A stretch of DNA of 64,000 bases from Gammaproteobacteria bacterium. GTDB lineage: Bacteria; Pseudomonadota; Gammaproteobacteria; Enterobacterales; Alteromonadaceae. The notes beneath the pieces were generated by a model. The model was given only the letters and a program-made list of their open reading frames with translations. It was not told the origin of the DNA and searched no databases. Shown piece after piece: positions 1 to 64,000 of the stretch (its first letter is position 1; each line of letters starts with the position of its first letter). The stretch covers positions 1 to 64,000 of the forward strand of contig JAAEZG010000004.1 in NCBI GenBank assembly GCA_018222985.1. Direction: 5' to 3'. Position numbers and translations under genes: made by a program.

Positions 1-114
1 CGGAGTCGATCTATCAACCATCTGAGGGTGGTATCAGATTGATGGGGTGAAGGTGACCCATCAACCATTAAATCCGTATACCCAAATTTAGTTGGTTAAA
101 TTTTAAACGCAAAT
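1..114. other. Left-edge intergenic sequence
   Basis: No gene is visible here. The stretch lies downstream of the EamA exporter gene and contains two copies of a 9-bp word (ATCAACCAT, near 12 and 61) and an AT-rich end. I see no convincing terminator. Confidence 0.5.
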
Positions 115-1044
115 TTAGGCTATAGGTGCGCTGCGAGGCTTTCGTGTTCGACGGTTGGCAACAAAAACGCCGGTTAAAATAGCCGCCATGCCGATAGCAT
201 GCTCAATAAGAAACGGTTCGCCATCAATCACGCCAAGTATTAGCGCCACTATGGGAATTAAATAGGTGACTGAGCTCGTGAAGGTGGTATCTGTTATTTT
301 TACAACTGTATTGAAAATAACTAATGCCATTGCGGTGCCAACCACCCCAAGCAAAAGAATAGCCGAAAGTGAAAAATAAGAGTCAGGTTGCGTAGCAAGC
401 TGCTCAATGAACGGGGTTGCGGCCAGCAAATAAATCAACGCCGGCGGCGCTACTAAAAACAGGCTAACCCCAGTAATGGTTAGCGCGCCTAGGTCGGGAA
501 TATGGTGCTTGATAAGGTTAAGGTTAATTCCGTAACAAACCGTCGCCAATATAATTAGCAACGCATAGGCGTTAAATTGAAAGTCACCGTTGGCATTTGC
601 GGTTATTAAAATGACGGTGCCGGCCAACCCAATGAGAACACCTACCCACTGTTGTACCACCACTATTTGTTGAAATACCAGCACACCAATAAGTAGGGTA
701 GCTAGCGGCGTGAAGGTATTCAGAACGCCAGTGACGCCACTAGGAAGCTGTGTTTGTGCGAAAGCAAACAAAAACGCGGGAATAAAGCTACCCACTAATC
801 CAACCGAAATGAGCTTCGGCCAGTGATGGCGTTGCACAGTTTTAAAACGTTGCATTAAAAATGGCAGTAATACGAAGCCTGCCGAGGCGATACGAATGGC
901 GGCGAGTTGATCAGGGCGAAAGGCGATAAGGCCTTTTTTAATCAGGATAAATGAGCTGCCCCAAATCATTGCGAGCAGCAATAATAGTAACCAAGCTTTT
1001 AGTGGGGGTGTTTCACTCTGCTGCATCGGCGTTAACCGTTGCAT
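115..1044 (-). CDS. EamA/DMT-family drug/metabolite exporter
   Basis: This is an inner-membrane transporter of the drug/metabolite (EamA) superfamily, probably exporting a small metabolite; the substrate cannot be read from the sequence. The 309 residues hold about ten hydrophobic helices in two repeated halves, and the first helix carries the family-typical [15 protein letters not shown] stretch. The tail is basic (RRTRKPR), as expected for a cytoplasmic end. The start overlaps the end of engB by 32 bases. A second ATG at 1026 would cut this to 14 bases, and neither start has a strong ribosome binding site. It is co-directional with engB and probably translated by readthrough from it. Confidence 0.85.
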
Positions 1045-1651
1045 CTGCTGGGGTGTTCAGCCAGTTGGACAGAATAACCTCAACTTGAGGTAGGCCTAAT
1101 TTATTGTGCGACGAGAACATTTCTACCTGAACACCATCACCAAACACTAACGCGGCTTCACGAGCCTGTAGCAGCGTGCTTTTACGCTGGCTAGGCTTTA
1201 ATTTATCGGCTTTGGTTAGCAATACCAGCACCGGAATACCGCAGTCAGTTGCCCAATGGAGTAAATCCTGATCGGTGTCACGGTATGGGTGACGAATATC
1301 CATCAATAATACCAGGCCACGCAACGACTGACGTTTCTGTAAGTATTCGCTAAGCGCCAGGTTCCATTTTTCTTTCACCGCCAACGGTACTTTGGCGTAA
1401 CCGTAGCCTGGCAAATCGATTAAGCGTTTCCCTTCAGCAACTTCAAACACATTGATAAGTTGCGTGCGACCAGGCGTTTTACTGGTGCGCGCTAATGCTT
1501 TTTGACGCGTAATAGTATTTAATGCGCTTGATTTACCCGCATTAGAGCGACCAGCGAACGCAATTTCGACGCCGGCATCGTCAGGCAACTGTCGAATATT
1601 CGCAGCGCTCGTGATAAATTTTGTGGGTTGAAAGTTCAACGTGGTGTTCAT
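1013..1651 (-). CDS. engB: Ribosome biogenesis GTPase EngB/YihA
   Basis: EngB is a small essential GTPase needed for maturation of the large ribosomal subunit. The 212-residue product has the G1 loop GRSNAGKS (about 34-41), a TPGRTQ switch, G3 DLPGYG (79-84) and G4 TKAD (146-149), all standard for the TrmE-Era-EngA-EngB group. An upstream in-frame start would add ten residues, but the chosen ATG gives the normal family length and N-terminus. It is divergent from the cytochrome c4 gene, an arrangement common in gammaproteobacteria. Its last codons overlap the downstream EamA gene. Confidence 0.95.
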
Positions 1652-1765
1652 AGACGTGTTTAAGACCTCAATTGAAACCACATAGTATCATGATTAGACG
1701 TTTAATCCTTACAACTTTTGTGTAAAATAGCGTCTGTTACAACATCCAGAGCAGAGATATCGATC

Positions 1766-2392
1766 ATGAAAAAAATCGCAATGTTCGTCGGCCTGTACCT
1801 TGGCTTAACAGGTGTCGCTATGGCAGCAACCGGTGACGCTGAAGCAGGACAACAAAAAGCAGCGGTATGTAGCGCTTGTCACGGGCCCGATGGTAATGCG
1901 CCATCAGACATGTATCCGAAAATTGCCGGCCAGCATGAAGGCTACCTGTTCAAACAATTAAAAGATTATAAACTTGCAGCCGAAACTGGCGGCGAGCAAG
2001 GCCGTGTTAATGCCATCATGCAAGGTCAAGTGATGATGCTGAACGAGCAAGACATGGCTGACATCGCAGCTTATTTTGCGTCACAAGAAATGGAAGGCGG
2101 TAGCGCTCCTGAAGACGTGATTGCGGCGGGCAAGAAACTTTTTGTTGCCGGTGATGAGTCTCGCGGTATTGCGGCTTGTGCAGCCTGTCATGGCCCTCGT
2201 GGCGACGGTATGGCATTGGCGAACTTCCCAGATATTTCTGGACAGCATGCTGCTTATACCAAAGCTCAGTTAGAGTTGTTCCGCAGCGGTGAGCGTGCAA
2301 ATGACATGAATAACATGATGCGCGACGTGGCGAGCAAGCTAACTGACAAAGATATTGAAATTCTTTCGCAGTATATTCAAGGCTTGTACTAA
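1766..2392 (+). CDS. Diheme cytochrome c4
   Basis: This is a periplasmic electron carrier of the cytochrome c4 family that usually feeds terminal oxidases. The 208-residue protein starts with a signal peptide ending near ALA/MAAA at residue 20. Two heme-binding motifs follow, CSACH at 35-39 and CAACH at 138-142, one per cytochrome c domain. Methionine-rich segments in each half can supply the axial ligands. An ATG-like start 48 bases upstream is in frame, but only the start at 1766 places the signal peptide at the N-terminus. A strong hairpin terminator follows directly. Confidence 0.93.
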   Translation: MKKIAMFVGLYLGLTGVAMAATGDAEAGQQKAAVCSACHGPDGNAPSDMYPKIAGQHEGYLFKQLKDYKLAAETGGEQGRVNAIMQGQVMMLNEQDMADIAAYFASQEMEGGSAPEDVIAAGKKLFVAGDESRGIAACAACHGPRGDGMALANFPDISGQHAAYTKAQLELFRSGERANDMNNMMRDVASKLTDKDIEILSQYIQGLY

Positions 2393-2398
2393 GCAGGA

Positions 2399-2424
2399 AA
2401 AGGCAGCAAAAGCTGCCTTTTTTG
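2399..2424 (+). terminator. Rho-independent terminator of cytochrome c4
   Basis: A 9-bp perfect stem (AAAGGCAGC / GCTGCCTTT) with an AAAA loop is followed by a T-rich run, seven bases after the cytochrome c4 stop codon. Confidence 0.9.
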
Positions 2425-2727
2425 TTTTTTTGTTGCAAAAAAACTGTCACAAAATCGCACTGTTTACGCGGACTTGGGCAAAAAGTAATAAAAAAACTCG
2501 TTTTTAGAACATAATAATCATTGATAATTTGCTACGAATAAGTACATTGAATGCCATTGGATTTTAGCGAAGCCACGTAGAATAAGGCTTAGCTAAGTTA
2601 AGAATTAAAATCCAGGGAATAAAAACACGGCCAGGAGGCCGCCTTTTAACCAAGCACAATAATAAGAACAGAGCTCGGTTGATGCACTTTAACTAATAAC
2701 AATAATAATAAAAAAGCTCACGGACGT
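2425..2727. other. AT-rich gap before the candidate small RNA
   Basis: About 300 AT-rich bases with no convincing gene. A short GC-rich hairpin (CGGCC-AGGA-GGCCG, 2628-2641) followed by CCTTTT could be a weak terminator or a protein-binding RNA hairpin. Several AATAAT runs occur near 2659 and 2694-2710. The small reading frames here show no family features. Confidence 0.5.
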
Positions 2728-2733
2728 TATAAT
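2728..2733 (+). promoter_or_regulatory. Perfect -10 box (TATAAT) for the candidate sRNA
   Basis: TATAAT matches the sigma-70 -10 consensus exactly. No good -35 hexamer is seen 16-18 bases upstream, so the promoter call rests on the -10 and on the terminator placed about 75 bases downstream. Confidence 0.45.
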
Positions 2734-2739
2734 TAAAAA

Positions 2740-2830
2740 CATGGAAGATAATGACAACCGTTCTCGAAATCGCACGTGCGCTGTGTGAAAGATTGAGAAT
2801 AAATCAGGCGATGGAAACATCGCCTTTTTT
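2740..2830 (+). ncRNA. Candidate ~90-nt small RNA upstream of yihI
   Basis: The segment begins about seven bases after a perfect TATAAT and ends in a strong intrinsic terminator (stem GGCGATG/CATCGCC with a GAAA loop, 2807-2824, then six T). It could also be read as a 68-codon ORF (2751-2957), but that ORF crosses the terminator and has no recognisable features. In E. coli the neighbourhood of yihA and yihI carries the regulatory RNAs Spot 42 and CsrC. I see no sequence match to Spot 42 and no enrichment of GGA motifs, so the identity is open. An attenuated leader of yihI is an alternative. Confidence 0.4.
2807..2830 (+). terminator. Strong intrinsic terminator upstream of yihI
   Basis: A perfect 7-bp stem with a GAAA tetraloop is followed by six T. 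It ends a transcript that begins upstream of yihI and is not attached to any clear protein gene. Confidence 0.85.
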
Positions 2831-2892
2831 ATTGTCTGCAAGATCAGGTAAACTATGCGCTAGTTTCAAATTCACCTGTTCTGGAAGCACTC

Positions 2893-3411
2893 ATGACTCG
2901 CGTCAAAAAGACTCGCAAAACTGGCCCACTTGCTGCGGCCAAAAAAACTCAGCCTGAATGGGAAAAGCCAAGTCGTGCCAAAGCGCCGGCCAAAGCACCT
3001 CAGAAAAACAAAGGGCGTAAACCGGGTAGCCGTTTCAATGTTAGCGACGGCCAGCGCCAATCGTCACGCTTTGTCGGTGGGCAAGCAACTGAAGACCCAC
3101 GGTTCGGTAGCAAAAAACCTATTCAACTTATTCGCCCTGACCAATTGGCGGAAGCAACAAAACCTGCTTTTGACCGTAAGGCCGCTTTGGCTGAGCTAAA
3201 TGCCATCGAAAACGATGACCGCTTGCAGGCGTTGCTTGACCGTGCAGACGAGGGCGGTGAACTTTCAGCCACTGAAACACGTTATGTTGAAGAGCGCACA
3301 GAGCGTTTTGCACAACTTGCTGAGCAGTTAGGCATTGAAATTGACGACAGCGATGACGATTTTGATGACCTAGAATTTGACGACGAATTTGAGGATGACG
3401 ATGACAGATAG
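2893..3411 (+). CDS. yihI: Der GTPase-activating protein YihI
   Basis: YihI stimulates the GTPase activity of Der (EngA), a 50S assembly factor. The 172-residue protein has the family layout. A very basic, lysine- and proline-rich N-terminus (KKTRKTG, then repeated AKAP) is followed by a GRKPGSRFN motif near residue 41. A helical core then precedes a strongly acidic tail rich in DDDFDD near residues 150-172. The last bases overlap the DUF2489 gene, so the two are translationally coupled. The nearby engB gene (also a ribosome-assembly GTPase) fits the functional neighbourhood. Confidence 0.9.
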   Translation: MTRVKKTRKTGPLAAAKKTQPEWEKPSRAKAPAKAPQKNKGRKPGSRFNVSDGQRQSSRFVGGQATEDPRFGSKKPIQLIRPDQLAEATKPAFDRKAALAELNAIENDDRLQALLDRADEGGELSATETRYVEERTERFAQLAEQLGIEIDDSDDDFDDLEFDDEFEDDDDR

Positions 3412-3865
3412 CAGCTTGCCATTGTGGGCTTGGATTGCAGCAATCGTTGGTATTGTAATCATTTGCGCGCTCGCCTTTTACGCGGGCCGCTTGCTGGGGC
3501 AGTTGAAACAGCAAAACCAACGCCGTGACGAAGCTTTAGCGAAGCGCAACGAAAACCTGCACGAAAGCATTGTGACTATCGCCAAAGCCATGGACCAAGG
3601 GCAATGCCCGTTGTCTGAAGGTGCTTTGCGTTTAGTGGTGCTGCTTGACCTACGCGTTGAGTCCGTTGAGGCTAAATATGCAGCTCGTTATCCGGCGTTG
3701 CACGACATGTATGAACGCATTAAACACATGCCTACGCATGAAGCTCGCAAGCAATATCCGAAACAAGAAATCCGTAAAATGGATACCGAACGGGAAGGGT
3801 ATGAAGACGAGCTGGAAGACGTCATTTTGCAAGACGTCCGCCAGCTTTTGAAAGACTTCGGCTAA
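3401..3865 (+). CDS. DUF2489 family membrane-anchored protein
   Basis: A 154-residue protein of unknown function. One N-terminal membrane helix (about residues 7-30, WAWIAAIVGIVIICALAFYA) is followed by a charged cytoplasmic domain predicted helical. In frame starts exist at 3377, 3395 and 3401; GAGG at 3391-3394 is well spaced only for 3401, which I chose. It overlaps the yihI stop by eleven bases. The yihI-DUF2489 pairing is conserved in related gammaproteobacteria as I recall it, but no activity is known to me. Confidence 0.75.
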   Translation: MTDSSLPLWAWIAAIVGIVIICALAFYAGRLLGQLKQQNQRRDEALAKRNENLHESIVTIAKAMDQGQCPLSEGALRLVVLLDLRVESVEAKYAARYPALHDMYERIKHMPTHEARKQYPKQEIRKMDTEREGYEDELEDVILQDVRQLLKDFG

Positions 3866-3866
3866 G

Positions 3867-5141
3867 TTATTGCTTATAAACGTGGCCGTCTTTAATGACC
3901 AAGTTAATGCCGCTAAGCAGTTCGATATTGTTTAGCGGGTTGCCCTCAACCGCAACCACATCGGCGCGTTTGCCAACTTCAAGTGTGCCTATATCCTTCA
4001 CGCCAAGTAATGTCGCTGCTTCGGCTGTCGCGCTGCGAATAGCGGTTAACGGTGGCATACCCGCTTCAACCATATAAATAAATTCGCGATAATTTTCGCC
4101 GTGATCATAAACGCCGGCGTCTGTACCAAATGCAATTTTTACTCCTGCTTTATAGGCTTCAGCAAAAGTAGACTGAATTTTCGGACCAATTGCAGCTGCT
4201 TTAGGGCGCACAATGTCAGGGAAGAAGCCGTCAATTTTAGCGCGATCGGCCACCGAGCGCCCTGCAGTAATGGTCGGCACAAAGTACACGTTGTTTTTCT
4301 TCATGGCAGCCATGACTTCAGCATCCATATAGGTACCGTGCTCAATCGAGTCGACGCCAGCAGCGATAGCACGCAACATGCCTTCTTTGCCGTGCGCATG
4401 TACGGTTACCTTCATACCGTAGTCTTTTGCTGTGGCCACAACCGACTCAAGCTCGTCCATCATGAATTGCGGATTTTGCCCGCTTTTCGCAACGCTTAAC
4501 ACACCGCCAGTAACCGTTAGCTTAATAAGGTCTGCGCCGTCTTGAGAGCGAGCGCGAACGGCCTCGCGAGCTTCGTAGGGGCCATTTAATACTCCATCAG
4601 CGGGTGTAGGGCTTTCATAAAGACCTTTGTAGGCGCCGTTCGTTGGATCAGCGTGTCCACCCGTGGTGGCGAGCGATTTGCCCGCGGTGAAAATACGTGG
4701 GCCGACAACCTTTCCAGCGTTCACAGCATTACGTAACGCAATACTCGCGTTATAAGAGTCGCCTAAGTCGCGCACCGTGGTAAATCCTGCCATAAGTGTT
4801 TTGTTGGCGTAATTCACAGCATCTAAGGTGACATCGGCGGCGCTGTGGGTAAATTTATGCATGTAACTACCAGGACCTAGTTGCGAGGTTAGGTGCGTGT
4901 GCATGTCAATAAACCCAGGCATTACCGTACCATTGCGACGGTCTATAACCACATCGCCAGCAGCTGGCTGTTTAAAGCCTCTTTCAATGGCCGTTATCTT
5001 TCCGCCATCAATAACCACGGTCATATCTGACTTTGGATTGGCTTGCGTGCCGTCAATAAGCGTGCCGGCATACACTAAGGTATCAGCGTAGCTAGCGCTA
5101 CTAAGGCCAAGCGCAACTGCAGCGGTGAGTAAGCGTCGCAT
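3867..5141 (-). CDS. Secreted metal-dependent amidohydrolase (prolidase-like)
   Basis: This 424-residue protein belongs to the amidohydrolase superfamily, in the imidazolonepropionase/Xaa-Pro dipeptidase-like subgroup found as exported enzymes in marine Alteromonadales. It has a signal peptide ([19 protein letters not shown]). The metal motif DMHTHL lies near residue 79, and HAHG, SIEHG and GTDAG supply later metal ligands and the catalytic aspartate. A good AAGGAG site precedes the start. Peptide or amide hydrolysis in the periplasm is likely; the true substrate is unknown. It is convergent with the DUF2489 gene, with only one base between the stops. Confidence 0.85.
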
Positions 5142-5318
5142 GGTAAACTCCTTACTGTAATATTTGTTATAGGTTATTTAAGTTATCACGATAGCGATCG
5201 AATCACTACGGGGTCAACGTATAAGGGCGACATTGGGCGCTTTTTCTCGGTTTACTAACGCAGAATAGCGATAAATTGATATACTAACGGACTAAATCAG
5301 CCAAAGGTTTTCGGTGTC

Positions 5319-6143
5319 ATGTTTAATCGTATACGAGAAGATATCAAAAGCGTATTTGCTCGCGACCCTGCCGCGCGTAACGCCTTTGAAGTGCTAACAA
5401 CCTATCCGGGGCTACACGCCATATGGTGGCACCGGGTCGCCCATCGTTTTTGGCGTTGGCGCTTATTCTGGTTGGCGCGCTTCATTTCGACCATCTCGCG
5501 GTGGCTTACGGGTATTGAAATTCACCCGGGCGCACGCATTGGCCGGCGTTTCTTTATTGACCATGGCATGGGCGTAGTTATTGGCGAAACCGCAGAAATT
5601 GGCGATGACGTAACGATTTATCATGGCGTTACGTTAGGTGGTACCAGCTGGAATCAAGGGAAACGTCATCCAACGCTGAAAAACGGTGTGGTGATAGGTG
5701 CAGGTGCCAAGGTACTTGGGCCAATAGAAGTTGGCGAAAACGCGCGTATTGGTTCTAATGCAGTGGTGGTGAAAGACGTTCCTGCTGAAGTAACCGTGGT
5801 GGGTATTCCAGCACGTGTTGCTAGCGGAATAAAAAGCACCAGCGAAGTGCAGAAGCGCCGCGAACAAATTGCCAAGCAATATGGGTTTGATGCGTATGCT
5901 ATTTCCGCTGATAACCCTGATCCAGTTGCAACGGCTATTGGCCGTATGCTTGACCATGTTCATGTGCTTGACCAGAAAGTTGCTGATTTATGCTGTGCAG
6001 TGAACAAGCTTGGCGGTAGCGTTTGCGAAGAAATTCCAGAAGTGCAGCTAGACGACATGGATTTTGTAACCGAAGAGCAGAAGGCTGCTGAGCAGCGTCA
6101 GAAAGCAGGTCAAAAATCGGGTCAGAAAGAAAGTCAGCAATAA
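5319..6143 (+). CDS. cysE: Serine O-acetyltransferase CysE
   Basis: CysE makes O-acetylserine from serine and acetyl-CoA, the first step of cysteine synthesis. The 274 residues match the E. coli enzyme in length. The helical N-terminal domain is followed by a left-handed hexapeptide-repeat region with the family signatures [19 protein letters not shown] and YHGVTLGG. The C-terminal tail is longer and Gln/Lys-rich ([14 protein letters not shown]) and does not end in the usual isoleucine that docks into CysK, so the CysE-CysK complex may be weak or absent. A bidirectional terminator follows. Confidence 0.95.
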
Positions 6144-6144
6144 A

Positions 6145-6169
6145 AAAGGCCGCTCAATGAGCGGCCTTT
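6145..6169. terminator. Bidirectional terminator between cysE and csp
   Basis: A perfect 11-bp stem (AAAGGCCGCTC / GAGCGGCCTTT) with a three-base loop, flanked by A-runs on the left and T on the right. It can end both cysE and the convergent cold-shock gene. Confidence 0.9.
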
Positions 6170-6196
6170 CGGAATTCTTCGCTAGAAGAAACGTAA

Positions 6197-6403
6197 TTAC
6201 ATAGGAACTACGTTAGAAGCCTGTGGGCCTTTAGGACCTTGCTCAATAGTGAACTGAACAGTTTGGCCTTCAGCTAAGGTTTTGAAACCGTCTGATTGGA
6301 TAGCTGAGAAATGTACGAATACGTCAGCGCCTTGCTCTTGCTCGATGAAACCGAAACCTTTAGCTTCGTTAAAGAATTTTACTTTACCAGTTACTGTAGA
6401 CAT
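6197..6403 (-). CDS. Cold-shock protein (CspA family)
   Basis: A 68-residue single-domain nucleic-acid chaperone with an OB fold. RNP1 (KGFGFI, about residues 15-20) and RNP2 (VFVHF, about 28-32) are intact. It probably binds RNA or single-stranded DNA and melts mRNA structure. A clear promoter 150 bases upstream and a leader of about 140 nt suggest the mRNA leader is part of its control, as in cold-inducible csp genes. Paralogue identity (CspA, C, D or E type) cannot be decided from the sequence. Confidence 0.93.
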
Positions 6404-6543
6404 GCTGTGATTCCTCGTAGTGCATGTGAAAATCTAGGGTATTGCTAATAAAAATTACGTGTAGTACTTGGGGACTTACAAAACGAGGTACAGCAATAGA
6501 CTTCGTAACAGGCCACAATTAGACAGCCGAATTTTTTCTAGCG
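6404..6543 (-). promoter_or_regulatory. Long 5' leader of the cold-shock gene
   Basis: From the predicted start point near 6543 to the ATG the leader is about 140 nt, unusually long for this compact genome and typical of cold-shock mRNAs. It ends in a GAGGAA ribosome binding site. Its fold cannot be judged here. Confidence 0.55.
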
Positions 6544-6549
6544 ACCGCC

Positions 6550-6577
6550 AGTATACGCTGATCTTACCTACTGTCAA
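6550..6577 (-). promoter_or_regulatory. Sigma-70 promoter of the cold-shock gene
   Basis: On the minus strand TTGACA (6577-6572) and TATACT (6555-6550) are separated by 16 bp. This is the best sigma-70 match I found in the window. Confidence 0.75.
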
Positions 6578-6606
6578 TTAAAGAATCATTAACGCCCGCG
6601 CGGAAT

Positions 6607-7155
6607 CTAGCCGCGTATCCAGTTCTTGGTAATGTGTCGGAACTGATCTGTACCTGAGCGGTGCAGCCATTCATAGGCCGCCATTTCTGATGAAATGATC
6701 ACCACACCCTCTTGGCGCATACGCTTCAATGCCGTTTGTTTATCGCTATCACGGCGCGAACCTACAGCGTCTTCCACCACAAATACTTGATAGTCGTCAG
6801 CAATTAAGTCTAACGCTGTTTGCAAAATACAAACGTGCGTTTCCATGCCCATTAACACCACTTGTGGGCGAGATATGTCGTTGAGTGCATTGACAAAATT
6901 AGGCTCTTGCATGGAGCTAAAGTGCATTTTTTCAATGACTTGGGCATTTTCGATAACGCCGGATAAGTCATCCACACTAATGCCTAAACCCTTAGGGTAC
7001 TGCTCGGTGACTAATGCGGGCACGCCAAGCTCATTGGCTATTTCACCTAGCCAACGCATACGCGCAATAAGCTGATCGCGCTGGTGAATAACGGGGGCTA
7101 ATTTTTCTTGGGCATCGACAATAACAAGTACGCTTTGGTCAACGTGCATGAGCAT
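6607..7155 (-). CDS. Isochorismatase-family cysteine hydrolase (YcaC-like)
   Basis: A 182-residue hydrolase of the isochorismatase/nicotinamidase fold. The catalytic triad is visible: Asp in LVIVDAQE (near 14), a Lys after the VTEQYPKGLG stretch, and Cys in the GMETHVCILQTALDL motif near residue 107. Members hydrolyse small amides or N-carbamoyl compounds; the YcaC subgroup has no agreed substrate. A GGAAG site sits eight bases before the chosen ATG. It is a single gene, divergent from the GGDEF pair. Confidence 0.82.
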   Translation of the reverse strand: MLMHVDQSVLVIVDAQEKLAPVIHQRDQLIARMRWLGEIANELGVPALVTEQYPKGLGISVDDLSGVIENAQVIEKMHFSSMQEPNFVNALNDISRPQVVLMGMETHVCILQTALDLIADDYQVFVVEDAVGSRRDSDKQTALKRMRQEGVVIISSEMAAYEWLHRSGTDQFRHITKNWIRG

Positions 7156-7322
7156 GAGTTTGCTTCCTTTGGTTGACGTCGCTTGACGTCTGATCAGTTC
7201 AAATTATGCATTGATTATGCCGCAAACATATTGCTATTCCTAATGCTACGCTATAGTTTGAGGGATGTAAGTTAAACTTTGGTGCTTACCTTAACGTTTG
7301 TTGTGTCAGAAGGATGCTGGCC

Positions 7323-8333
7323 ATGACCGATCACTCGGCCGATACGCTGCTACAAAATTTTCGCAATAAAGTCACTCGCAATATGGTGTGGGCGGGTGCG
7401 GTGACGCTGTTGGGGTTAACAGGCACGCAACTGTGGTTGACCCATTACTTGCAGGCTGCGGTTATGTTTACTTCCGGCGTTGTTTTTGCCGCCATTGCGT
7501 ACACGTTTCGTGCGCAACGCATTCCAAACTATTGGCGCCTACTTTTTATGGTGCTACTTACCGCAATCTGCGCAATGTCGATCAGACAAAATGGCGTTAT
7601 CGGGGTTTACTGGGCCTACCCTTTGCTCGTTTCAAGTTTCTTTATGTTCCGCGATGGCTATGCCATTGCGTTAGCGACAACCATTACCGTTGCCATTAGT
7701 GCTGCGGGTATTGCGTTTATGGAGGTTGATGATGCGTGGCGAATTGCTGCGTCGTTAACCGTCATTTTAGTATTAGGTAGCGTGTTTGTGGTCATGTTAG
7801 GGCGTATGCAGCGGCTGTTGCATCAACTTGTCATTACCGACACCTTAACTGGGTTGCAAAACCGCCACCGACTAACCGGTGTGCTTAATGAGCTACGAGC
7901 TAACTTCAAACGCTATAATCGTGCTGCCAGTGTATTGATGCTGGACTTAGACCATTTTAAATTACTCAACGATAAATACGGGCACCTATTTGGCGACCAA
8001 ATGCTCAAGCAACTTGCGCAACGTTTAAAACAAAAACTTCGCGTCAATGATCAGTTGTTTCGGGTTGGCGGGGAAGAATTTTTAGTGGTGCTTCCTGAAA
8101 CCGAGTTGTCTGAAGCCGAAAAAGTTGCGCAAAAACTATTAGCCACGGTAGCTAATGAACCGTTTGATGGTAAAGATGCACAAGTACACCTGACGGTCAG
8201 TATTGGCGTTGCCCAGTTGCGCGAAGAGCAATCGTGGGCCGAGTGGATAAACAGTGCCGATACTGCTTTACTTGAAGGTAAACGAAAAGGTCACAACCAA
8301 GTGTGCGTGGCTGAAAGTTACACGGAAATTTAA
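7323..8333 (+). CDS. Membrane diguanylate cyclase (GGEEF, I-site intact)
   Basis: This protein should make c-di-GMP from two GTP. The first 150 residues form five or six membrane helices without a named sensor domain. The cyclase domain follows, with LDLDHFKLLNDKYGH and an intact GGEEF motif at about 249-253. The inhibitory site RVND sits five residues before it, so product inhibition is expected. An ATG at 7314 abuts its own Shine-Dalgarno, whereas AGAAGG is correctly spaced for 7323, giving 336 residues. The stop overlaps the start of a second GGDEF gene (TAATG), so the two are made together. Confidence 0.87.
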   Translation: MTDHSADTLLQNFRNKVTRNMVWAGAVTLLGLTGTQLWLTHYLQAAVMFTSGVVFAAIAYTFRAQRIPNYWRLLFMVLLTAICAMSIRQNGVIGVYWAYPLLVSSFFMFRDGYAIALATTITVAISAAGIAFMEVDDAWRIAASLTVILVLGSVFVVMLGRMQRLLHQLVITDTLTGLQNRHRLTGVLNELRANFKRYNRAASVLMLDLDHFKLLNDKYGHLFGDQMLKQLAQRLKQKLRVNDQLFRVGGEEFLVVLPETELSEAEKVAQKLLATVANEPFDGKDAQVHLTVSIGVAQLREEQSWAEWINSADTALLEGKRKGHNQVCVAESYTEI

Positions 8334-9349
8334 TGATGAATACAGCAGCAACGGCTTACCCTTTAGAGAATTTAAACTTATGGCAACAGTTTCGGCTGGT
8401 TGCCATGCGCACCATTTATTTCGGCGTTGGCGTTGTTGTCTTTGTTCTTGCGGGTATTCTCGCTGCGCAAGCCCGTTGGCTAGAAGCGGGCGCGCTAACC
8501 TGTGTTGGCTTGGCGTTTATTCTTACTGGCGTTATTTACCGTAATGAGCTTGCTCCGCAGTGGATAAACTTTTTGTTTATCTGTGCGTTAGGTACCTTAG
8601 TCAGTGTATCGATGAAGTCTAGCGGCATGATGGGCGTGTATTGGATGTACCCAGTATTGGCGATGGTCTTTTTCATGTTCGATAAGACTATTTTTGTATT
8701 GGTCATCATGCTTATCTATGCCTTGTTTGCGGCGGTTATGTATAAGTTTTTACCGTTTGACTATGCCTGGCGCATTGGCCTGTCCATGTTGGTGCTTATT
8801 AGTGTGGGTGCTGTATTTTTGCTGATGATGAGCTATATGCAGCGCAATATCTCGAAACTCTACGCAACCGACCCCCTCACAGGCTTCTACCGCCGAGACT
8901 ACGTTAATGACATGCTACAGCAAGCTTTGCAGCGCGCTGAGCGGAGTCAGCAACCGGTTAGCCTGATGATGATTGACCTTGACTCGTTTCGAAGCGTTAA
9001 CGACAAGTTTGGGTATATGTTTGGTGACGAAGTTTTAAAAGAAACCGCGAAACGTATTATGCGCTATTGCCGCCGTCATGACGTGGCATTACGTAGCGGC
9101 GGCGCCGAGTTTTTGATCATATTTCCAAACACCGGCATAAAAGAAGCTGCTGAATTGGCTGGCGAAGTGCTTGACGGCTTGCGCCATGAGCCATTCGCAA
9201 TCAAGAGCATGATGACGACAGTGACTGCAAGTGCAGGCGTTGCCCAGTGGCAAAAAGGACAAAATTGGGGGGACTGGTTAGAGCGTGTTGACGCCGCCAA
9301 AGACAAAGCCAAAAGCCAAGGCAGAAATCGGTTGAGAATTGCGCAATAA
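8333..9349 (+). CDS. Membrane GGDEF-domain protein with degenerate GGAEF site
   Basis: A paralogue of the preceding cyclase, of the same length (338 residues) and layout: several N-terminal helices, then a GGDEF domain. The active-site motif reads GGAEF (about 256-260, codon GCC for Ala), so the acidic residue needed for metal binding and catalysis is gone. The usual HFK motif is also altered (DLDSFRSVND). The c-di-GMP inhibitory site RRHD, five residues before, is intact. It is therefore more likely a c-di-GMP receptor or a partner for the upstream cyclase than an enzyme. Translation is coupled by the TAATG overlap; a second ATG lies three bases later. Confidence 0.85.
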   Translation: MMNTAATAYPLENLNLWQQFRLVAMRTIYFGVGVVVFVLAGILAAQARWLEAGALTCVGLAFILTGVIYRNELAPQWINFLFICALGTLVSVSMKSSGMMGVYWMYPVLAMVFFMFDKTIFVLVIMLIYALFAAVMYKFLPFDYAWRIGLSMLVLISVGAVFLLMMSYMQRNISKLYATDPLTGFYRRDYVNDMLQQALQRAERSQQPVSLMMIDLDSFRSVNDKFGYMFGDEVLKETAKRIMRYCRRHDVALRSGGAEFLIIFPNTGIKEAAELAGEVLDGLRHEPFAIKSMMTTVTASAGVAQWQKGQNWGDWLERVDAAKDKAKSQGRNRLRIAQ

Positions 9350-9401
9350 ATTTGCACCAACTGCGCGTCGCCGTTACAATTCGCTGCTTTAAAAATACGT
9401 A

Positions 9402-9449
9402 GTTACACATGCAGTCACTCATGTCGTTACTCATGTTGTCACTTACGGA
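9402..9449 (+). repeat. Four tandem 12-bp repeats in the purE leader
   Basis: The units GTTACACATGCA, GTCACTCATGTC, GTTACTCATGTT and GTCACTTACGGA lie end to end. The middle two differ at two positions. They sit just before the purE ribosome binding site and do not resemble a PurR box. Confidence 0.7.
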
Positions 9450-9471
9450 GCAAACAATCGGAGCAAATAAT
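9446..9471 (+). repeat. 13-bp direct duplication containing the purE ribosome binding site
   Basis: CGGAGCAAACAAT is followed directly by CGGAGCAAATAAT, one mismatch apart. Each copy contains a GGAG; the second is eight bases from the purE ATG. A duplicated Shine-Dalgarno is unusual. Confidence 0.75.
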
Positions 9472-9964
9472 GGCACCTGTCCTTATCCTTATGGGGTCGC
9501 AATCCGACTGGCCCGTCATGCAACACGCAGCACAAATGTTAAAAGACCTCGGCGTCGAATGGCGTGCTGAAGTTGTGTCTGCCCATCGCACCCCTGATTT
9601 ACTCAAAACCACCATGGAACAGGCTGAGCGCGATGGCGTACCGGTCGTGATAGCCGGTGCTGGCGGTGCAGCACACCTACCCGGTATGCTGGCGGCGTTT
9701 ACCGCTATTCCAGTACTCGGTGTGCCGGTGCCAAGCAAGCAGCTAAAAGGGCTTGATAGTTTGCTGTCTATTGTACAAATGCCGAAAGGCGTTGCCGTGG
9801 GCACGCTGGCGGTTGGCCAAGCTGGCGCGGCAAATGCTGGGCTATTAGCCGCACAAATCATTGGCTCGTTTGACGCTTCAGTGCGTGAGCGTGTACACGC
9901 GTTTCGCAACGAGCAGCGCGAAAAGGTAATGAATGGTCCTAAGCTGGAGTTGCCAGAAGCATGA
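9470..9964 (+). CDS. purE: N5-carboxyaminoimidazole ribonucleotide mutase PurE
   Basis: PurE moves the carboxyl group of N5-CAIR to give CAIR in purine synthesis. The 164 residues contain the class I signatures: [10 protein letters not shown] near the N-terminus for phosphate binding, VVSAHRTPD with the catalytic His, and [12 protein letters not shown]. The length fits bacterial PurE. Its stop overlaps the purK start by four bases (ATGA), so the two are translationally coupled. The leader carries unusual tandem repeats. Confidence 0.96.
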
Positions 9965-11049
9965 AGATTTTGTTTATCGGTGATGGTCAGCTCGGACAAA
10001 TGTTAGGTGCCAGTGGAATAGGGCATGGTCATGAGTGCCTACTTTTTAGCACCCGCACCAACACCGTTAAACCGCTTAGCGCACAGCTTGACTTGTCGAT
10101 GAGTCTAACCGACGCCATTGCTTGGGCTGACGTAGTTAGCTGGGAGCATGAAGATATTCCGGCTGATATTTTAGCCGCCGCGCATGACAAATTCTTGATG
10201 GACCCTGCCCGCATAAAAAGCCTGACCGATCGTCGCGCTGAGAAAAAACTGTTTGATGACTGCCGTGTGGCAACAGCGCCGTGGCAGACTTACCATAACG
10301 CCGACGAACTACACAAATTATTACAGCAGGCCGAGCAGCCATTGGTGCTCAAAGCAGCTCGCGGTGGTTACGACGGTAAAGGGCAGTGGCGCTACAATGT
10401 TGCCGATGATGCTGCCGAAATTGCGCAGCAAGCTGGCCAAGCGCCTGGTATTGCCGAGCATATGATTCCATTTGAGCGTGAAGTGTCTTTGGTTGGCGCA
10501 CGTAGTAAAGACGGCAGCATTTGTTGTTACCCATTAATTACCAATGTGCACGATAAAGGCATTTTGAGTTATAGCTTGGGCGCTATTGACCCTGTTGATA
10601 ATGAGCTGCAACAACAAGCCGAAGAAGCCTTTCGCCGGTTAACTGACGCGCTAAATTATGTGGGTGTTCTTGCTATCGAGTTTTTCGTTGTTAGCGAAGG
10701 TGGGCAAACCAATTTGTTGGTCAACGAAATTGCACCGCGCGTGCACAACTCAGGACATTGGACCATGACGGGTGCAAATTGCAGCCAGTTTGACTTGCAC
10801 ATTCGCGCATTAGCCGGCATGCCATTGCCATTATTACGGCTTGAGCCGACACTGATGCTGAATGTGATTGGCGCGGAGCAAATTCCAGCAGGCTTGTGGC
10901 ATCACCCAGATACCCAATGCCATTGGTACAACAAAGAGCCACGGCCAGGCCGCAAGGTTGGCCACGTAAACATTCGCACGGCCAACCGCGATACGGCACT
11001 AAAATGGGTGGCCCAGTGGGCCGAAAAACTGCAGGTTCTGGCTGGCTAA
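9961..11049 (+). CDS. purK: N5-carboxyaminoimidazole ribonucleotide synthase PurK
   Basis: PurK uses ATP and bicarbonate to carboxylate AIR, supplying the PurE substrate. This ATP-grasp enzyme of 362 residues shows the N-terminal [10 protein letters not shown] loop, the [15 protein letters not shown]-binding segment near 130, and the metal site [15 protein letters not shown] near 255. It overlaps purE by four bases. Its stop overlaps that of the convergent esterase gene by three bases. Confidence 0.96.
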
Positions 11050-11699
11050 GCCAGAACCTCTTGCAGCCATGCGTTGATGGCTTGCACCTGTTCAGCGCAT
11101 ACCTGATGCTGCATGGCAAAGGTCTGATAATTCACGGCATAGCCTTGCTGTTTTAACCAAGCATAAGCTTGCGCGCCTAGGGCCTCAGGTACAACCGGGT
11201 CTTGGGTGCCGTGTTGAACCAAAATAGGCAATGACTTATTGGCTTGGTTCAGCGCAATCGAGTCTTTCGTCGCCAAATAAGTCGATAAAGCCAACAACCC
11301 TCGTAATGGTTTGGCATAGGTTAATGCCGCTTCATAGGCGACAGCGCCCCCTTGTGAAAACCCTGCCAAAATAATATTTTCAGGAGCAATTCCGCGCTCA
11401 ATTTCGCGTTCAATAAGCTGATGAACAGCGCTTGCTGAAGCGCGCAGCTGGGTTTCATCCACTTCACGGTCAATGGACATGTTCAAAATGTCGTACCAAG
11501 CAGGCATACGCATGCCACCATTAATGGTGACTGGAATTTGTGGTGCGTGTGGAAACACAAAACGCACGGCAACAGGTGGTGTTAAGTGCGGTACCAGTGG
11601 GGCAAAGTCATTGCCATCGGCGCCTAAGCCATGAAGCCAAATTATTGCGTGTGTTGCGGCTTGGTTTGGTTCAATTTCTACACAGGGTAAATACGACAT
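11046..11699 (-). CDS. Alpha/beta-hydrolase carboxylesterase (acyl-protein thioesterase family)
   Basis: A 217-residue cytoplasmic serine esterase of the carboxylesterase/APT family (phospholipase/carboxylesterase fold). The oxyanion segment WLHGLGADGNDF is near residue 22, the nucleophile lies in GFSQGGA near 114, the Asp in HGTQDPVVP, and the His near the C-terminus. Members hydrolyse short acyl esters or thioesters. GGAG sits five bases before the start. It is convergent and slightly overlapping with purK. Confidence 0.88.
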   Translation of the reverse strand: MSYLPCVEIEPNQAATHAIIWLHGLGADGNDFAPLVPHLTPPVAVRFVFPHAPQIPVTINGGMRMPAWYDILNMSIDREVDETQLRASASAVHQLIEREIERGIAPENIILAGFSQGGAVAYEAALTYAKPLRGLLALSTYLATKDSIALNQANKSLPILVQHGTQDPVVPEALGAQAYAWLKQQGYAVNYQTFAMQHQVCAEQVQAINAWLQEVLA

Positions 11700-11712
11700 T
11701 CTTACTCCAATA

Positions 11713-12318
11713 TTAATCGTCTTGGTGCGCTCGGTTCTTACCTAAGCCACCACTAATGGTCATTTGCATGGCGTCGGCAGGCGACATATCGAGGGTTTCA
11801 ACGCTGCTACGCGGCACAATAATCATATAGCCGCCGACGTTGTAGCTCATCGGCAAAAATACCGCAATGTGGTCATCGTCAAGTAGCTCTGACAAACGGT
11901 CGTCTTTTTGCCCAGGTTTTTTGGTAACAATACCAATAAGTTTCACGTCTGCACCGGGTAGCGTTACGCGTACTACCGACTCATCCGAAAAGCTTTTGCC
12001 CGACATGAGGTCAAAAACATCGGTAATTGTGCCGTATAAACTGCGTAGTAGCGGCATCTTTTCCATGATGTTGCCCGGCAACTGCCATAATTTATTGACG
12101 AACCGCCAGCGCGCACTGAAGCCGACGATAACCGCCACAATCATAAAGCTTAAGAAGGCTAACCCAGGGAAATAGTATTTATCACCGAGTATGGCCTCCC
12201 ACATGGGCCGCAACCATGTTTCTATGGTCACCAAAAACCAGTGCACTAAGGCAATGGTCACCACAATTGGTAGTAGAATCGTTAAGCCTTTCAGTAGATA
12301 CTGTATGACACGTTTCAT
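11713..12318 (-). CDS. DUF502 family membrane protein
   Basis: A 201-residue inner-membrane protein of the DUF502 family (function unknown). Two helices (about 9-30 and 50-68) are followed by a soluble domain with the family-typical PLLRSLYGTITDV and the glycine/proline segment PGADVKLIGIVTKKPG. It is thirteen bases upstream of the esterase gene on the same strand and probably forms a two-gene unit with it. There is no strong ribosome binding site. Confidence 0.8.
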   Translation of the reverse strand: MKRVIQYLLKGLTILLPIVVTIALVHWFLVTIETWLRPMWEAILGDKYYFPGLAFLSFMIVAVIVGFSARWRFVNKLWQLPGNIMEKMPLLRSLYGTITDVFDLMSGKSFSDESVVRVTLPGADVKLIGIVTKKPGQKDDRLSELLDDDHIAVFLPMSYNVGGYMIIVPRSSVETLDMSPADAMQMTISGGLGKNRAHQDD

Positions 12319-12372
12319 GGTAATAGTCTCAAGCAGATAGTATGTATAGCTTAACGTTTTTTGGGGTGGATT

Positions 12373-12933
12373 ATGAAATTATTTGGTAGTTACACGTCAC
12401 CTTATGTGCGCCATTGTCGGATTGTTTTGGCCCAGTTGCATCAGGACTTTCAGTTTATTCCTACCGACTACATGCAAAGTGCTCAGCAGTCTCCAGCCAA
12501 GCGAGTGCCATTTTTGCAAGATGGTGAGGTGATGCTGTACGATTCAGCTTCAATTATTCGTTACGTACGTGAACAAGCGCAGCCGACAAGCGAGCAGAGC
12601 GTCGAAGACTTTGATCTGTTTTGTATGGTCAACACGGCATTAGATGCCACAGTAAACGTATTTTTGCTTGAGCGAGACGGTATAACCGGCGAACACAGTC
12701 AATACATTGTGCGCCAACACGAGCGCGTAGCGGCTATTTTAAGCGAACTTAATCAGCGCCAATGGCCACTTGAAGGGCCTTATACCGATGGCCAGTTACG
12801 GCTTGCATGTTTTTTAAGTTGGGCACAGTTTCGTGAGCGCATTCATGTTGCTGATTATGCTCAATTACAACAGTTTTTGCGTGCGTTAAACAGCCAGCCT
12901 TGGTTTGCGAATACGCACCCAGCATTAAGTTAA
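12373..12933 (+). CDS. Glutathione S-transferase family protein
   Basis: A 186-residue GST-fold protein. The N-terminal thioredoxin-like domain has GSYTSPYVRHCRI at residues 5-17, a RVPFLQDGE strand with the conserved cis-proline, and the DSASIIRYV glutathione-binding loop. The helical C-terminal half is shorter and less conserved. GGGGTGG precedes the chosen ATG; an upstream TTG in the same frame is unlikely. Whether it conjugates glutathione or acts as a reductase or stress factor is unknown. Confidence 0.82.
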   Translation: MKLFGSYTSPYVRHCRIVLAQLHQDFQFIPTDYMQSAQQSPAKRVPFLQDGEVMLYDSASIIRYVREQAQPTSEQSVEDFDLFCMVNTALDATVNVFLLERDGITGEHSQYIVRQHERVAAILSELNQRQWPLEGPYTDGQLRLACFLSWAQFRERIHVADYAQLQQFLRALNSQPWFANTHPALS

Positions 12934-12961
12934 AAATAACCATTAACGGGAGTTAACCAGC

Positions 12962-15097
12962 ATGAAATATTTTGTCGCGGCGGCAAGCGTTGCTTTGTTA
13001 AGCGCTTGTTCACCACAAAAAGACACCCATACGGAGACAGCGGTGGACGCTAAAATAACCTACCCAATGACGGTACGCGGAAATGTGACCGATGAGTACT
13101 TCGGCCACGTTGTTGCGGATCCGTATCGTTGGCTTGAAGATGATCGGTCAGCAGAAACCGAAGCCTGGGTAAAAGCACAAAACGAAGTGACCTTTGAATA
13201 CCTAGAACAGATTCCATATCGTGATCAAATTAAAAAGCGTTTAACCGAGCTGTGGAACTACGAAAAAGTAGGCGCGCCGTTCAAAGAAGGCAAATATACC
13301 TACTTCTATAAAAACGACGGTTTGCAAAACCAATATGTGGTGTATCGTACTGACAGCGAAGGCAACACCGAGGTGTTTTTAGACCCGAATACCTTTAGTG
13401 AAGACGGTACCACCTCGCTTGCGACATTGAGCTTCTCAAAAGACGGTTCACTGGCCGCTTATGCTATTTCTGAAGGCGGTAGTGACTGGCGCAAAATCAT
13501 CGTCATTGACGTTGAAACCAAAGAACAACTTGAACCAACGTTGGTCGACGTAAAATTCAGCGGTATTTCATGGTACGGCAATGAAGGCTTCTACTACTCA
13601 AGCTACGACAAGCCTGAAGGCAGTGAACTGTCAGCCAAAACCGATCAACACAAGCTCTATTACCACAAATTAGGCACTTCACAAGCCGATGATCCTGTGG
13701 TTTTTGGCGGTACAGAAGCCGAAAAACATCGTTACGTGGGTGGTCAAGTCACCGAAGACGACCGTTATTTAGTGATTACCGCAGCGGTTTCTACGTCGGG
13801 CAACAAACTGTTTTTGAAAGACCTCAGCAAGCCTGACAGTGAACTAGTAACCGTGCTTGACCACACCGACTCGGACACCTATGTCATTGATAACCAAGAT
13901 AGCAAACTGTTCTTGGTGACCGACTTAAACGCGCCAAACAAACGCGTGGTCACGGTGGACGCAGGTAACCCGCAGTCGGACAATTGGCAGGACCTTATTC
14001 CAGAAACCGAAAATGTATTAAGCCCAGCTACAGGCGCTGGTTATATTTTTGCGGAATACATGGTTGATGCCATTGCTCAGGTTAAGCAATACACCTATGA
14101 CGGTAAGTTGGTTCGCGACGTTGAGCTACCGGGTGTAGGCAGCATTGGTGGCTTTAGCGGCAAGAAAGACGAAGAGGTGCTGTACTACACCTTTACCAAC
14201 TACAGCACGCCGGGCACTATTTATGCCTTTAATGCGGATGCCGGTGAGTCATCCGTGTATGCCGAGTCAAAAGCTGAATTTGACAGCTCTGCTTATGAAT
14301 CTAAGCAGGTATTTTATACGTCCAAAGACGGCACTCAGGTACCTATGATTATTACCTACAAAAAAGGTATTGAGCTTGATGGGACCAACCCGACCATTTT
14401 GTACGGCTACGGCGGCTTTAATGTCAGCTTAACGCCGTCATTCAGCATGACCAATGCCATGTGGCTTGAGTTAGGTGGCGTTTATGCGGTTGCCAACCTA
14501 CGCGGTGGCGGTGAGTACGGCAAGAAGTGGCACGACGCCGGCACGCAAATGAAGAAGCAAAACGTTTTTGATGACTTCATTGCTGCGGCAGAATACCTGA
14601 TTGCCGAAAACTACACATCGAGTGAGAAGCTTGCAATACGCGGTGGCTCGAACGGCGGCTTGTTGGTGGGTGCGGTGATGACACAGCGCCCAGACTTAAT
14701 GCAAGTTGCGTTACCAGCTGTGGGCGTACTGGATATGCTGCGCTACCATACCTTTACTGCTGGCGCTGGTTGGGCATATGACTACGGCACCGCAGAAGAC
14801 AGCAAAGCAATGTTTGAATACTTGTATGGTTACTCACCGGTGCATAACGTGAAGCAAGGTACACATTACCCGGCCACGCTAGTGACGACAGGTGATCACG
14901 ATGACCGCGTTGTACCAGCGCATTCATTTAAGTTTGCCGCCGAGTTGCAAGCCAAAGATGCTGGCGCCAATCCGCAGCTTATTCGCATTGAAACAAATGC
15001 GGGTCATGGTGCGGGTACACCGGTTTCGAAAACCATTGAACAGTACGCTGATATCTACGGTTTCACCTTGTGGAACATGGGTATTAAGAATATTTAA
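12962..15097 (+). CDS. Prolyl oligopeptidase, lipoprotein (S9A family)
   Basis: A 711-residue serine peptidase cleaving after proline in short peptides. A lipoprotein signal with lipobox LLSAC places it at the envelope, probably the outer membrane. The N-terminal seven-bladed propeller (about residues 80-430) contains the start [10 protein letters not shown] typical of S9A. The catalytic domain has the nucleophile in GGSNGGLL near 561, the Asp in [10 protein letters not shown] and the His in AGHGAGTP. Such exported peptidases are common in protein-feeding marine bacteria. A strong terminator follows. Confidence 0.93.
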
Positions 15098-15120
15098 GAC
15101 TAATAGATTCAGCCAAACTA

Positions 15121-15150
15121 AAAGCCCCGAAATGTTTCGGGGCTTTTTAT
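15121..15150. terminator. Terminator after the first prolyl oligopeptidase
   Basis: A perfect 12-bp stem (AAAGCCCCGAAA / TTTCGGGGCTTT) with a two-base central TG and a T-run. It lies between two convergent genes and can serve both. Confidence 0.92.
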
Positions 15151-15168
15151 TAGATATTTTATTAGTTA

Positions 15169-17205
15169 TTAAGACTCAGAGCTTTGTTCTGGGCCGTGAA
15201 TGACCTCAACGGTAATGGCGCCTTGCTCAATTGCTCCAGGCAGATCAGTTTCGAGTAGCTTCTGTGCTTCGTTGAATGGTTTGTTCAATGCCATAACGCC
15301 CCACGCTTGGTTGCGGCCATGTACTTTACCTGCGTAAAGCACCATGTCAGCAAGCTGTAGGGTTTCTTCCCAGTCCATTTGGGTTTCATTAAGATCAGCA
15401 AATGGATAGCTGATAAAGCCTGCCGTTGCACTTACCCAAATTTCTTGGTCGCCGGCTTTAATTGGTGTTGAAGCAATCACATCAAGCATGCGTTGCGCCA
15501 TAATTGGCATTTTGCTTGCTTCGGTGTTGCTTAGGTAAATTAAGAACTCTTCACCACCCCAGCGCACCACCATGTCAGTTTCGCGAGACACTTGCAGTAG
15601 GCGCTTAGATACCTCAACGAGTACGTCATCACCCGCTGCGTGGCCTAAATTGTCATTAATCCGTTTAAAATGGTCTACATCCATTAACAACATGGCGTCG
15701 TGCGATACTTCGTGCGGCGCCCGAAGTTTATTTTGTAGCGCACGGCGATTCAGCAAGCCGGTTAGTGGGTCGCGTACAGACTGCTCTGCTAGCTTGCTGT
15801 TTGCCACTTTAAGTTCGCGGTTACTGCGCCGTGCAGCGCGGTATGCGAATGCGACAAAAATCATGGCAAAAATAGCCACGACAACCAGTAGCAATAAGAT
15901 GGTACGTTTTTGGCTCTCGTTTTCAATGAGCTGTTGGTTAAGCTCATTTTTTTGTGAAAGTAGCTCAATTTGCATCGCCTTGTCTTTGCTGTCATACAAA
16001 TTTTGCAGCTCTGCGATGCTTTTTTGTTGTTCATTTTGGTAGGCTTTTTCGCGCAATTCGCGTTGCTCAATGAGCACATTCACCGCTTCATATTGCTGAC
16101 CAATGTGCACCAAGGCTTCAGCGTATTCACCTAACAATCCTTCAAGTTCCGCAGGTGACCAAGTTTCACGTGCAGGCTCAACAACTTCGCGCATTTCGCG
16201 CAAGCCTTTTTCAATATTGCCTAGAAATACGTCAACGTAACCAAGGTTAAAAAGAATAACTTCGGGCTCGAATTGATCTGGATTCATTTGGGCCAAACTG
16301 TAGGCGCGCTCCAATACCTGGCGAGCGCCTTCATAATCACCCATACGAATATCAATATCGCCAATATTGTTCAGCGCACTGATGTAGGTATACATGCGCT
16401 CTGGATCATCTTGAATACGCGCAATGACTTGTTGGTATAAACCAAGTGCGGTGTCGTAGTTTTTAAGAGAAGTCTCAATGCTTGCGCGTTCGAATAAAAT
16501 ATCGACTTCATATTCATTAAGTAAATTGTTGCTGTCGGCAAGCTGCAAGGCTTCGTCTAATTGTTGCAACGCCAAGTCATAGCTTTTTTGCAGGTTATAA
16601 AGTGTCGCAATGCGTGTTTTGGTGGTGATTAGTCGCGTTAGGGTGCGGCTATCGTCGCTTTTTGCCACCGCATCAGCGGCATAAATAAGGTGCTCTAAGG
16701 CCCGATCAAACTGGCTGCGTTGTTGGTATACATAAGAAGCCAAGTTATTCACAAAGTACAACACACGAGGCGACTTTGCCTGTTCTAAAGGTACAAGAGC
16801 TTCGTTTAAGTTAGCGAGGGCCTCAGACACTTTTCCTTGCATAACCATTAACAGAATTTCGGTTGCTGCAACATCGGCAATAGCGTCGGGCATGCGGCTA
16901 ACCCGTGCGATTTCTTTTACTTCTTCGATTTGTTTGAACGCGGTGTCAATATCGCCAAGATACCCATGTGCAACGGCCATATAGTTCAGCGTACGCACGC
17001 GAGTCATCAGCGGCGTTTCGGGTGTGAGTGAAGCCTCAATAGCAATGAGCTTTTGCATTGAGTTTTCGCTATCCGCTTGATTTAAAATGTCGTCAAGCTG
17101 ACTTTCAATAGCGGCATCTACCGGAGGAATAGCACTTTCTTGTGCGTAAGCGCTCGTCAACGCGACGCTCAATAGCAACACAATAAGTAGTTTAAATTTA
17201 GGCAT
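15169..17205 (-). CDS. Periplasmic TPR sensor diguanylate cyclase
   Basis: A 678-residue signalling protein with a signal peptide (cleavage near AYAQE). About 400 residues of tetratricopeptide-type helical repeats form the periplasmic sensor, followed by a short coiled coil. One membrane helix (near 448-468, ILLLLVVVAIFAMIFVAFAY) leads to a cytoplasmic GGDEF domain. The catalytic motif is intact (RWGGEEFLIYL) and the inhibitory site RETD precedes it by five residues, so it should make c-di-GMP with feedback control. The TPR part may sense a peptide or protein partner. It sits between two exported peptidase genes. Confidence 0.9.
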   Translation of the reverse strand: MPKFKLLIVLLLSVALTSAYAQESAIPPVDAAIESQLDDILNQADSENSMQKLIAIEASLTPETPLMTRVRTLNYMAVAHGYLGDIDTAFKQIEEVKEIARVSRMPDAIADVAATEILLMVMQGKVSEALANLNEALVPLEQAKSPRVLYFVNNLASYVYQQRSQFDRALEHLIYAADAVAKSDDSRTLTRLITTKTRIATLYNLQKSYDLALQQLDEALQLADSNNLLNEYEVDILFERASIETSLKNYDTALGLYQQVIARIQDDPERMYTYISALNNIGDIDIRMGDYEGARQVLERAYSLAQMNPDQFEPEVILFNLGYVDVFLGNIEKGLREMREVVEPARETWSPAELEGLLGEYAEALVHIGQQYEAVNVLIEQRELREKAYQNEQQKSIAELQNLYDSKDKAMQIELLSQKNELNQQLIENESQKRTILLLLVVVAIFAMIFVAFAYRAARRSNRELKVANSKLAEQSVRDPLTGLLNRRALQNKLRAPHEVSHDAMLLMDVDHFKRINDNLGHAAGDDVLVEVSKRLLQVSRETDMVVRWGGEEFLIYLSNTEASKMPIMAQRMLDVIASTPIKAGDQEIWVSATAGFISYPFADLNETQMDWEETLQLADMVLYAGKVHGRNQAWGVMALNKPFNEAQKLLETDLPGAIEQGAITVEVIHGPEQSSES

Positions 17206-17446
17206 CAGCCCCCCGACATAAAAACTTCAATTCAGTATGCAGATTGACATATCTGGTCGGACTTGTAATGCCATATGCGATGAATTGCTAGATATGAGCG
17301 TTTGCAAGAATTGATGTTAACCAGATGTTTTGTGGCTTGATAATAACCCAATTTTTAGGCAAATGTAACAACTTGTAACACTGAAAGCTTGCACAACGGT
17401 CATGGCATCGTATAGTTAGATTTCCATTATTATCGGAACCAAAACA
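17206..17446. other. Divergent intergenic region
   Basis: A 241-base AT-rich region between the TPR cyclase and the second S9 peptidase; it must hold both promoters. I see no strong consensus promoter or dyad. Confidence 0.5.
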
Positions 17447-19582
17447 ATGGCCTTAAAAAATCGTTTTTATGTGAGTAGTTTAACGCTCACAGCATTGCTG
17501 CTTGTGGGTTGTCATCCGCAACCAACAGCAAACTCGCCAGTTCAAGCTCCGGTTGCAGAGCAGCGCCCTTATACGGTGGAGTCGCCACAAGGTAACCGCC
17601 AAGACCCTTATTATTGGTTGCGTGATGATACGCGCACAGACCCAGACGTTATTGCTTATCTAGAAGCTGAAAACGCCTATTATGATGCGTATCGGGAAAA
17701 ATATGCTGATTTAACGCAAACCTTAGAGCAAGAAATTATTGGGCGCATCAAACAAGACGATAGCTCGGTTCCCTACCAAAAAGGCGATTATTTATACGCC
17801 ACCAAGTACGAAGCCGGGAAAGAATACCCAATTTACGTACGTACCGACGCCCAAGGCAATGAGCAGGTGATGCTCGATGTGAACCAACTGGCCGCAGGGC
17901 AAAAATACATGGCCGTCAGTAACTGGTCGGTGAGCCCGAATCAGCAGTTGCTTGCCTACATGGTTGATAATACTGGCCGTCGGCAATATGAGTTGCGCGT
18001 TCGCAATTTAACCACAGGTGAAGACTACGCACAGACGCTGTCTGGTCTGTCTGCGGCCATTGCTTGGGCCAAAGACAATAAAACCTTGTTTGTGATTGAA
18101 AACGACCCCCAAACCTTATTATCAACACGGGTTCTGAAGTATCGCCTGGGTGAACCGGCTGAAAATGCTGAATTGGTGTACGAAGAAACGGACAATACGT
18201 TTTATATGTACGTCAATAACACGACTGACGGCGAATACGTGCAAATTCACCTTGATCAAACCGTGTCTACCGAAGTACGCGTGTTAGATGCCGACACACC
18301 CGATGGCAACTTTCAGGTGCTTGCCCCGCGCGAGCGCGACTTTCAATACAGCGCTGATCATATCAACGGTCGCTGGATTATCCGTACCGATTTGAATGCG
18401 CCGAACTTCCAGATCATGGAAGTTGCCCATGAAGACATCGGCGATAAAAGCAAATGGCAACCGCTTGTGCAGCACAAAGACGACGTGTTTATTCAAGACT
18501 TCGCGGTGTTCTCAAACTACCTAGCCATTAATGAGCGCAGCGAGGGCTTACGCCGTATTCGCATTGTGCCTTGGAATAGTGAAACGCAAGCGCAGTTTAT
18601 TGCTTCAGATGAAGCGGCTTATGTCACAGGTTTTGAGCGCAATGTACAGCAAGACACCGATATTTTGCGTTATACCTACAGCTCGTTGACCACGCCTTCA
18701 ACGGTTTACGCTTACAACATGGCAACTGGCAAGCAAGAAGTTTTAAAACAAACCGAAGTACCAAACTACGACGGCAGCTTGTATGAAACCGCACGTACTT
18801 GGGCGACGGCCGATGACGGCACGAAGATTCCAGTGTCGCTACTTTATAAAAAAGGCTTTAAGCAAGACGGCAGTGCACCATTGTATCAATATGCCTACGG
18901 TTCTTATGGTTCAAGCTCTGATCCATATTTCCGGTCAACCATTTTCAGCTTGGTCGACCGTGGCTTTGTATATGCCATTGCCCATATTCGTGGTGGCCAG
19001 GAAATGGGCCGCGCATGGTATGAAAATGGCAAAATGCTGAATAAAATTAATACCTTCACCGACTTTATCGATGTGACTGAACACTTGGTTGCGGAAAATT
19101 ATGCGCACCCAGATAAAGTGTTTGCTATGGGCGGTAGCGCCGGCGGATTACTTATGGGTGCTGTAGCTAATATGGCCCCGGAACAATACCGTGGCATGAT
19201 GGCCCATGTACCGTTTGTTGATGTGGTAACCACAATGCTTGACGAGAGCATACCCTTAACCACCAATGAATTTGATGAGTGGGGTAATCCAAAACATCAA
19301 CCGTACTATGATTACATGCTGTCGTACTCACCGTATGACCAGGTGAAAAAACAAGATTACCCAGCAATTTTGGTCACCACGGGCTTACACGACTCTCAGG
19401 TTCAGTATTTTGAACCAGCAAAATGGGTGGCCAAGCTACGGACACACAAAACGGATGCGAACCCATTAATGTTCAAAACCAATATGGCGGCGGGGCATGG
19501 TGGAAGTAGTGGCCGGTTCTCGCGCATGAAGGAAATTGCAGAAGAATACGCCTTCATCCTGAACTTACTGCAAGAGCGCTAG
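17447..19582 (+). CDS. S9 oligopeptidase, lipoprotein (oligopeptidase B-like)
   Basis: A second envelope S9 peptidase of 711 residues, closer to oligopeptidase B, which cleaves after Lys or Arg. The lipobox is LLVGC. The sequence has the family opening DPYYWLRDDTRTDPDV, a propeller domain, the nucleophile in GGSAGGLLMGA, DSQVQYFEP around the Asp and AGHGGSSG with the His. The ribosome binding site is weak. It is preceded by the divergent TPR cyclase and followed by a very strong hairpin. Confidence 0.9.
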   Translation: MALKNRFYVSSLTLTALLLVGCHPQPTANSPVQAPVAEQRPYTVESPQGNRQDPYYWLRDDTRTDPDVIAYLEAENAYYDAYREKYADLTQTLEQEIIGRIKQDDSSVPYQKGDYLYATKYEAGKEYPIYVRTDAQGNEQVMLDVNQLAAGQKYMAVSNWSVSPNQQLLAYMVDNTGRRQYELRVRNLTTGEDYAQTLSGLSAAIAWAKDNKTLFVIENDPQTLLSTRVLKYRLGEPAENAELVYEETDNTFYMYVNNTTDGEYVQIHLDQTVSTEVRVLDADTPDGNFQVLAPRERDFQYSADHINGRWIIRTDLNAPNFQIMEVAHEDIGDKSKWQPLVQHKDDVFIQDFAVFSNYLAINERSEGLRRIRIVPWNSETQAQFIASDEAAYVTGFERNVQQDTDILRYTYSSLTTPSTVYAYNMATGKQEVLKQTEVPNYDGSLYETARTWATADDGTKIPVSLLYKKGFKQDGSAPLYQYAYGSYGSSSDPYFRSTIFSLVDRGFVYAIAHIRGGQEMGRAWYENGKMLNKINTFTDFIDVTEHLVAENYAHPDKVFAMGGSAGGLLMGAVANMAPEQYRGMMAHVPFVDVVTTMLDESIPLTTNEFDEWGNPKHQPYYDYMLSYSPYDQVKKQDYPAILVTTGLHDSQVQYFEPAKWVAKLRTHKTDANPLMFKTNMAAGHGGSSGRFSRMKEIAEEYAFILNLLQER

Positions 19583-19587
19583 CAGCT

Positions 19588-19668
19588 ATTAGATAGTAGA
19601 TATTAGCGAAAAAAAAATGGCGGAATCTGTTAGCAGATTCCGCCATTTTCTAATATCCAATAGCTAAT
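19588..19668. repeat. 81-bp extended inverted repeat with embedded terminator
   Basis: Outer arms 19588-19606 and 19650-19668 match at 16 of 19 positions in inverted orientation. Nested inside is a perfect 16-bp stem. Together they make one long hairpin, larger than a normal terminator, and could be a dispersed intergenic repeat. Confidence 0.7.
19614..19649. terminator. Bidirectional terminator between convergent genes
   Basis: A perfect 16-bp stem (AAAATGGCGGAATCTG and its complement) with a TTAG loop, ending the S9 peptidase gene and the convergent yeeN-like gene. Confidence 0.9.
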
Positions 19669-19693
19669 AACTAATATCGCCTTTGCTTTCAGG

Positions 19694-20413
19694 TTACCAT
19701 TGGGCGCTGTGATAGACGTTTTGTACGTCATCACAGTCGTTCAACATATCCAACAGCTTTTCCATTTGCGCAATGTCTTCTTCACTTTCAAGCTGCGTTG
19801 TTAACTGCGGCAAGTACTGCACCTCGTCAACTTCAAACTCAATGCCTTCCATCGCTTCTTGCAGTGCCTGCTTCGCTTTGTGGGCTTCAGTATGTGGGGC
19901 GAACACGGTAATAAAGCCGTCGTCGGCTTCAATGTCGGTTACGTCCACATCGGCCATCATTAGCGCTTCAAGCACAGCGTCTTCGTCGTCGCCAGCAAAT
20001 TGTAAAATGGCGCAGTGATCGAACATGTGCGACACACTGCCTGGGGCACCAAGCTTGCACTTGGTTTTGGTGAAGCAATTGCGTACTTCACCAATGGTGC
20101 GGTTAGGGTTGTCGGTTAGCGCATCGACCATGACCATGCAGTTGCCTGGGCCAAAGCCTTCGTACATGGCAGGTGAGTAGTCTTCACCGGCACCGCCTTT
20201 GGCTTTATCAATGGCTTTTTCAATAACGTGAGCCGGAACTTGGTCCTTTTTTGCGTTATCGATCAAGCTACGAAGCTGCAAGTTTGCATCGGGGTCCACG
20301 CCGCCTTGTTTGGCGACCACATAAATTTGGCGACCATATTTGCTATACACTTTACTTTTTGCTGCAGCGGTTTTCGCTATCGACTCTTTTCGGTTTTGAT
20401 ACGCGCGACCCAT
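19694..20413 (-). CDS. yeeN: YebC/PmpR-family protein, YeeN type
   Basis: A 239-residue member of the YebC/TACO1 (DUF28) family, closest to the YeeN branch. It opens with [15 protein letters not shown]. It carries the family segments [15 protein letters not shown] and [11 protein letters not shown], and the C-terminus reads [11 protein letters not shown]. Family members act as DNA-binding regulators or help ribosomes through difficult proline-containing stretches; which applies to YeeN is unsettled. It is a single gene ending at the shared terminator. Confidence 0.88.
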
Positions 20414-20468
20414 AAAATTGCTCTCGCTTTGTTCTAATGAAAGATAAGGGTGGCAATTTTATACCCAG

Positions 20469-22081
20469 TTACAGTTGATAATCCAGTTTTAACCAATAAG
20501 TACGACCTGGTTCATTGACTTGGGTTATTTGTTCGTAGCCGGAAACGGCAGCACCAGCAGTACTTAAGTGTTCGGCAAAGGCCTTATCAAATAAATTGTC
20601 CACCCCAAAGCTTAGTCGCCAGTGCTGACCAAACTTGCGATGAGCGTTAAGGGCTAGGGTGCCAAACCCCGCGGTTTCTTTAAAATCGCTGCCGGCGATA
20701 TTACCCTGGCCAATGGCAACGCGGTGCTGATTGGCAACCACACGCCATAAGCCTGCAACGGTCCAATTTTGCACGGTGTACTCAGCCCCAAGTTTAAGTT
20801 CCAATGGTGGCTGCTGGGCAAGCGGGCGATGGTCGGTTAAATTGCTGCCATGGGTATACGCAAGGCTCGCGTCAAGCAACCAATGGTCATTCGCACGGTA
20901 GTTCACCAGTACCTCGCCACCAAAACTTTCGGTGTTCACCGAGCGCACTGTGTTTGGCTGCATTAGTGGACCATGCTCAATAAGAATATAGTCGTCAACG
21001 CGGTTATAGAATGTGCTCACCACCACTTCGGTTGCCGCAATACGATAGTGATAACCAAGGTCTAGTTGGTGGGTTAGTTCCGGCGCGATATGAAACGCAC
21101 TGGCCGAGTTAGCCGACTGATTGTTGTTGCCAATTAGCTCCCAAAAGTCCGGAAAGCGCTCGGCGCGGCCAATGCCGGCGTACCACTGGTTAGCGCCCAA
21201 ATTGGGTTCGGCATTCTCATGGTTGGCGTAAACTCGCGAAGGCTGTAGTTATCCATAACGTGGTCAACGTAGCCAAAATAAATTTGGCTATCGAGCTCAG
21301 CAAGCCAGTTTGTTAGATAACTCTCACGCCAACGTAAGCTGGCGCTGGTGCGGTCAAACACGGCGCCATCCATCATGCGATCAGCATAGGCCGCTTCGGC
21401 GCCACTTTGCCCTAGTGTCAGCAGTACAACAGTGTCTTGGTCGGGTGTCCAACCAAGCTGTGTATCAACACCCCAACGCTGGTAAGCACTATTGATAGAT
21501 GTACCGTTACCATCTCGATAGTCATCGCTTTCGCTATAACTGGCGTTAATACGCCAAAATCCATGGTCATTGCCAGCTAGGTAATCTGCATTTCCGTCAA
21601 TGCGGCCAAACGAGCCAATAACGGTACTGATTTGGCCAGGGCTAGCCTCGGGGTCAAACTGGTAGCTTTTACGCTCAAACAATACGGTGCCAGCCGCTGG
21701 TCCATAAAGCACCGTTTGCGGGCCTTTAATAACACGTATTTGGTCATAGTTTTGCGGGTTAATATAAGCGGTAGGTGGGTCCATACGGCCACTGCAGCCG
21801 CCAAGCACCATTTGGTCGTCACTGCTGATGGTTAGGCGTGAGCCAGCCGCGCCACGAAATACCGGGTCACCGCTGGTGCCGCCTTTACGTATCAGATTAA
21901 AGCCAGGAATAGCCTTCAAGTAGTCAGCACCGTCTTGCGCGGGTAGTGGCTGTTGAGGTGCTTTGGGGTCTTTTACTAGTTCAATGGTATTGAGCGGGCG
22001 CGCTCCCGTTACCACGATGCGCTCAAGTGGCGGGGCTTCGGTTTGGCTTAATGCAAGTGCAATAGATAATGATAACAACAT
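20469..22081 (-). pseudogene. TonB-dependent copper receptor, broken by internal deletion and frameshift
   Basis: Two reading frames cover one OprC/NosA-type outer-membrane receptor. The upstream frame (22081 down to about 21204) has a signal peptide, the TonB-box region and the plug, with motifs VFRGAAGSRLTI and GGCSGRMDPPTAY that mark the copper-receptor group. It then runs out of frame to a stop at 21134. The downstream frame (about 21240 to 20469) resumes the barrel at WYAGIGRAERFPDFWELIG and ends with a normal C-terminus. About a hundred barrel residues expected between the two are absent. GGAG lies eight bases before 22081. It is non-functional unless the assembly is wrong. Confidence 0.82.
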
Positions 22082-22195
22082 GGTTCGTACTCCAATACAG
22101 CCGATGTGGGCAACAGATGCGGGCATTATCAACACATTGATTTAAAAAGTGATGTGGCAAAATGTCGCAGGTGGAAATCTCGACAAACTGATGCA

Positions 22196-22215
22196 TACTT
22201 AAGAGGTACTTAAGA
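22196..22215 (+). repeat. Direct repeat upstream of the RegB-like gene
   Basis: TACTTAAGA occurs twice with an 11-bp period, one helical turn, directly before the AAGGAG of the kinase gene. It may be a regulator site. Confidence 0.5.
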
Positions 22216-22229
22216 AGGAGCTAAACTGC

Positions 22230-23261
22230 GTGACCATACGGGATATTTTGGCAGCCACAACACTGTTGCTTGTAACGCTTATTGCCAATAGTTTTATTTG
22301 GCTAAATGGCGCTGCAACCAACCCCTATGCGGTATTAATACTGGTGCCCATGGCTGCGGCAATGCTGATGCTGCCGTTTCGTTTAGCTTGGTTGGTGATG
22401 GTGGTTGGCGTATTCGGGCAGTTGCTGCAACTGCAAGCGCCACTACCTACTCATCATCAAATGGATACCCACTATAGGGCAATGGTTTATGGTCAAGTTT
22501 TCGCCGCTTTGTTGCTTGGTGTCACGTTACATATTTTGCGCATACGTATTGTGCGGCAGCAGCAAGCCATTCGCGCCTTGCATCAACGCCAGCACCGCGA
22601 TGAACAGCTTGTGACTATTGGCACCGCCGCAGCGCAGTTCAGTCACGAAGTGGCAACCCCAATTCAAACCATACAATTTATGCTTGAAGATGCGCGGCAA
22701 CGTTACCCGAATGATGAGGACTTGCAGCGCGCCGAGCAGCAAATACGCCGTATTCATAACTTGTTGCTAGACTGGCGACAAGTCGCAGAAGATGTGCGGG
22801 TTAATCGAGTGCTTGAAATTCAAGTGAATGAATTGGTCCAGCAAGTACGTGATGCGTTGCTTATTGCCCGCCCTGACATTCGCGTTGATTGGCATGACAA
22901 CGAATACCCTGGCTGGGTGGTGCATGCCGATAGGACGCTAATTCCGGCATTATTAAGTTTGCTTCATAATGCCGCCGACGCCGCACCACTGGATAGCAAA
23001 ATAGATGTGAGCACTGCACGCACGGACGACTATTGGCAGATGACAATTTGCAACGAGGGCACTCCGTTAGATGCACTAAAAGCACGCGGTTTAGGTAAAG
23101 AGTTATTGCCCAGTAGCCGTGGCGTGGGGGCCGGGGCCATGTTGAGTTATGCGACCTTTGAACGTTTTAATGGCGATGTCAGTTGGCGTGCTGAACAGGC
23201 TTCGACGATAACTGAAGTGCGTTTGCCGGTTAGCAAAGCTGTGGAGCCTGAAAATGACTGA
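22230..23261 (+). CDS. RegB/PrrB-like sensor histidine kinase
   Basis: A 343-residue membrane kinase paired with a RegA-like regulator. About four N-terminal helices (1-110) form the sensor, and the H-box is AAAQFSHEVATPIQTI near 135-150, as in RegB. The ATP domain has an N-box (LLHNAADAAP) and a GVGAGAML lid, but the usual DxGxG box reads NEGTP, so it is divergent. The redox-active cysteine that RegB carries after the H-box is missing; the only Cys is in TICNEG. Translation starts at GTG, with AAGGAG ten bases upstream. The stop overlaps the regulator start by eight bases. Confidence 0.85.
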   Translation: MTIRDILAATTLLLVTLIANSFIWLNGAATNPYAVLILVPMAAAMLMLPFRLAWLVMVVGVFGQLLQLQAPLPTHHQMDTHYRAMVYGQVFAALLLGVTLHILRIRIVRQQQAIRALHQRQHRDEQLVTIGTAAAQFSHEVATPIQTIQFMLEDARQRYPNDEDLQRAEQQIRRIHNLLLDWRQVAEDVRVNRVLEIQVNELVQQVRDALLIARPDIRVDWHDNEYPGWVVHADRTLIPALLSLLHNAADAAPLDSKIDVSTARTDDYWQMTICNEGTPLDALKARGLGKELLPSSRGVGAGAMLSYATFERFNGDVSWRAEQASTITEVRLPVSKAVEPEND

Positions 23262-23781
23262 TACGGTGTTAATCATTGATGACGACATTCAGTTGTTGCA
23301 GGCTTTGCGCAGCCGGCTAGAACGCGCTGGGTTTACGGTGGCGACCGTCGCAACACTAGATGAACTAAACACCACGCAATTTCCTGAAATTAAACACATT
23401 TTGCTAGATCTTAAGTTTGGTGAAATCAACGGTCTAGAGTTGATAAAGCCGTTAAAACAACGGTTTAAACCCGAAAATTTAGTGGTTTTGACAGGCTACG
23501 CCAGCATTGCAACCTCGGTGGCTGCCATTAAAGCGGGCGCGACTGACTATTTAGCAAAGCCCATACAAACACAGGTTTTGCTAAACAGCTTAGCAGCTGA
23601 TGTGCATCAAGAAACTGAACTGAGTGAGCAGCCATTATCACCTGCCCAACTTGAATGGGAACACATTCAACGCGTTATGCACGAGCACCATGGAAACATT
23701 TCAGCGACCGCTCGCGCATTAGGTATGCACCGTCGTACCTTGCAACGCAAGCTAAGTAAGCACTCACCAATAAAAGAGTAA
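23254..23781 (+). CDS. RegA/PrrA/ActR-type response regulator
   Basis: A 175-residue response regulator. The receiver has IDDD near residue 8, the phosphoacceptor in LLDLKFG near 49, and LTGYASIATSVAAIKAGA with the conserved Thr. A Fis-type helix-turn-helix ends the protein with ISATARALGMHRRTLQRKL, nearly invariant in RegA homologues. RegA proteins control respiration, electron transport and redox balance. It overlaps the kinase gene and leads a run of co-directional redox and sulfur genes. Confidence 0.92.
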   Translation: MTDTVLIIDDDIQLLQALRSRLERAGFTVATVATLDELNTTQFPEIKHILLDLKFGEINGLELIKPLKQRFKPENLVVLTGYASIATSVAAIKAGATDYLAKPIQTQVLLNSLAADVHQETELSEQPLSPAQLEWEHIQRVMHEHHGNISATARALGMHRRTLQRKLSKHSPIKE

Positions 23782-23798
23782 GTGCAAAGGAGAGTAAT

Positions 23799-24341
23799 AT
23801 GAAAGCACTCATTCCAATTGTTTTTTTACTAAGTACGCCGGTTCTGGCCGATGACCAGCAGCGCATTGAGCAATCACGACATTTAGCTATGGAGCTACAA
23901 CAGCAGTTAAGTTCTGAGCTTATGGCCGCAATGAAAGCGCAAGGCCTAGTGCATGCAATTTCTGTGTGTAATGAACGTGCACCAGACATTGCCGAAGGGC
24001 TAAGCAAAAGCAATAATGCTGTGGTTGGACGCACCGCCTTGCGCGTTCGCAACCCGAACAATGCACCCATGGGCGAGCAAAAAGCGGTCATGGACTATTT
24101 TCAAGCGCGAATGGCGAAAGATCCAAATACTGTGCCAGAAGTATTATTTACAGCCAGCAATGGCGAGCAGCATTACATGCGCGCAATTCCAATGCAGCCG
24201 CAATGTGCAGCCTGCCACGGCAGTAACATCACGCCGGACGTGCGCAACGCAATAGCGCAAAAGTACCCGAACGACCAAGCCACAGGCTTCGAAGTAGGCG
24301 ATTTGCGTGGTTCGTTTTTAATTCGTTGGCTGGAAGAATAA
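23799..24341 (+). CDS. Periplasmic c-type heme protein (DUF3365/Tll0287-like)
   Basis: A 180-residue exported heme protein. The signal peptide ends near VLADD. The Tll0287-like (DUF3365) domain is recognised by SVCNERAPDIAEGL and RVRNPNNAP. One heme site, CAACH, lies near residue 131. Such domains are seen as stand-alone cytochromes or as heme-based sensors. An AAGGAG site lies at the proper distance. Its position right behind the RegBA-like pair suggests a redox-sensing or electron-transfer role linked to that system; this is inference. Confidence 0.82.
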   Translation: MKALIPIVFLLSTPVLADDQQRIEQSRHLAMELQQQLSSELMAAMKAQGLVHAISVCNERAPDIAEGLSKSNNAVVGRTALRVRNPNNAPMGEQKAVMDYFQARMAKDPNTVPEVLFTASNGEQHYMRAIPMQPQCAACHGSNITPDVRNAIAQKYPNDQATGFEVGDLRGSFLIRWLEE

Positions 24342-24400
24342 GATACCAAGTCAGATATATACATTCGACGTAAACATTCGAAGTAAACAAGGAGATTGTT

Positions 24401-25273
24401 ATGGCTACCGATGCTGTTCAAGTAAAAGCATTTCTTGATGACGATAGCGAAACATTCAGTTATGTGGTGTACCACGAAACCGAACGCCAAGCCGTGATTG
24501 TTGACCCTGTACTTGATTTTGATTACAAATCGGGGCGCACGCATACCAACGGCGCGCAGCGCTTGGTCGACTTTGTGAACGCTGAGAACTTATCCGTTGC
24601 GTGGGTGCTAGAAACCCACGCCCATGCGGACCACTTGTCAGCTGCCCCCTTTGTGAAAGAACAGGTGGGCGGCAAAATAGGTATTGGCGAGCACATTAAA
24701 GACGTGCAGCAGATTTTTAAAGACGTATTTAATTTAGAAAAAGAATTTTTGCCAAACGGCCACCAGTTTGATCATTTGTTTACAGATGGCGAGAGCTTTC
24801 AGGTTGGCTCCATGCACTTCGAAGTGATGCATACGCCTGGCCACACGCCAGCTGACTTGTGTTACATTGTTAATGGCAATAAGGTGTTTGTGGGCGATAC
24901 ACTGTTTATGCCCGACGTCGGTACCGCCCGATGTGACTTTCCTGGTGGCAGTGCGACGACCTTGTACCGGTCAATTAAAAAGATTTTGGCACTACCTGAA
25001 GCGACAGAAATTTATATTTGTCACGACTACCCGCCCGAGGGCCGCGAACACGAGTGTAAAACCACGGTGGCGGCGCAGCGTCAACATAGCAAGCATGTGC
25101 ATGACGGGGTAAGCGAAGCGGAGTTCGTTAAAATGCGTGAAGAACGCGATGCGACCCTTGCGATGCCGCGCTTAATTTTGCCATCAATACAAGTTAACAT
25201 TCGCGCAGGTAACATGCCGCCAGCCGATGCTGACGGTAAGGTTTACTTGAAGCTGCCCATTAATCAGCTGTGA
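24401..25273 (+). CDS. Metallo-beta-lactamase-fold hydrolase, persulfide dioxygenase/Blh-like
   Basis: A 290-residue protein of the ETHE1/Blh branch of the metallo-beta-lactamase fold. Metal ligands appear in THAHADHLSA near 73, HTPGHTPADL near 147, VGDTLF, and CHDYPPEGRE near 207. The segment GTARCDFPGGS corresponds to the iron-dioxygenase subgroup, which oxidises glutathione persulfide to sulfite. An AAGGAG precedes the start. The next gene overlaps by four bases and is a YeiH-type exporter, so sulfur oxidation with export of the product is a plausible joint role. Confidence 0.82.
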   Translation: MATDAVQVKAFLDDDSETFSYVVYHETERQAVIVDPVLDFDYKSGRTHTNGAQRLVDFVNAENLSVAWVLETHAHADHLSAAPFVKEQVGGKIGIGEHIKDVQQIFKDVFNLEKEFLPNGHQFDHLFTDGESFQVGSMHFEVMHTPGHTPADLCYIVNGNKVFVGDTLFMPDVGTARCDFPGGSATTLYRSIKKILALPEATEIYICHDYPPEGREHECKTTVAAQRQHSKHVHDGVSEAEFVKMREERDATLAMPRLILPSIQVNIRAGNMPPADADGKVYLKLPINQL

Positions 25274-26217
25274 AGATGACACACATGACATCTGCTTTGT
25301 TTTGGCTAGGCGCGCTAGCAGCGCTGACACCTTGGGTGAGCGCCCCTATTGCGCTTGTTCTTGGCTTTCTTATGGCCAGCTTTAAATGGGTGCCCGCGGC
25401 CGTAAACACCAATGCATGGACCAAAAAGCTACTTGCTATTGCTATCGTTGCCCTGGGGTTTGGTGTACAGCTAAATGTTGCATGGCAAGTCACGGGCAAT
25501 TATTTAGGGCTCATGGTGGTTAGCATTGCGGTCACCCTCGTTGCGGCGCTGTTACTTGGAAAAGCGTTTAAAGTTGACACCCCAACCAGTCATTTAATTG
25601 GTTCCGGCACGGCAATTTGTGGCGGTAGCGCCATTGCTGCGGTAGGGCCCGCTATTCGCGCTCGCAGTGACCAGATGGCCTTGGCATTGGCGAGCGTCTT
25701 TACTTTAAATGCCATTGCATTATTAGTGTTTCCACTCATTGGCCGCGCCTTGGGGCTCAGTGACGAACTATTTGGCGCTTGGGCGGCTATCGCCATTCAT
25801 GACACCTCTTCAGTGGTCGGTGCTGCGCAAGCCTATAGCGACGAAGCCTTACAAACGGCAACCACCTTAAAGCTCGCTCGCGCCTTGTGGATAATTCCGG
25901 TGGCCTTGTTATCTGCGTTGGCGTATCAGCGCTTTTCTGGCGACAGCACAAAAACCAAGCTAACCGTACCTTGGTTTATTGGCGGTTATATTGCTGCCAT
26001 GGTCATTGCCACTTATTTGCCGCAATTTAGTGAACTATATAACGCTGCATTTTCGGCAGGTAAAAAGCTGCTTGTACTAAGTTTGTATTTGGTTGGTGCT
26101 AGCATAACCATTAGCCGCTTGCGTGCAGCGGGGCCACGACCGCTGCTGCTTGCTGTGGTGCTATGGGTGTTTATTGCGTTGCTGTCGCTTGGGTGGCTTA
26201 CAATACTGACTGACTAA
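25270..26217 (+). CDS. YeiH/UPF0324-family putative sulfate exporter
   Basis: A 315-residue inner-membrane protein with about ten helices, of the YeiH (PSE, UPF0324) family. Family marks are SHLIGSGTAICGGSAIAAVGPAI and AAIAIHDTSSVVGAA. GTG at 25270 overlaps the stop of the preceding gene, but ATGs at 25276 and 25285 are possible starts. The family is annotated as sulfate or sulfonate exporters on weak evidence. The coupling to a persulfide-dioxygenase-like gene supports export of an oxidised sulfur product. Confidence 0.85.
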   Translation: MKMTHMTSALFWLGALAALTPWVSAPIALVLGFLMASFKWVPAAVNTNAWTKKLLAIAIVALGFGVQLNVAWQVTGNYLGLMVVSIAVTLVAALLLGKAFKVDTPTSHLIGSGTAICGGSAIAAVGPAIRARSDQMALALASVFTLNAIALLVFPLIGRALGLSDELFGAWAAIAIHDTSSVVGAAQAYSDEALQTATTLKLARALWIIPVALLSALAYQRFSGDSTKTKLTVPWFIGGYIAAMVIATYLPQFSELYNAAFSAGKKLLVLSLYLVGASITISRLRAAGPRPLLLAVVLWVFIALLSLGWLTILTD

Positions 26218-26409
26218 GCACCACCACCGCTATAATTATTGAACCCAACTGGGTTAGCTGAGTCCAATACCATAAGTGAAAAGGCTTAAGGTAAAAGGAA
26301 TAACATAGAGCTATTTAATCTTGAGCAAGCTTCTATTTAAGCTCATGATTTTAAGCGCAAACGGCTTCACGAATAACCGAATATCAAACACCTTATGAAG
26401 GAGTATGTG

Positions 26410-27042
26410 ATGGGATTACGTATTGGCGATATCGCACCAAACTTTAAAATTGAGACAACCCAAGGCGAAATTGATTTTCATGAATGGTCAAAAGGCTCTT
26501 GGGTGTTTTTCTTTAGTCACCCAGCAGACTATACCCCTGTCTGCACCACCGAAATGGGTCGCACCGCGCAGCTTAGCGATGAGTTTGCTAAGCGCAATGT
26601 GAAGTCGTTAGGCCTGTCGACCGACACGGTCGAAGAGCACAATGGCTGGATTAACGATATTAACGAAACCCAAAATACCAATGTAGGCTTTCCAATTGTT
26701 GCTGACAAAGACAAAAAGGTAGCCGGGTTGTATGGCATGATTCACCCAGGCGAAAGCGAGACTGCAGCAGTGCGCTCGGTATTTATTATCGACCCGAATC
26801 ATAAAATTCGTTTAACCATGACTTATCCAATGGCTGTTGGCCGTAACTTCACTGAAATTCTGCGGGTTATTGACGCACTGCAAACTGGTGATCAATACGG
26901 CGTAGCTTGTCCGGCAGACTGGCAAGTGGGCGGCGACGTGATTATTCCGCCGAGTGTGTCGATGGAAGACGCTGAGAAAAAATTCCCGCAAGGGTTCAAG
27001 ACGGTTAAACCTTATTTGCGTTACACTAGCGTAAACAAATAA
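26410..27042 (+). CDS. 1-Cys peroxiredoxin (Prx6 family)
   Basis: A 210-residue peroxidase reducing H2O2 and alkyl hydroperoxides. The peroxidatic Cys sits in ADYTPVCTTEMG near residue 45, with the conserved Thr and a downstream Arg in AAVRSVFIID. The C-terminal domain typical of Prx6 is present, with ACPADW near 165. An upstream ATG at 26395 would overlap the AAGGAG that is correctly spaced for 26410. It has its own 190-base upstream region, separate from the sulfur genes. Confidence 0.93.
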   Translation: MGLRIGDIAPNFKIETTQGEIDFHEWSKGSWVFFFSHPADYTPVCTTEMGRTAQLSDEFAKRNVKSLGLSTDTVEEHNGWINDINETQNTNVGFPIVADKDKKVAGLYGMIHPGESETAAVRSVFIIDPNHKIRLTMTYPMAVGRNFTEILRVIDALQTGDQYGVACPADWQVGGDVIIPPSVSMEDAEKKFPQGFKTVKPYLRYTSVNK

Positions 27043-27056
27043 CCAGCTAACCATGA

Positions 27057-27656
27057 ATGATAGCAACCGCTTACTCGACAGACTTTGACACCTTGTTGCC
27101 CGCGCTTAATGCGTGGGTAACACCAGCCGAACGTGAAGCGGCGCAAACTTATCGACAATTGCCACGCCAGCAGCAATACCTTGCTGGGCGCGGCTTATTG
27201 CGTTGGCTGGTTTGCCAAACTTGGCACTGTGCTGCTGGCGCGGTGTCAATTACCCGCCAAGACAATGGCGCACCACAACTCACTGTCGGTGGCCAACCCT
27301 GGCAGTGTTCCATTAGCCATACCCAAGGCGCTGTATTGGTGGCTGCTAGTCCAGAGTATGTGGTTGGTGTCGATGTTGAACGCATAAAACCACGTAAACG
27401 TTTAGCTGATTTGGTGAACCAATATCAGCATGGTTTTTTTGCCGATGTGACTGCTGAAAATTGGGAGCAGTTCTATCAGCGTTGGACACTCGCCGAAGCA
27501 GTAACGAAAGCCAATCAGGGGCTGTTACTAAACACCTTAAAGCAACCCATTACCCATGAAACGAAACAAGCCGTGCACTGCCGCGAGCAAGACTTTATGT
27601 TGTGTTGCTACAGTGCGCGGGGCACTAACTTCACTCTCAATAAAGCGGATCTTTAA
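27057..27656 (+). CDS. 4'-phosphopantetheinyl transferase (Sfp type)
   Basis: A 199-residue enzyme that activates carrier proteins by attaching the phosphopantetheine arm of CoA. The metal-binding GVDVERI lies near residue 103 and WTLAEAVTKA near 143. The canonical WxxKEA reads WTLAEA here: the glutamate is kept but the lysine before it is Ala. No polyketide or non-ribosomal peptide genes are nearby, so the target may be a fatty-acid or siderophore-type carrier elsewhere. It starts fourteen bases after the peroxiredoxin gene, with no clear ribosome binding site. Confidence 0.82.
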   Translation: MIATAYSTDFDTLLPALNAWVTPAEREAAQTYRQLPRQQQYLAGRGLLRWLVCQTWHCAAGAVSITRQDNGAPQLTVGGQPWQCSISHTQGAVLVAASPEYVVGVDVERIKPRKRLADLVNQYQHGFFADVTAENWEQFYQRWTLAEAVTKANQGLLLNTLKQPITHETKQAVHCREQDFMLCCYSARGTNFTLNKADL

Positions 27657-27690
27657 TGAGTAAAGAGCGCCAAATCACTATCACAAGTCA

Positions 27691-27717
27691 TTGAAAAAAA
27701 GTTAAAAACGTTATACT
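27691..27717 (+). promoter_or_regulatory. Candidate promoter of the CsgG-led lipoprotein operon
   Basis: TTGAAA (27691-27696) and TATACT (27712-27717) are good hexamers, but the spacer is only 15 bp. The start point would be about 24 bases before the first ATG. Confidence 0.4.
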
Positions 27718-27748
27718 TTTGTCGACTCTCAACAAGGAATACATAACG

Positions 27749-28723
27749 ATGAAAGTTCAATTCATAATGGGTGCAATTGCGTCAGCATTAGTCATGGCGG
27801 GTTGTGCAAGCCAGTCTCCTCAGCCCCAGGTTAGCAAACCTCCGGTTAACAAAGCAGAGCAAATTGCCGCCCAACAGCAAGCAATTGCAGAGCAGCCAGT
27901 TGAGTTGGCACTGAAACGAAAAATAGCAGTGGGCCGCTTAAGCAACGAAACAAATTATGGGCGAAGCTTATTGCGCGAGGCAACGCAAGGCCGCGATGAT
28001 CAGAAAATATCGGACATGTTTACGCAAGCCATTGCCAACACCAATAAATTTCAAATCTTTGAGCGCCCCGACATAGCAGCGTTGCAGGCAGAGCAGAATT
28101 TGTCCGCACAAAGCGCCGAAATTGTCGGTGTTGATACCTTGGTTATTGGATCATTAACTGAATTTGGCCGCTCGAATGTGGGCGAGCGTGGCTTCTTTTC
28201 AACCAGCGCCAAACAAGAAGCGACAGCAACAGTTGATTTACGCCTCGTTGATACCAAAACCGGACAGGTCATTGCATCTGTGTCTGGTTCAGGCAGTTCA
28301 TCGCTTGAGCAGTCGCGCACCATGGGCTTTGGCTCGGTGGCTGGTTATGACGGTAGCTTAAACGACCAAGCTATTGGTGCGGCGGTGAATGCCGCGGTTG
28401 AAAAAATGACGGTCATGTTGTTACAGAAGCCATGGTCGGCAGACATTTTAGCTGTTGAAGAAGGCCAGGTTTTCATTAGTGGTGGTGAAAGCCAAGGGGT
28501 GAAGCCCGGCATGACCTTTGCGGTGATGACTAAAGGCAAACGTATTAAGTCTAAAACAACTGGCTCGTACATTAGCTTGCCCGGCGAGAAAGTAGCCGAG
28601 CTAAGAATAACCTCTTTGTTCGGTAACTCAGAGCTTGACCAAGGTGCCGTGGGTACCATTACTTCCGGCAGTATTGAAGGCCATGCTGTTGATGCCTTAG
28701 AAGTTCAGGAGTTGAAACAATGA
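27749..28723 (+). CDS. CsgG-family outer-membrane lipoprotein
   Basis: A 324-residue lipoprotein (lipobox VMAGC) of the CsgG/HfaB family. CsgG itself forms the outer-membrane secretion pore for curli. The family core is seen in KIAVGRLSNETNYGRSLL, FEIFERPD-like FQIFERPDIAAL, and a C-terminal strand-rich domain ending with ITSLFGNSELDQG. No csgA, B, E or F gene is nearby; instead three further lipoprotein genes follow with four-base overlaps. AAGGA precedes the chosen ATG at 27749; an upstream in-frame start would spoil the signal peptide. Confidence 0.85.
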   Translation: MKVQFIMGAIASALVMAGCASQSPQPQVSKPPVNKAEQIAAQQQAIAEQPVELALKRKIAVGRLSNETNYGRSLLREATQGRDDQKISDMFTQAIANTNKFQIFERPDIAALQAEQNLSAQSAEIVGVDTLVIGSLTEFGRSNVGERGFFSTSAKQEATATVDLRLVDTKTGQVIASVSGSGSSSLEQSRTMGFGSVAGYDGSLNDQAIGAAVNAAVEKMTVMLLQKPWSADILAVEEGQVFISGGESQGVKPGMTFAVMTKGKRIKSKTTGSYISLPGEKVAELRITSLFGNSELDQGAVGTITSGSIEGHAVDALEVQELKQ

Positions 28724-29046
28724 AGCGCAATATTTTAATCATGGCAGCTGTGCTGGTTACACTGGTCAGCTTGAGCGGCTGTGCGAAGCACCCAACAAAA
28801 ATGACTACAATTGTGAACGACGCGCCGACGGTAAATTTTAACGTGGCCGACAGCACTGGGTTAAGTTTGTGGGTGGACGGTGTTTCTTATGGCCCGCTTG
28901 AGCAGTATCAATACCCAAACAAATCAGTTGAGTTAATCAGCGGCGAGCATCGCATTGAAATACGCCGCGGCAATGAAATTATCTATTCAGAACAACATTA
29001 TTTTAGCGAACAAACGCATCGTACCCTGGAGATCAATAACGAATGA
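28720..29046 (+). CDS. Small lipoprotein of the CsgG-led operon
   Basis: A 108-residue lipoprotein (lipobox SLSGC, near residue 22) with a small beta-rich domain, as suggested by alternating hydrophobic residues and the GEHRIEIRRG strand near residue 77. That strand recalls PEGA-like domains; the match is not strong enough to name. It overlaps the genes on both sides by four bases, so it belongs functionally to this operon. No function is known to me. Confidence 0.75.
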   Translation: MKRNILIMAAVLVTLVSLSGCAKHPTKMTTIVNDAPTVNFNVADSTGLSLWVDGVSYGPLEQYQYPNKSVELISGEHRIEIRRGNEIIYSEQHYFSEQTHRTLEINNE

Positions 29047-29417
29047 AGTTGAAATTATTAGGCTGCGTTTGCGCAGCGGCACTGCTAGCAGGTTGTGCCA
29101 CCAACAACCATTTATATCAATGGGGAAATTACGAAGACACCTTGTTCGCACATTTTCATGAGCCAGAAGTCAAAGAAGAAATGCTCACTGCATACATGGC
29201 CTTTTTAGAAAAAGCGCAAACCAAAAACACGAAGAAAGTTGCGCCAGGGCTATTCGCTGAGGCCGGTACTTTTATGCTAGAAAAGGGCGACACCAAGGCG
29301 GCGATACGCTTTTATGAGCTAGAACTGAAGGTGTGGCCAGAAAGTGAGCCGTTGATGAGTATGTTAATTCGTAACCTCAATGCCCGTGAGCAAGCAGTAC
29401 AGGAGCAAGCAAAGTGA
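29043..29417 (+). CDS. DUF4810 lipoprotein
   Basis: A 124-residue lipoprotein (lipobox LLAGC). The signature HLYQWGNYEDTLFAHF near residue 23 marks the DUF4810 family. The rest is helical and resembles a single tetratricopeptide hairpin (AGTFMLEKGDTKAAIRFYE). In other proteobacteria DUF4810 genes sit between a CsgG-like and a DUF799 gene, as here. The function is unknown. Confidence 0.82.
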   Translation: MKLKLLGCVCAAALLAGCATNNHLYQWGNYEDTLFAHFHEPEVKEEMLTAYMAFLEKAQTKNTKKVAPGLFAEAGTFMLEKGDTKAAIRFYELELKVWPESEPLMSMLIRNLNAREQAVQEQAK

Positions 29418-30106
29418 AAAAGTTAATCATTCAAAGCTTGTTCGTGGTGTTTGCGCTAACTGGTTGTGTGGCAAAACCTGATTTGAGCTACCTAGAGCCG
29501 TTGCATGAACGTAAATTACGCTCTTTGTTAATTGCTCCGGTGAAAAACGAAACCATTGACGTTATGGCGCCAACTTCGGTGCTTGCCACATTGCCGTTTT
29601 CGCTAGCTGAAAAAGGCTATTACACGTTTCCTGTAAACACGGTAAAAGTGTTGCTAGAAGGTGAAGGTTATTACGAGCCGGCCGAAGTGCATGCAGCGCC
29701 CCCAGAAAGTTTAGCTGCGCTATTTGGTGCGGATGCAATTTTGTATGTCACCATACATGAGTGGACCTCAGAGTACGTGTTGTTGGCAACAACAACAATC
29801 GTTGATTTTGAATATAAAATTGTGGATAGCTCAGGGCAGCTTTTGTGGCAAGCGCGCAAAGAACTCGCTTACTCACCGCAACAACAAAACAGCACGGGCA
29901 ACCCATTAGCTGATCTTGTTGCTATGGCTATTACCGCTGCAATTGAACGCGCAGCGCCAAACTACTTGCCTTTAACACGAATGGCCAATGGTCAAGTGTT
30001 TAATGGCATGGAAACTGGTTTGCCACCCGGGCCATACAGCCCAGCTTATGACAAGTATTATCAGAAAGTAGCTGCTGATGCGAAACAGGCCCCAGCAATA
30101 AATTAA
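29414..30106 (+). CDS. DUF799 (GNA1162-type) lipoprotein
   Basis: A 230-residue lipoprotein (lipobox ALTGC) of the DUF799 family, whose Neisseria member is the surface antigen GNA1162. The family stretch RSLLIAPVKNETIDV near residue 32 is followed by LPFSLAEKGYYTFPV. The fold recalls the TolB N-terminal/CsgG-like alpha-beta domain. It ends the four-gene operon and is followed by a strong hairpin. A shared envelope assembly made with the CsgG-like protein is likely but unproven. Confidence 0.85.
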   Translation: MKKLIIQSLFVVFALTGCVAKPDLSYLEPLHERKLRSLLIAPVKNETIDVMAPTSVLATLPFSLAEKGYYTFPVNTVKVLLEGEGYYEPAEVHAAPPESLAALFGADAILYVTIHEWTSEYVLLATTTIVDFEYKIVDSSGQLLWQARKELAYSPQQQNSTGNPLADLVAMAITAAIERAAPNYLPLTRMANGQVFNGMETGLPPGPYSPAYDKYYQKVAADAKQAPAIN

Positions 30107-30131
30107 GCACCTGTTAATGAGATAGAAAATA

Positions 30132-30162
30132 AAAAGCGCGCTCATTCAAAGCGCGCTTTTTT
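30132..30162 (+). terminator. Terminator of the lipoprotein operon
   Basis: An 11-bp stem (AAAAGCGCGCT / AGCGCGCTTTT) followed by T-run, 25 bases after the DUF799 stop codon. Confidence 0.9.
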
Positions 30163-30209
30163 AATGGTAATCTGCCATTAAATAACGACACGAATACGGT
30201 GAGAAACCT

Positions 30210-30899
30210 ATGAGCCCAGAACAAGCCCGTCAATTGGTTGACATGCAAATTGCGTTTAACCAAGTCATTGACCCTTCGTACCCAGAAAACCCGCAAGTAA
30301 AACGTGATGATATCAAAGCTATTTTGGTTGAGCTTGGCGAGTACTTTGAGCATACAGCCTACAAGTGGTGGAAAAAACAAACCCCAGATTGGGCGCAAGC
30401 CAATATGGAGCTGATTGATATTTTGCACTTCGCTATTTCAGACGCCATTGAAAATGCCTACAACGCCAAGCATGAAGCGCCGGCTGAAGCGGTTGCGCAG
30501 TTAATTCTGCATGCTGCTGAGGCGAACGAGTCAATTGCTGATGGCAAAGAACTCATTGCGGCACTTGCAGCCGACGGTACGGCCCAAAAACCGCTGCAAT
30601 GTGGTCAGCAGTTTTTCACTAAATTAATGGCCGCTTTGGTAGATGCCTACGGTGATGCGAACACGGTGTACTTAACCTATGTTGGCAAAAATGCGCTTAA
30701 TAATTTGCGCCAACAACGGGGCTACAAACAAGGCACTTATATTAAAATGTGGCAAGGCCGTGAAGATAACGAGGTCATGATAGCGCTGCTTGGCGAGCAT
30801 GAAGGCCAAGTTATTGCCGCAGATCAGCCGCTCGCTTATGCGCAAACATTGTTAATTAGCTATTACGATGAGCACATTGGGGAAGCAACCAGCTCATAG
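30210..30899 (+). CDS. Dimeric all-alpha dUTP diphosphatase
   Basis: A 229-residue enzyme of the dimeric dUTPase/MazG-like all-alpha NTP-pyrophosphohydrolase group, removing dUTP to keep uracil out of DNA and to supply dUMP. The metal-binding motif is split as ELGE (near 44-47) and ELID (near 70-73), with the conserved YKWWKK between. This type is unrelated to the common trimeric Dut. The start follows the terminator of the lipoprotein operon, so it is a separate transcription unit. Confidence 0.83.
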   Translation: MSPEQARQLVDMQIAFNQVIDPSYPENPQVKRDDIKAILVELGEYFEHTAYKWWKKQTPDWAQANMELIDILHFAISDAIENAYNAKHEAPAEAVAQLILHAAEANESIADGKELIAALAADGTAQKPLQCGQQFFTKLMAALVDAYGDANTVYLTYVGKNALNNLRQQRGYKQGTYIKMWQGREDNEVMIALLGEHEGQVIAADQPLAYAQTLLISYYDEHIGEATSS

Positions 30900-30914
30900 T
30901 TTGGCTAAGTTTCA

Positions 30915-31826
30915 CTATGGAAGTTGGAATACCAATCGGCTCTTGGCGCCATGGAGTATGAGCTGATTGGATTCAATGCTAAAGCGACGAACCTGCGCAA
31001 GCTGCTGCAAATAAGTGTCTTCAATGGCCATTTCTGCAGGGCTGCACATCATTTTGGTGGCAGCCATGCGTTCAAACGCCAAACCTTCCCCGGTAAGTCG
31101 ATAATAACCAAAAAACTGGTTACAGCCGGCAAAGCCGTGAACTTTGCCGTCGTTCATCAAGGTAAGTGTTGGAGCTTTTGCAGCCTTTGCAACCTCGCTG
31201 CCTTGTAATTGCCACATGGCGCCAGCCAATAACTGCCGAGGCTCACCGGCGCAACCCATAAGCTGCTGATTGTCGTGGGTGAGCGTGGCGGCATAGGGGT
31301 AGGGCATGCCAGACATCGTGTCGACACAAACTTTTTGTTCTAGCGTCAGTGCCGAATCGTTATCCAACTTTACCTGCCAACGGTTATCTTCGGCGTCTTC
31401 GGTAACATCAACTTGGGTAAAGTCGCGGTCACCCGAGGGGCGACGCAACGAGGCGCTTTGACCTTTGCGTTGTAATAGCCAAAAGGGTTCATTGCCGCGC
31501 GCGCTGAATTGCTGAGGTAACGAGCCTGCTGTAATGCACAGAGGATAAACGTTGTCATCGATAACCAGTTGGCCTTCGTTGCCCTTGATCCAAAACTGGG
31601 CGTTGTGATCGGGATTGAAATAACGAGCACCCGAAGCCGTGGGTTCGGCCGAGAACATAAGCTTTTCGTTGTTAACGATTAACGTTAATTGCTTGGCGGT
31701 AAACTCAGCAGTAATTGGCTGCACACCGCAGTTATACAGAACGGTTTTATTCTGATCATTTGGGCTACAGGCGACAACAGTGGTGCTGATAACTAAAGCG
31801 CCAATTAACAAGCGTAATGACAACAT
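30915..31826 (-). CDS. Three-domain envelope lipoprotein: MliC, COG3650 and META (HslJ)
   Basis: A 303-residue lipoprotein (lipobox near VVACS). Three domains can be read. The first is a membrane-bound lysozyme inhibitor (MliC) segment with LYNCGVQPITAEF near 30. The second is a COG3650 domain with RGNEPFWLL near 111. The third is a C-terminal META/HslJ domain with GFAGCNQFFGYY near 230 and an MMCSPAEMAIEDTYLQ motif. MliC proteins block C-type lysozyme; META proteins relate to heat stress and novobiocin tolerance. An AAGGAA site lies eight bases from the start. It is convergent with the dUTPase gene. Confidence 0.85.
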   Translation of the reverse strand: MLSLRLLIGALVISTTVVACSPNDQNKTVLYNCGVQPITAEFTAKQLTLIVNNEKLMFSAEPTASGARYFNPDHNAQFWIKGNEGQLVIDDNVYPLCITAGSLPQQFSARGNEPFWLLQRKGQSASLRRPSGDRDFTQVDVTEDAEDNRWQVKLDNDSALTLEQKVCVDTMSGMPYPYAATLTHDNQQLMGCAGEPRQLLAGAMWQLQGSEVAKAAKAPTLTLMNDGKVHGFAGCNQFFGYYRLTGEGLAFERMAATKMMCSPAEMAIEDTYLQQLAQVRRFSIESNQLILHGAKSRLVFQLP

Positions 31827-31884
31827 GAACGGTTCCTTGGCTTAACAACGTATACCAGCTATGACTCTATTGCGGCCGCAGAAT

Positions 31885-32688
31885 TCAATTTTTTATGGTG
31901 TTATTCATCGCTAAACGCATGATGACATCGCGTTGTGGGTCATCGCCAAGTTGAAACTTGTGTTCCCCAACCGGTTGAAAGTTATATTTTTGGTAAAACG
32001 CAATGGCGCGTGGGTTGTGCTCCCAAACGCCTAACCAAGCAACGTCATGGCCTTGTTGTTCAATACGCTGTAACGCCGTACGCATTAAGTCATGCGCGAC
32101 GCCCCGTCCATGCCACTGAGCAATTACATACAAACGTTGAATTTCGGCCGGGTTGTCGGCGACAACACATGCCGGCGCGGTACCAAAACGTAACTGCACA
32201 AAACCTATCAAGTGGCCTTCATGCGTAGCCAGCAGAGTTAGGCGCTGTGGGTCATTAATCTCGTTTAACTGTATGGCTTGGCTAAAATGATTGGTGCAGT
32301 AGTCTTGCATATTCTCGGGGCTGTTATCGGCACCAAAAGCTTCGACAAAAGTTTGGCGGGCCAACTCGGCAAGGTGCTTGGCGTCGCCCTCGGTCGCCGT
32401 GCGAATATGCGCTACCGATGATTTGCGCAATGCTTGTGCGTCAGCAGATCGCAGGTAATTGTCGTTGGTGCTCTCTTCATGCGACATCAGTACTAAGGTT
32501 AAGTAAATTTTGGTTGGCAGCGACATGATGACCCCAAGCGCACTAAGTGCAGCCCCTAAAATGAAACCCTGGTGGCCAATGTCGTCGTTGGCAAAGGTGG
32601 TGGCCAACACAATATGTCCAACAATGAGCAGCGTAACGCCGGTAATCATTACCGACTTTAAAAGTTTAACCTGTGTACGTTCGTTCAT
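31885..32688 (-). CDS. GNAT acetyltransferase fused to a two-helix membrane segment
   Basis: A 267-residue protein. The first 68 residues hold two hydrophobic helices (about 13-30 and 41-68). The rest is a GNAT N-acetyltransferase with VADNPAEIQRLYVIAQWHGRGVAHDLM, the acetyl-CoA loop around RGVAH, and ENPRAIAFYQKYNF-like HNPRAIAFYQKYNF. The substrate is unknown. An internal ATG at residue 68 (about 32487) could give a soluble GNAT alone. A membrane-anchored GNAT of this kind is unusual. Confidence 0.78.
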   Translation of the reverse strand: MNERTQVKLLKSVMITGVTLLIVGHIVLATTFANDDIGHQGFILGAALSALGVIMSLPTKIYLTLVLMSHEESTNDNYLRSADAQALRKSSVAHIRTATEGDAKHLAELARQTFVEAFGADNSPENMQDYCTNHFSQAIQLNEINDPQRLTLLATHEGHLIGFVQLRFGTAPACVVADNPAEIQRLYVIAQWHGRGVAHDLMRTALQRIEQQGHDVAWLGVWEHNPRAIAFYQKYNFQPVGEHKFQLGDDPQRDVIMRLAMNNTIKN

Positions 32689-32798
32689 GTGTTCGCCTAC
32701 AAAGTGTTAGGTAACGTTCTGTTGAGCATGCAATTATGCTATACAAAGCAATACAAAATACCAATAGTCATTGCCGTTATCATTGCAGAGTGGTTGTT

Positions 32799-34670
32799 AT
32801 GCCCCAAGCGAAACATACATTAACCGTGAATACCTTACGTATGACCCTTTACGCCAGCGTGGCTTTTGCCGTGTTGTTTGGTATTGGCGTGTATGGCTTT
32901 GTGGCCCATGGCAATAACCTATTGCAAGCGGTATATGGCACTTTAAAGTTGCTGCTGGTAGATGCCCCAGATTTTGTTTTTCACGGCAATAACTGGTCGC
33001 TTATTTTTGCTGCGTTTACCTTGCCGCTGTTTCCGGCCGCAGCTTTGCTGAGTTTATTGGCTGCCGCGGCGGGTGTGCAATGGCAATTAATTCGCGTGGT
33101 TGCTCGGCCGCGCCGTCATGTGTTTTTAGGGGCAGGGAAAATGGCCGCCAGTATGGCTAAGAATCTGGCAGCCAAGGGCGAGCATTCCATGCTTGCGGTG
33201 GAGCAAAATATTGACGGCCAATACGCGCAAACTATTGCGAGTTATGCCGGCGCATTGGTTTTGCAACATGACGTGAACAACGGCCTGTTGCTGCGTAAAT
33301 TACGCTTGCAGCATGCTGAAACTATTTATGTTTTTACTGGCGACGATCAGCGAAACCTCGCTGTGGGTCGCAAAGTTATTGAGCTACTGAGTCATTGTAA
33401 AAAGCCTCCGCGTTTGGTGATTAATATTGAGGCCCATGAGGTGCTGAATGTGGTTACCGAAGAAGCGGTATTTCGAAACTACCAGCGCCGCGCAGAATTA
33501 CTGTGGTTTTCAGCACCCCAGCAAAAAGCGCGCGAGTTAAGTAAGCGCTACCCCATGCGCTTGGCTTCAACTTTGCAACAGCCCGAGCCCATTCATGTTG
33601 CGGTACTAGGGCAAGGCGCTGATTCTGAAGCGCTGATATTACAGTTAGCCAAACAGAATGCACTATTAACAGCGCAGCGCCTGTATGTCACTTGGTTTGG
33701 CCGCTCAGAGCATCATTACAACCAGTTTTTGTTGAATCACCCGGTATTGGGCGCGACTCAAGCCAAGCCCGAGTTTGGTGGGGTAACGCCAAATGTACAG
33801 TTGAATTTCGTCAATACCGGCAGCAGTGGCGTGTCGGTGGAGATTGTTCGATCGGCAATTCACCAGCAGCAGGGGCTGCCGCTTCATGTAGCCTATATGA
33901 TGGAGCCGGATGACTATTGTGGTATTACCGAAACCGTGCGCTTATGCCAAGTGACCAAGGCACTCAACGTGTCTACCCGCATGGTTACATGTATTGCTGG
34001 GAGTGTTTTTGAGTCGCTAACCAAAGTACAGAACTCGGTTGCCCATTATGGGCCGGCACTAACGCAGGTAAGTTGGTTTCATGGGTTGAACGATTTGTTT
34101 GATAGCCATGAAAAATATCCTGGCGAATTATCCGACATTTTTGGCTTGCTGGTGCACAGCGCCTACAAGGCCATATTCACCGAGCCGCCACTACAAGCAC
34201 GACACAAAAATCTGCAAACCGAGTTTGAACAACGTTTACACAAGGTTGAACAGGCAGCCCGTGACGAGTGGCTAACACAATTGCCAGAGGCCTTTCGCGC
34301 ATCAAGCCGACAAAGCGGTGACCATATATTCATAAAGCTGCGTGAACTTGGGTTTCAATTGCGCCGTCGAGTGCCTGACGACGCCCCAGGCATTGCCGAA
34401 AGCGTGCTTACGAAAGTGAGCAAGGCCATAGAGCAACATATTGACGCGTTGCTGCGCTTGGAGCACACGCGCTTTACTAATGAGCGTTTGGTTGATGGCT
34501 GGTTATTTCATGCCAGTAATGACAAATCACTGAAGCTCAATAACACGCTTATTCCATTTGACGCGTTAGCACCCGAAGAAGTACTCAAAGACGAGGTGAT
34601 TATACGGGTGATGCCGGTGTTACTGCGCCACCCGTATGTACAGCAGTATTTTGTGCTGAGCGAAATCTAG
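32799..34670 (+). CDS. TrkA-N domain protein with C-terminal RyR domain
   Basis: A 623-residue protein. Two membrane helices with a short loop (about residues 10-85) look like a minimal ion-channel pore. A Rossmann NAD-binding TrkA-N (RCK-like) domain starts at HVFLGAGKMAASMA near 105. A second nucleotide-binding-like region follows at about 270. The last 60 residues match the ryanodine-receptor RyR domain: NERLVDGWLFHASNDKSLK, then a P-F-D-x-L segment and VMPVLLRHPY. The start at 32799 is chosen over an upstream ATG that adds a non-hydrophobic 21 residues. Its stop overlaps the convergent glutathione peroxidase gene. Confidence 0.78.
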   Translation: MPQAKHTLTVNTLRMTLYASVAFAVLFGIGVYGFVAHGNNLLQAVYGTLKLLLVDAPDFVFHGNNWSLIFAAFTLPLFPAAALLSLLAAAAGVQWQLIRVVARPRRHVFLGAGKMAASMAKNLAAKGEHSMLAVEQNIDGQYAQTIASYAGALVLQHDVNNGLLLRKLRLQHAETIYVFTGDDQRNLAVGRKVIELLSHCKKPPRLVINIEAHEVLNVVTEEAVFRNYQRRAELLWFSAPQQKARELSKRYPMRLASTLQQPEPIHVAVLGQGADSEALILQLAKQNALLTAQRLYVTWFGRSEHHYNQFLLNHPVLGATQAKPEFGGVTPNVQLNFVNTGSSGVSVEIVRSAIHQQQGLPLHVAYMMEPDDYCGITETVRLCQVTKALNVSTRMVTCIAGSVFESLTKVQNSVAHYGPALTQVSWFHGLNDLFDSHEKYPGELSDIFGLLVHSAYKAIFTEPPLQARHKNLQTEFEQRLHKVEQAARDEWLTQLPEAFRASSRQSGDHIFIKLRELGFQLRRRVPDDAPGIAESVLTKVSKAIEQHIDALLRLEHTRFTNERLVDGWLFHASNDKSLKLNNTLIPFDALAPEEVLKDEVIIRVMPVLLRHPYVQQYFVLSEI

Positions 34671-35311
34671 TTTTGCTTTAGATAGTTATCAATGGTGTTG
34701 GTAATTTGCGCATCTAACGGCTCAACTTTGCTGGCAAAACTTGAAATTTTCTGGCCATCGGCACTCACCACGTACTTGTGAAAGTTCCATTGCGGGCTGG
34801 CTTGCGCGCCGGCACTTAAGCTTTTAAATACCGCGCTTGCGTCGCTACCAAGCACCGGTGTGGTTGCCATCATAGGGAATGTCACCCCAAAGTTAACAAA
34901 GCATACATCGGCCGTTTTCTCTTCATCGCTGTGCTCTTGTTTAAAGCTGTCTGAAGGAAACCCTAAAATGACAAAGTCTTGATCTTTGTATTGTTGGTAG
35001 AGTGCTTCAAGCCCTTCAAATTGACCGGTGTAGCCGCACTGGCTGGCCGTGTTCACCACCATCACTACCTTGCCTTTAGTGAGCTCGCACAAGTCGTGAG
35101 TGTCTTTCGAGTGGAGGGCGCGCATACGCTCGTCAAACACGGCTAAACAGCCTTGCTGAGTACCCGTGAAGCTGTCGCTAGCGTTCGCGGTTGGAATAAT
35201 GTGCTTGGCAGATTGGCCTGGAACAGCAAAGTATAAAGTGAACGCGCCGATAACCAACGCAAGCACCAAGGTAATACGGCGCATCATGGTTTTCTTAACG
35301 GTTTGTGGCAT
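34667..35311 (-). CDS. Glutathione peroxidase family protein, membrane-anchored or exported
   Basis: A 214-residue Cys-type glutathione or thioredoxin peroxidase. A hydrophobic N-terminus (residues 11-27) directs it to the envelope. The peroxidatic Cys is in NTASQCGYTGQFEGL near 88. The usual FPCNQF, which brings the catalytic Gln, reads FPSDSF. The Trp-Asn pair is kept in PQWNFHKY, and a resolving Cys is in ADVCFVNFGVTFP. An AAGGAAA is properly spaced for the start. A 14-bp palindrome lies 60 bases upstream. Confidence 0.87.
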   Translation of the reverse strand: MPQTVKKTMMRRITLVLALVIGAFTLYFAVPGQSAKHIIPTANASDSFTGTQQGCLAVFDERMRALHSKDTHDLCELTKGKVVMVVNTASQCGYTGQFEGLEALYQQYKDQDFVILGFPSDSFKQEHSDEEKTADVCFVNFGVTFPMMATTPVLGSDASAVFKSLSAGAQASPQWNFHKYVVSADGQKISSFASKVEPLDAQITNTIDNYLKQN

Positions 35312-35371
35312 GGCTGCTTTCCTTTATGTGCACGTTTATTTACAAGGTAATTTTTAACGTAATGAAACCTA

Positions 35372-35385
35372 GATTGATATCAATC
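35372..35385. promoter_or_regulatory. 14-bp perfect palindrome upstream of the glutathione peroxidase
   Basis: GATTGATATCAATC is a perfect palindrome 60 bases before the gpx start codon. It has half sites like FNR (TTGAT/ATCAA) but without the four-base spacer, so the regulator is unknown. Confidence 0.45.
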
Positions 35386-35416
35386 ATAATAGTCGACCTG
35401 ACACGAAAACGATCAC

Positions 35417-36457
35417 TTAACGAAACACAAGTTTCTTCTGTAAACCGTAACTGAGCAAGAATACGACAATTTCGGCAATGGGTTTGCCAATAAACGGTGA
35501 AATACCAACCCAAGTTAGCCCTTTGGTTAGCCCGTAATTACACAGCACGAGTGTGGCTGCAAGCGCGGTGTATTTGGTCGCATCGGTTAGCAACGACCCC
35601 CCTTGCTTAAATACCCATTGGCGGTTTAGGGTGAAATTGAAAACCCCAGAAACTAAGCGAGCTAACGCTAAGGCTAGTAAAATTTCGCCGGTAAAGCCGT
35701 ATACCAAGGCAAATAAGCCGTAATCAAGCGCTGCAGACGCAATACCAACCCCCGAAAACTTCAAAAAGTTCTTATAAATAATAATGGAGTCTTGCAGCGG
35801 CTTAAAATGACTTGAGGTATTGCCCGGCTCATAAACGGTGGTGATGGTTGTAGACTGAAATGTTAGGTCGCGACGCTTCGCGACAATGAGCATGTCGAGT
35901 TCAAACTCATAGCGATTGGACGGCAATGTCACAAGCTCATCAAATATTGCGCTAGGAATACCCCGCAACCCGGTTTGGGTGTCAGGAATTTTAATGCGTA
36001 AACCAAGCGCAAAGGTATAGCGCGCAAAGGTGTTCCCAAGCCAAGAGCGAAACGGAATATGTTTCGCCTTAAAGTCGCGACAACCAAGCCAAAGAGCCTG
36101 TGGTTCCGTTGCAAAAGCTTTGGCTACTTTAATAATGTCGTCGGGTAAATGCTGGCCGTCGGCATCAGCGGTTACTGCTCCGCTGCAGTTCGGCAGGTTT
36201 TCTTGTACCCAACGCAAGCCTGTTTTCAAAGCCGCGCCCTTACCGAGATTGTTCGGGTGGCTAAGTACAATTAGGTTCGGGTGGGTCGTTATGCTGTCAA
36301 AAATAGCTGACGACTCACTGCCGTCATTGACAATAACAAGCTTGGAGAAAGCCGAGCTATATTGCTGCAACGCATTAACCACAGTGACCAAGCGTTGGTC
36401 TGGGTTGTAGGCTGGAATAATGAGTGCAGGTAAGACGTTTTCTGGGTGCTGAGGCAT
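35417..36457 (-). CDS. Glycosyltransferase family 2 fused to GtrA-like membrane domain
   Basis: A 346-residue fusion. The first 220 residues are a GT2 glycosyltransferase with IPAYNPDQR, VIVNDGSESS and the DxD-like TADADGQHLPDD. The last 120 residues form a four-helix GtrA domain (FLKFSGVGIASAALDYGLFA) thought to flip lipid-linked sugars. It resembles DPM1-like polyprenyl-phosphate hexose synthases. The start at 36457 follows AGGA and lies just five bases after the stop of the PLP enzyme gene, so the two form an operon. Confidence 0.85.
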   Translation of the reverse strand: MPQHPENVLPALIIPAYNPDQRLVTVVNALQQYSSAFSKLVIVNDGSESSAIFDSITTHPNLIVLSHPNNLGKGAALKTGLRWVQENLPNCSGAVTADADGQHLPDDIIKVAKAFATEPQALWLGCRDFKAKHIPFRSWLGNTFARYTFALGLRIKIPDTQTGLRGIPSAIFDELVTLPSNRYEFELDMLIVAKRRDLTFQSTTITTVYEPGNTSSHFKPLQDSIIIYKNFLKFSGVGIASAALDYGLFALVYGFTGEILLALALARLVSGVFNFTLNRQWVFKQGGSLLTDATKYTALAATLVLCNYGLTKGLTWVGISPFIGKPIAEIVVFLLSYGLQKKLVFR

Positions 36458-36462
36458 GCGGG

Positions 36463-37599
36463 TTACCATCCTAAAATACGCGGCCAAACCGCTTTGCTGC
36501 CGTCTGCTTTTAGCACGGTATATGATTGGTGCATGGCCGCTGTAGCGCACGCATGATTGGGTAATACTCGTAGTTGGGTACCGATTGGAAACTGCGACAC
36601 GTTTAAGTTATCAGGCAACTCAATGACCCCATGTTCTTGATTCACTTGCGTGACATGGCAACCACTTAGTGGCTGGCCCATACTGTCGCAAACCAAGCCG
36701 TAGCCATAGTCACAATGCTGTTTAGCGGTGCCGCGGTCACGTGACAATGCCATCCAGCCGGCATCAACGAGTAACCAGTTTTTTGCGGCGTTATGGCCAA
36801 TGACCGAGGTTACAACCGACATGGCAATATCATTGAGCTGACATACTCCAAGGTTGTACATGACAAGATCAAAGGTGGTGTAAACGCCGGCGCGAACCTC
36901 GGTAATACCGTCAAGGTCTTCGGCAAAATGGGCGGTGGGTGTTGAACCAACGCTCAGCACAGGACAGGTCAGCCCGTGTGCCTGGAGCTGTTGAGTAGCC
37001 ACTTTTACCGCTTGGCATTCTTGTGCTGCGGCTTGGCGAATTTCATCGCTCGTTTGGGCGCTATAAGAACCGCCAGAGTGGGTCATTAAACCGGTCAGCG
37101 TTACTTGGTTGTCATGCAGCATTTGTGCAATAGCAAGAATTTGCGGGTCTTGCGGCGCTAAACCACCTCGGTGGTCATCGCAGTCTATTTCAATAAAAAC
37201 CGAAAACGGCACATTGTGGTGTTTTTGGTAGTCAATAACCGCCTGGGCTTGAGCTTCGGTGTCCAGCAATATGTGCAACTTTACGCCGCTACGAATAAGC
37301 TCGGCAACCCGAGCAAGTTTAGCGGGAACAATACCAACGGCATACAGCAAATCAGTGCAGCCCGCTTGCGCAAAGGCCTCTGCTTCCGCCAATGTTGACA
37401 CCGTTGCTGGCGCGTGAAAATTTGGCAGTATGTATTTCGCGGCATCTACCGAGCGCAAGGTTTTTAAATGCGGCCGCAATTGACAACCCAGTCGATTTAT
37501 TCGTGTTGCTAAGCGGCCCACATTGCGTGCAAAGCGCACTTCATCAATCAATAAAAACGGTGTTTGTTCATCGTTTAGCCAGTGGCTCGATGTTGGCAT
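36463..37599 (-). CDS. DSD1-family PLP enzyme (D-serine dehydratase / D-threonine aldolase-like)
   Basis: A 378-residue fold-type III PLP enzyme with an alanine-racemase-like N-terminal barrel. The PLP lysine is in LRPHLKTLRSVDAA near 46, with a TVSTLAEAEAF motif after it. The C-terminal domain bears the zinc ligands in LPNHACAT near 352, typical of the DSD1 group. Members act on D-threonine, D-threo-hydroxyaspartate or D-serine. The next gene in the operon is a GT2-GtrA transferase with no obvious link to amino acids. Confidence 0.85.
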   Translation of the reverse strand: MPTSSHWLNDEQTPFLLIDEVRFARNVGRLATRINRLGCQLRPHLKTLRSVDAAKYILPNFHAPATVSTLAEAEAFAQAGCTDLLYAVGIVPAKLARVAELIRSGVKLHILLDTEAQAQAVIDYQKHHNVPFSVFIEIDCDDHRGGLAPQDPQILAIAQMLHDNQVTLTGLMTHSGGSYSAQTSDEIRQAAAQECQAVKVATQQLQAHGLTCPVLSVGSTPTAHFAEDLDGITEVRAGVYTTFDLVMYNLGVCQLNDIAMSVVTSVIGHNAAKNWLLVDAGWMALSRDRGTAKQHCDYGYGLVCDSMGQPLSGCHVTQVNQEHGVIELPDNLNVSQFPIGTQLRVLPNHACATAAMHQSYTVLKADGSKAVWPRILGW

Positions 37600-37682
37600 A
37601 GCAGTTATCTTCTTGGTTGATCAAATAGATGGTATTCAGAGTATTATTGATTACTTAAATAAGCAAAGAGGAATGTGGTTCC

Positions 37683-38348
37683 ATGCTTCATATGGATTTC
37701 TCCGAAAAAGTGGTGGTACGCGCCGCCAGCGAAGATTGGCAACCAAGCCCAGCGGCAGGCGTTGAGCGCAAGTTGCTAGAACGCGAAGAAGCGGAGCGGG
37801 GGCGTGCAACAAGTATTGTGCGTTATGCAGCGGGTGCCAACTTTAACACCCATGAGCACCCACTCGGTGAAGAAATACTGGTGCTTGAAGGTGTGTTTTC
37901 CGATGAAAACGGTGATTACCCGGCGGGCACTTACATACGTAACCCGCCGGGCTCTAGCCATGCGCCATTTAGCCGCGAAGGCTGTGTGCTGTTTGTGAAG
38001 TTACATCAGTTTGCCACCGCAGACCGTCAGGTTGTGCGTATTGATACCAAGACCACGCCTTGGCTACAGGGGCAAGGGGGCTTGCAGGTTATGCCGTTGC
38101 ATAGCTTTGAAACGGAGCATTGTGCATTGGTGAAGTGGCCAGCTGGTGAGGTGTTTCAGCCGCATCGCCATTTTGGCGGCGAAGAAATACTGGTGCTTAG
38201 CGGTGAATTTATTGACGAACATGGCCGCTACCCGGCAGGCACTTGGCTGCGTAGCCCGCATGCCAGTAAACACACGCCTTATGTTGAACAAGAAACGATA
38301 ATTTACGTGAAGACCGGGCATTTGCCGGTGATTTACGATTCGCTATAA
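37683..38348 (+). CDS. ChrR-like bicupin protein
   Basis: A 221-residue protein made of two cupin domains of the ChrR C-terminal type. Each half repeats the metal-binding pattern: THEHPLGEEILVLEG near 56-70 and PHRHFGGEEILVLSG near 155-169. The zinc-finger anti-sigma domain of true ChrR is absent. No sigma factor gene is adjacent. AGAGGA lies ten bases before the start. A metal-dependent dioxygenase or a small-molecule sensor are the two options. Confidence 0.8.
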   Translation: MLHMDFSEKVVVRAASEDWQPSPAAGVERKLLEREEAERGRATSIVRYAAGANFNTHEHPLGEEILVLEGVFSDENGDYPAGTYIRNPPGSSHAPFSREGCVLFVKLHQFATADRQVVRIDTKTTPWLQGQGGLQVMPLHSFETEHCALVKWPAGEVFQPHRHFGGEEILVLSGEFIDEHGRYPAGTWLRSPHASKHTPYVEQETIIYVKTGHLPVIYDSL

Positions 38349-38351
38349 AAA

Positions 38352-38380
38352 AGCCCGGCGTAAAAAGCCGGGCTCTTATT
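38352..38380. terminator. Terminator between bicupin and katG
   Basis: An 8-bp GC-rich stem (AGCCCGGC / GCCGGGCT) with a seven-base loop lies between the convergent bicupin and katG genes. The T-run is weak on the plus side. Confidence 0.75.
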
Positions 38381-38393
38381 TGCTATCCGCTGA

Positions 38394-40559
<2,166 letters not shown>

Positions 40560-40672
40560 TCAAGCTTTATGTTACTGATTTGATGTATTAACCTTAGACC
40601 CTAAATTTAGTTTAGTAAAAGCTAATTAAACGACTGTGTTAATAGCTTTTTCCGATACAAGTGAGCGTGATC

Positions 40673-41761
40673 ATGGAAACTATTCGTAAGGCTTATGCCG
40701 CCGCTGCTAAAACGGCTCAGTGGTCTATTTTGCGCCACCCAAGTAGAAGCATGGCTGAAACTTTGCGGGTGTTGGCTGATCGTGCCGAGGGGCTTTTAGA
40801 GCCCGACGTATACGGGCGTGGCGAGCTGATTGAGTCGTTTGAATTGAACATGGCAAAAAAGCTCGGGAAGCCAGCGGCATTGTTTCTGGGCAGTGGTACT
40901 TTGGCGCAGCCATTAGCGCTTAAGCTACATAGCTTGCAGCGCGGAAAAAACGCCGTCGCATTACACCCTACGTCGCACTTGGTGCTACACGAACATGACG
41001 GTTATCAGCAGTTGTGGGGGCTTGAAGGGCACCTAGTGGGCGAACCCAATACTCCCATTCATTTGAATGACCTACACCAGTTGCCAGCAGAAAATATCGC
41101 GGCCTTGGTGCTTGAGCTGCCTATGCGCGAAATAGGCGGCCAGCTGCCGCAATGGCACGAATTACAGGCCCAGGTAGCTTGGGCGCGACAACATGACATT
41201 GCTGTGCATTTTGACGGTGCTCGGCTTTGGCACTGCCCAGCGGCATACCAGCGTTCGCTAGCTGAAATTTGTGACTTGGCGGACTCTGTTTACGTAAGTT
41301 TATACAAAGATATTGGCGGCATTGCTGGTGCCATTCTGGCAGGGCCTGAAGATTTTATTGCACAAGCGCGCATTTGGGCAAGGCGCGCCGGCGGCAATTT
41401 GATTTCATGGTACCCCTATGTGTTAGCGGCAGAGTTAGGTTTAGAAGAAAACCTAACAGCTGTTGACGAAGCGGTGAGCTACGCGCAAAAGCTTGGGCCT
41501 ATGCTTGGCACCATTGAAGGAGTAACCGTGCAGCCTGAAGTGCCGCAAGCAGCCATGTTTCACTTACATATTGAAGGCGACGCCGACACCCTCATAGGCA
41601 AAATAACCCGCCATGCTGAATTAGAGTCGGTTATTGTGCTGCCGTTACCACGCGCCACCGTTGGTCACAGTTCAGTGTTTGAAATTAGCGTCGGGCGACG
41701 AACCATGGCTGAACCCCCCGAGTTTTGGTTAACGCACTTAGCGAAGTGTCTTGGGCGCTGA
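40673..41761 (+). CDS. Threonine aldolase-like beta-eliminating lyase
   Basis: A 362-residue fold-type I PLP enzyme of the threonine aldolase/beta-eliminating lyase family. ALFLGSGTLAQ near 66 and the His-rich stack segment HPTSHLVLHEH come first. HFDGARLWH follows near 181, and the PLP lysine is in YVSLYKDIGG near 213. Low-specificity members cleave threonine or allo-threonine to glycine and acetaldehyde. A GTG start at 40661 is also possible; neither has a strong ribosome binding site. Confidence 0.83.
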   Translation: METIRKAYAAAAKTAQWSILRHPSRSMAETLRVLADRAEGLLEPDVYGRGELIESFELNMAKKLGKPAALFLGSGTLAQPLALKLHSLQRGKNAVALHPTSHLVLHEHDGYQQLWGLEGHLVGEPNTPIHLNDLHQLPAENIAALVLELPMREIGGQLPQWHELQAQVAWARQHDIAVHFDGARLWHCPAAYQRSLAEICDLADSVYVSLYKDIGGIAGAILAGPEDFIAQARIWARRAGGNLISWYPYVLAAELGLEENLTAVDEAVSYAQKLGPMLGTIEGVTVQPEVPQAAMFHLHIEGDADTLIGKITRHAELESVIVLPLPRATVGHSSVFEISVGRRTMAEPPEFWLTHLAKCLGR

Positions 41762-41849
41762 TTGGCTTAAAAACTTCTCAAATGATTCTTTGTAATTTGC
41801 GGCCAAAACGCGTAGATTACGCGCCTATTTTTTGTTCGGGTGTACACAC

Positions 41850-43463
41850 GTGATTTCTGCTGCAAATATCACCATGCAATTTGGTGCAAAACCTCTTTTT
41901 GAAAACATTTCTGTAAAATTTGGCGAAGGTAACCGCTACGGTCTGATTGGCGCAAACGGGTGCGGTAAATCAACCTTTATGCGTATTCTTAGCGGTGAGC
42001 AAGAGCCGTCTTCAGGCAATGTTTCCATTGAACCTAATATGCGCGTGGGCAAACTGCGCCAAGACCAGTTCGCCTATGAGCAATTTAGCGTGGTGGACAC
42101 GGTTATTATGGGGCATGAAGAGTTGTGGCAAGTAAAAGCCGAGCGCGACCGTATTTATGGCATGGCCGAGATGAGCGAAGAAGACGGCATGCGTGTGGCT
42201 GACCTAGAAGTTGCCTTTGCCGAAATGGATGGGTATACCGCTGAGTCGCGCGCGGGCGAGCTGTTATTAGGCGTTGGCATTCCGTTAGAAGCGCATTTTG
42301 GCTTGATGAGTGAAATAGCCCCCGGCTTAAAGTTACGCGTGCTGTTGGCTCAGGTTTTGTTTTCCGACCCCGACATCATGTTGTTAGACGAACCGACCAA
42401 CAACTTGGACATTAACACCATTCGCTGGTTAGAAAACGTATTGAATGAGCGCCAGGCGACCATGATTATCATTTCGCACGATCGCCACTTTTTGAACAGT
42501 GTTTGTACCCATATGGCCGATATTGATTACGGCGAATTGCGCGTGTACCCAGGTAACTATGACCAGTATATGTTTGCCGCCACCCAAGCACGCGAGCAGC
42601 TGCTCAATGACAATGCCAAGAAGAAAGAGAAAATAGCTGAGCTTCAACAGTTTGTCAGTCGTTTCTCGGCCAATGCCTCAAAAGCTAAACAGGCAACTTC
42701 GCGCGCCAAGCAAATTGAAAAAATTCAATTAGCCGAAGTTAAAGCCTCTAGCCGCGTCAGCCCATTTATTCGTTTTGAGCAAGAGAAAAAGTTGTACCGC
42801 TTAGCGCTTGAAATGGAAGGCGTGAATAAGTCATTTGACGATTTACACGTATTGAAAAACGTCAGCGCGATGATTGAAGTGGGCGAAAAAGTGGCGATTT
42901 TGGGTGCCAACGGTATCGGTAAAACAACCTTGCTTAAATGTTTAGTGGGCCAGCACACAACCGACAGCGGCCTGATCAAGTGGTCAGAAAACGTCAACAT
43001 AGGTTATTACGCACAAGACCATGCTGACTGGTTTAAAGAAAAGCTAACCGTATTTGACTGGATGAGCCAGTGGAAACAACCACACCATGACGAGCAAGCG
43101 GTGCGCGGTATACTTGGGCGCATGCTGTTCTCGCAAGACGATATTAAAAAGCCAGTGACTATTTTGTCGGGTGGGGAGAAAGGCCGCATGATTTTCGGCA
43201 AGTTGATTATGCAGCGGCCAAATATTCTCATTATGGACGAGCCAACCAACCACTTGGACATGGAATCTATTGAAGCACTGAACCTTGCACTTGAGCACTA
43301 CGACGGTACGTTGCTGTTTGTTAGCCATGATCGTGAGTTTGTGTCGTCATTAGCCACCCGAATTATTGAGCTAACCGAGCAGGGTATGCGTGACTTTGCA
43401 GGTAGTTACGATGATTACCTCAAGCAGCAAATGCTTACACAAGCTGGCGGAAACGCTCGATAA
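41850..43463 (+). CDS. ybiT: ABC-F family ATPase YbiT
   Basis: A 537-residue ABC-F protein, closest to E. coli YbiT, thought to act on ribosomes rather than as a transporter. Two ATPase domains are present: Walker [10 protein letters not shown] near 33 and GANGIGKTT near 352, and Walker [12 protein letters not shown] and [11 protein letters not shown]. The linker [18 protein letters not shown] lies near 275. The first signature reads [10 protein letters not shown] in place of SGG, which is normal for YbiT. The start is a GTG; its 3' end overlaps the convergent LysR gene by 29 bases. Confidence 0.93.
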
Positions 43464-44310
43464 TTGCTTGGTTTTGATTGTCGCGACGACTCACAATGTA
43501 CCACTGCCCGGGTAATGGAAAACCGGCAACATTGAGCGTCGCGACTGGATCATTCGCATGCCCCACAATGTGCTTTGACAGCACCGCCAAGCCGCTGCCC
43601 GCGGCGACACTCAGCAAGATGGCTTCGTTACTTTCTATTTCGCTACGATGCGGTAAATGAATGCCTTGGCTGGCTAGCCAAGAGTCAAAAACCATCCGTG
43701 TCGCTGAGCCATTTTCGCGCATCAAAAATGGCTCGTGCTGTAGTTGGGCAAATGTCAGCTTTGTTTCGGTAACTGCCCAATGATCACTCGGTGCAATAAG
43801 CACTAACGGGTTTTCAATAAAAGCACGTGCGTCAGAGTGTTCGTCAGTAGGTGGATGACTAAATATATACACATCGTCTTGCCCCTGAAAATAGCGTTGC
43901 AGCGTATTGGCGCGGTTACCAATATGCAAAGTGACGCGAATATCTGGGTAAGCCCGATTAAACCGGGCAACAAGCTGCGGCACGATGTACTGGGCGGTGT
44001 TCACCAAAGCAATATGCAGCTCGCCCTGGGTACCACTTTCTATGGCTGCTAGGGTGTCTGTGCAGCTTTGAATACGCCGCAGCACATCGGCCGCGGCTTG
44101 ATACACCTGCTCACCTGCTATGGTTGGCAGCATGTGGCGCCCCTCTTGATACAACAGCTGACTACCAAACAACTCTTCTAAGCGTTTAATTTGTGCCGAC
44201 ACAGTGGGCTGCGTCAAAAACATCCGTCGTGCTGCAGCTGAAATGCTGCGATTATCTACAACTTCAATAAACACATCGAGTAAGCGAAAGTTTAAGTGGC
44301 GAACGTCCAT
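43435..44310 (-). CDS. LysR-family transcription regulator (CbbR-like position)
   Basis: A 291-residue LysR regulator. The winged helix at the N-terminus has [27 protein letters not shown], split here into helix residues 16-43. The effector domain follows. It is divergent from an SbtA-type permease gene, with 120 bases between, so it probably controls that gene in response to a carbon or bicarbonate-related signal. It overlaps ybiT tail to tail by 29 bases. Confidence 0.88.
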
Positions 44311-44346
44311 CTGGGCCCTTTGACTGGTATTTGTATAGAATATTAT

Positions 44347-44359
44347 CTATATCATATAG
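44347..44359. promoter_or_regulatory. LysR-type palindrome in the sbtA-lysR intergenic region
   Basis: CTATATCATATAG is a perfect 13-bp palindrome in an AT-rich region between divergent genes, the usual place for a LysR T-N11-A type binding site. It lies 72 bases before the permease ATG. Confidence 0.5.
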
Positions 44360-44430
44360 CGAATATATTTATTTTTAAATATAGACAATCTTGCGCATAC
44401 TAGCGCGCAATTTCATGAAAGGGGATAGCT

Positions 44431-45369
44431 ATGCCAGATATTGTAATCGCGTTCTTTATGCTTGGCCTTCTTGCCGGTGTGGTGAAATCAGACCTAAAGG
44501 TGCCAGGGCAGATATATGAAATTCTGTCCATATTGCTCATGTTGAGCATTGGTATTAAAGGCGGCTTGGCGCTGCATAGCGAATATGAAAGCGTTGTTTG
44601 GCTAAACTTATTAGCGATTATGGGTTTGGGCCTCGTTATTCCAATGATTGTGTTGCCGCTGTTATATAAAGTGGTCAAGCTACCTAAGGTTGATGCCATT
44701 AGTATTGCCGCGCACTATGGTTCGGTGAGTGCCGGTACCTTTGCCGTGGCGTGGGCATTAGCTGAAAGTGCAGGGCTCCCTATTACCGCTGATACAACGC
44801 TGTTCTTGGTTATTCTAGAGCTACCGGCTGTTGTCCTCATGCTTGCGTACTACCATTCAGGGCGCGGAAAGTCGGGTCAAAAAGCCAATATGATGGCCAT
44901 ATGGTATGAAGCCTTTACTAGCCGTGGTGTTATTTTGCTTATTGGCGGCGTGGCCATTGCCTGGTTATACGGCCCTAAAGGTTTGAGCTCAATTTCAGGG
45001 CTAGTTGTTGACGGCTTTAAGGTTCTGCTGGCGCTGTTTCTATTAGAAATGGGGCTAACCACCGCCCGTATATTTAGACCATTACCGTTAGCGCACTGGC
45101 GTTTAGTCGTGTTTGCTGCTGTGGCTCCGGCTATTTTGATGTGGCCCGGCTACTGGCTAGCTACTTGGTTAGGTTTAGACGCGGGCAGCAAGCTTATTCT
45201 TGCCGCGCTATCGGGCAGTGCATCATATATTGCCGCACCGGCAGCTATTCGCGCTGCCATACCAGATGCCGATATTAGCAAGGCCATGTTAGCGTCGTTA
45301 GGGGTAACCTTCCCCCTCAACGTGCTGGTTTATGTGCCAGCAATGACCTCGTGGTTGAGCGCAAGCTAG
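44431..45369 (+). CDS. SbtA-type sodium-dependent bicarbonate permease
   Basis: A 312-residue inner-membrane protein with about ten helices of the SbtA (DUF897) family. The cyanobacterial member is a sodium/bicarbonate symporter. Family segments include LGLLAGVVKSDLKVPGQIYE at the N-terminus, AHYGSVSAGTFAVA near 90 and SGSASYIAAPAAIRAA near 266. It is shorter than the cyanobacterial protein, and no PII-like SbtB gene is adjacent. AAGGGG precedes the ATG. It is divergent from a LysR regulator. Confidence 0.87.
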   Translation: MPDIVIAFFMLGLLAGVVKSDLKVPGQIYEILSILLMLSIGIKGGLALHSEYESVVWLNLLAIMGLGLVIPMIVLPLLYKVVKLPKVDAISIAAHYGSVSAGTFAVAWALAESAGLPITADTTLFLVILELPAVVLMLAYYHSGRGKSGQKANMMAIWYEAFTSRGVILLIGGVAIAWLYGPKGLSSISGLVVDGFKVLLALFLLEMGLTTARIFRPLPLAHWRLVVFAAVAPAILMWPGYWLATWLGLDAGSKLILAALSGSASYIAAPAAIRAAIPDADISKAMLASLGVTFPLNVLVYVPAMTSWLSAS

Positions 45370-45399
45370 CGCGCTCAACCAGTCTACATTTTGAATAAT

Positions 45400-45413
45400 T
45401 TGATCTATATCAA
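45400..45413. promoter_or_regulatory. FNR/EtrA-type box upstream of the calcium-repeat protein
   Basis: TTGATCTATATCAA matches the FNR consensus TTGATNNNNATCAA at every fixed position. It lies 152 bases before the start codon of the next gene, with a TAATAT-like -10 about 30 bases downstream. Oxygen-responsive control is suggested. Confidence 0.6.
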
Positions 45414-45565
45414 ATGATATTTGCCAAAAGTTAACATTGTTAATATAACTTGTGTCCTGAAGTTCTCTTCAAGCTCCGAATGAATAGAGTCGCTGCTAAA
45501 TAAAAGCGGTTTTATCGGCAATCTAATTCATGTCTGACGCAAGTTTATAACTGTTTAAAAAGGCA

Positions 45566-46558
45566 ATGAATTCAATGTTAAAACAAATATCACTGATAAC
45601 ACTAGCTGCGCTTTCCATGCATGCTGCTCAGGCAAACACGAATGTTTACACGAGTGACTCAACCGTAACGGCTTGGGACCCTATTTTCCCGTCAGCCGCT
45701 ATTGTAGATTGGCCGACCCAAGCGTGTAAGGTGAATCCCGACGTTGATTTAACAGCAAACTGGCAAAATCCACATGCGGCTTATTCGTTTGGTACCAATG
45801 CCCACCCATGGCAGGGCGCTTCAGGCTTAAGCGCGTCGTGGATCAACGCGTGGAGCAATCTTTATTCACAAGGCCCATCTGGGCATAGCTGGACGCGTTA
45901 TACCAAAGAAGTTAGCGGCAACGGCGAGTTTCTTTTGAACTTGCTCGCCGACAATTGCTCTTGGATTTATGTCGACGGAACCTTAGTTGGCTTCCAAGGT
46001 GCAACATCATCACCGTCGAAGTATCCTGTCAACCTAAATGGTACCCATACCCTCGACTTCCTTATTTTTGATGGCGGCGGCTTAGCCGGTGGTATGTTTC
46101 AGTTAGAAACAAACACCACCGTTGTTTTCGCTGACAATGACAACGACGGTTTAACAGATGCAGAAGAAGTGCTGACTGAAACCGACCCACTGAACCCAGA
46201 CACCGATGGTGATGGCTTTAATGACGGCGACGAAGTAACCGCAGGCAGCAACCCGAATGATCCAAATGATATACCTGTTGTTGATGCTGATAATGACGGT
46301 GTGTTTGACGCTGATGATAACTGCCCTGCAACTGCGGCGGGTGCGGCGGTAGACCAATTTGGTTGTGCCGGTGAGCAGAACGTAGCTAATCTGTGTGCAT
46401 GTGATGACGACTGGAAAAACCATGGCCAGTACGTTAGCTGTGTGGCCCATGCCAAGAATGACCAAGTAAATATTGGTTTATTAACCCAAAGCGAAGGCAA
46501 TGCATTATTGAAAGCTGCAGCCCAAAGCTCATGCGGTAAAAAAGCTAAAAATAAGTAG
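45566..46558 (+). CDS. Secreted protein with thrombospondin type 3-like calcium repeats
   Basis: A 330-residue exported protein with a signal peptide ending near MHAAQA. The first 180 residues form a beta-rich domain of unknown fold with many Trp. Then come aspartate-rich calcium-binding repeats: DNDNDGLTDAEE, DTDGDGFNDGDE and DADNDGVFDADDNCP, near 191-270. A Cys-containing tail ends with SSCGKKAKNK. The role could be adhesion or surface binding. A second ATG nine bases downstream has the better-spaced AAGG. It may be under FNR control, as judged by an upstream box. Confidence 0.78.
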   Translation: MNSMLKQISLITLAALSMHAAQANTNVYTSDSTVTAWDPIFPSAAIVDWPTQACKVNPDVDLTANWQNPHAAYSFGTNAHPWQGASGLSASWINAWSNLYSQGPSGHSWTRYTKEVSGNGEFLLNLLADNCSWIYVDGTLVGFQGATSSPSKYPVNLNGTHTLDFLIFDGGGLAGGMFQLETNTTVVFADNDNDGLTDAEEVLTETDPLNPDTDGDGFNDGDEVTAGSNPNDPNDIPVVDADNDGVFDADDNCPATAAGAAVDQFGCAGEQNVANLCACDDDWKNHGQYVSCVAHAKNDQVNIGLLTQSEGNALLKAAAQSSCGKKAKNK

Positions 46559-46580
46559 TTTGTTGGTCAAGACAATTGAG

Positions 46581-46616
46581 AAAACCCGCGCACAAGCCTA
46601 TGTGCGCGGGTTTTTT
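46581..46616. terminator. Terminator between the calcium-repeat and EEP genes
   Basis: A 13-bp stem (AAAACCCGCGCAC / GTGCGCGGGTTTT) with an eight-base loop and T-run lies between two convergent genes. Confidence 0.92.
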
Positions 46617-46627
46617 ATTGGAGAGTG

Positions 46628-47365
46628 CTATAACTTAAATCGCGCATAAAGGGGGTTGTGGTCAGACACCTTACTCGTATCATTCGCGAACGCTTCCTGA
46701 AGGGAAAGGCCACGGTAGAAGATAAAATCGAGCGGGTGCTGTCGGTAAGTTTTAATATGATGTGGGTCAACCATAATGGCTTTTCGCAAACCCAGGCTGC
46801 GACAAAATTGCAGCAACCGCAAGCGGCGTTGACGACTCCATACGTTAAAGTCGCCGGCCACAATAAGTGGCCCTTTGTGTTCGAATATCTCGTGCTTTAT
46901 GAACGCTATTTCTCGAGAAAACTGGTTCGCACGTACAAAGTTCATCGCATGAACGTTAACCACCAATAGCGAACCACCCTCTGCTAATGAGTGATACGAG
47001 AGCATGTAACTTTTGTGTGTTGCAAACATGCCTTCGCGCTTTTTGCTCAGTCGAGGGTGAGCCTCTGTAAAAGCATATTGGCTTGCGGTGAGAACGCCAT
47101 AAACAGAGCGACGCGTTTGCATGTTTGGCGCAATAGCATAAGACCATTGTGGAAGAAGCCAGTTATTTTGGGGTGTTAGCTTTGCCTCTTGAAGCAACAA
47201 AAATAGGCAGGGATAGCGAGCTAGAATGTCAGCCAAAACACGCTGAAAATCTGGCGCTTCGGTAAGCTTCTGCGTATTCCAACACAACACACCAAACTCT
47301 TCACCATGATGAATAGGTTGCTTGTGTATGAACTGGGGAGAAATCACGATTTTAGGTTTAAGCAC
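46628..47365 (-). CDS. Endonuclease/exonuclease/phosphatase family protein
   Basis: A 245-residue member of the EEP (DNase I-like) superfamily. The conserved sites are visible: CWNTQK near 29, QEAK near 59, NVHAMNF near 137, AGDFNVWSR near 168 and SDHNPL near 234. The substrate (nucleic acid, phosphoester or lipid) cannot be told. Translation starts at GTG, with AAGG eight bases before. It marks the last ordinary gene before the accessory region. Confidence 0.85.
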   Translation of the reverse strand: MLKPKIVISPQFIHKQPIHHGEEFGVLCWNTQKLTEAPDFQRVLADILARYPCLFLLLQEAKLTPQNNWLLPQWSYAIAPNMQTRRSVYGVLTASQYAFTEAHPRLSKKREGMFATHKSYMLSYHSLAEGGSLLVVNVHAMNFVRANQFSREIAFIKHEIFEHKGPLIVAGDFNVWSRQRRLRLLQFCRSLGLRKAIMVDPHHIKTYRQHPLDFIFYRGLSLQEAFANDTSKVSDHNPLYARFKL

Positions 47366-47642
47366 AGCTCCGCCTTTTAAAAATCCGCAGCCTGATTATT
47401 TTGCGAACTGCATGCATTGTATACTTTCCATTAGCGCTTAGCATTAGCTGCGGCCGAAGCTATGAGTAAACTGCATGCAAACAATAGTATTGAGGCGGCA
47501 CGAATTGCTCATCAAAAGGGCTGGTTATAAGTATAAGTAGGTCGTGATATGAGATTACACCCTATGAGCTCATAGGTTTGCGCTGCGTAGGAAAGGTGTT
47601 CGGTTTTAGTTGACCAGAACACGACCGCGAAATTAGTTTTCA
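47366..47642. other. Gap at the start of the accessory region
   Basis: No gene is visible. An 11-bp word AACTGCATGCA occurs at 47406 and 47468, and a perfect 16-bp palindrome CCTATGAGCTCATAGG lies at 47561-47576. Either may be a boundary or regulator site; no function can be assigned. Confidence 0.5.
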
Positions 47643-47768
47643 TATACTAAATTTAGTATAAATAAAATTTATACAAATATAAGAATAAATAAATTTTATA
47701 CTAAATTAAGAATAAACTTGATATATTCAATATTTAGCATAAAGTAAATTTATACGGTATTGCGTATT
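47643..47768. promoter_or_regulatory. Five phased HipB-like operators upstream of hipBA
   Basis: Five 18-bp sites begin at 47643, 47670, 47697, 47724 and 47751, exactly 27 bp apart. Their half sites are TATAC-N8-GTATA, TATAC-N8-GAATA, TATAC-N8-GAATA, TATTC-N8-GCATA and TATAC-N8-GTATT. The first is a perfect 18-bp palindrome. The E. coli HipB operator is TATCC-N8-GGATA, with the same spacing, so HipB autorepression is expected. Confidence 0.75.
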
Positions 47769-47805
47769 TACTATGCCTGTCTGAAAATCGGTATACGAGG
47801 CTGAT

Positions 47806-48072
47806 ATGAAAATTAACACACCAAAAGATCTAGGTGCCATTATCAAGGACAGCAGAAAATCCAAAGGCTGGACTCAAGCTGTTCTAGCTAAGCGCATTGG
47901 TATATATCAAAGAGATATTTCTAACTGTGAAACGAAGCCTGACAAAATCACGATCGATATGCTTATCAAGCTATGTGCGGCACTAGACTTAGAATTTAGT
48001 ATTGATAACCTGATCAAGAATAAACCATTACCACTGAACACACCACTTACGAACAAGCCATTGAGGTTCTAA
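47806..48072 (+). CDS. hipB: HipB antitoxin, HTH repressor
   Basis: An 88-residue Cro/C1-type helix-turn-helix protein (LGAIIKDSRKSKGWTQAVLA, then IGIYQRDISNCE) with the length and C-terminal extension of HipB. It binds and inhibits HipA and represses the operon. The start has CGAGG seven bases upstream. It overlaps the hipA start by one base (TAATG), so both proteins are made together. Five operator-like sites lie 38-163 bases upstream. Confidence 0.9.
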   Translation: MKINTPKDLGAIIKDSRKSKGWTQAVLAKRIGIYQRDISNCETKPDKITIDMLIKLCAALDLEFSIDNLIKNKPLPLNTPLTNKPLRF

Positions 48073-49385
48073 TGGGACGAAAATCGCATACTCGAACACT
48101 CTATTGCTCCATGAACGGATTTCCAGTAGGTAAGTTGTATTTAAAAAAAGGGCGTATGAGCTTTGAGTACGCTCGAGAGTGGTTAGAAGTAGAGGGCGCT
48201 CGTGCTATATCCCTAAGCCTACCGATGCAACGTGCTGAGATAGTGGACGATGCTGTTCATGCTTATTTTGATAATTTGCTGCCAGATTCAGCCGCTATCA
48301 GAGAGCATATCAAAGACCGATTAGGTGCAGATAGTGCAAAACCTTTCGACTTGCTGGCCAAGGTTGGAAAAGACTGTGTAGGTGCGCTCGCATTCACAGA
48401 GGAACCTGCCACAGGAGAAATGCCTTCGCTGTCACTCACACCGTTGTCAGAAGCTGAGGTGGCACAAATTATTAGAGAAACTCGCCTTGAGAAAATGCTG
48501 GGTATGAACTCAGACGATGACTTCAGAATTTCTCTTGCAGGCGCCCAAGAAAAGACAGCACTGACTCTGTGGAGCGGTAACTGGTGTCGACCTCACGACG
48601 CAACGCCAACCACGCATATATTCAAGCCACCAATTCTTCATCACGAAAGTTTGGGAATAGACTTATCTTCGAGTGTCGATAACGAGTGGTTCTGCCAGAG
48701 ATTTATGAAAAACTTGGGCATGGATGTCGCCCCTTGTGAAATTATGCAGTTTGAAGATCAAAAGGTGTTGGTTGTGGAGCGTTTTGATCGCAGAATTAAT
48801 GAGGACAATATTCTCCGACTTCCACAGGAGGATATTTGCCAGGCCCTAGGGAAAGTGAGTGGCTCTAAATATGAGGAAAAAGGCGGCCCAAGTTCTCAAC
48901 AGGTCATGGACTTGCTGTCCGGTTCAAGCAACGCATATGAAGATAGGCTCGAGTTTTTGCGCGTGCAAATCGTATTTTGGTTGCTTGCTGCCATTGATGG
49001 GCATGCAAAAAACTTCAGTATTGCGCTAAATCAGAATGGGTACCGACTCACACCGTTTTATGACGTGTTGAGCGCCTACCCCTATTTTGGGCAAGGGAAC
49101 ATTCAGCCAAAAAAAATAAAGATGGCAATGAAAGTTCATAGCAAAAATACACACTACAAATGGCACGAAATTGTGCCAAGGCACTGGCCAGAACACGGCA
49201 GGAGACACGGTATAGATAAGGACCAAACACTTGCTATGATGGCTTCCTTAGATGACAAGGTAGAGTCAGCTTTAAAAACCACACTCAATGAAGCAAATGA
49301 GCTTTTTGATACGACGGTAGGAGAGGTAATAACCGAACGCACCCTCACTTGCTTGAGCAAAATAACAAGGTTTCTAAACGGATAA
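48072..49385 (+). CDS. hipA: HipA serine/threonine-kinase toxin
   Basis: A 437-residue kinase of the long, E. coli-like HipA type. E. coli HipA inactivates glutamyl-tRNA synthetase by phosphorylation and promotes persistence. The autophosphorylated loop is kept as RISLAGAQEKTAL near 154, followed by THIFKPP for ATP binding. The catalytic segment AIDGHAKNFSI lies near 309, and PFYDVLSAYP carries the metal Asp near 330. All key sites appear intact. It is the first part of the accessory region and ends 88 bases before the tRNA fragment. Confidence 0.93.
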   Translation: MGRKSHTRTLYCSMNGFPVGKLYLKKGRMSFEYAREWLEVEGARAISLSLPMQRAEIVDDAVHAYFDNLLPDSAAIREHIKDRLGADSAKPFDLLAKVGKDCVGALAFTEEPATGEMPSLSLTPLSEAEVAQIIRETRLEKMLGMNSDDDFRISLAGAQEKTALTLWSGNWCRPHDATPTTHIFKPPILHHESLGIDLSSSVDNEWFCQRFMKNLGMDVAPCEIMQFEDQKVLVVERFDRRINEDNILRLPQEDICQALGKVSGSKYEEKGGPSSQQVMDLLSGSSNAYEDRLEFLRVQIVFWLLAAIDGHAKNFSIALNQNGYRLTPFYDVLSAYPYFGQGNIQPKKIKMAMKVHSKNTHYKWHEIVPRHWPEHGRRHGIDKDQTLAMMASLDDKVESALKTTLNEANELFDTTVGEVITERTLTCLSKITRFLNG

Positions 49386-49473
49386 CAAACAAATGTAGTG
49401 ACTGTAATAGCCTCTTTGTAAGAGGGACAGTGCTACGCGAAGACTACTTGATTTTTTGTCGATAAACTAAAAA
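49386..49473. other. Spacer between hipA and the tRNA fragment
   Basis: No gene or clear terminator is visible. The AT-rich end resembles a tRNA downstream flank. Confidence 0.4.
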
Positions 49474-49524
49474 TGGCGCACTCCGACAGGAGTCGAACCT
49501 GTGGCCTCCGCCTCCGGAGGGCGG
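49474..49524 (-). repeat. 3' fragment of tRNA-Arg(CCG): integration scar
   Basis: The minus strand reads as the 3' 51 bases of a tRNA-Arg with anticodon CCG, from the anticodon stem (CCGCCCTCCGGAGGCGG) through the T-arm (ACAGGTTCGACTCCTGT) to the acceptor end and CCA. The D-arm and the 5' acceptor strand are not present in the adjoining sequence. Partial tRNA 3' ends of this kind are duplicated when an element integrates by a tyrosine integrase. The intact tRNA is not in this window, and no integrase gene is visible here. Confidence 0.75.
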
Positions 49525-49920
49525 TCACGGGTTCGGTGGTAAATCGTTAAAGCTAGGCGTAGCAAGGGATTGAACGGTGTTTTGACTTTCTGTGTTGCGT
49601 CGAAATCGACACTTTTGAGACCGTTTAATGACAAAATTGGTCACAGGATACCGACTCTGAAATTTCAATTTTTGACCTTTGCCTCGCGACAAAAAATTCT
49701 GAATCGCCGGAAAAATCTGAGTTTTTAGGTGGAAAAAATTACACCTTTTTGACTTGGTTTTAGGCCGGAAGGAACAGGAATTATTTAGTGGAATGATAAT
49801 TTATCTAAATCCTCGATAGACTTTTGGGTTTGGAATTTTATAAAAATTAGCACCATTAGTACTGACATAATTGAAAATATAAACTAACCTGTAGTTTGAA
49901 ATTATTAACAGGTTGGTACC
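49525..49920. other. Gene-free remnant sequence before abiE
   Basis: About 400 AT-rich bases without a convincing gene. A weak hairpin with a T-run (AGGTG / CACCT, 49727-49750) could end a transcript. The rest is unassigned and may be eroded island sequence. Confidence 0.45.
49886..49914. promoter_or_regulatory. Inverted repeat, candidate AbiEi operator
   Basis: AACCTGT (49886-49892) and ACAGGTT (49908-49914) are perfect inverted arms 15 bases apart, ending seven bases before the abiEi start. AbiEi antitoxins repress their operon by binding inverted repeats, so this is a likely target. Confidence 0.5.
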
Positions 49921-50691
49921 ATGAGTTCGGATATATCATCAAAATTAAACCGGCTGCTGAGCTCCCAACCATTGGGCGTCGTGCTCTGTTCATCTTGGCT
50001 TGTTGAAAATGGCTACAGCCTCGACTTGCAGCAACGCTATAAAAAAAGCCAGTGGTTTGAGAGCATCGGGGCGGGAGCATTAATACGCTATGGCGACCAC
50101 GTGGATTATCTCGGTGGGGTGTACGCCATGCAAACTCAGCTCGGCTTATCGTTACATCCTGGCGGGAGGACTGCCCTAGGGTTGCAAGGGAAAGCGCATT
50201 ATTTAGAGCTTTCCCCAAAGCACGTGCAGCTATTTGGCGCCCATGGCGAGCATGTGCCTTTGTGGTTTAAAAAACAAGACTGGAGCGTTAACGTCAAGTA
50301 TACGTTATCCAACTTTCTGCCGGCGGAAATCGGTTTAACCGAAATACCGCATAAACAGTTCACGGTTAAAGTATCAGAGCCAGCGCGAGCCATCATGGAG
50401 TGTCTGTATCTTGCACCCAAGTCACAATCGTTACTGGAAGCTTATGAGCTCATGGAGGGCCTCAATAACTTACGGCCCGCATCTGTACAAAAGTTATTAG
50501 AAGCCTGCAATTCAATAAAAGTGAAACGCTTATTTCTTTATCTCGCCGAGAAAGCAAATCACGACTGGATGAAATACCTTGATTTAAACAGAGTAAACCT
50601 AGGCTCGGGCAAGCGTGCGATAGTAACCAGCGGTGTTTACATCCCGAAATATCAAATCACTGTACCAAAGGAACTGGAGTCAATGGAATGA
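49921..50691 (+). CDS. AbiEi-type antitoxin (type IV toxin-antitoxin)
   Basis: A 256-residue AbiEi-family protein. It has an N-terminal winged-helix part (LVENGYSLDLQQRYKKSQWF near 27) and a C-terminal domain with PARAIMECLYLAP near 155. AbiEi represses its own operon and neutralises AbiEii without direct contact. The gene overlaps abiEii by four bases. AbiE systems give phage defence by abortive infection and stabilise mobile elements. Confidence 0.85.
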   Translation: MSSDISSKLNRLLSSQPLGVVLCSSWLVENGYSLDLQQRYKKSQWFESIGAGALIRYGDHVDYLGGVYAMQTQLGLSLHPGGRTALGLQGKAHYLELSPKHVQLFGAHGEHVPLWFKKQDWSVNVKYTLSNFLPAEIGLTEIPHKQFTVKVSEPARAIMECLYLAPKSQSLLEAYELMEGLNNLRPASVQKLLEACNSIKVKRLFLYLAEKANHDWMKYLDLNRVNLGSGKRAIVTSGVYIPKYQITVPKELESME

Positions 50692-51587
50692 ATGAAGCTT
50701 ACAGAAAACAGGTGAAGTTGCTACTCGATGTGTTGCCGGAAATCGCGAAAGAGGATTGCTTTGCGATGCATGGCGGTACAGCCATCAATTTATTTTTGCA
50801 GGACATGCCAAGGCTTTCTGTAGATATTGATTTGACTTATGTTGGGTTAGAAGTGCGCGCGGAAGCACTCGTAGCAATCAATGCTGCGCTACTGCGAATA
50901 GAAGATCGTGTTGATAAGTTGCGAGAAACGATTAGGGTTCAGCACAAGCCGAATGTGTGTAAGCTTCAAATGAGTGAGCACGGCATTCAAATAAAAGTTG
51001 AGGTGAACATGGTTGGGCGCGGCTTACTTGGCCCTGCAAAAAAACTACCACTTTGTTCGGCAGCACAAGAGCAATACAACGTATTTTGCACGATGCCGGT
51101 GGTGCCATTGAGTCAGCTTTACGGTGGGAAAATCTGCGCCGCGCTGGATAGACAGCACCCGCGAGACCTTTTTGGCACGAAACTATTGTTGGAAAACATA
51201 GGGTTTACTGATGAAATCAAACGGGGCTTCATATTCGCACTGATTAGTAGCAATCGACCAACAAATGAAATGCTTGCCCCCAACTTACTTGACCAAAGGG
51301 CTGCTTTTGAACACCAGTTTGAAGGGATGAGTAATGTTGTATTTACTTATGCTGATTTTGAAGCGACACGAGTCAAGTTGATAGATACGATACGTCGGAG
51401 TTTGAACGAAACAGATAAGCAATTTCTGCTTCGTTTTAATCAATTAGAACCGGACTGGTCTGTTTATGATTATCATCAATTTCCATCGGTAAAGTGGAAG
51501 TTGATGAATTTGGCGAAGTTTAAAAAGGAGAGCGCTGAGGTTTATCAGCTGCAGATGGAAAAGCTTGCCGACTTGTTAGTGAGTTGA
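50688..51587 (+). CDS. AbiEii nucleotidyltransferase toxin
   Basis: A 299-residue DNA-polymerase-beta-type nucleotidyltransferase of the AbiEii family. The active-site motif is MHGGTAINLF (GGT at 29-31) with the two metal Asp in LSVDIDL (46 and 48). The later family stretch LYGGKICAALDRQHPRDLFG is present near 145. The toxin transfers nucleotides, probably to a tRNA acceptor end. It overlaps abiEi by four bases and the truncated DUF262 frame by four. Confidence 0.9.
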   Translation: MNEAYRKQVKLLLDVLPEIAKEDCFAMHGGTAINLFLQDMPRLSVDIDLTYVGLEVRAEALVAINAALLRIEDRVDKLRETIRVQHKPNVCKLQMSEHGIQIKVEVNMVGRGLLGPAKKLPLCSAAQEQYNVFCTMPVVPLSQLYGGKICAALDRQHPRDLFGTKLLLENIGFTDEIKRGFIFALISSNRPTNEMLAPNLLDQRAAFEHQFEGMSNVVFTYADFEATRVKLIDTIRRSLNETDKQFLLRFNQLEPDWSVYDYHQFPSVKWKLMNLAKFKKESAEVYQLQMEKLADLLVS

Positions 51588-53221
51588 GCATTCCATTTAT
51601 AACTGCCCCGATTTTTCGGGGGGATTACAGTGGAGCTGTCGCAGCACATCAACAAATACTAATCGATGGCCAACAACGAGTAACAGCGTTGAGGGCCGCA
51701 ATTGCGGGACAAACGGTGATTGGTAACCGTTATGAAAAAAAGCGGATCGCTATTTCGTTTAATCCTGTAACGGAAGAGTTTGCGACGAGAACGCCAGCGA
51801 TTACCAATAGCTCCCAATGGATTCACGATATTAGTGAGTTTTTTTCCGGTTCCAGTCAGCTGAGCTTTCTGAGAAATTATTTCGCTAAAAATCCAGATGT
51901 TGATCAAGACCAAGTTGAACAAGCCTCGGCGAGACTCGCCGCTGTTGAGCATGCGCAAGTAGGTGTCATTTCATTGGCAGACGATTTGGATGTAGAAACG
52001 GTTGCAGAGATCTTCGTTCGGATCAATGCCAAAGGTGTTCCGCTATCAAGTGCTGATTTTGTAATGAGTAAAATTGCCACGTACGGCAATGAAGGGCGCA
52101 ATCTTCGGAAGCTAATTGATTATTTCTGTCACCTGACGGTCTCTGGGCACGCATTTGATGATATTAAAGAGAACGATGAAGAGTTCGCAAAATCGGAGCA
52201 TATTAGGAAAATTCAGTGGTTAAGTAATCAAACGGACGAGTTATTTCAACCTGACTATACCGATGTCATTCGTATTGCCGGTCTAGTTGGATTTAGTCGT
52301 GGTAAAGCCGGAGCAATTGTTAGTGAGCTATCCGGGCTTGACCCACAAACGAGAAAAATTGATGAAAATCTTATTCCAGCCGCGTATTCTCGTTTTGCGG
52401 AAGCATTAGATCTACTTGTGAGTAAGACGCATCTCGAGCGATTTGTAATGATGATCAAGTCTGCTGGGTATATCGATGCCAGCATGATTGGGTCAAAGAA
52501 TGCATTGAATTTCGCATATGCACTTTACCTGCGCCTTCGGTTGGACGATCAGCTGAATGAGGGAGAGAGAGCAAGAATTGTAAAACGCTGGTTCGTTATG
52601 ACATTACTGACCGGAAGAGCCGTGGGAAGCTTTGAATCCACGTGGGAAACTGACTTACGTCGTATTAAGGACCACGGTGCGGAACAATACTTACGCACTC
52701 TTGAAGCCTCAGTTCTAAGTGATAGTTTTTGGGATGTAACTTTAGTTCAGGAGCTCGAGTCACCAAGCAAGCGTAGTCCTGCATTCCAAACATATTTAGC
52801 AGCAAGAGTTGCAAAAGGAGGGCGGGGATTCCTTTCAAAGTCGATTAATATCGCACAGATGATCGAGGGGCATGGCGATATGCACCACATAATTCCCAAG
52901 AATCACCTTATTCGTCATGGATTCCCGAAACAGGGAGATTACAACCAGATTGCAAACTTTGCGTTGACAGAAACAGCAATCAACATCGCGATTAAAGACC
53001 TACCACCGAAAGAATACATGTTAATGGTTCTTGAACAGATTGAATCCGGAAATTTAAGACTTGGCGAAATTTGTGATCGAGAAGATTTACAGAGAAATTT
53101 AGCCGAAAATGCTATTCCTGAGCTCATATTCAATACTACCGCAGAAAATTACAAAGAGTTCCTAGCGGGACGCCGTTTTTTAATGGCAACAATGATCAAA
53201 GAGTATTATGACAGCCTTTGA
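51584..53221 (+). pseudogene. 5'-truncated DUF262/DUF1524 (GmrSD-like) gene
   Basis: The reading frame encodes 545 residues. It keeps the DUF262 signature ILIDGQQRVTALRAA, but DGQQR falls at residues 28-32 rather than near 70-90 as in complete members, so the first part of the domain is missing. The rest looks intact to the end, including LSSADFVMSKIA and a DUF1524-like nuclease motif DMHHIIPKNHL near 430. GmrSD and related proteins are modification-dependent restriction enzymes; the DUF262 part hydrolyses NTP. The only start is a TTG in the abiEii tail. It may be dead or remain as an N-terminally shortened protein. Confidence 0.72.
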
Positions 53222-53322
53222 TCTTAAAGATGAGAAAACTTATACATGATTGTCTTCAATCTATTTAAAACTCAATGGCGGCAAGGTGTCTAGCAAATCA
53301 GTGTCGATTCAGCTAGGTTATC

Positions 53323-55081
<1,759 letters not shown>

Positions 55082-55094
55082 CGTGTATTGCCTC

Positions 55095-55445
55095 CTAGTA
55101 AAAGAAAGGAACAACATAGGGGTAAGCCAGTGCTGTTAAAGTAAGTACCGCAACGAGCCAAAACATCACTTTGTAGCTCTTACGAGCATTTGGCGTTGCG
55201 CAGGTGTCATCAGGGTTGCAGTCATCAGCACGCCGGTATATCCGACGCCAGGCAAAGAATATGGCAATCAATGCAATGGCAATAAAAATGGGTCGATAAG
55301 GCTCAAGTGCTGTGAGGCTCCCAATCCAGGCCCCGGATACACCGAGTGCAAGTAATATGAGGGGACCCAGACAACACGCAGATGCCAGAGTCGCTGCGAT
55401 CCCTCCCGCGAGAAGAGAGCCCCGACCAGATTTTGAATTTGACAT
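55095..55445 (-). CDS. merT: Mercuric transporter MerT
   Basis: A 116-residue inner-membrane protein with three helices that brings Hg(II) to MerA. The first-helix pair Cys24-Cys25 (ASACCLG) and the loop pair Cys76 and Cys82 fall exactly where the classical MerT has them. AAGGAG favours this start over an in-frame ATG 21 bases upstream. It is the first gene of the merTPA unit behind the MerR-controlled promoter. Confidence 0.95.
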   Translation of the reverse strand: MSNSKSGRGSLLAGGIAATLASACCLGPLILLALGVSGAWIGSLTALEPYRPIFIAIALIAIFFAWRRIYRRADDCNPDDTCATPNARKSYKVMFWLVAVLTLTALAYPYVVPFFY

Positions 55446-55483
55446 AAGAGTAACTCCTTCGGGCATTTTGCTTTAATGTGTTA

Positions 55484-55514
55484 ATCTTAGACCCGTACCT
55501 CACTACGGAAGCAA
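55484..55514 (-). promoter_or_regulatory. MerR-controlled mer operator-promoter
   Basis: Toward merT, -35 TTGCTT (55514-55509) and -10 TAAGAT (55489-55484) are separated by 19 bp, the overlong spacer typical of MerR-activated promoters. The spacer carries the dyad CCGTA (55493-55497) / TACGG (55504-55508), the MerR site. Confidence 0.88.
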
Positions 55515-55519
55515 TAGCT

Positions 55520-55963
55520 ATGTTAAAAAAACGCAACGTAATGACAATTGGCACGCTGGCCAAAACAGCCGGCGTGGGCGTGGAAACGGTGCGCTATTAT
55601 CAGCGCCGAGGGCTAATGAGCGAGCCGGAGAAGCCGTATGGAGGGATCCGACATTACGACGAACAAGCGCTTGCTCGGCTTCATTTTATTCGCGCGTCTC
55701 AATGGCTCGGATTTAGTCTGGATGAAATTGGTGAGCTATTAACTCTGCAAGATGGCGCTCATTGCGATGAAGCACGGGAGCTTGGAGAGCAAAAGCTCAC
55801 CAGTGTTCGTCGAAAGATATCGCGCTTACAGCAAATTGAACGAGCGTTGAATGAGCTGGTGCAAAAATGCAGCTCCGGACACGGAGATGTCTATTGTCCA
55901 CTGATGGCGTCGCTTAATGACGGGGTTGAGGACGCTACCACGGACAAACATAAGGTGCGTTAG
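55520..55963 (+). CDS. merR: Mercury-responsive regulator MerR
   Basis: A 147-residue MerR regulator. The winged helix starts with MTIGTLAKTAGVGVETVRYY. The three mercury ligands Cys82 (DGAHCDEAR), Cys117 and Cys126 (KCSSGHGDVYC) sit at the canonical positions. It represses without and activates with mercury by twisting the 19-bp spacer. It is divergent from merTPA, with the shared operator between. An earlier in-frame start is less likely because it would extend into the operator. Confidence 0.95.
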   Translation: MLKKRNVMTIGTLAKTAGVGVETVRYYQRRGLMSEPEKPYGGIRHYDEQALARLHFIRASQWLGFSLDEIGELLTLQDGAHCDEARELGEQKLTSVRRKISRLQQIERALNELVQKCSSGHGDVYCPLMASLNDGVEDATTDKHKVR

Positions 55964-56014
55964 TCTGTGTAGTAAAACTTTTGAGCGTAGTTCTTTAACT
56001 GAATTGCTTTATAG

Positions 56015-56350
56015 CTAACGCCAGCCATACACAAGAATCCCCATACCGGTTAGCACAAACGCCGCCCCAATCAAGTCGAAGCTGGATAAAGGCGATTTAT
56101 CGACAATTCGCAGCCAGACTATGGCAGTTAACACGTAAATACCGCCGTAGGCTGCGTAAACGCGCCCGCTTTCCGCCGGATGAAGTGTTAATAAGTAAGC
56201 AAATAAGGCTAAGCTTATTGCTGCCGGAATGAGCAACCAAACGGAATGACCCTCTTTGAGCCATAGGTAGGGTAAATAGCAACCGACAATTTCTGCAATT
56301 GCGGTTGCGATAAATAACCCGAGTGTCTTTATTAAAAATATTGAGCTCAT
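56015..56350 (-). CDS. ynfA: YnfA/UPF0060 family small membrane protein
   Basis: A 111-residue inner-membrane protein with four helices. The family opening [20 protein letters not shown] and the loop [17 protein letters not shown] are present. YnfA proteins resemble small multidrug-resistance exporters and sometimes affect dye or antiseptic tolerance. Its place next to the mer operon and CDF genes suggests it is part of the same resistance region. AGGA precedes the ATG. Confidence 0.9.
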
Positions 56351-56365
56351 TACGAATCCTGGTGA

Positions 56366-57001
56366 TTACCCGCAACACCCAGAAATATCGTCTTTGTCAC
56401 CTGTCTTTACAGCTATCGCGTCTTTGATGATGCGAATAGCAGAGTGCAGTACAATGATGGCTATGACAGTTGCGATGAGTAAGTCAGGCCATGCCGCATG
56501 GAGCTGGGCGACGAGCATCGCAGAGACAATAACACCGACATTCATGATCATGTCATTGCGTGAACAAATCCAGCTGGCGCGAATGTTAATATCGCCGTTT
56601 CGGGAGCGATATAGAAGGGCAAAGCAAACGATGTTTACCAGTAATGCAAGCCCCGCTATTGAGAGCATGACAAAGGTTTCGGGCTGACTACCAAATGCCA
56701 GTTTAAGGATGACATCCAATAACACCGCCAGAGCTAATAATGTTTGCAGTATGCCGTTTAAAATAGCGGCATTGACTTTATATTTAATGGCTTTGCCAAC
56801 AGCGTATAAGCTCACAGCATAAACCAAAGTATCGGCAAGCATATCCAGCGAATCAGCAATAAGACCACTGGATTCAGCCATCCAACCCGCAATGAACTCA
56901 ACAAAGAACATGACGCCATTAAGGACTAGAACCGTCCATAACAACCTGCGTTGAGAGTTATCCATTTCGGCTTGCGCTGAACTTCCGCAACATGATGACA
57001 T
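56366..57001 (-). CDS. CDF-family cation transporter with cysteine-rich ends
   Basis: A 211-residue membrane protein with five or six helices of the cation diffusion facilitator type (SGLIADSLDMLADTLVYAVS near 45, and a second metal site in WICSRNDMIMN near 142). The cytoplasmic C-terminal domain is missing. Both ends carry cysteine pairs: SSCCGSS at residues 2-8 and ISGCCG at the tail, like the C-terminal CC pair of MerA. It lies fifteen bases upstream of ynfA on the same strand, close to the mer operon. Mercury or another soft metal is a plausible substrate. Confidence 0.82.
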   Translation of the reverse strand: MSSCCGSSAQAEMDNSQRRLLWTVLVLNGVMFFVEFIAGWMAESSGLIADSLDMLADTLVYAVSLYAVGKAIKYKVNAAILNGILQTLLALAVLLDVILKLAFGSQPETFVMLSIAGLALLVNIVCFALLYRSRNGDINIRASWICSRNDMIMNVGVIVSAMLVAQLHAAWPDLLIATVIAIIVLHSAIRIIKDAIAVKTGDKDDISGCCG

Positions 57002-57093
57002 TGGAACAACCTAAAACGATTTCGATATACCTACAGTTTATCACACGTTAACACGAGTTTCAGCGCTGGTTTTATGGTGGATTATTAGATAAA

Positions 57094-57279
57094 GTGGCCG
57101 TTACGAAAATATATTGGTTGCTCATATTGGTCTTATTAACACACAGCTTTTTTACCTCTGCATCTGCTTCTTTCCATATTTAAGACTCGGGTCACCAAAG
57201 TGTCGATGTTGTGTTTGGAGAATATGATATCGAGCATCAATTTCATGCGCACATCTGGTGTATTACTGGCTCGTCTTGA
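57094..57279 (+). pseudogene. Decayed small exported, His-rich protein
   Basis: A GTG-started frame encodes a good signal peptide (VTKIYWLLILVLLTHSFF, then TSASAS) up to an in-frame TAA at 57181. Reading past the stop gives GHQSVDVVFGEYDIEH and QFHAHIW before a second stop at 57277. This recalls the small His-rich exported proteins found in czc-type operons. It lies alone between two CDF genes. The identification rests on pattern only. Confidence 0.35.
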
Positions 57280-57300
57280 ACAAAAATAATGCACTCATTA

Positions 57301-58188
57301 TCAGTTGTCCCGGCACGCTTCATCAGGATCTTCGAGTTCTACCGTTGTATGGCTTAGAGCATAGGGCGCAAGGACGTTATCGATGTGCTGTTTTAAGTCG
57401 CTACGGGCCTCGATATCAAGATTTTCAGTTAACACCAAATGAACGGTTAATACATGCTCCTCGCCGTCTAGTGACCAAAAATGCAAATGGTGTAGGTCAG
57501 CAACATGAGGTAGCTCCAGTAAAGCGTCAGCGACTTGTCTGTAGGTTTTTTTGTCCGGAGTTGCTTGTATGAAGAGTTTCAGCGTTGCCCACAGGTTGCG
57601 CAGCACATTCACTAAAATAAATAGAGTAAAGCCAATCGACAATATAGGGTCGAGAATTGGCCAGTCTACGAACAACAAAACAATACCAACGATAAGTACA
57701 GCAACCCAGCCGAGAACATCCTCCAGCAAGTGCCAGTTAATAACGCGTTCGTTTAACGTTTTGCCCTCTGACAATTTGTAAGCGGCAAATCCATTAACTG
57801 TAATGCCAACGACGGCTAAAGCGATCATGCCATCAGCGATGGGCATTTGAGGGTTCCAGAGTCTGGGAATCGCTTCCACAAGTACCCAGGCAGAGCCTGC
57901 GATTAAAACAACGGCATTAATAAATGCACCGGCAAGATTGAGTCGCTTATAACCGTAGGTAAAGTGTTGGTTAGCCTGTTTTTTGCCCAGCTTATTAAGT
58001 ACCCACGCCAGGCCAAGCGACAAGCTATCGCCAAGATCATGAACGGCATCAGCTAAAATGGCGGTACTGTTGGTAAGAAAGCCACCAATAAACTCGATAA
58101 TGGTGAAAACAAAGTTAAGAACAAATGCCCACCCTAATCGGTTGGACGGCATGTCCTTTGAGTGATCATGGTTATGGTGATGCCCCAT
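57301..58188 (-). CDS. CzcD/ZitB-like CDF metal exporter
   Basis: A 295-residue cation diffusion facilitator exporting zinc, cadmium or cobalt from the cytoplasm in exchange for protons. The N-terminus is His-rich (MGHHHNHDHSKD). The metal sites are in AILADAVHDLGDS near 47 and HLLEDVLGWVAV near 153. The C-terminal metallo-chaperone-like domain has HVADLHHLHFWSLDGEEH near 227. AGAGGAA precedes the ATG. It follows the CzcCBA operon on the same strand with 59 bases between. Confidence 0.92.
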   Translation of the reverse strand: MGHHHNHDHSKDMPSNRLGWAFVLNFVFTIIEFIGGFLTNSTAILADAVHDLGDSLSLGLAWVLNKLGKKQANQHFTYGYKRLNLAGAFINAVVLIAGSAWVLVEAIPRLWNPQMPIADGMIALAVVGITVNGFAAYKLSEGKTLNERVINWHLLEDVLGWVAVLIVGIVLLFVDWPILDPILSIGFTLFILVNVLRNLWATLKLFIQATPDKKTYRQVADALLELPHVADLHHLHFWSLDGEEHVLTVHLVLTENLDIEARSDLKQHIDNVLAPYALSHTTVELEDPDEACRDN

Positions 58189-58247
58189 AATACGTTCCTC
58201 TTTGTAGTAGAAGGGGCGGCAATAACCGCCCCCTTAAGTGCTGAACC

Positions 58248-61200
58248 CTAACGGCTCAGATCCTTAATTTTTTGTTTCGAAAACCAAGGATAGAGCACGG
58301 GTAAGATAACCAGTGTTAGCAATGTCGCAGACACCAAACCGCCAACAATGACGGTGGCCAATGGACGCTGAATTTCAGCGCCTGCGCCGGTTGCAAACAG
58401 CATGGGAATGAGTCCTAACGCTGAGGTTATTGCCGTCATTAATACCGGGCGTAGTCGAGACCATGCGCCATCAAACACGGCATCATTAACTGCATGCCCA
58501 TCGGTTATTCTCTGGTTTATACTTTCGACCAGAACCACACCGTTTAGTACCGCCACACCAAACAGTGTGATGAAACCCACGGCGCTGGGCACCGATAAGT
58601 ACTGTCCTGACACATAGAGTGCCACAATACCACCGATGACTGCCAACGGTACATTCACCAAAATCAACATGGCTTGACCCATGGTGCCGAAAGCAAAATA
58701 AAGCAGCAGGGCGATGAGTGCCAGCGATATGGGAACGACAATGGACAAGCGCTCCTGTGCTCGTTGTTGACTTTCGAACTGGCCACCAATGTCGACTGAG
58801 TAACCGGTTGGTAAATCCACCTTCTCGTCAATCGCCTTCCTAATATCGGCAACCACGCTGCCCATGTCACGACCCTGAACGTTCGATTGAATTACAACGC
58901 GACGCTGTACATCATCACGACGGATTTGCGGTGGTCCTGATTCAATTGCAACGTTGGCGACTTCGCCTAAGGTTACCCAGGCCCCCGAGGGAGTTAACAA
59001 GCGTAACGAGCGAATAGACTCCGGCGTATCGCGGAATTGCTTGGCCAACCGCACGTAAATATCATAGCGCTCATTACCGCGAATGATCTGGCCTGCCGAA
59101 GCGCCACCCAAGCCATTGTCGACAACGCTAAGTACATCGGAGACATTTAAGCCGTAGCGTGAGAGTTGTTGGCGTTTCGGCGAAACCACCAGTTGTGCTT
59201 CACCTTTTATTTGCTCCATCGCTACTGCAACGGCCCCGTCAACCTGCTTGACGGCACTTTCTATTTCCTGGCCTTTACGGGCCAACACGTCAAGCTCGGG
59301 TCCAAATAGTTTGATGGCTAGCTGCGATTTTACACCTGAGAGCAGTTCATCAACCCGTGTTGCAATAGGTTGTGAAAAATTAAACAACAAGCCTGGGTGA
59401 TCATCTAGTTTTGCCTCCATTTTTTCTTGTAAGGCGTAGCGATCCGATGCTGTTGTCCATTCAGACTGCGGCTTAAGACCCACATATATCTCGATGTTGC
59501 TGATAGGCTCTGGATCGCCGCCCACTTCGGCTCGTCCAATGCGGCTGAGTGCGTAGGTGGTTTCCGGGAACGACATCAGGATTTTTTCAAGCTTCGGAGC
59601 CACCTCTAAGGCCGTTTCAAGGTTAGAGGAGGGGGCTAATGTCACGCGAATATTAATCGTGCCTTCTTCCAGTTCGGGCGCAAACTCTGTGCCGAGACGA
59701 GGCACTAACACCAAAGCGCCGACAAACAGCACACCGGCCAGGGCAATAACAGCCTTTTTACTGCGTAACGCCACCGATAATAGTCTTTTATAACCATTAT
59801 CTAGTGGTTTAAGCAGCTTATTTTCACGAGGCTTAATACCCCGACTGAAAAAGTAACTGGCTAATGCCGGTACAACCATGATGGCCACAAAAACCGCGGA
59901 GATAATGGCCAGCATAATACTGATAGCCATGGGCTCAAATAATTTAGCTTCAACACCCTGAAAACTAAACAGTGGCATAAAGACCACCAAGATAATCATG
60001 GCGGCAAAGAATACCGGTCGTGCCACTTCGTTAGCCGCTTCCTTAACTCGCAGCTTGATACCATGACTATCGAGTTTGGCTGCCTGAGGATCCGGGTCGC
60101 GGTGCTCTGTGCGTTGCTCGGCGTCGTCTTGGTGTTCACTATCCGGACGACTTAAGTGCTTAAAGATATTTTCAACCATCACCACGGAGCCGTCGACCAG
60201 CATACCAATGGCAACAGCAATCCCGCCCAGCGACATCAGGTTAGCCGACATGCCCATCGCGGACATTACCATCAGGGCAATGGCGATAGAAACGGGAATG
60301 GACAGTAACACTAAAAAAGTAGCGCGTATGTTGAGCAAAAACAGTGCTAATACTGCGATAATAAACACAAAGGCAATGAGCAGTGAATACGCGACCGTAG
60401 ATACGGCTTTTTGTATTAAATCGGCCTGATCATAATACGGCTCAAAGGTAACACCCTCGGGTAATGCTTGCTGAATAAGCGGAATGCGCTGTTTAATACC
60501 GTCGATGGTGGCTTTGGTATTCGAGCCCATGCGTTTGAGCACAATACCCGACACCACTTCGCCCAACTGGTTGACCTCGCCGTCGACTTTACGCGACATT
60601 GAGACCGCCCCCTGGCGAATTTCACTGCCGATTTCGACGTCGGCAACCTGTCCCAGTGTTACGGAAACGCCGTCAACGGTTTTGAGCGGTATTTGTCGTA
60701 TTTGTTGCAGGCCTTTTTTACCGCTATCCAACCAGCCGGTGCCGCGAATAACCAACTGCTCCTGACCGCGGGGCATATACCAACCACCGACGTTACCGTT
60801 ATTCTTGTTGACCGCGCCCATGACGTCTTGCTGGGTAAGGTCGTAAGACAGCAGCTTGGCGGGATTGAGGTTAACCTGATATTGCTTAACTTCACCGCCA
60901 AAGGACAAGACTTCGGTAATTCCCTCAACGGGCATCAGTAGCAGTTTAACCACATAGTCGTTAAGACTGCGTAGCTCCATGCTACTGACACCAGAGCCCG
61001 GCTCGGCAAGTAGCAGATACTGATAAACCTGGCCGAGACCGGAAGAGTTAGGGCCCATTTCGGGCGTGCCGACTCCCTCTGGAATCAACTCCTTTGCCGC
61101 TTGCAGCCGCTCGAATACCAGTTGCCGGGCAAAGTAGATATCGACACTCTCGTCAAATACCACGGTAATGCCCGATAAACCTGTTTTTGAGATTGACCGA

Positions 61201-61445
61201 ACTTCTTTGACGTCGGGCAGGGCATACATCACCGACTCTATCGGATAGGTAATAAGCTGCTCGACTTCGGTCGCTGCTAATCCTGGTGCTTCCGTATTTA
61301 CCGTTACCTGAACGTTGGTAACATCGGGAAAGGCATCCAGATTAAGTTTGGGAATAATAAAAAATGACGCAATGCTGATGCTGAATAAAGCCAATACCAA
61401 TAACAGGCGATTGGCGGCAGCAAACTGAATAATGCGCTGAAACAT
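58248..61445 (-). CDS. Heavy-metal RND efflux pump, CzcA/CusA family
   Basis: A 1065-residue inner-membrane transporter of the heavy-metal RND group, driving metal out through a periplasmic adaptor and outer-membrane channel. The N-terminus LNLDAFPDVTNVQVTVNTEA and the second-half FAPELEEGTINIRVTLAPS are group marks. The fourth-helix proton relay reads GMLVDGSVVMVEN near 414. A short acidic/His insert (SEHQDDAEQRTEHRDPDPQ) follows the helix near 435. The metal cannot be fixed; the CzcD-like neighbour favours zinc, cadmium or cobalt. AGGAGG precedes the ATG. Confidence 0.93.
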   Translation of the reverse strand: MFQRIIQFAAANRLLLVLALFSISIASFFIIPKLNLDAFPDVTNVQVTVNTEAPGLAATEVEQLITYPIESVMYALPDVKEVRSISKTGLSGITVVFDESVDIYFARQLVFERLQAAKELIPEGVGTPEMGPNSSGLGQVYQYLLLAEPGSGVSSMELRSLNDYVVKLLLMPVEGITEVLSFGGEVKQYQVNLNPAKLLSYDLTQQDVMGAVNKNNGNVGGWYMPRGQEQLVIRGTGWLDSGKKGLQQIRQIPLKTVDGVSVTLGQVADVEIGSEIRQGAVSMSRKVDGEVNQLGEVVSGIVLKRMGSNTKATIDGIKQRIPLIQQALPEGVTFEPYYDQADLIQKAVSTVAYSLLIAFVFIIAVLALFLLNIRATFLVLLSIPVSIAIALMVMSAMGMSANLMSLGGIAVAIGMLVDGSVVMVENIFKHLSRPDSEHQDDAEQRTEHRDPDPQAAKLDSHGIKLRVKEAANEVARPVFFAAMIILVVFMPLFSFQGVEAKLFEPMAISIMLAIISAVFVAIMVVPALASYFFSRGIKPRENKLLKPLDNGYKRLLSVALRSKKAVIALAGVLFVGALVLVPRLGTEFAPELEEGTINIRVTLAPSSNLETALEVAPKLEKILMSFPETTYALSRIGRAEVGGDPEPISNIEIYVGLKPQSEWTTASDRYALQEKMEAKLDDHPGLLFNFSQPIATRVDELLSGVKSQLAIKLFGPELDVLARKGQEIESAVKQVDGAVAVAMEQIKGEAQLVVSPKRQQLSRYGLNVSDVLSVVDNGLGGASAGQIIRGNERYDIYVRLAKQFRDTPESIRSLRLLTPSGAWVTLGEVANVAIESGPPQIRRDDVQRRVVIQSNVQGRDMGSVVADIRKAIDEKVDLPTGYSVDIGGQFESQQRAQERLSIVVPISLALIALLLYFAFGTMGQAMLILVNVPLAVIGGIVALYVSGQYLSVPSAVGFITLFGVAVLNGVVLVESINQRITDGHAVNDAVFDGAWSRLRPVLMTAITSALGLIPMLFATGAGAEIQRPLATVIVGGLVSATLLTLVILPVLYPWFSKQKIKDLSR

Positions 61446-61456
61446 ACAACCTCCTG

Positions 61457-62602
61457 TTAGTGGTTATGTGGGTCAAAACCGCCTTTAGCGATTTGTGAGC
61501 GAACGAAAAACGCGCCGTTGTCTACGTATTTTGTGCCTTCGTTAACGCCTCGAATAACTTTCCACGGACCCTTTTCATCAACCAATTCGACTTTCTTCGG
61601 TTCAAACTTTCCGGGTTCGTGCTCAATGAATATCTGCCAGTCACCATCAGGGGCCCGCATTAAGGCTGAGTCCTTAACTGCAAGCACCGGTCCATCCGAC
61701 TTGACTGAGAAATAAACATCCGCAAATAAACCAGGGTGTAATTGGTCCTTTTCGTTATTTACCGCAAGTCGTACCGTTCGGGTGCGGGTTTTATGGTCTA
61801 TTGTGTGGCCTTCCTGAATGACTTTTGCCGCAAAGCGCTGATTGTCGACACTCACTGTAACAGGATCACCAAACTGCACACTAAGGTCAGCTGAGCCTGG
61901 TAGACGAGCATTAACCCACAAGGTTTCTTCTTGCAGCACTTCAACCAAGTGATTACCGGCATTAACTTGCTGGCCTTGCTTGAAGTTATCGCTAACCACA
62001 ATCCCGCCAATTTCTGAGGTCAGTTGGTATTCGCCGATAGGGTAGTTAGCTTTACTTAAACGCTTAATGTCGCTGGCTGACATACCAAATGCTTTGAGTT
62101 GCGCTTGCGCTGAGGTAAAGGCGTTTTTCGCTTCGACAAAGCGTTTTTCACCCACCGTTGACTCACCGAGTGACTGCACGCGTTGCCACTCGTTAAGTGT
62201 GACCAAATACTGACTTTGCGCCTCCGCCATGGTGGCGCTGAAGAGGGTTGCCAGTGGCTCACCTTTTTCGACGTGATCGCCAATACTGACAAAACGTTTG
62301 AGAACGGTCGAATCGATGCGCGGACTCACGATATAGCTATTAAAGTCGTTAGCAACCACCTCGCCCGGGGCATAAACCGGATATTCAATGACTTGAGTTT
62401 GCAAGGTTCGCGTGGTGATATCTGCCATGGATAGCTGCTTGCTGGATAGCTCCACGCCTGAGCTTTCCTTATGTTCACCTTGCTCGTGTTTGCCTTCTTC
62501 CTTGTGGGTATCTTCTTTTTCGTCGTGTCCGTGTTCATCCTGCGCCATAACCGAAAAGCTCAGCGCAAGTGCTATTGCTGCGTATAAAGGTTTTACTGAC
62601 AT
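61457..62602 (-). CDS. RND periplasmic adaptor, CzcB/CusB family
   Basis: A 381-residue membrane-fusion protein linking the RND pump to the outer-membrane channel. After the signal peptide (ending near SVMAQD) comes a Glu/His-rich stretch (EHGHDEKEDTHKEEGKHEQ), probably metal-binding. The barrel-sandwich hybrid (YAPGEVVANDF near 75), a helical hairpin and a beta-barrel domain follow. The ribosome binding site GGAGAG overlaps the end of the upstream gene. It lies eleven bases before the pump gene. Confidence 0.92.
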   Translation of the reverse strand: MSVKPLYAAIALALSFSVMAQDEHGHDEKEDTHKEEGKHEQGEHKESSGVELSSKQLSMADITTRTLQTQVIEYPVYAPGEVVANDFNSYIVSPRIDSTVLKRFVSIGDHVEKGEPLATLFSATMAEAQSQYLVTLNEWQRVQSLGESTVGEKRFVEAKNAFTSAQAQLKAFGMSASDIKRLSKANYPIGEYQLTSEIGGIVVSDNFKQGQQVNAGNHLVEVLQEETLWVNARLPGSADLSVQFGDPVTVSVDNQRFAAKVIQEGHTIDHKTRTRTVRLAVNNEKDQLHPGLFADVYFSVKSDGPVLAVKDSALMRAPDGDWQIFIEHEPGKFEPKKVELVDEKGPWKVIRGVNEGTKYVDNGAFFVRSQIAKGGFDPHNH

Positions 62603-62605
62603 CGT

Positions 62606-63856
62606 TTACTCTCCAATCTCTGCGTTTGTTGGCTGGCTTAACGGCGATAACGTCAGTGCTTTACTGAGTTCGCCCGAACGGTACAACCATTCAATGGCGG
62701 CCAACCGATATTGTGTTTGCAGCGCTATCCCTGCAAATTGGCTATCGAGCTGCTGTTGCACAGCGGTGAGGTAGTCTGTGGTGGATAGGTCACCGGCGAG
62801 CCAGGACTGCTCAATCACCTGCATCGACTCATCCTGCCGAGATTGAAAGTCTCTTTGCCAGCTTTGCCACTGTTTTTTCACAAAACGATAATTGTTAAGA
62901 GACGATTTCAGTGCTGCTTGCCATTGTTGCCTTAGTGCAATCAAACGTTTTTCTTCAGCAACAGCTTCGCTATTGGCTGCGCGCACCGCATCGCTGTAGT
63001 TATTGCGAACCTGTAGTGGAATGCTGAATGATAAGCCAATTACTGTTTCGTTATCGCTCTCGCCCGCTTCGACGCCTACGGTTGGGTTGGCGGTGGTTAA
63101 CGAGCGTTTCCAGTCGACATCGGCGCGCTTTAATTGCCATTGCAGGTAAGCGGCTTTTAACGCTGGATGTTGTTGCCAACGAGCCGTTAACGCAGGTTCA
63201 ACGTTAAATAGCTCCTCATTAATGGAGAGTTGACCGACATCAGACGTTGTTAGCAGAGCGTTTAACTCTGCTTCAGCGGATTGCAGTTGTTGATAAGCCG
63301 CTGCCGTTTGTTGCAGTTGCCGACTTAGCGCGAGTACCGTCAGTTGTTCGTCGACGGCACCTAAGTCACCGGCTTTACGTCGTTCGGCAACCAGGCTTAT
63401 CGCCTGTTTAACGATTTTCTCTTGCTGCTCAGCCAGTGCGTAACGCTGTTTTGCGTCCAGCCATTGCACATAGGCATTCAACAAAGTTTTAGCATGCGAT
63501 GTCGCCGACTGGCGATAAATACTCACTGCCATAGCCGTCATGGCGTCACTCTGACTGGCCCTTGCTTCATTGCGAGTGCTCCAGTCCAGCGTCTGGCTTA
63601 GACCAACAGCGTAATTATTGATGTCACCCTCGCGCTCTAAGCGTGACGATAAGCTAGGGTTGTACAAAGGCTGATTTAATTGTTTGCCCTGTTGGATCAG
63701 CGCTTCAGCCTGCTGTTGAGCGGCTTCAACACTGGGGTGTTGCTGCACAGTTTTTTGCCATTGCTCGGGCAACTGTTGTGCATTGGCGTAGCTTGAACTT
63801 ATTGCCAGACTTACGGCAACAAACAAGCGTTTGCTATGTGTCGAAAACGGACCCAT
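62606..63856 (-). CDS. Outer-membrane efflux channel, CzcC/TolC family
   Basis: A 416-residue TolC-family channel with a signal peptide ending near SSYANA. Two outer-membrane-efflux repeats contain long coiled helices rich in Gln and Ala. Family marks include QPLYNPSLSSRLEREGD near 59 and an internal GLSFSIPLQVRNNY stretch near 270. It is the first gene of the three-gene efflux operon. GAGGAG is spaced eight bases before the ATG. Confidence 0.92.
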   Translation of the reverse strand: MGPFSTHSKRLFVAVSLAISSSYANAQQLPEQWQKTVQQHPSVEAAQQQAEALIQQGKQLNQPLYNPSLSSRLEREGDINNYAVGLSQTLDWSTRNEARASQSDAMTAMAVSIYRQSATSHAKTLLNAYVQWLDAKQRYALAEQQEKIVKQAISLVAERRKAGDLGAVDEQLTVLALSRQLQQTAAAYQQLQSAEAELNALLTTSDVGQLSINEELFNVEPALTARWQQHPALKAAYLQWQLKRADVDWKRSLTTANPTVGVEAGESDNETVIGLSFSIPLQVRNNYSDAVRAANSEAVAEEKRLIALRQQWQAALKSSLNNYRFVKKQWQSWQRDFQSRQDESMQVIEQSWLAGDLSTTDYLTAVQQQLDSQFAGIALQTQYRLAAIEWLYRSGELSKALTLSPLSQPTNAEIGE

Positions 63857-63928
63857 AGATAGACTCCTCAGTCATATTACTGCGTAAAATAATGATTTCT
63901 TGCGCTGCTAACGCAGCTTATTAGGCAG

Positions 63929-64000
63929 TTATGAGGAGATGGGAGGCCGGAACAGCGGAGATGATAGAGGGTTAGTGTAAAACTCAGTATACCCAAGACG
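63929..64000 (-). CDS. C-terminal end of an unknown protein, cut by the window edge
   Basis: The minus strand has an open frame of 23 codons running off the right edge and ending in TAA at 63929. It encodes a basic and proline-rich tail ending in SSPLFRPPISS. Small His/Cys-rich proteins that precede czcC in related clusters often end in a similar RPPI motif, as I recall. If real, it is the first gene of the efflux operon, 72 bases before czcC. A frame this short may be chance. Confidence 0.4.
   Translation of the reverse strand, partial: RLGYTEFYTNPLSSPLFRPPISS

Follow-up and report, generated by a model that had tools for sequence, protein, structure and literature searches.

A putative autoregulatory operator array with a constant 27-bp step upstream of a chromosomal E. 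coli-type hipBA operon

The hipB-hipA operon and its upstream dyads

The window, the whole 64,000-nucleotide stretch of DNA that was analysed, carries an intact hipB-hipA operon on its forward strand. The upstream gene, hipB (47806..48072, + strand), encodes a predicted 88-aa antitoxin/repressor of the Cro/C1 HTH type (HTH_3, 5.9e-9) whose best matches among solved structures are E. coli HipB. By direct reading, GAGG at 47797..47800 (+) is its likely ribosome-binding site. This small HTH gene lies directly 5' of the kinase gene hipA (48072..49385, +), whose start overlaps the hipB stop. The 437-aa hipA product is a full-length Ser/Thr kinase, the predicted toxin, with both Couple_hipA (PF13657, 1.5e-25) and HipA_C (PF07804, 1.4e-52), and it matches the E. 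coli HipA structure at 1.5e-95. In the aligned protein, the residues corresponding to the E. coli autophosphorylation serine S150 and the catalytic aspartates D309 and D332 are identical, and E. coli G22, P86, D88 and D291 are all four present. The C-terminal residue of the window HipB is F, not W, as it is in relatives L004-L008 and L010-L015, whose sequences were printed to the end; a passage of PMC3376134 terms the C-terminal W universally conserved.

Direct reading of the DNA 5' of hipB gave five 18-bp dyads of the TATNC-N8-GNATA type, set at a constant 27-bp step. Sites were scored as matches to TATAC-N8-GTATA over the 10 half-site bases, and all are given for the + strand. Site 1 (47643..47660) is TATAC-TAAATTTA-GTATA, as a whole TATACTAAATTTAGTATA, a perfect 18-bp palindrome scoring 10/10. 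Sites 2 (47670..47687, TATAC-AAATATAA-GAATA) and 3 (47697..47714, TATAC-TAAATTAA-GAATA) each score 9/10. Site 4 (47724..47741, TATTC-AATATTTA-GCATA) scores 8/10 and stands in register -82 from the hipB start, and site 5 (47751..47768, TATAC-GGTATTGC-GTATT), which ends in T, scores 9/10 in register -55. The sequence-only reading had placed five sites at 47643, 47670, 47697, 47724 and 47751, 27 bp apart, with the first a perfect palindrome and the rest at eight or nine matches, and had assigned them to a hipBA module; all of this is borne out, the last by the domains of the two proteins. Its count of sites was right in exceeding the four of E. coli, but the registers number six, not five. The unlisted register, at 47778..47795 and -28 from hipB, holds a degenerate site (7/10), TGTCT-GAAAATCG-GTATA or TGTCTGAAAATCGGTATA, in which the right half GTATA is kept and the left half has decayed. 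It had also noted a half-site unlike that of E. coli, and indeed no window site carries the exact TATCC (TATAC is found instead, and TATTC in site 4), although both have an N8 core. Because the half-site is TATAC, we keep the window sites apart from the E. coli consensus TATCC-N8-GGATA.

Matches of at least 9/10 occur at four positions in the 64-kb window, all inside the array, and matches of at least 8/10 at 20 positions, five inside the array and 15 outside. A search free of both motif and period joined all six registers into a single array, 18 bp wide with a 27-bp period (z 16.0). The array score was 32.5, versus a mean of 10.8 (sd 1.4, maximum 17.3) for 1000 dinucleotide-preserving shuffles of the same stretch, none of which attained it. 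The 27-bp period was recovered by Tandem Repeats Finder as well. The registers scored beyond the two ends hold no site, with 2-4/10 for three upstream of 47643 and 4 and 1/10 for two past 47795. With at least three dyads at one fixed step, and a score above shuffles, the array belongs to the phase-locked 26-28 bp class. Calculated with 10.5 bp per turn, each step amounts to about 2.57 helical turns, so that adjacent sites lie on different faces of the DNA. Elsewhere in the window, four 8/10 matches (44320, 44334, 44348 and 44382) fall in an AT-rich gap (44320-44399) that separates a gene judged LysR-like by eye from a divergent gene; these probably reflect composition.

A -35-like hexamer, TTGATA (47718..47723, +), lies in the third linker, and a -10-like hexamer, TAAAGT (47740..47745, +), overlaps the right end of site 4. 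Both are consensus matches, and site 4 fills the spacer of the resulting promoter-like match, TTGATA-16-TAAAGT (47718-47745). Such matches are at chance level in the region, two equal ones being found against 1.9 expected in shuffles. TTGATA-16-TAAAGT is preferred as the candidate promoter because, by eye, a linker ends in TTGATT or TTGCTT in 12 of the 19 distinct relatives listed, in seven cases before -82/-83, in four before -54/-55 and in one before -76. HipB would bind the window dyads and repress the operon, and the array most likely serves the autorepression of a chromosomal hipBA operon of the E. coli type.

Directly 3' of hipBA and on the same strand, 49921-53221 encodes AbiEi and AbiEii (type IV toxin-antitoxin) together with a protein that matches HEC-05, a PADLOC candidate model; the group may form a small defence island. 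Just 3' of hipA, the minus strand of 49474-49536 resembles by eye the 3' half of a tRNA gene and is a possible attachment-site remnant; ARAGORN found no tRNA in the 64-kb window.

Operator spacing across hipBA loci

Among 21 loci obtained from named genomes, 12 are close to the window, with 53-72% HipB identity, and come from Alteromonas, Aliiglaciecola, Idiomarina, Salinimonas and MAGs. The list of close relatives has 24 entries, 19 of them distinct (five appear in duplicate from two collections), with HipA identities of 59-87%. At least two sites with 7 or 8 of 8 matches stand in exact 27-bp registers in 18 of the 19 distinct relatives listed, and in 12 of the 19 the final site lies 27-29 bp before the start codon, a register that window site 6 matches. 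The sequence-only reading had counted on homologous loci being free of irregular spacing. Such spacing was sought, and the expectation held for the 18 but not for L011, where a single site is intact and a second is one base out. In L015 the last site is displaced by one base.

The wider survey covered 204 hipA loci, including the window and E. coli K-12, taken from named genomes and from samples, drawn evenly from larger groups, of the window's class, order and family. Of 82 rows in the first genome-sample listing 70 were taken as loci, and three partial rows were left out of one of two further samples and a few partial rows out of the other. A hipB gene was present at 201 of the 204 loci (L175, L177 and L178, where none was found, were dropped), giving 194 unique upstreams. 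The detector accepted widths of 14-22, a period free over 20-40 or 20-80 bp and at most six sites, and it may centre periodic palindromes on the linker and not on the site (L084, L167). By our choice, significance meant z >6 and a score above the best of 20 shuffles; labels for the tree used z >6 alone. This rule is strict, since E. coli K-12 itself, at z 5.2 with two sites, stays below it.

With the period free over 20-80 bp, significant arrays were found in 144 of the 194 unique hipB upstreams, 143 of them at 26-28 bp (27 bp, 71; 28 bp, 68; 26 bp, 4; the remaining one at 30 bp), and 50 upstreams had no significant array in this range. Over 20-40 bp the number was 143 of 194, at 28 (70), 27 (69), 26 (3) and 30 bp (1). 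When the same 20-40 bp search was run on 226-bp control pieces, none of 281 window tiles was significant or even exceeded z 6, and none of 194 hipA coding segments was significant; the best periods in shuffles had a nearly flat distribution. The window locus is not alone in its fixed period, as significant hipBA arrays mostly step by 26-28 bp, and by 49-51 bp in distant HipA families. In length the window array is among the longest here, the detector maximum of six sites being reached by three of 184 arrays. One of the three, L245, steps by 27 bp through all six, has additional sites in register 27 and 54 bp past the array, and is possibly the longest. The literature searched, in which coverage was weak and the key structural work lay outside, held no description of family-wide operator periods, and the breadth of the fixed-spacing rule across hipBA loci appears to be new.

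HipB-like loci of relatives, a partly overlapping sample, gave significant arrays at 17 of 20 loci with HipA (27-28 bp, 15; 30 bp, 1; 32 bp, 1) and at two of nine loci without detected HipA (L026 at 27 bp and L043 at 54 bp). Several of the individual loci merit a remark. L026 has no detected HipA in the flank examined and an upstream protein that is IstB-like by eye, and its HipB may repress in trans. The 32-bp array, at L048, lies in a repetitive-looking stretch and is perhaps plain tandem repeats. L093 has, beside its 27-bp TATAC sites, a second array of ACAAC..GTTGT at 30-bp steps, some 150-210 bp 5' of hipB and perhaps serving another gene. L052, from another distant HipA family, has three ACAAC..GTTGT sites at 30 bp, possibly a third period class.

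More distant loci were added from the phylum. Of the 76 rows listed at this level, 38 were analysed, 13 were already included and the remaining 25, for the most part weak or partial matches, were set aside. Arrays were significant at 30 of the 38, with periods of 27 (25), 26 (2) and 49-50 bp (3). Loci with distant full-length HipA, chosen among the matches listed, came in batches of 17 and 20, of which 16 and 19 had hipB. Here z exceeded 6 at nine of 16 and five of 19 loci, and every period was 49, 50 or 51 bp; because the second batch favoured the domain length that went with arrays in the first, the share of loci with arrays is biased, and the period is not. There were 23 split-HipA candidates, 21 once L287 and L289, which lack hipB, were removed. 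Three of these (L269, L279 and L288), at which a canonical hipB precedes what resembles an interrupted hipA gene, were set apart from 18 hipBST-like loci. None of the 18 had a significant array with the period free over 20-80 bp, and the sole significant array among the 21 split loci, at 28 bp, was that of the interrupted-looking L279.

To relate period to toxin family, the arrays were placed on a HipA tree of 261 proteins, with six HipA of <350 aa and the 21 split ones left off. The 184 scored arrays on the tree have periods of 26 (5), 27 (94), 28 (69) and 49-51 bp (16). The division between 26-28 and 49-51 bp takes a single change, versus a minimum of 13 in 200 shuffles, and that between 27 and 28 bp takes seven, versus a shuffled minimum of 44. 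The operator period follows the HipA (toxin) family. Because HipB and HipA co-evolve, the family signal, as read from sequence alone, is not assignable to HipA over HipB. S150, D309 and D332 are invariant in both period classes. The 26-28 class preserves G22, P86, D88 and D291 in 143, 103, 144 and 162 of its 168 HipA, the 48-51 class in 3, 0, 0 and 1 of its 16. At 22, 86 and 88 these counts may combine true divergence with alignment error, the N-terminal alignment of the distant HipA being poor. We take P86 and D88 to be high-persister positions of E. coli HipA. The hipA7 changes are described as G22S and D291A (PMC3376134, PMC6581861), and passages of PMC7029023 suggest that G22S interferes with the dimerisation of promoter-bound HipA. 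According to part of PMC6581861, the HipA-HipA dimer residues apparently differ in HipS.

Both period classes occur in the genome from which the window comes. This genome has five Couple_hipA matches among the matches listed, and two besides the window were examined. One (L290, contig C6 near 156232) is a hipBA locus with three TCCTA-N6-TAGGA sites at a 49-bp step; at the other (L291), no array was detected upstream. The presence of 27- and 49-bp steps in one genome provides concrete targets for experiment.

The spacing is far more constant than the sequence of the sites. The 167 even-width arrays of the 26-28 class have 51 different half-site consensus 6-mers, and over the same 156 rows the HipA tree requires at least 69 changes of half-site and eight of period. 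Consensus noise and linker-centred arrays inflate both the 51 classes and the figure of 69. In 26-28 bp arrays the linkers of adjacent units are 0.35 identical, versus 0.27 expected, and the half-sites 0.85 identical, a value raised by the search itself. When 186 scored loci were clustered at 70% HipA identity, 88 of 91 clusters had a single period, and the mixed ones were two with 49 and 50 bp and one with 27 and 28 bp; at 50% identity, nine of 24 clusters mixed neighbouring periods. Ten extra sites were found beside arrays of at least three sites, seven at 27-28 bp and single ones at 21, 49 and 54 bp, and six of the ten were one base off the step of their own array. Apart from the 39-bp step of E. 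coli, helical-phase jumps find no support among these ten. At L058 a step of 27 is followed by one of 28. The periods 26, 27, 28, 39, 49-51 and the published 71 bp all fall, by arithmetic at 10.5 bp per turn, at about 0.48-0.86 of a turn, although few of these classes are independent. When HipB residues were compared with half-site bases, with relatedness not removed, the top two mutual-information values fell at positions 40 and 38 in E. coli HipB numbering, which presumably lie in the recognition helix. Tests restricted to independent pairs had at most five usable pairs each and were underpowered.

Explanations of the constant step

We read the locus as an E. coli-type hipBA autorepression array whose 27-bp step is fixed by touching HipBA neighbours, and we put the probability of this reading as a whole at about 0.6. 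Each 18-bp dyad would take one HipB dimer, either alone or carrying two HipA. Since site 4 sits between the -35-like and -10-like elements, its occupancy would shut the promoter, and sites 1-3 upstream and 5-6 downstream would act as added cooperative units. The exact 27-bp step would be kept because adjacent HipBA complexes touch in a fixed geometry, likeliest through HipA N-subdomain 1. Up to six complexes would in this way form a short chain, with the operon repressed and HipA held inactive. In Schumacher's E. coli work, promoter-bound HipBA neighbours reportedly contact each other through this same N-subdomain 1. Computation shows the array with its significance, its persistence in relatives and the link of period to HipA family. 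From these we infer HipB binding at the window sites, cooperation between neighbours and contact through HipA, and HipA bridging of adjacent complexes is the likeliest cause of the fixed step. Bridging would account for the way period goes with HipA family, for the two structurally characterised classes and for the absence of arrays where HipA is split. The multimeric HipBA filament on phased sites that the sequence-only reading favoured is partly supported.

The spacing might instead be set by HipB alone, through DNA bending, cooperativity by way of DNA shape or HipB-HipB contact, with HipA riding along. This is unlikely, but a serious contender. In E. coli, HipB occupies its four operators cooperatively and introduces a DNA bend of about 70 degrees (PMC3376134, PMC3920265), and such cooperativity may not depend on a HipA bridge. 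The 27-bp array of L026, where no HipA was detected beside the HipB-like gene, fits this reading too. The single change that divides the period classes along HipA families argues weakly for a role of HipA instead, weakly because HipB families split likewise, and so does the different arrangement, implied by passages of PMC10627512, of the two HipBA types with structures.

We consider it quite improbable that the period is under no selection of its own and survives from the tandem duplication of 27-bp units. The window does contain three in-register 54-nt copies at 70-72% identity to the first, and Tandem Repeats Finder scores a 27-bp tandem repeat; for these reasons the upstream extension of the array may have grown by duplication. 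However, the linkers of adjacent units are nearly unrelated, neutral linkers would gain and lose bases whereas 18 of 19 distinct relatives keep exact registers, and steps of 26-28 bp are common to different half-sites. It is also very improbable that the array serves a regulator other than HipB. A gene on the opposite strand (46628-47365) does start 278 bp from site 1, but significant arrays lie 5' of most hipB genes surveyed, the period differs between module families, and the two strongest residue-base couplings fall at HipB positions 40 and 38, in a test from which relatedness was not removed. Chance matches in an AT-rich promoter are scarcely credible. The half-site is AT-rich and reaches 8/10 at 15 positions outside the array, but this reading is already contradicted by the shuffles, the recurrence of the registers in relatives and the window tiles.

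Behind the touching-neighbour reading lies a broader and more tentative one, to which we give somewhat less than even odds: that operator spacing is a genomic record of how a TA complex packs on DNA, the chain being a DNA-templated store of inactive kinase that is under selection, with the step set for each HipA family. The steps would be 26-28 bp for E. coli-type HipA and 49-51 bp for S. oneidensis-type and related HipA, with none in the split-HipA loci examined. At issue is whether the HipA-HipA promoter contact of E. coli is general to these toxins or peculiar to one locus. If spacing is kept for HipA-HipA contact, genomes already hold much of the answer, and the geometry of a DNA-bound complex may be readable from promoter sequence. 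In the loci examined the step is conserved far better than operator sequence and shifts with the toxin family, which makes the proposal testable through single linkers.

Comparison with known HipB-regulated systems

In Legionella pneumophila, three HipB operators at even spacing precede the hipBST operon, and in the passages concerned the authors contrast the Legionella binding with E. coli cooperativity (PMC10653801). This system differs from the window in its split HipA, in partly lost symmetry and in gaps of 53 bp between 18-nt sites, by arithmetic a 71-bp step. For the Caulobacter crescentus hipBA1 and hipBA2 promoters, the intervals between inverted repeats were said to fit the E. coli higher-order HipA/HipB/promoter structure (PMC7029023); the remark concerns two loci, and its passages give no period, family comparison or statistics. 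PMC8262856 classifies HipA kinases, and its passages on operators give no periods.

The S. oneidensis type (PDB 4PU3; L298, L303 and L333) shares with the window a hipB-hipA operon with an evenly spaced dyad array, but its dyad is GTGTA-N6-TACAC at a 50-bp step in place of the window's own dyad at 27 bp. HipA of L333 matches 4PU3 with 748 bits. The HipB of that locus matches chain D of 4PU3, to which HipB of L298 reads as near-identical. The HipA distance is large, with 95 bits for window HipA versus 4PU3 and 80-85 bits for E. coli HipA versus L333. In passages of PMC10627512, E. coli HipBA packs two HipA head-to-tail around a HipB dimer, and HipBST is markedly unlike E. coli HipBA and resembles S. 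oneidensis HipBA. Since HipBST is unlike the first and like the second, the E. coli and S. oneidensis types are, by implication, arranged differently. Despite the likeness of HipBST to S. oneidensis HipBA, the split loci have no 50-bp array and Legionella steps by 71 bp, so that the period does not follow from arrangement alone.

The closest of these comparisons is with E. coli K-12, where O1-O4 (TATCC-N8-GGATA) are, like the window sites, 18-bp dyads with an N8 core upstream of hipB. E. coli HipB represses by binding such dyads, and the O1O2 oligo printed in the same source has 28 bp, by our count, between site starts (PMC3376134). The K-12 locus (L003) has four sites at irregular steps of 28-39-28 bp, whereas the window has six registers at 27 bp throughout. 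The middle K-12 step of 39 bp exceeds its 28-bp neighbours by 11 bp, about one helical turn. HipB positions 38, 40 and 41 are Y, R and D in the window and K, A and T in E. coli. The two promoters share a TTGA-type hexamer directly 5' of one site, TTGACT before the -67 site of E. coli and TTGATA in the window.
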